Position numbers and translations under genes: made by a program. Source: Candidatus Hodarchaeota archaeon (lineage in GTDB: Archaea > Asgardarchaeota > Heimdallarchaeia > Hodarchaeales > YT1-039). From it: DNA of 7,844 bases. The stretch's first letter is position 1, and each line of letters starts with the position of its first letter. Shown piece after piece: positions 1 to 7,844 of the stretch. The stretch lies in NCBI GenBank assembly GCA_016840025.1, contig JAEOTF010000434.1, forward strand, positions 1-7,844, written 5' to 3'. The notes under the pieces are model-generated. The model saw only the letters and a list, made by a program, of their open reading frames with translations. It did no database searches and was not told where the DNA came from.

Positions 1-1
1 A

Positions 2-109
2 ACGAGATTAGGATTAACAATAGCGAAAACGCACAATGATAAACGGTTTTCTGGCTTATATGAGATATGTAACGATCTAATCAACTACGATGAAGATTTA
101 CATGAATGA
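2..109 (+). CDS. C-terminal end of an unidentified protein (5' end outside window)
   Basis: An open frame enters from the left edge and ends at TGA 107-109, giving 35 residues that start TRLGLTIAKTH and end NYDEDLHE. Of the other two plus-strand frames, one closes at a TAG within the first ten bases and the other at TGA/TAA codons around positions 37-42, so this is the only one that could carry a gene tail. The composition (mixed hydrophobic and charged residues, acidic end) is protein-like, but there is no motif I recognise and no function is proposed. The next gene on the same strand begins about 120-150 nt downstream, with room for its own promoter. It could be a chance open frame. Confidence 0.4.
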   Translation, partial: TRLGLTIAKTHNDKRFSGLYEICNDLINYDEDLHE

Positions 110-212
110 AGAGGGAGTGTTTGGTTCAAATTGTGAACTTGTGTTTTAAATTGGTACCTAGATTGTACAGAATACTGAAAAGATGAAAACCAACTAACTT
201 TTTTTTCATTCT

Positions 213-217
213 AGGAG
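213..217 (+). promoter_or_regulatory. Shine-Dalgarno-like AGGAG upstream of the MFS gene
   Basis: AGGAG lies 12 nt before CTG 230 and about 42 nt before GTG 260. Because it is far from GTG 260, it favours a start upstream of that codon if it is used. The TAG at 212-214 closes the frame directly upstream, so translation must start between 215 and 260. No convincing TATA box was found between 110 and 212; the T-tract at 199-206 and the A/T stretch near 143-150 are the only candidates. Confidence 0.35.
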
Positions 218-259
218 TGTGTTAGCTCTCTGAACAATCTCATTAAATTCTATATCTAC

Positions 260-1423
260 GTGTTCCTAACAAGCTGTCGCTTCCATAGCGCAATATGGAT
301 TCTTTTCCTTTTAGATCGAGGACTCAGCTTCAGTGAGATAACAACCTTGGACGTAGCCTTCTGGAGTGTTATTATATTAGTTAGTTTTCCAGTTGGCGTC
401 CTTACAGATCGATTTGGGCGAAAAAAGGGAATAGTATTGGGAGATTTATTAATAAGTATTGGTTTACTATTGTTTGTTTTCTATCCATCCGTAATTGGGG
501 TTCTTATAGCATATTTATTTTGGGGATCCGGTATTGCTTTTATGAATGGACCAACCCAGGCATTCATTTACGACTATCTAAAAATGGAAAATCGAACTGA
601 ACAGTTTTCCTCTGTATGGCGTAATTCTATTATTCTCTCTCATTTTGCATGGGCATTTTCGAGTATGATAGGTGGTTTCATAGCAGAATATGATCTAGGA
701 TATCCTTTCTTTGTAGTGGCTGTTTTTTTTCTAGTAGCAGCTATTTTCGCGACTTCATATGACGAAAAACGTCCAGAGGAAGAAGAGACCAATTCACCAA
801 TGGAGCTTTTTCAAGAAGCTGTTAATATTACTCGTAAAACCCCCAAAATTCAGATTTTTTTTGTTTTATATTCAATTATAACTTGTTTGTCATTTATTGA
901 GGTGATATTCCGAGCTCCCTATTTGAAAGATTTTGGTTTTGACGAAGGGGATATAGGAGTAATATATTTGTTCGTAATACTTCTTGGAGCCCTTGGGGCA
1001 TATGGATCTAAATCTTTATCAACAAAAATTGGCAGTGATCATATTACATTCATTCTAATAGGAGGATTACTCGGATTAAGTTTGTTCACTTTATCACAGG
1101 CATCAGAATTTTCAGCTTTAGCTTTAATTCTTATTATTAGTCTATGTCGGGGTGGTATTGCCCCATTATTTGCTAATATCCTAAATGACTGGATCCCTTC
1201 CCGCATACGAGCTTCAATGATCACCTTAGCAAGTGGATTCTCATTGAGTGTTCTTTTATTCTTAGAACCATTAAGTGGAATAATTGCAGAATCAACAAGT
1301 ATTCAAGACGCTTTTATTGTTCTTGCAACAATAAATATGATAGCTCTCCTTTTATTTTCAATGTTATGGATCAGGAGTTTAAAAAAGGCAAATAACCTGG
1401 AGATTCAGATAGAATTAACGTGA
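260..1423 (+). CDS. Major facilitator superfamily (MFS) transporter
   Basis: Integral membrane secondary transporter; the substrate cannot be told from sequence. The 387 codons give a very hydrophobic protein with about 11-12 membrane segments. MFS motif A lies between the second and third segments (residues 46-57, GVLTDRFGRKKG), and a charged cytoplasmic loop (about 166-196, rich in Glu and Lys) separates the two six-helix halves. The PTQAFIYD stretch at 98-105 is typical of a drug-efflux-like MFS subgroup common in archaea. GTG 260 is the first standard start codon, but it cuts the first helix. Codons upstream to 215 stay open and read NNLIKFYIY, which fits the missing part of helix 1. The true start may therefore be CTG 230, 12 nt after an AGGAG at 213-217, or an ATT codon. 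The gene converges on a second, truncated MFS gene. Confidence 0.88.
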   Translation: MFLTSCRFHSAIWILFLLDRGLSFSEITTLDVAFWSVIILVSFPVGVLTDRFGRKKGIVLGDLLISIGLLLFVFYPSVIGVLIAYLFWGSGIAFMNGPTQAFIYDYLKMENRTEQFSSVWRNSIILSHFAWAFSSMIGGFIAEYDLGYPFFVVAVFFLVAAIFATSYDEKRPEEEETNSPMELFQEAVNITRKTPKIQIFFVLYSIITCLSFIEVIFRAPYLKDFGFDEGDIGVIYLFVILLGALGAYGSKSLSTKIGSDHITFILIGGLLGLSLFTLSQASEFSALALILIISLCRGGIAPLFANILNDWIPSRIRASMITLASGFSLSVLLFLEPLSGIIAESTSIQDAFIVLATINMIALLLFSMLWIRSLKKANNLEIQIELT

Positions 1424-1464
1424 AAAGGTTGCAGAAAGCTAAACAATCTAGTTTAAAATTTTTT

Positions 1465-1507
1465 AAAAAAAAAGAGAATAACCAACACTAGTGAAGGGGT
1501 TGGTTAT
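1465..1507 (-). terminator. Hairpin plus T-tract between convergent MFS genes
   Basis: ATAACCAAC at 1478-1486 and GTTGGTTAT at 1499-1507 form a perfect 9-bp inverted repeat with a 12-nt loop. Read on the minus strand, the hairpin is followed at once by TCTC and an unbroken run of nine T (complement of 1465-1473), the layout of an intrinsic terminator. It overlaps the TAA stop (1504-1506) of the minus-strand MFS remnant and lies 54 nt past the plus-strand MFS stop. It may therefore also affect plus-strand transcripts, although there is no T-tract on that side. Confidence 0.6.
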
Positions 1508-2046
1508 CCCGTATTACTTGTTGATGAGATTCTCCTCGTATTTATCTTAGAGGAGAGATGAACGAAGGACAATGTTACAAATACCAAAGTCAATACGACG
1601 TGCATAAACGCTGCAAATGTTAGAGAGTCTATTAAGGAGAATTTCATGACATCTAAGAAGACAGTGGCAAGAAAATAGAGCAATGATCCAATTGTTGAAA
1701 TCAGTGAAATGAATGTCGCACGCTCGTCAGAGTCAAGTCTATGTTGCACAAGATCACCGAACAAAGGGTAACGAAAGCCGCGTACAAGTTGCTGACTCCA
1801 TATTGTTATAACTATGAGACTGGGAACTCTGAGGGAAATGAATGCAAATGCTGTAAGGCAGTCTATGAAGAGTATTAACGATAATAAATAAGTTTTTTTC
1901 GATTCTGTGCCGAATTTCCTGACAATCATAGATCCAATGGCAGCAATGAAGTTGAAACTAGCATAGAGTAAGCCAAAGTGAATTACATGAAAGCTGATAA
2001 AATACCTAAGACATTGTGGATTGAAACAAAAATAGGTTCTTATTGT
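1504..2046 (-). pseudogene. C-terminal half of a second MFS transporter, N-terminal half missing
   Basis: An uninterrupted minus-strand frame runs from just after a TGA (2047-2049) to TAA 1504-1506, about 180 codons. It contains roughly six hydrophobic helices, including HFGLLYASFNFIAAIGS before a positively charged RKFG loop. The segment RGFRYPLFGDLVQHRLDSDE followed by RATFISLIST is typical of the loop between helices 10 and 11 in archaeal MFS proteins. The first ATG (1927-1929) lies inside this half, so no start yields a normal protein of about 400 residues. The N-terminal half, with motif A, is not found in the 2047-4000 region. The loss may be linked to arrival of the endonuclease gene immediately upstream, but no junction signature is visible. 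Translation of the 141-residue stub from ATG 1927-1929 is possible but unlikely to be functional. Confidence 0.75.
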
Positions 2047-2057
2047 TCATATGACAT

Positions 2058-2081
2058 GGAAAAAGAAGAGGGAAGGAAGAA
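2058..2081 (-). terminator. Pyrimidine tract after the endonuclease gene
   Basis: Twenty-four consecutive purines on the plus strand give an unbroken pyrimidine tract on the minus strand. It begins 5 nt after the TAA of the endonuclease gene and includes a run of five T. Archaeal transcription commonly ends at T-rich tracts without a hairpin, so this may end the endonuclease transcript before the MFS remnant. The C content makes it a weak match. Confidence 0.3.
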
Positions 2082-2085
2082 CCTC

Positions 2086-3534
2086 TTAAGTGGCAGGTTT
2101 AGGCGGATATTTATAGGCAAAGCAGGCAACAGGGCTTTCCCATCCAATGTAGTCAAAGAATTTTCGGGACGCTTCTGCACTGAATACTATTTTATAATAT
2201 TCATCCTTTTTGGGAATGATGGTCTTTCCATTTGCACACTGAACTTCGCGTGCTTTTTCTCGATATGGTTTGATACCGTTATCTCCAATTTCTGTGATCA
2301 AGAGATCACATAGTCGTTGTACGTCAGGTCGTTCAAAGTTATGTGTAGAAATCTCAACATGCCAATGGTTCGATGTTGAACATTGATATAATGATCCATC
2401 TTCCAAGTAGAGATAGAGAGCAACACGTGGCGTGATGAAGATGTCGGGGGGTAGAATTTTCATACGTGTTCTGTAAGGATATAGTTCTTTTTCTTCGGGT
2501 GTCAACTCACGATAGAATTTCTCTTCTAGTTCTTTCAATTGTATACTGTAATTAGTGGTAAGGACAGTGATAGTGGCAGTATCATTATCGTCATTGTAGA
2601 TTACCTTTTGTTCTTCTCTGATAGTGACTGAATAACCTGATGCTTCTGCAATCGGCGCAATGCAGTGTAGAAGATATTCTCTGCGTGTCCATTTTTGGAC
2701 GATCTTGTAACCAGTAGTATAAAGCCCAGATGGCATTGTACCATCAGCAGCTATGCTACCGTATAACAGTTCTCGAAATTCAAAGGTGATGGGAAAATCG
2801 TAGCGTTCAGAAAGGTTTCTCATGAAGGCAAGACGTGTACCATCTGTTATAGAGCGTGTCTCAACATTGCGTTCGAGAATGCGAAATACTGTTGACGGAG
2901 AACTATCAAAGATTTTGGCTATGTCGTATGTGGAATATCCAAGGACGAGATAGTAAATGCAGACATACATCTCGTTAGGTGTGCGAGTGAGGTCTAATTT
3001 CTTAAGAGTACGAGCAATTCTCCTACGAGTAACTCTGATATCAAACTCGGTTAAGAGGTCGGAGATCTTTTGGGTTGACATTCGGAGGAAGTGGTAGAAG
3101 ACCAGCAAAAACAGTTTATTCCGCCACGGTATATCGTAGCGTTTTGGGAGATTTCTTTGGAATGCAAGTCGTCTAGCGTCTGCTGGAAGGCATAATTCAA
3201 AACCATTGCGTTCGAGAATGCGAAATACTGTTCTCTGAGAACTATCAAAGATTTTGGCTATGTCGTTTGCGGAATATCCGATGACGAGATAGTAAATGCA
3301 GACATACATCTCGTTAGGTGTGCGACTGAGATTCATCTTTTTAGCAGTACGATCGATTGTCATACCTGCAACACTGATATCAAGTTCGCTTAAGAAGTCT
3401 GCGATCTTTCGTGGTGACAGTCGGAGGAAGTGGTAGAAGACCAGCACAAACAGTTTATTCCGCCACGGTGTTGTCGTTTCCAGTGTGATTCTTCCTTGTC
3501 CTTGTTCTTTTTCATGTTGTCCGATGCGTTCCAC
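2086..3534 (-). CDS. LAGLIDADG-type homing endonuclease with duplicated N-terminal HTH modules
   Basis: Predicted freestanding site-specific DNA endonuclease of 482 residues, starting at GTG 3534. Residues 23-135 and 136-247 are two copies of one module, roughly two-thirds identical by eye, both beginning PWRNKLF. Each holds two helix-turn-helix-like stretches: one around SPRKIADFLSE, and a better one, YSANDIAKIFDSS followed by TVFRILERN, recalling resolvase or sigma-region-4 HTHs. The C-terminal part (about 250-470) has two LAGLIDADG-like motifs, LLYGSIAADG at 256-265 and VALYLYLEDG at 371-380, each ending in the Asp-Gly expected for metal-binding catalytic acids. WHVEISTHNF at 391-400 and a closing KFFDYIGWESP also resemble the LAGLIDADG_2 (PF03161-like) layout. 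Two motifs in one chain imply a monomeric nuclease. No intein splice residues or intron ends flank it. A transcriptional regulator that has lost cleavage is the main alternative. Confidence 0.72.
   Translation of the reverse strand: MERIGQHEKEQGQGRITLETTTPWRNKLFVLVFYHFLRLSPRKIADFLSELDISVAGMTIDRTAKKMNLSRTPNEMYVCIYYLVIGYSANDIAKIFDSSQRTVFRILERNGFELCLPADARRLAFQRNLPKRYDIPWRNKLFLLVFYHFLRMSTQKISDLLTEFDIRVTRRRIARTLKKLDLTRTPNEMYVCIYYLVLGYSTYDIAKIFDSSPSTVFRILERNVETRSITDGTRLAFMRNLSERYDFPITFEFRELLYGSIAADGTMPSGLYTTGYKIVQKWTRREYLLHCIAPIAEASGYSVTIREEQKVIYNDDNDTATITVLTTNYSIQLKELEEKFYRELTPEEKELYPYRTRMKILPPDIFITPRVALYLYLEDGSLYQCSTSNHWHVEISTHNFERPDVQRLCDLLITEIGDNGIKPYREKAREVQCANGKTIIPKKDEYYKIVFSAEASRKFFDYIGWESPVACFAYKYPPKPAT
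2794..3468 (-). repeat. Tandem duplication inside the endonuclease gene
   Basis: Segments 3130-3468 and 2794-3129 are direct repeats of about 336-339 bp that code for the two HTH modules. Long near-identical blocks are visible in the DNA, for example gtttattccgccacgg at both module starts and catctcgttaggtgtgcga in both centres. Divergence is concentrated in the first HTH and the linker. The second copy is one codon shorter between ERN and RYD. High nucleotide identity across much of the unit points to an internal duplication rather than independent acquisition. Confidence 0.85.
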
Positions 3535-3575
3535 CTTAATCCACTCTAGGAGTGTTTGATGAGTTTTAAGCGCTT

Positions 3576-3585
3576 GATATATAAG
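3576..3585 (-). promoter_or_regulatory. TATA box for the endonuclease gene
   Basis: On the minus strand the sequence reads CTTATATATC, a good archaeal TATA element, about 42 nt before GTG 3534. With the usual spacing of about 25 nt, transcription would start near 3551-3556 and leave a short leader. No clear Shine-Dalgarno precedes the GTG. The frame stays open upstream to 3606 with no ATG, GTG or TTG, so GTG 3534 is the best start. Confidence 0.5.
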
Positions 3586-3765
3586 ACCTTGAAAATAAGT
3601 AATTTAAGGCATATTTTAGTCCCAAAACATCAATAGTAAAAAATGATGCTTGGGCTTTATTTCGAAAACAAAAAAGATTCTCCGCGCGATATCGAAAAAA
3701 GAAGGGTGGAGAAAAGAAAATATGTTAAAAATGAAATAAGTCCATAAGATGAAGAATTGATGGAA

Positions 3766-4017
3766 TTAAAGCGGTGGTGCGGTAAGTTCTGCCTTAATCA
3801 TTTCATCATTCAGTTGGAAAAGGGCGTAAGGTGTAAATTTTCTATTTGTATCTATGAGTCTATGATCTGATGTTGAAACTAGACTTGTATGATAACAAGA
3901 TCTAAAGCATTGATTACCAATAAGCAACGGAGGTAGCTTGTGGAAGTTAAGGAGAAATTATATTGCTTCTTTTGCTTGAAATTCCTCAAAAAGTCGGAGA
4001 TTGTGATAAATTAACTT
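3766..4017 (-). pseudogene. Unrecognised protein remnant with one in-frame stop
   Basis: On the minus strand, 3957-3766 is open and ends with TAA 3766-3768. It reads like real protein: LNFHKLPPLLIGNQ, then TSLVSTSDHRLIDTNRKF, TPYALFQLNDEMIKAEL and TAPPL. Directly upstream in the same frame, past a TAA at 3958-3960, the sequence continues as NLRLFEEFQAKEAI up to another stop at 4018-4020. A single CAA-to-TAA type change would explain the interruption. No start codon with a ribosome site is visible, so this looks like the decayed C-terminal part of a gene. I do not recognise the family. The gap between this remnant and the endonuclease gene (3535-3765) shows only the TATA box above and AT-rich sequence. 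Confidence 0.5.
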
Positions 4018-4064
4018 TTAAATTTGGAATTATAACCTTAAAACATCCTAATTGGCGTTCTTTC

Positions 4065-4203
4065 GTAAACTTATTCATCTAAAAAGTTAATTCCACCAAT
4101 CTATGATTAACTTATTGTTTTAGAAACTTGGATGATTAGCTTTTCATTTTAGAAAGTTGCCCTTACAACTGGAATGATTAACTTATCTATCTAAAAAGTC
4201 GAA
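4065..4203 (+). repeat. Degenerate short repeats, four copies
   Basis: Four related units can be aligned, with consensus approximately GATTAACTTATNNATCTARAAAGTTG. They begin near 4065, 4105, 4134 and 4176, with spacings of 40, 29 and 42 nt. Within units, AACTT at the left and AAGTT at the right form weak dyads (clearest in the first copy). A related CTCAAAAAGTCGGA occurs at about 3985-3998, inside the coding remnant. Spacers differ in length and sequence and the units are imperfect, so this is not a CRISPR array. Possible roles are protein-binding sites, an attachment region or simple AT-rich drift. The rest of 4018-4356 is AT-rich and I see no gene in it. Confidence 0.45.
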
Positions 4204-4356
4204 TGGATTTTAGTTTAGTTATTGGTTGTGTTTTTTAATAATATTGCAATTATGTGGCATTAAAGATGAGTTCATCACCCAATTAAGTTTGATTAACGTT
4301 AATAGTAGTTTCAAGAAAAAGGATAGATTAAATGCCCATTCAGAAAAGCTAAGAAT

Positions 4357-4365
4357 CTATAAAAG
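4357..4365 (+). promoter_or_regulatory. TATA box before the short glycosylase-like gene
   Basis: CTATAAAAG is a near-ideal archaeal TATA element, 44 nt upstream of ATG 4401. Transcription would start around 4385-4390, giving a very short leader. A GAGAG at 4390-4394 could serve as a weak ribosome site. This promoter may also drive the secreted-protein gene downstream. Confidence 0.55.
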
Positions 4366-4400
4366 ACTTAACTTAAACTGAATATGTTTGAGAGATTAAA

Positions 4401-4631
4401 ATGCAGCATAATGACATCGTGAAATTCATTAATAGCCAGATAATTGAACTATGGTCAGAATATACTATAAAACAGGTTCTCCCAACAAAATATTTTCCCT
4501 TTTCATATAATAGTGTTAAAAAAGCCCCTCTAGTCGTTTTAGGGCTGAATCCGCTTAGGGACAACAGGTTTAAATCATTTTTTCCTTTAATGTTTAACAA
4601 TACCCTCTCGAAGATATCAACGGGAAATTGA
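4401..4631 (+). CDS. Short protein resembling the N-terminus of a uracil-DNA-glycosylase-like enzyme, probably truncated
   Basis: Seventy-six residues starting at ATG 4401. Residues 1-53 look like the start of a uracil-DNA glycosylase superfamily protein: an amphipathic helical lead, LPTKYFPFSY, then KKAPLVVLGLNPLRD. The last resembles the first beta strand plus the GxNP-type catalytic loop found in several glycosylase families. Members of that superfamily are usually about 200 residues, so the core and the His-containing C-terminal motif are missing. The last 20 residues (FKSFFPLMFNN onward) look like non-native read-through to a stop. It could be a dead fragment that keeps its promoter, or a genuine small protein; I favour the fragment. 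The family call rests on one short motif and is tentative. The next gene begins 26 nt after the stop. Confidence 0.45.
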   Translation: MQHNDIVKFINSQIIELWSEYTIKQVLPTKYFPFSYNSVKKAPLVVLGLNPLRDNRFKSFFPLMFNNTLSKISTGN

Positions 4632-4657
4632 GTGGGAGGGGATAATGAGATGAGAAT

Positions 4658-5242
4658 TTGAGAAAAAAGATTAATTTAATGCTAATTATATTAGTTCTAG
4701 GAGGTATAAATCTAGTTTATCTAGCAAACGCGACTCCAACAGCCACTACTTCGGATACCTATGGTGACAGTGGAACTGCTGGAACAGATATTCGAGATAT
4801 AACGACCTCTGAAAATCAAGTAGTGGCTACCTTTGATGATACAACCAATGCGGGGTTATATGTTTATGTTCTCTTTTGTGATTATGATGGCGGAGGAACG
4901 TCGGATACTAATGTCTTTCCTTCTGAGGGGTATGGCACGACTACACTGACATGGGATATATCCACACAAGTTAGTGCAGATGGAAGCGCGCCCATGTGGA
5001 TACGAATCCAAGTAGACGATGCAGCTAGGCGCTCACCTAGAGCGGACTATGATGAGTGGCCGGATTCGGGAGAATGGTTCTCTGACTCGGATGTGTTTCC
5101 CGAATTTCCCAATGTATTTCCTTTAACTGTGTTTTCACTAATGACCGTGATTGTATTAATGGTAGGAATAAATTGCTGGAAATCACAAAGGAAAAAGGAT
5201 GAATTTTGTGACTCTTCTGGGCAGACCACACACTTTCGATAA
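4658..5242 (+). CDS. Small secreted acidic protein with signal peptide and C-terminal membrane anchor
   Basis: Predicted cell-surface protein of 194 residues. A basic RKK and a hydrophobic stretch (about 6-21) end in LANA, a good Sec signal peptide with cleavage near residue 25. The exported part (26-150) is rich in Asp, Ser, Thr and Gly, with beta-type patches (LYVYVLFCDYD, TTTLTWDI, PMWIRIQVD), suggesting a small beta-sandwich-like domain. FPEFPNVFPLTVFS leads into a membrane helix (about 153-172), followed by a positive SQRKK stop-transfer and a short cytoplasmic tail. The start is TTG 4658: the two nearby ATGs (4645, 4650) are out of frame and closed quickly, and ATG 4679 would lose the basic n-region. 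GGGAGGGG at 4634-4641 is a strong but distant ribosome site. The domain is not one I recognise. It is followed by the decayed anchor of another surface protein. Confidence 0.75.
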   Translation: MRKKINLMLIILVLGGINLVYLANATPTATTSDTYGDSGTAGTDIRDITTSENQVVATFDDTTNAGLYVYVLFCDYDGGGTSDTNVFPSEGYGTTTLTWDISTQVSADGSAPMWIRIQVDDAARRSPRADYDEWPDSGEWFSDSDVFPEFPNVFPLTVFSLMTVIVLMVGINCWKSQRKKDEFCDSSGQTTHFR

Positions 5243-5286
5243 CACATTCTTCTGATTTTCTTATAACAACTCCAGATCTTTAAATG

Positions 5287-5301
5287 TCATTAGTCTAATG
5301 A
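5287..5301. repeat. Perfect short palindrome TCATTAG-T-CTAATGA
   Basis: Seven-base arms around a single central T, in the gap after the secreted-protein gene and before a TATA-like element. It could be an operator for a dimeric regulator or the stem of a weak terminator. A palindrome of this size can arise by chance in AT-rich DNA. Confidence 0.3.
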
Positions 5302-5357
5302 GTCTGAGTATCTGAATTTCTTCTAAAAATAGTTAGACTTATTAATGATTGCGTAAT

Positions 5358-5367
5358 CTATATTTAA
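5358..5367 (+). promoter_or_regulatory. TATA-like element upstream of the small cysteine protein
   Basis: CTATATTTAA resembles an archaeal TATA box. It would start a transcript near 5385-5392 with a leader of about 130 nt before ATG 5523, carrying the decayed anchor sequence and its dyads as untranslated RNA. Confidence 0.3.
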
Positions 5368-5521
5368 TGGGCAGGTACTATAACCAGTACTTCGTCTGAC
5401 TCTGTTCCGACAGAGTCCGACTTTGCCTTCATTGCAGTGACGGGGTTGGCCCAGTAATGGCGTCATAACCGTCATTGTTCTCCCTTTTCTCGCAGGAATA
5501 AACAATTTATGGGGTATTTGA
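5368..5521 (+). pseudogene. Frameshifted stalk and membrane anchor of a surface protein
   Basis: Between 5368 and 5454 one frame reads WAGTITSTSSDSVPTESD then FAFIAVTGLAQ before TAA 5455-5457. This is a Ser/Thr-rich stalk running into a hydrophobic helix. One base over, the frame 5450-5521 continues the hydrophobic stretch (GVITVIVLPFLAG) to TGA 5519-5521, and back in the first frame the end reads RRNKQFMG, a typical basic stop-transfer. Joining the three pieces by two opposing frameshifts gives the usual end of an anchored surface protein. The region is more GC-rich than its surroundings, consistent with an origin as coding DNA. No upstream domain of the same protein is present: a stop lies at 5365-5367. 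Confidence 0.5.
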
Positions 5522-5522
5522 G

Positions 5523-5717
5523 ATGCGTGCTACTATACAAGAATTCCTACCTTGTTTTCGGTGTCAAAGACTCGATCAAAGAAAATTAGTCTGTAAAAGC
5601 TACGGAAATACTATTCCTCCCAAGGAAGTTAGTGAGACAGGCAAATGTCCTGAACAAGAACCAGGGTCCAATATCAAATTTATTACCTTTGAAGAAGAAG
5701 CTCGTCTACTCTTGTAG
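5523..5717 (+). CDS. Small cysteine-containing protein, probably zinc-binding
   Basis: Sixty-four residues from ATG 5523. Four cysteines are arranged as CFRC at 11-14, VCKSYGNTIP around 24-33 and GKCPEQEPG around 41-49, then a hydrophobic IKFITFEEE. The order C-x2-C, ten or so residues, C-x-(aromatic)-G-x-IP, C, then a short strand resembles a widespread family of tiny bacterial and archaeal cysteine proteins of unknown function with a C-x2-C plus C-x-x-(F/Y)-x-x-GIP layout. Zinc or iron coordination is an inference from the four cysteines. ATG 5523 begins one base after the stop of the decayed surface-protein anchor. No strong Shine-Dalgarno is visible (GGGGTAT at 5512-5518 is the nearest). 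Confidence 0.6.
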   Translation: MRATIQEFLPCFRCQRLDQRKLVCKSYGNTIPPKEVSETGKCPEQEPGSNIKFITFEEEARLLL

Positions 5718-5752
5718 CATTTGTAGAATAAATGAAAGGGATTGAATCGTCC

Positions 5753-5762
5753 CTATATAATG
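5753..5762 (+). promoter_or_regulatory. TATA box with flanking dyad
   Basis: TATATAAT within CTATATAATG is a strong TATA element. It abuts an inverted repeat, AGGGA (5737-5741) and TCCCT (5750-5754), whose right arm overlaps the TATA by two bases. That placement would suit an operator blocking TBP binding. Transcription would start near 5780-5785, just before the short reading frame at 5789. Confidence 0.4.
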
Positions 5763-5788
5763 TATTGTTTACAGGAGAGATAATATCA

Positions 5789-5875
5789 ATGTCAATGGTA
5801 GAACTCGAGGTCAATCTAATTAGTGGAGAGATTTCCCTAAGTTTGAGAATATACCAAATAAGGAACTTAACATAA
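5789..5875 (+). CDS. Very short reading frame with promoter and ribosome site
   Basis: Twenty-eight residues beginning MSMVELEVNLISGEISLSLR. GGAGAG at 5774-5779 lies 9 nt before the ATG, and a strong TATA box lies 27-36 nt before the ATG. The alternating hydrophobic and polar pattern would suit two beta strands. It could be a genuine small protein, a leader peptide, or the head of a gene lost by deletion; nothing matches a family I know. The predicted transcription start falls close to or after the ribosome site, which weakens the case. Confidence 0.28.
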   Translation: MSMVELEVNLISGEISLSLRIYQIRNLT

Positions 5876-5936
5876 TTAGCTCATAACATAAATGAAACAA
5901 ATCTGTTCTTGATTTGATTTGTGGGAGTAAAAACGA

Positions 5937-6073
5937 ATGAACCTACAAAAATATCAATCATGGGAAAACCCTCGTTGTCTTATATTCAAAGAAATGGACA
6001 AAATCAGAAAATTATTGCTGATATCTGTTTGGTTTGTAAAGGGGGTGTTTTTTTGTGTAGACTAAAGGTATAA
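5937..6073 (+). pseudogene. Possible four-cysteine mini-protein broken by a one-base shift
   Basis: ATG 5937 has GGGAG (5923-5927) 9 nt upstream and opens a frame reading MNLQKYQSWENPRCLIFKE, then MDKIRK, ending as a poor hydrophobic tail at TAA 6063-6065. One base over, from about 6011, the sequence reads IIADICLVCKGGVFLCRLKV to TAA 6071-6073. Adding one A to the A4 run at 6008-6011 joins the two into a 45-residue protein with cysteines at about 14, 31, 34 and 41, including C-x2-C-K-G-G, a zinc-knuckle-like pattern. The break in a homopolymer could be a sequencing error or a real mutation. The second frame also has its own ATG (5969-5971), without a good ribosome site. Confidence 0.4.
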
Positions 6074-6115
6074 GTTTGATAGAAAGAGGTTAGATAATGC
6101 AGCAATAAATAACAC

Positions 6116-6123
6116 TTTTTTTT
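6116..6123 (+). terminator. T8 tract before the glycosyltransferase gene
   Basis: Eight consecutive T lie 43 nt after the end of the short cysteine reading frame and 45 nt before the glycosyltransferase start. Archaeal RNA polymerase often terminates at such tracts. The following TTTAGTATA (6121-6129) is a weak TATA candidate for the next gene. Confidence 0.35.
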
Positions 6124-6167
6124 AGTATAGGAGAGTTCAAATACTAATTTCAGTCTAATGATTGATT

Positions 6168-7340
6168 ATGAAAATTTTGGTAATAGTATTAAACAGGGGT
6201 AGAGGATCTGGCGAGTACGTCCGCCAAATGTGCAAAAGACTTGTTTTACAAGGTTTTCAATTTACAATTGCTTCCACGCAAGAGGTACTCGTTGAGGGAT
6301 GCGAAAGTGTTGTAGTACCATTAGAGTCATCTGTTGTTCCTGTTCATGAATATCTCCCTGGTGCCAAACAGAAACCAGTCTATAGTATGGAGTACGAAGA
6401 AGCCTATAAGATTGTTCAGGCATATCTCGATACTTTAAAACCAAGAATGAATGAATTTGAGTTAATACATACTCATCATGCTAATGTTACAGCTATTGCG
6501 GGACAGAGACTTGGGGAAGAATTCAAGATCCCTGTTGTTAACACAGTGCATGGAACGGGACTTGAAAGATTAGAGAAATATAATCCAATTATCCAAAAAG
6601 AGATTATAGAAAGTCTTAATAAGACAGATAAGATAGTCCAAACCTCACAATTTATCAGGAATATGCTTAGAGAGAAATTACCATCTATCACCGATGAAAA
6701 AGTTCACATTATCCCTTGTGGAGTAGACACCGAAGTAATTAGACCAAAAGAACGGATACTATTAGAGAAAGCCTTTCAAAAGGAAGAAATTAAGAAATAT
6801 AATCTTGAAAAGCCTTTTGTATTATTTGCAGGGGCTCATATCGAAGCTAAAGGACCAGATCATTTAGTAAAAGCAATGGATCACTATCAACAAGAGATAC
6901 AGACGATAATTATAGGGGATGGACCCTTAAGAAAAGAACTAGAAAAAGAAGTAGAAAAAAAGAATCTCAATGCGAAATTCTTAGGGTTTGTAACGAATGA
7001 CCAAAAGAACGCATTATTCAGCAACGCAACGATCACAACACTTCCAATTATGAAAGATGAACATTTTGGTATCGTTTTTATTGAAGCATTCGCTGCTGGG
7101 ACACCTGTTATCACTTATACTGGTGGTAGCGCAGAAGAGATTGTAACCCCTGATGTAGGTGTGACAATCAAGAAAGGAGACTATTCACTTTTTGGAAAAG
7201 CAGTAAAAGACTTAGTACAAGATAGAGATTTATTGACTAAGATGTCGAAAAAAGCACGTGAGAAAGCAAAACAGTTGTATGACTATAACTCTACTGTCAT
7301 TCCGATGTTTGAGAACCTATATCACAAGATGAAAGGGTAG
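6168..7340 (+). CDS. GT4-family glycosyltransferase (GT-B fold)
   Basis: Cytoplasmic transferase moving a sugar from a nucleotide-activated donor to an unknown acceptor such as a glycolipid, surface polysaccharide or protein glycan. From ATG 6168 the protein has 390 residues, normal for the family. The N-terminal Rossmann half has MKILVIVLNRGRGSGEYVRQ (glycine loop), HTHHAN near 102-106 and NTVHGTGLE. The C-terminal half has LFAGAHIEAKG (the usual GR...KG loop, with the Lys kept but Arg replaced by Ala-His), IIGDGPLRKEL, and the hallmark E-x7-E (Glu298 and Glu306) in EHFGIVFIEAFAAGTPVI. TTG 6162 is in frame just upstream, but ATG 6168 is preferred because it begins directly at the first beta strand. 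No signal or membrane segment is seen. It is followed 23 nt later by the longin-like gene, probably as an operon. Confidence 0.9.
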   Translation: MKILVIVLNRGRGSGEYVRQMCKRLVLQGFQFTIASTQEVLVEGCESVVVPLESSVVPVHEYLPGAKQKPVYSMEYEEAYKIVQAYLDTLKPRMNEFELIHTHHANVTAIAGQRLGEEFKIPVVNTVHGTGLERLEKYNPIIQKEIIESLNKTDKIVQTSQFIRNMLREKLPSITDEKVHIIPCGVDTEVIRPKERILLEKAFQKEEIKKYNLEKPFVLFAGAHIEAKGPDHLVKAMDHYQQEIQTIIIGDGPLRKELEKEVEKKNLNAKFLGFVTNDQKNALFSNATITTLPIMKDEHFGIVFIEAFAAGTPVITYTGGSAEEIVTPDVGVTIKKGDYSLFGKAVKDLVQDRDLLTKMSKKAREKAKQLYDYNSTVIPMFENLYHKMKG

Positions 7341-7363
7341 TTAAGTATAAGGCATGAGAAAAA

Positions 7364-7844
7364 TTGATTCGAGAAGTTTTCATTTTAGAAACAAGCGGAG
7401 TTCCTCTCTTCCACCGAACGTATGTTAAAAGTGGAATTGATGATGTATTACTTTCTTCCTTTTTAAGCGCTTTAGACCAGTTTAGTAGGACAATAACGGA
7501 TGAAGAAATTGAATCGGTTCGTATGGGTAAGATACGCTTTGTTTTCTCTCGTATAAAATCTAAGCAAGTCATTTTAGTTCTGTTAGCAGATTCAAGTGAT
7601 TTTGAAGAAGAATTATCATGGAAAGTCAGTGAAGTACAAAAATCATTTTTAACTCACTTTGAGAAAAATATGGAGACCTTTGAAACCGAATTAAAGGGAA
7701 TTCTAGAAAAATCCTTAAATCTAGGGCAGGGGTTGATGATGTTGGGTGATGCACGAACATGTATTGTATTTACCTCTGTTCTAGACACAATAGTCCATGA
7801 ACTAGCAAATGCTACGTCCTCTGCGAAGGTAGCAACAGAGGTAT
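7364..7844 (+). CDS. Longin-like domain protein (3' end outside window)
   Basis: The first 160 codons of a protein starting at TTG 7364; the frame is closed upstream by TGA 7355-7357 and no ATG fits. Residues 1-104 show a longin-type order. Two strands come first (IREVFILETSGVPLFHRTY, 2-20), then a helix (IDDVLLSSFLSALDQFSRTI, 25-44), three strands (KIRFVFSRIKSKQVILVLLAD, 56-76) and an amphipathic helix (EEELSWKVSEVQKSFLTHFE, 81-100). Longin domains in eukaryotes serve SNAREs, adaptors and GTPase-regulating complexes; Asgard archaea encode many small versions. A further helical and strand region (106-160) may begin a second domain. The role is likely as a partner of small GTPases at membranes, but that is inference from the fold. 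AAGG at 7349-7352 is a modest ribosome site. The fold call is from secondary-structure pattern, so a related roadblock-type fold cannot be excluded. Confidence 0.68.
   Translation, partial: MIREVFILETSGVPLFHRTYVKSGIDDVLLSSFLSALDQFSRTITDEEIESVRMGKIRFVFSRIKSKQVILVLLADSSDFEEELSWKVSEVQKSFLTHFEKNMETFETELKGILEKSLNLGQGLMMLGDARTCIVFTSVLDTIVHELANATSSAKVATEV

Follow-up and report, generated by a model that had tools for sequence, protein, structure and literature searches.

In the window, that is, the whole 7,844-base stretch of DNA that was analysed, a frame of 482 codons with no internal stop runs on the minus strand and encodes two tandem copies of a module with predicted helix-turn-helix (HTH) motifs, followed by a LAGLIDADG_2 nuclease domain. 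Similarity to the closest relative, P0002, starts at residue 8, which is consistent with the N-terminus chosen at a GTG codon. The features at the locus are as follows:

2086..3534, minus strand: ORF for the LAGLIDADG_2 homing endonuclease with two modules; 482 aa from a GTG start codon
3127..3465, minus strand: module 1 (residues 24-136, 113 aa)
3331..3447, minus strand: HTH-A of module 1, weak (about residues 30-68); IS6-transposase match of 22.5 bits, cut-off 125
3205..3285, minus strand: HTH-B of module 1 (residues 84-110), presumed second HTH_7/HTH_23/HTH_38 stretch; matches below cut-off at residues 80-111
2791..3126, minus strand: module 2 (residues 137-248, 112 aa), tandem copy of module 1
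2944..3078, minus strand: HTH-A of module 2 (residues 153-197); Arg_repressor match of 28.7 bits, cut-off 27
2866..2949, minus strand: HTH-B of module 2 (residues 196-223); HTH_7 at 199-221, HTH_23 at 196-223, HTH_38 at 199-223
2089..2790, minus strand: LAGLIDADG_2 nuclease domain (residues 249-482)
2740..2769, minus strand: LAGLIDADG motif 1, LLYGSIAADG (residues 256-265), with D264 aligned to I-SceI D44
2395..2424, minus strand: LAGLIDADG motif 2, VALYLYLEDG (residues 371-380), with D379 aligned to I-SceI D145
2458..2460, minus strand: K359, aligned to I-SceI K122
1504..2046, minus strand: likely remnant of the C-terminal part of an MFS transporter, adjoining the ORF on its downstream side (frame open from 2046; the part that starts with ATG is 1504-1929)
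3577..3584, minus strand: TATA-like string upstream of the ORF, one occurrence (0.82 expected from shuffles)

The C-terminal region matches LAGLIDADG_2 (PF03161) above the Pfam cut-off (29.5 bits versus 25, residues 254-414) and, in PHROGs, phrog_11023, "homing endonuclease with LAGLIDADG motif", at residues 250-478 (E 2.6e-11). The two LAGLIDADG-type motifs proposed by the sequence-only reading are located inside the Pfam match, and each ends in a putative catalytic acid (D264 and D379), as expected of the LAGLIDADG_2 family. D264 is conserved in P0002 and P0003, and D379 and K359 are invariant across the 7-sequence alignment; the two aspartates align with I-SceI D44 and D145, which we take to be the catalytic residues of that enzyme. 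Fold comparison of the predicted structure, a moderate model (pLDDT 58.6, pTM 0.57), assigns the domain to the LAGLIDADG fold, with I-SceI and I-WcaI as the best structural neighbours at 15-16% identity in the fold alignment. A full-length model built from 4 sequences was poor (pLDDT 41.6) and was left out of the fold search. By itself, Foldseek found nothing in the PDB at E ≤ 0.001, its best match being I-SceI at 9.9e-3, and a PDB sequence search with P0001 alone returned the single match 2okl (E 0.14). Like these two LAGLIDADG_2 enzymes, the window protein is a single chain with two LAGLIDADG motifs; I-SceI and I-WcaI are intron-borne and are not known to carry an N-terminal HTH module. Profiles, aligned active-site residues and fold comparison together support the homing-endonuclease identity first suggested from the letters.

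The 113-residue module said to occur twice ahead of the nuclease was right in count and boundaries. When aligned, the two copies are identical at 77 of 112 residues and 275 of 336 bases, and their BLASTP score of 152 bits compares with at most 24.3 bits for 1000 shuffles of module 2, of which 273 gave any match. At the DNA level, an ungapped repeat (2865-3130 and 3204-3469) spans 266 nt at 87% identity with the copies 339 bases apart, and an additional pair spans 55 nt at 73%. With P0002 as the sole outgroup, 13 positions differ in module 2 alone, with 11 falling within unit positions 16-47 (HTH-A), and 6 in module 1 alone; at 23 sites both modules depart from P0002, at 16 all three sequences differ, and 54 are identical throughout. 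Between modules, the HTH-A copies are 62% identical and the HTH-B copies 87.5%. This pattern fits a duplicated DNA-binding module in which one copy is changing its first HTH, with relaxed constraint as the alternative; the dN/dS between the modules (0.62, 0.72 and 0.82 by three methods) could likewise be read as relaxed selection. Residues 1-136 as a separate query shared words with 2 candidates, neither of which reached E ≤ 0.01; the search thus yielded neither a source consisting of the HTH part only nor the missing N-terminal pieces of P0003 or P0004.

HTH_7, HTH_23, and HTH_38 exceed the Pfam cut-offs by whole-protein score, with two stretches apiece. Only the best stretch of each was placed (within residues 196-223 of module 2), and the second is presumed to be the module 1 copy, where PF01710 reached 19 bits at residues 80-111, below its cut-off of 21.3. 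The Arg_repressor match is confined to module 2, and NCBIfam gave nothing above cut-off for the window protein. The claim of two HTH-like stretches per module holds for HTH-B, which three families match, but is weak for HTH-A, with a match barely above cut-off in module 2 and far below it in module 1; two of the four predicted HTHs appear well supported, and the two HTH-A copies weakly supported, though plausible. In Smith-Waterman comparisons with 1000 shuffles each, HTH-B resembled the HTH of the Acinetobacter phage protein KEN_01 (0 of 1000 shuffles as good for module 1 and 1 of 1000 for module 2). Its likeness to the P0005 HTH was not convincing (50 and 104 of 1000), and HTH-A was unlike the phage HTHs in all four comparisons (489, 917, 488, and 785 of 1000).

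Searching 5.8 billion proteins by single sequence and by profile, the latter search scoring only the 7995 candidates that shared most words, returned three relatives besides the protein itself (P0002-P0004), at 62-65% identity and with long stretches of the nuclease invariant. P0002, a protein of 561 aa on a 98-kb NCBI contig, is identical at 220 of 354 residues over module 2 and the nuclease; it carries one module, preceded by about 190 extra N-terminal residues, in contrast to the two modules of the window protein, and so supplies the one-module homologue that had been proposed as a check. The front of P0002 (residues 1-190) has no Pfam match and PDB matches only at E 1.6 and 2, and may stem from a host gene fused in frame. 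P0003 is shortened, starting near the end of HTH-B, which possibly reflects merely the predicted start site. The P0004 sequence begins within the nuclease domain, and the 32 residues at its start correspond to a different reading frame of the nuclease in the window (41.6 bits; no shuffle above 24.3); the P0004 record is therefore frameshifted. Scans of genome contigs matched 47 stretches with alignment A1 and 17 with a glycosyltransferase query, none of them relatives; the same was true of the 90 stretches that A1 matched in viral contigs. Plasmids gave no match at E ≤ 1, and among phages four Bacillus records matched at 25% identity (E 0.01). Two of 14 control genomes, those of Methanocaldococcus jannaschii and Haloferax volcanii, contain LAGLIDADG_2 matches.

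A scan of viral contigs with alignment A2 yielded two loci, L003 and L004, at 27% identity and with the same 270-aa ORF. We compared nine distinct LAGLIDADG_2 proteins, drawn from tblastn and pattern matches in phages and archaeal viruses and not a random sample: phiNIT1, IMG/VR L003, HVTV-1, VOLN27B, HGTV-1, HRTV-7, Acinetobacter phage KEN_01, Bacillus phage BpSp, and HCTV-5. Left out were L004 (the same ORF as L003), L008, L009, L007 and L010 (only short HTH proteins of 96 and 90 aa), and L013 from an uncultured phage (a tblastn match over P0005 residues 1-181 with no 120-aa ORF there); 5 of 24 further tblastn records were examined. One N-terminal HTH, below Pfam cut-offs in both cases, is present in two of the nine (L003 and KEN_01). 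Two others, HGTV-1 and HRTV-7, have by eye a short Cys/His-rich, zinc-finger-like N-terminus (haloviral L016 1087-1725 and L017 1099-1740). In the remaining five neither kind of front was seen, and in VOLN27B and HCTV-5 the tblastn match extends past the annotated start, so that their fronts may be cut. P0005 (IMG/VR) and the enzyme of Acinetobacter phage vB_Ab_01_KEN_01 resemble the window protein in having an HTH directly ahead of LAGLIDADG_2 and in being encoded by their own gene, which in KEN_01 adjoins a DnaB-like helicase; however, they carry one HTH in about 50 aa, total 270 and 236 aa, and lack both HTH-A and the duplication. The build had been called exceptional, and indeed none of the nine has two modules, but a single N-terminal HTH ahead of LAGLIDADG_2 does occur in phage enzymes. 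At L003 (4197-5618), the ORF immediately preceding the HTH-LAGLIDADG enzyme has at its end an HTH-like stretch that by eye resembles the HTH of the enzyme.

The gene had also been described as surrounded by gene remnants, which stands for the likely MFS piece downstream but not for the upstream side, where 3535-4372 contains no ORF of at least 60 aa. The MFS piece matches MFS_1 over profile positions 264-346 of 347, but at 16.4 bits does not reach the cut-off of 33.4, has no PDB match, and is weakly similar to the neighbouring MFS protein (BLASTP E 0.007); a full-length MFS gene adjoins it at 260-1423 on the plus strand. Since this remnant, the fifth neighbour, has a GC3 of 0.394, the composition contrast is not clean. 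The MFS piece begins at the end of the ORF, which suggested insertion of the endonuclease into an MFS gene; the idea found no support, since no N-terminal half was seen by eye in the six frames of 3535-4660 and the piece lacks a PDB match. The TATA box that the gene was said to own is a string no rarer than chance (at least one in 116 of 200 shuffles), and the promoter and terminator scans gave 10 and 1 hits against 10.4 and 1.6 in shuffles. AT-rich degenerate repeats (ATGATTAACTTAT..., AACTTAT..TCTAAAAAGT) lie at 4068-4205, within the gene-poor DNA that precedes the endonuclease on its upstream side. An open frame of 76 aa at 4401-4631 (plus strand), for which Pfam gave nothing at E ≤ 1, may represent the beginning of a broken gene, and 7364-7843 (plus strand) encodes a Fuz_longin_1-like protein at 24.8 bits, just below the cut-off of 26.1; this eukaryote-like domain points tentatively to an Asgard archaeal host.

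Beyond the domains, the fold class, the aligned active-site residues, the duplication and the single-module relative, which the analyses establish, we consider it likely that the ORF encodes a freestanding homing endonuclease whose N-terminal HTH-bearing module was duplicated in tandem, the copies now diverging; cleavage, homing and module binding are the inferred parts of this reading. The single-chain LAGLIDADG_2 domain would cut DNA like I-SceI, with its two metal sites at D264 and D379 and K359 in a supporting role, while the N-terminal module may tether the enzyme to DNA next to the cut site. The duplication would postdate the separation from the closest known relative, and divergence between the copies appears to be under way mainly in HTH-A of the inner one. 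The likely effect would be a longer or altered recognition region, and the internal repeats may offer a route by which one module is lost or changed through recombination. An extended target, as sequence alone suggests it, is a reasonable hypothesis. A more elaborate version, rather unlikely in our judgement, is a bipartite homing endonuclease that shifts its target preference through module gain, loss, and recombination, its two HTH pairs with differing HTH-A recognition helices holding an extended site or docking a second one, such as its own promoter, so that homing and self-repression would be combined in one protein.

The gene could also be a recently dead homing endonuclease, its frame open but decaying and the duplication neutral on the way to loss. 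The frameshifted P0004, the shortened P0003 (possibly a start-site prediction only) and a between-module dN/dS not far from neutral would agree with such decay; however, 482 codons remain open, the active-site residues are retained, and the invariant nuclease blocks persist at 62-65% identity to the relatives, making it unlikely. WhiA is degenerate at the LAGLIDADG catalytic residues, and a domesticated, WhiA-like regulator, in which the LAGLIDADG scaffold and the modules would serve DNA binding but not cleavage, is quite unlikely here, given that both catalytic aspartates and the lysine are retained, that the WhiA-specific HTH/LAGLIDADG profile is absent from the 20 Pfam families at E ≤ 1, and that the close relatives are few, with one of three frameshifted, unlike those of a conserved regulator. 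Very improbable is an intron-borne enzyme, RNA maturase or intein: the closest phage match does lie between two pieces annotated as DNA polymerase and is labelled a putative RNA maturase in three of four records, but the 7844-base window contains neither a tRNA nor, at gathering score, any Rfam family (group I and group II introns included), the same 20 Pfam families include no splicing (Hint) domain, and inspection by eye showed no gene split into halves on either side of the ORF. The description of the gene as freestanding fits, in that it is not visibly intron- or intein-borne.

Several known systems share parts of this arrangement. WhiA combines LAGLIDADG and HTH in one chain (PMC11701221, PMC3781837), whereas the window protein has no WhiA family match and retains its catalytic residues. 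Tethered DNA-binding modules are described for phage homing enzymes (PMC3943268), and a homing-endonuclease-like gene for an Asgard mobile element (PMC8813620). In the rRNA genes of CPR bacteria, LAGLIDADG proteins are mostly single-domain, those of LAGLIDADG_2 mostly about 210 aa (PMC11270868). The T5orf172 (GIY-YIG) homing genes of ICP1 and other phages commonly encode multiple zinc-finger domains, and an in-frame 228-bp deletion between internal repeats has been reported for them (PMC10448857). Like the window protein, these enzymes have several DNA-binding domains beside the nuclease, although the nuclease fold is another and the repeats are zinc fingers instead of HTHs. Repeated DNA-binding domains are thus published for another homing nuclease class (PMC10448857), and this, together with the one-module closest relative, tempers the view of the build as exceptional. 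Among the papers listed in open-access literature searches on LAGLIDADG and homing endonucleases (HTH, DNA-binding domains, NUMOD, Asgard), none was seen to report the architecture. By sequence and predicted fold, this appears to be a genuine LAGLIDADG_2 homing-endonuclease gene in which the HTH-bearing module is duplicated. The encoded enzyme looks intact and belongs to the type with which selfish genes cut DNA and insert copies of themselves at new places. The architecture is a known design with a modest new twist, the tandem copying of a predicted DNA-binding N-terminal part.

LAGLIDADG enzymes are hard to retarget, with recognition and cutting on one surface. If part of the recognition sits on a duplicable N-terminal module, the LAGLIDADG class could switch target by module duplication, a change for which a counterpart is described in the T5orf172 enzymes (PMC10448857). 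The window protein and the one-module P0002 form a natural pair for comparing module number.
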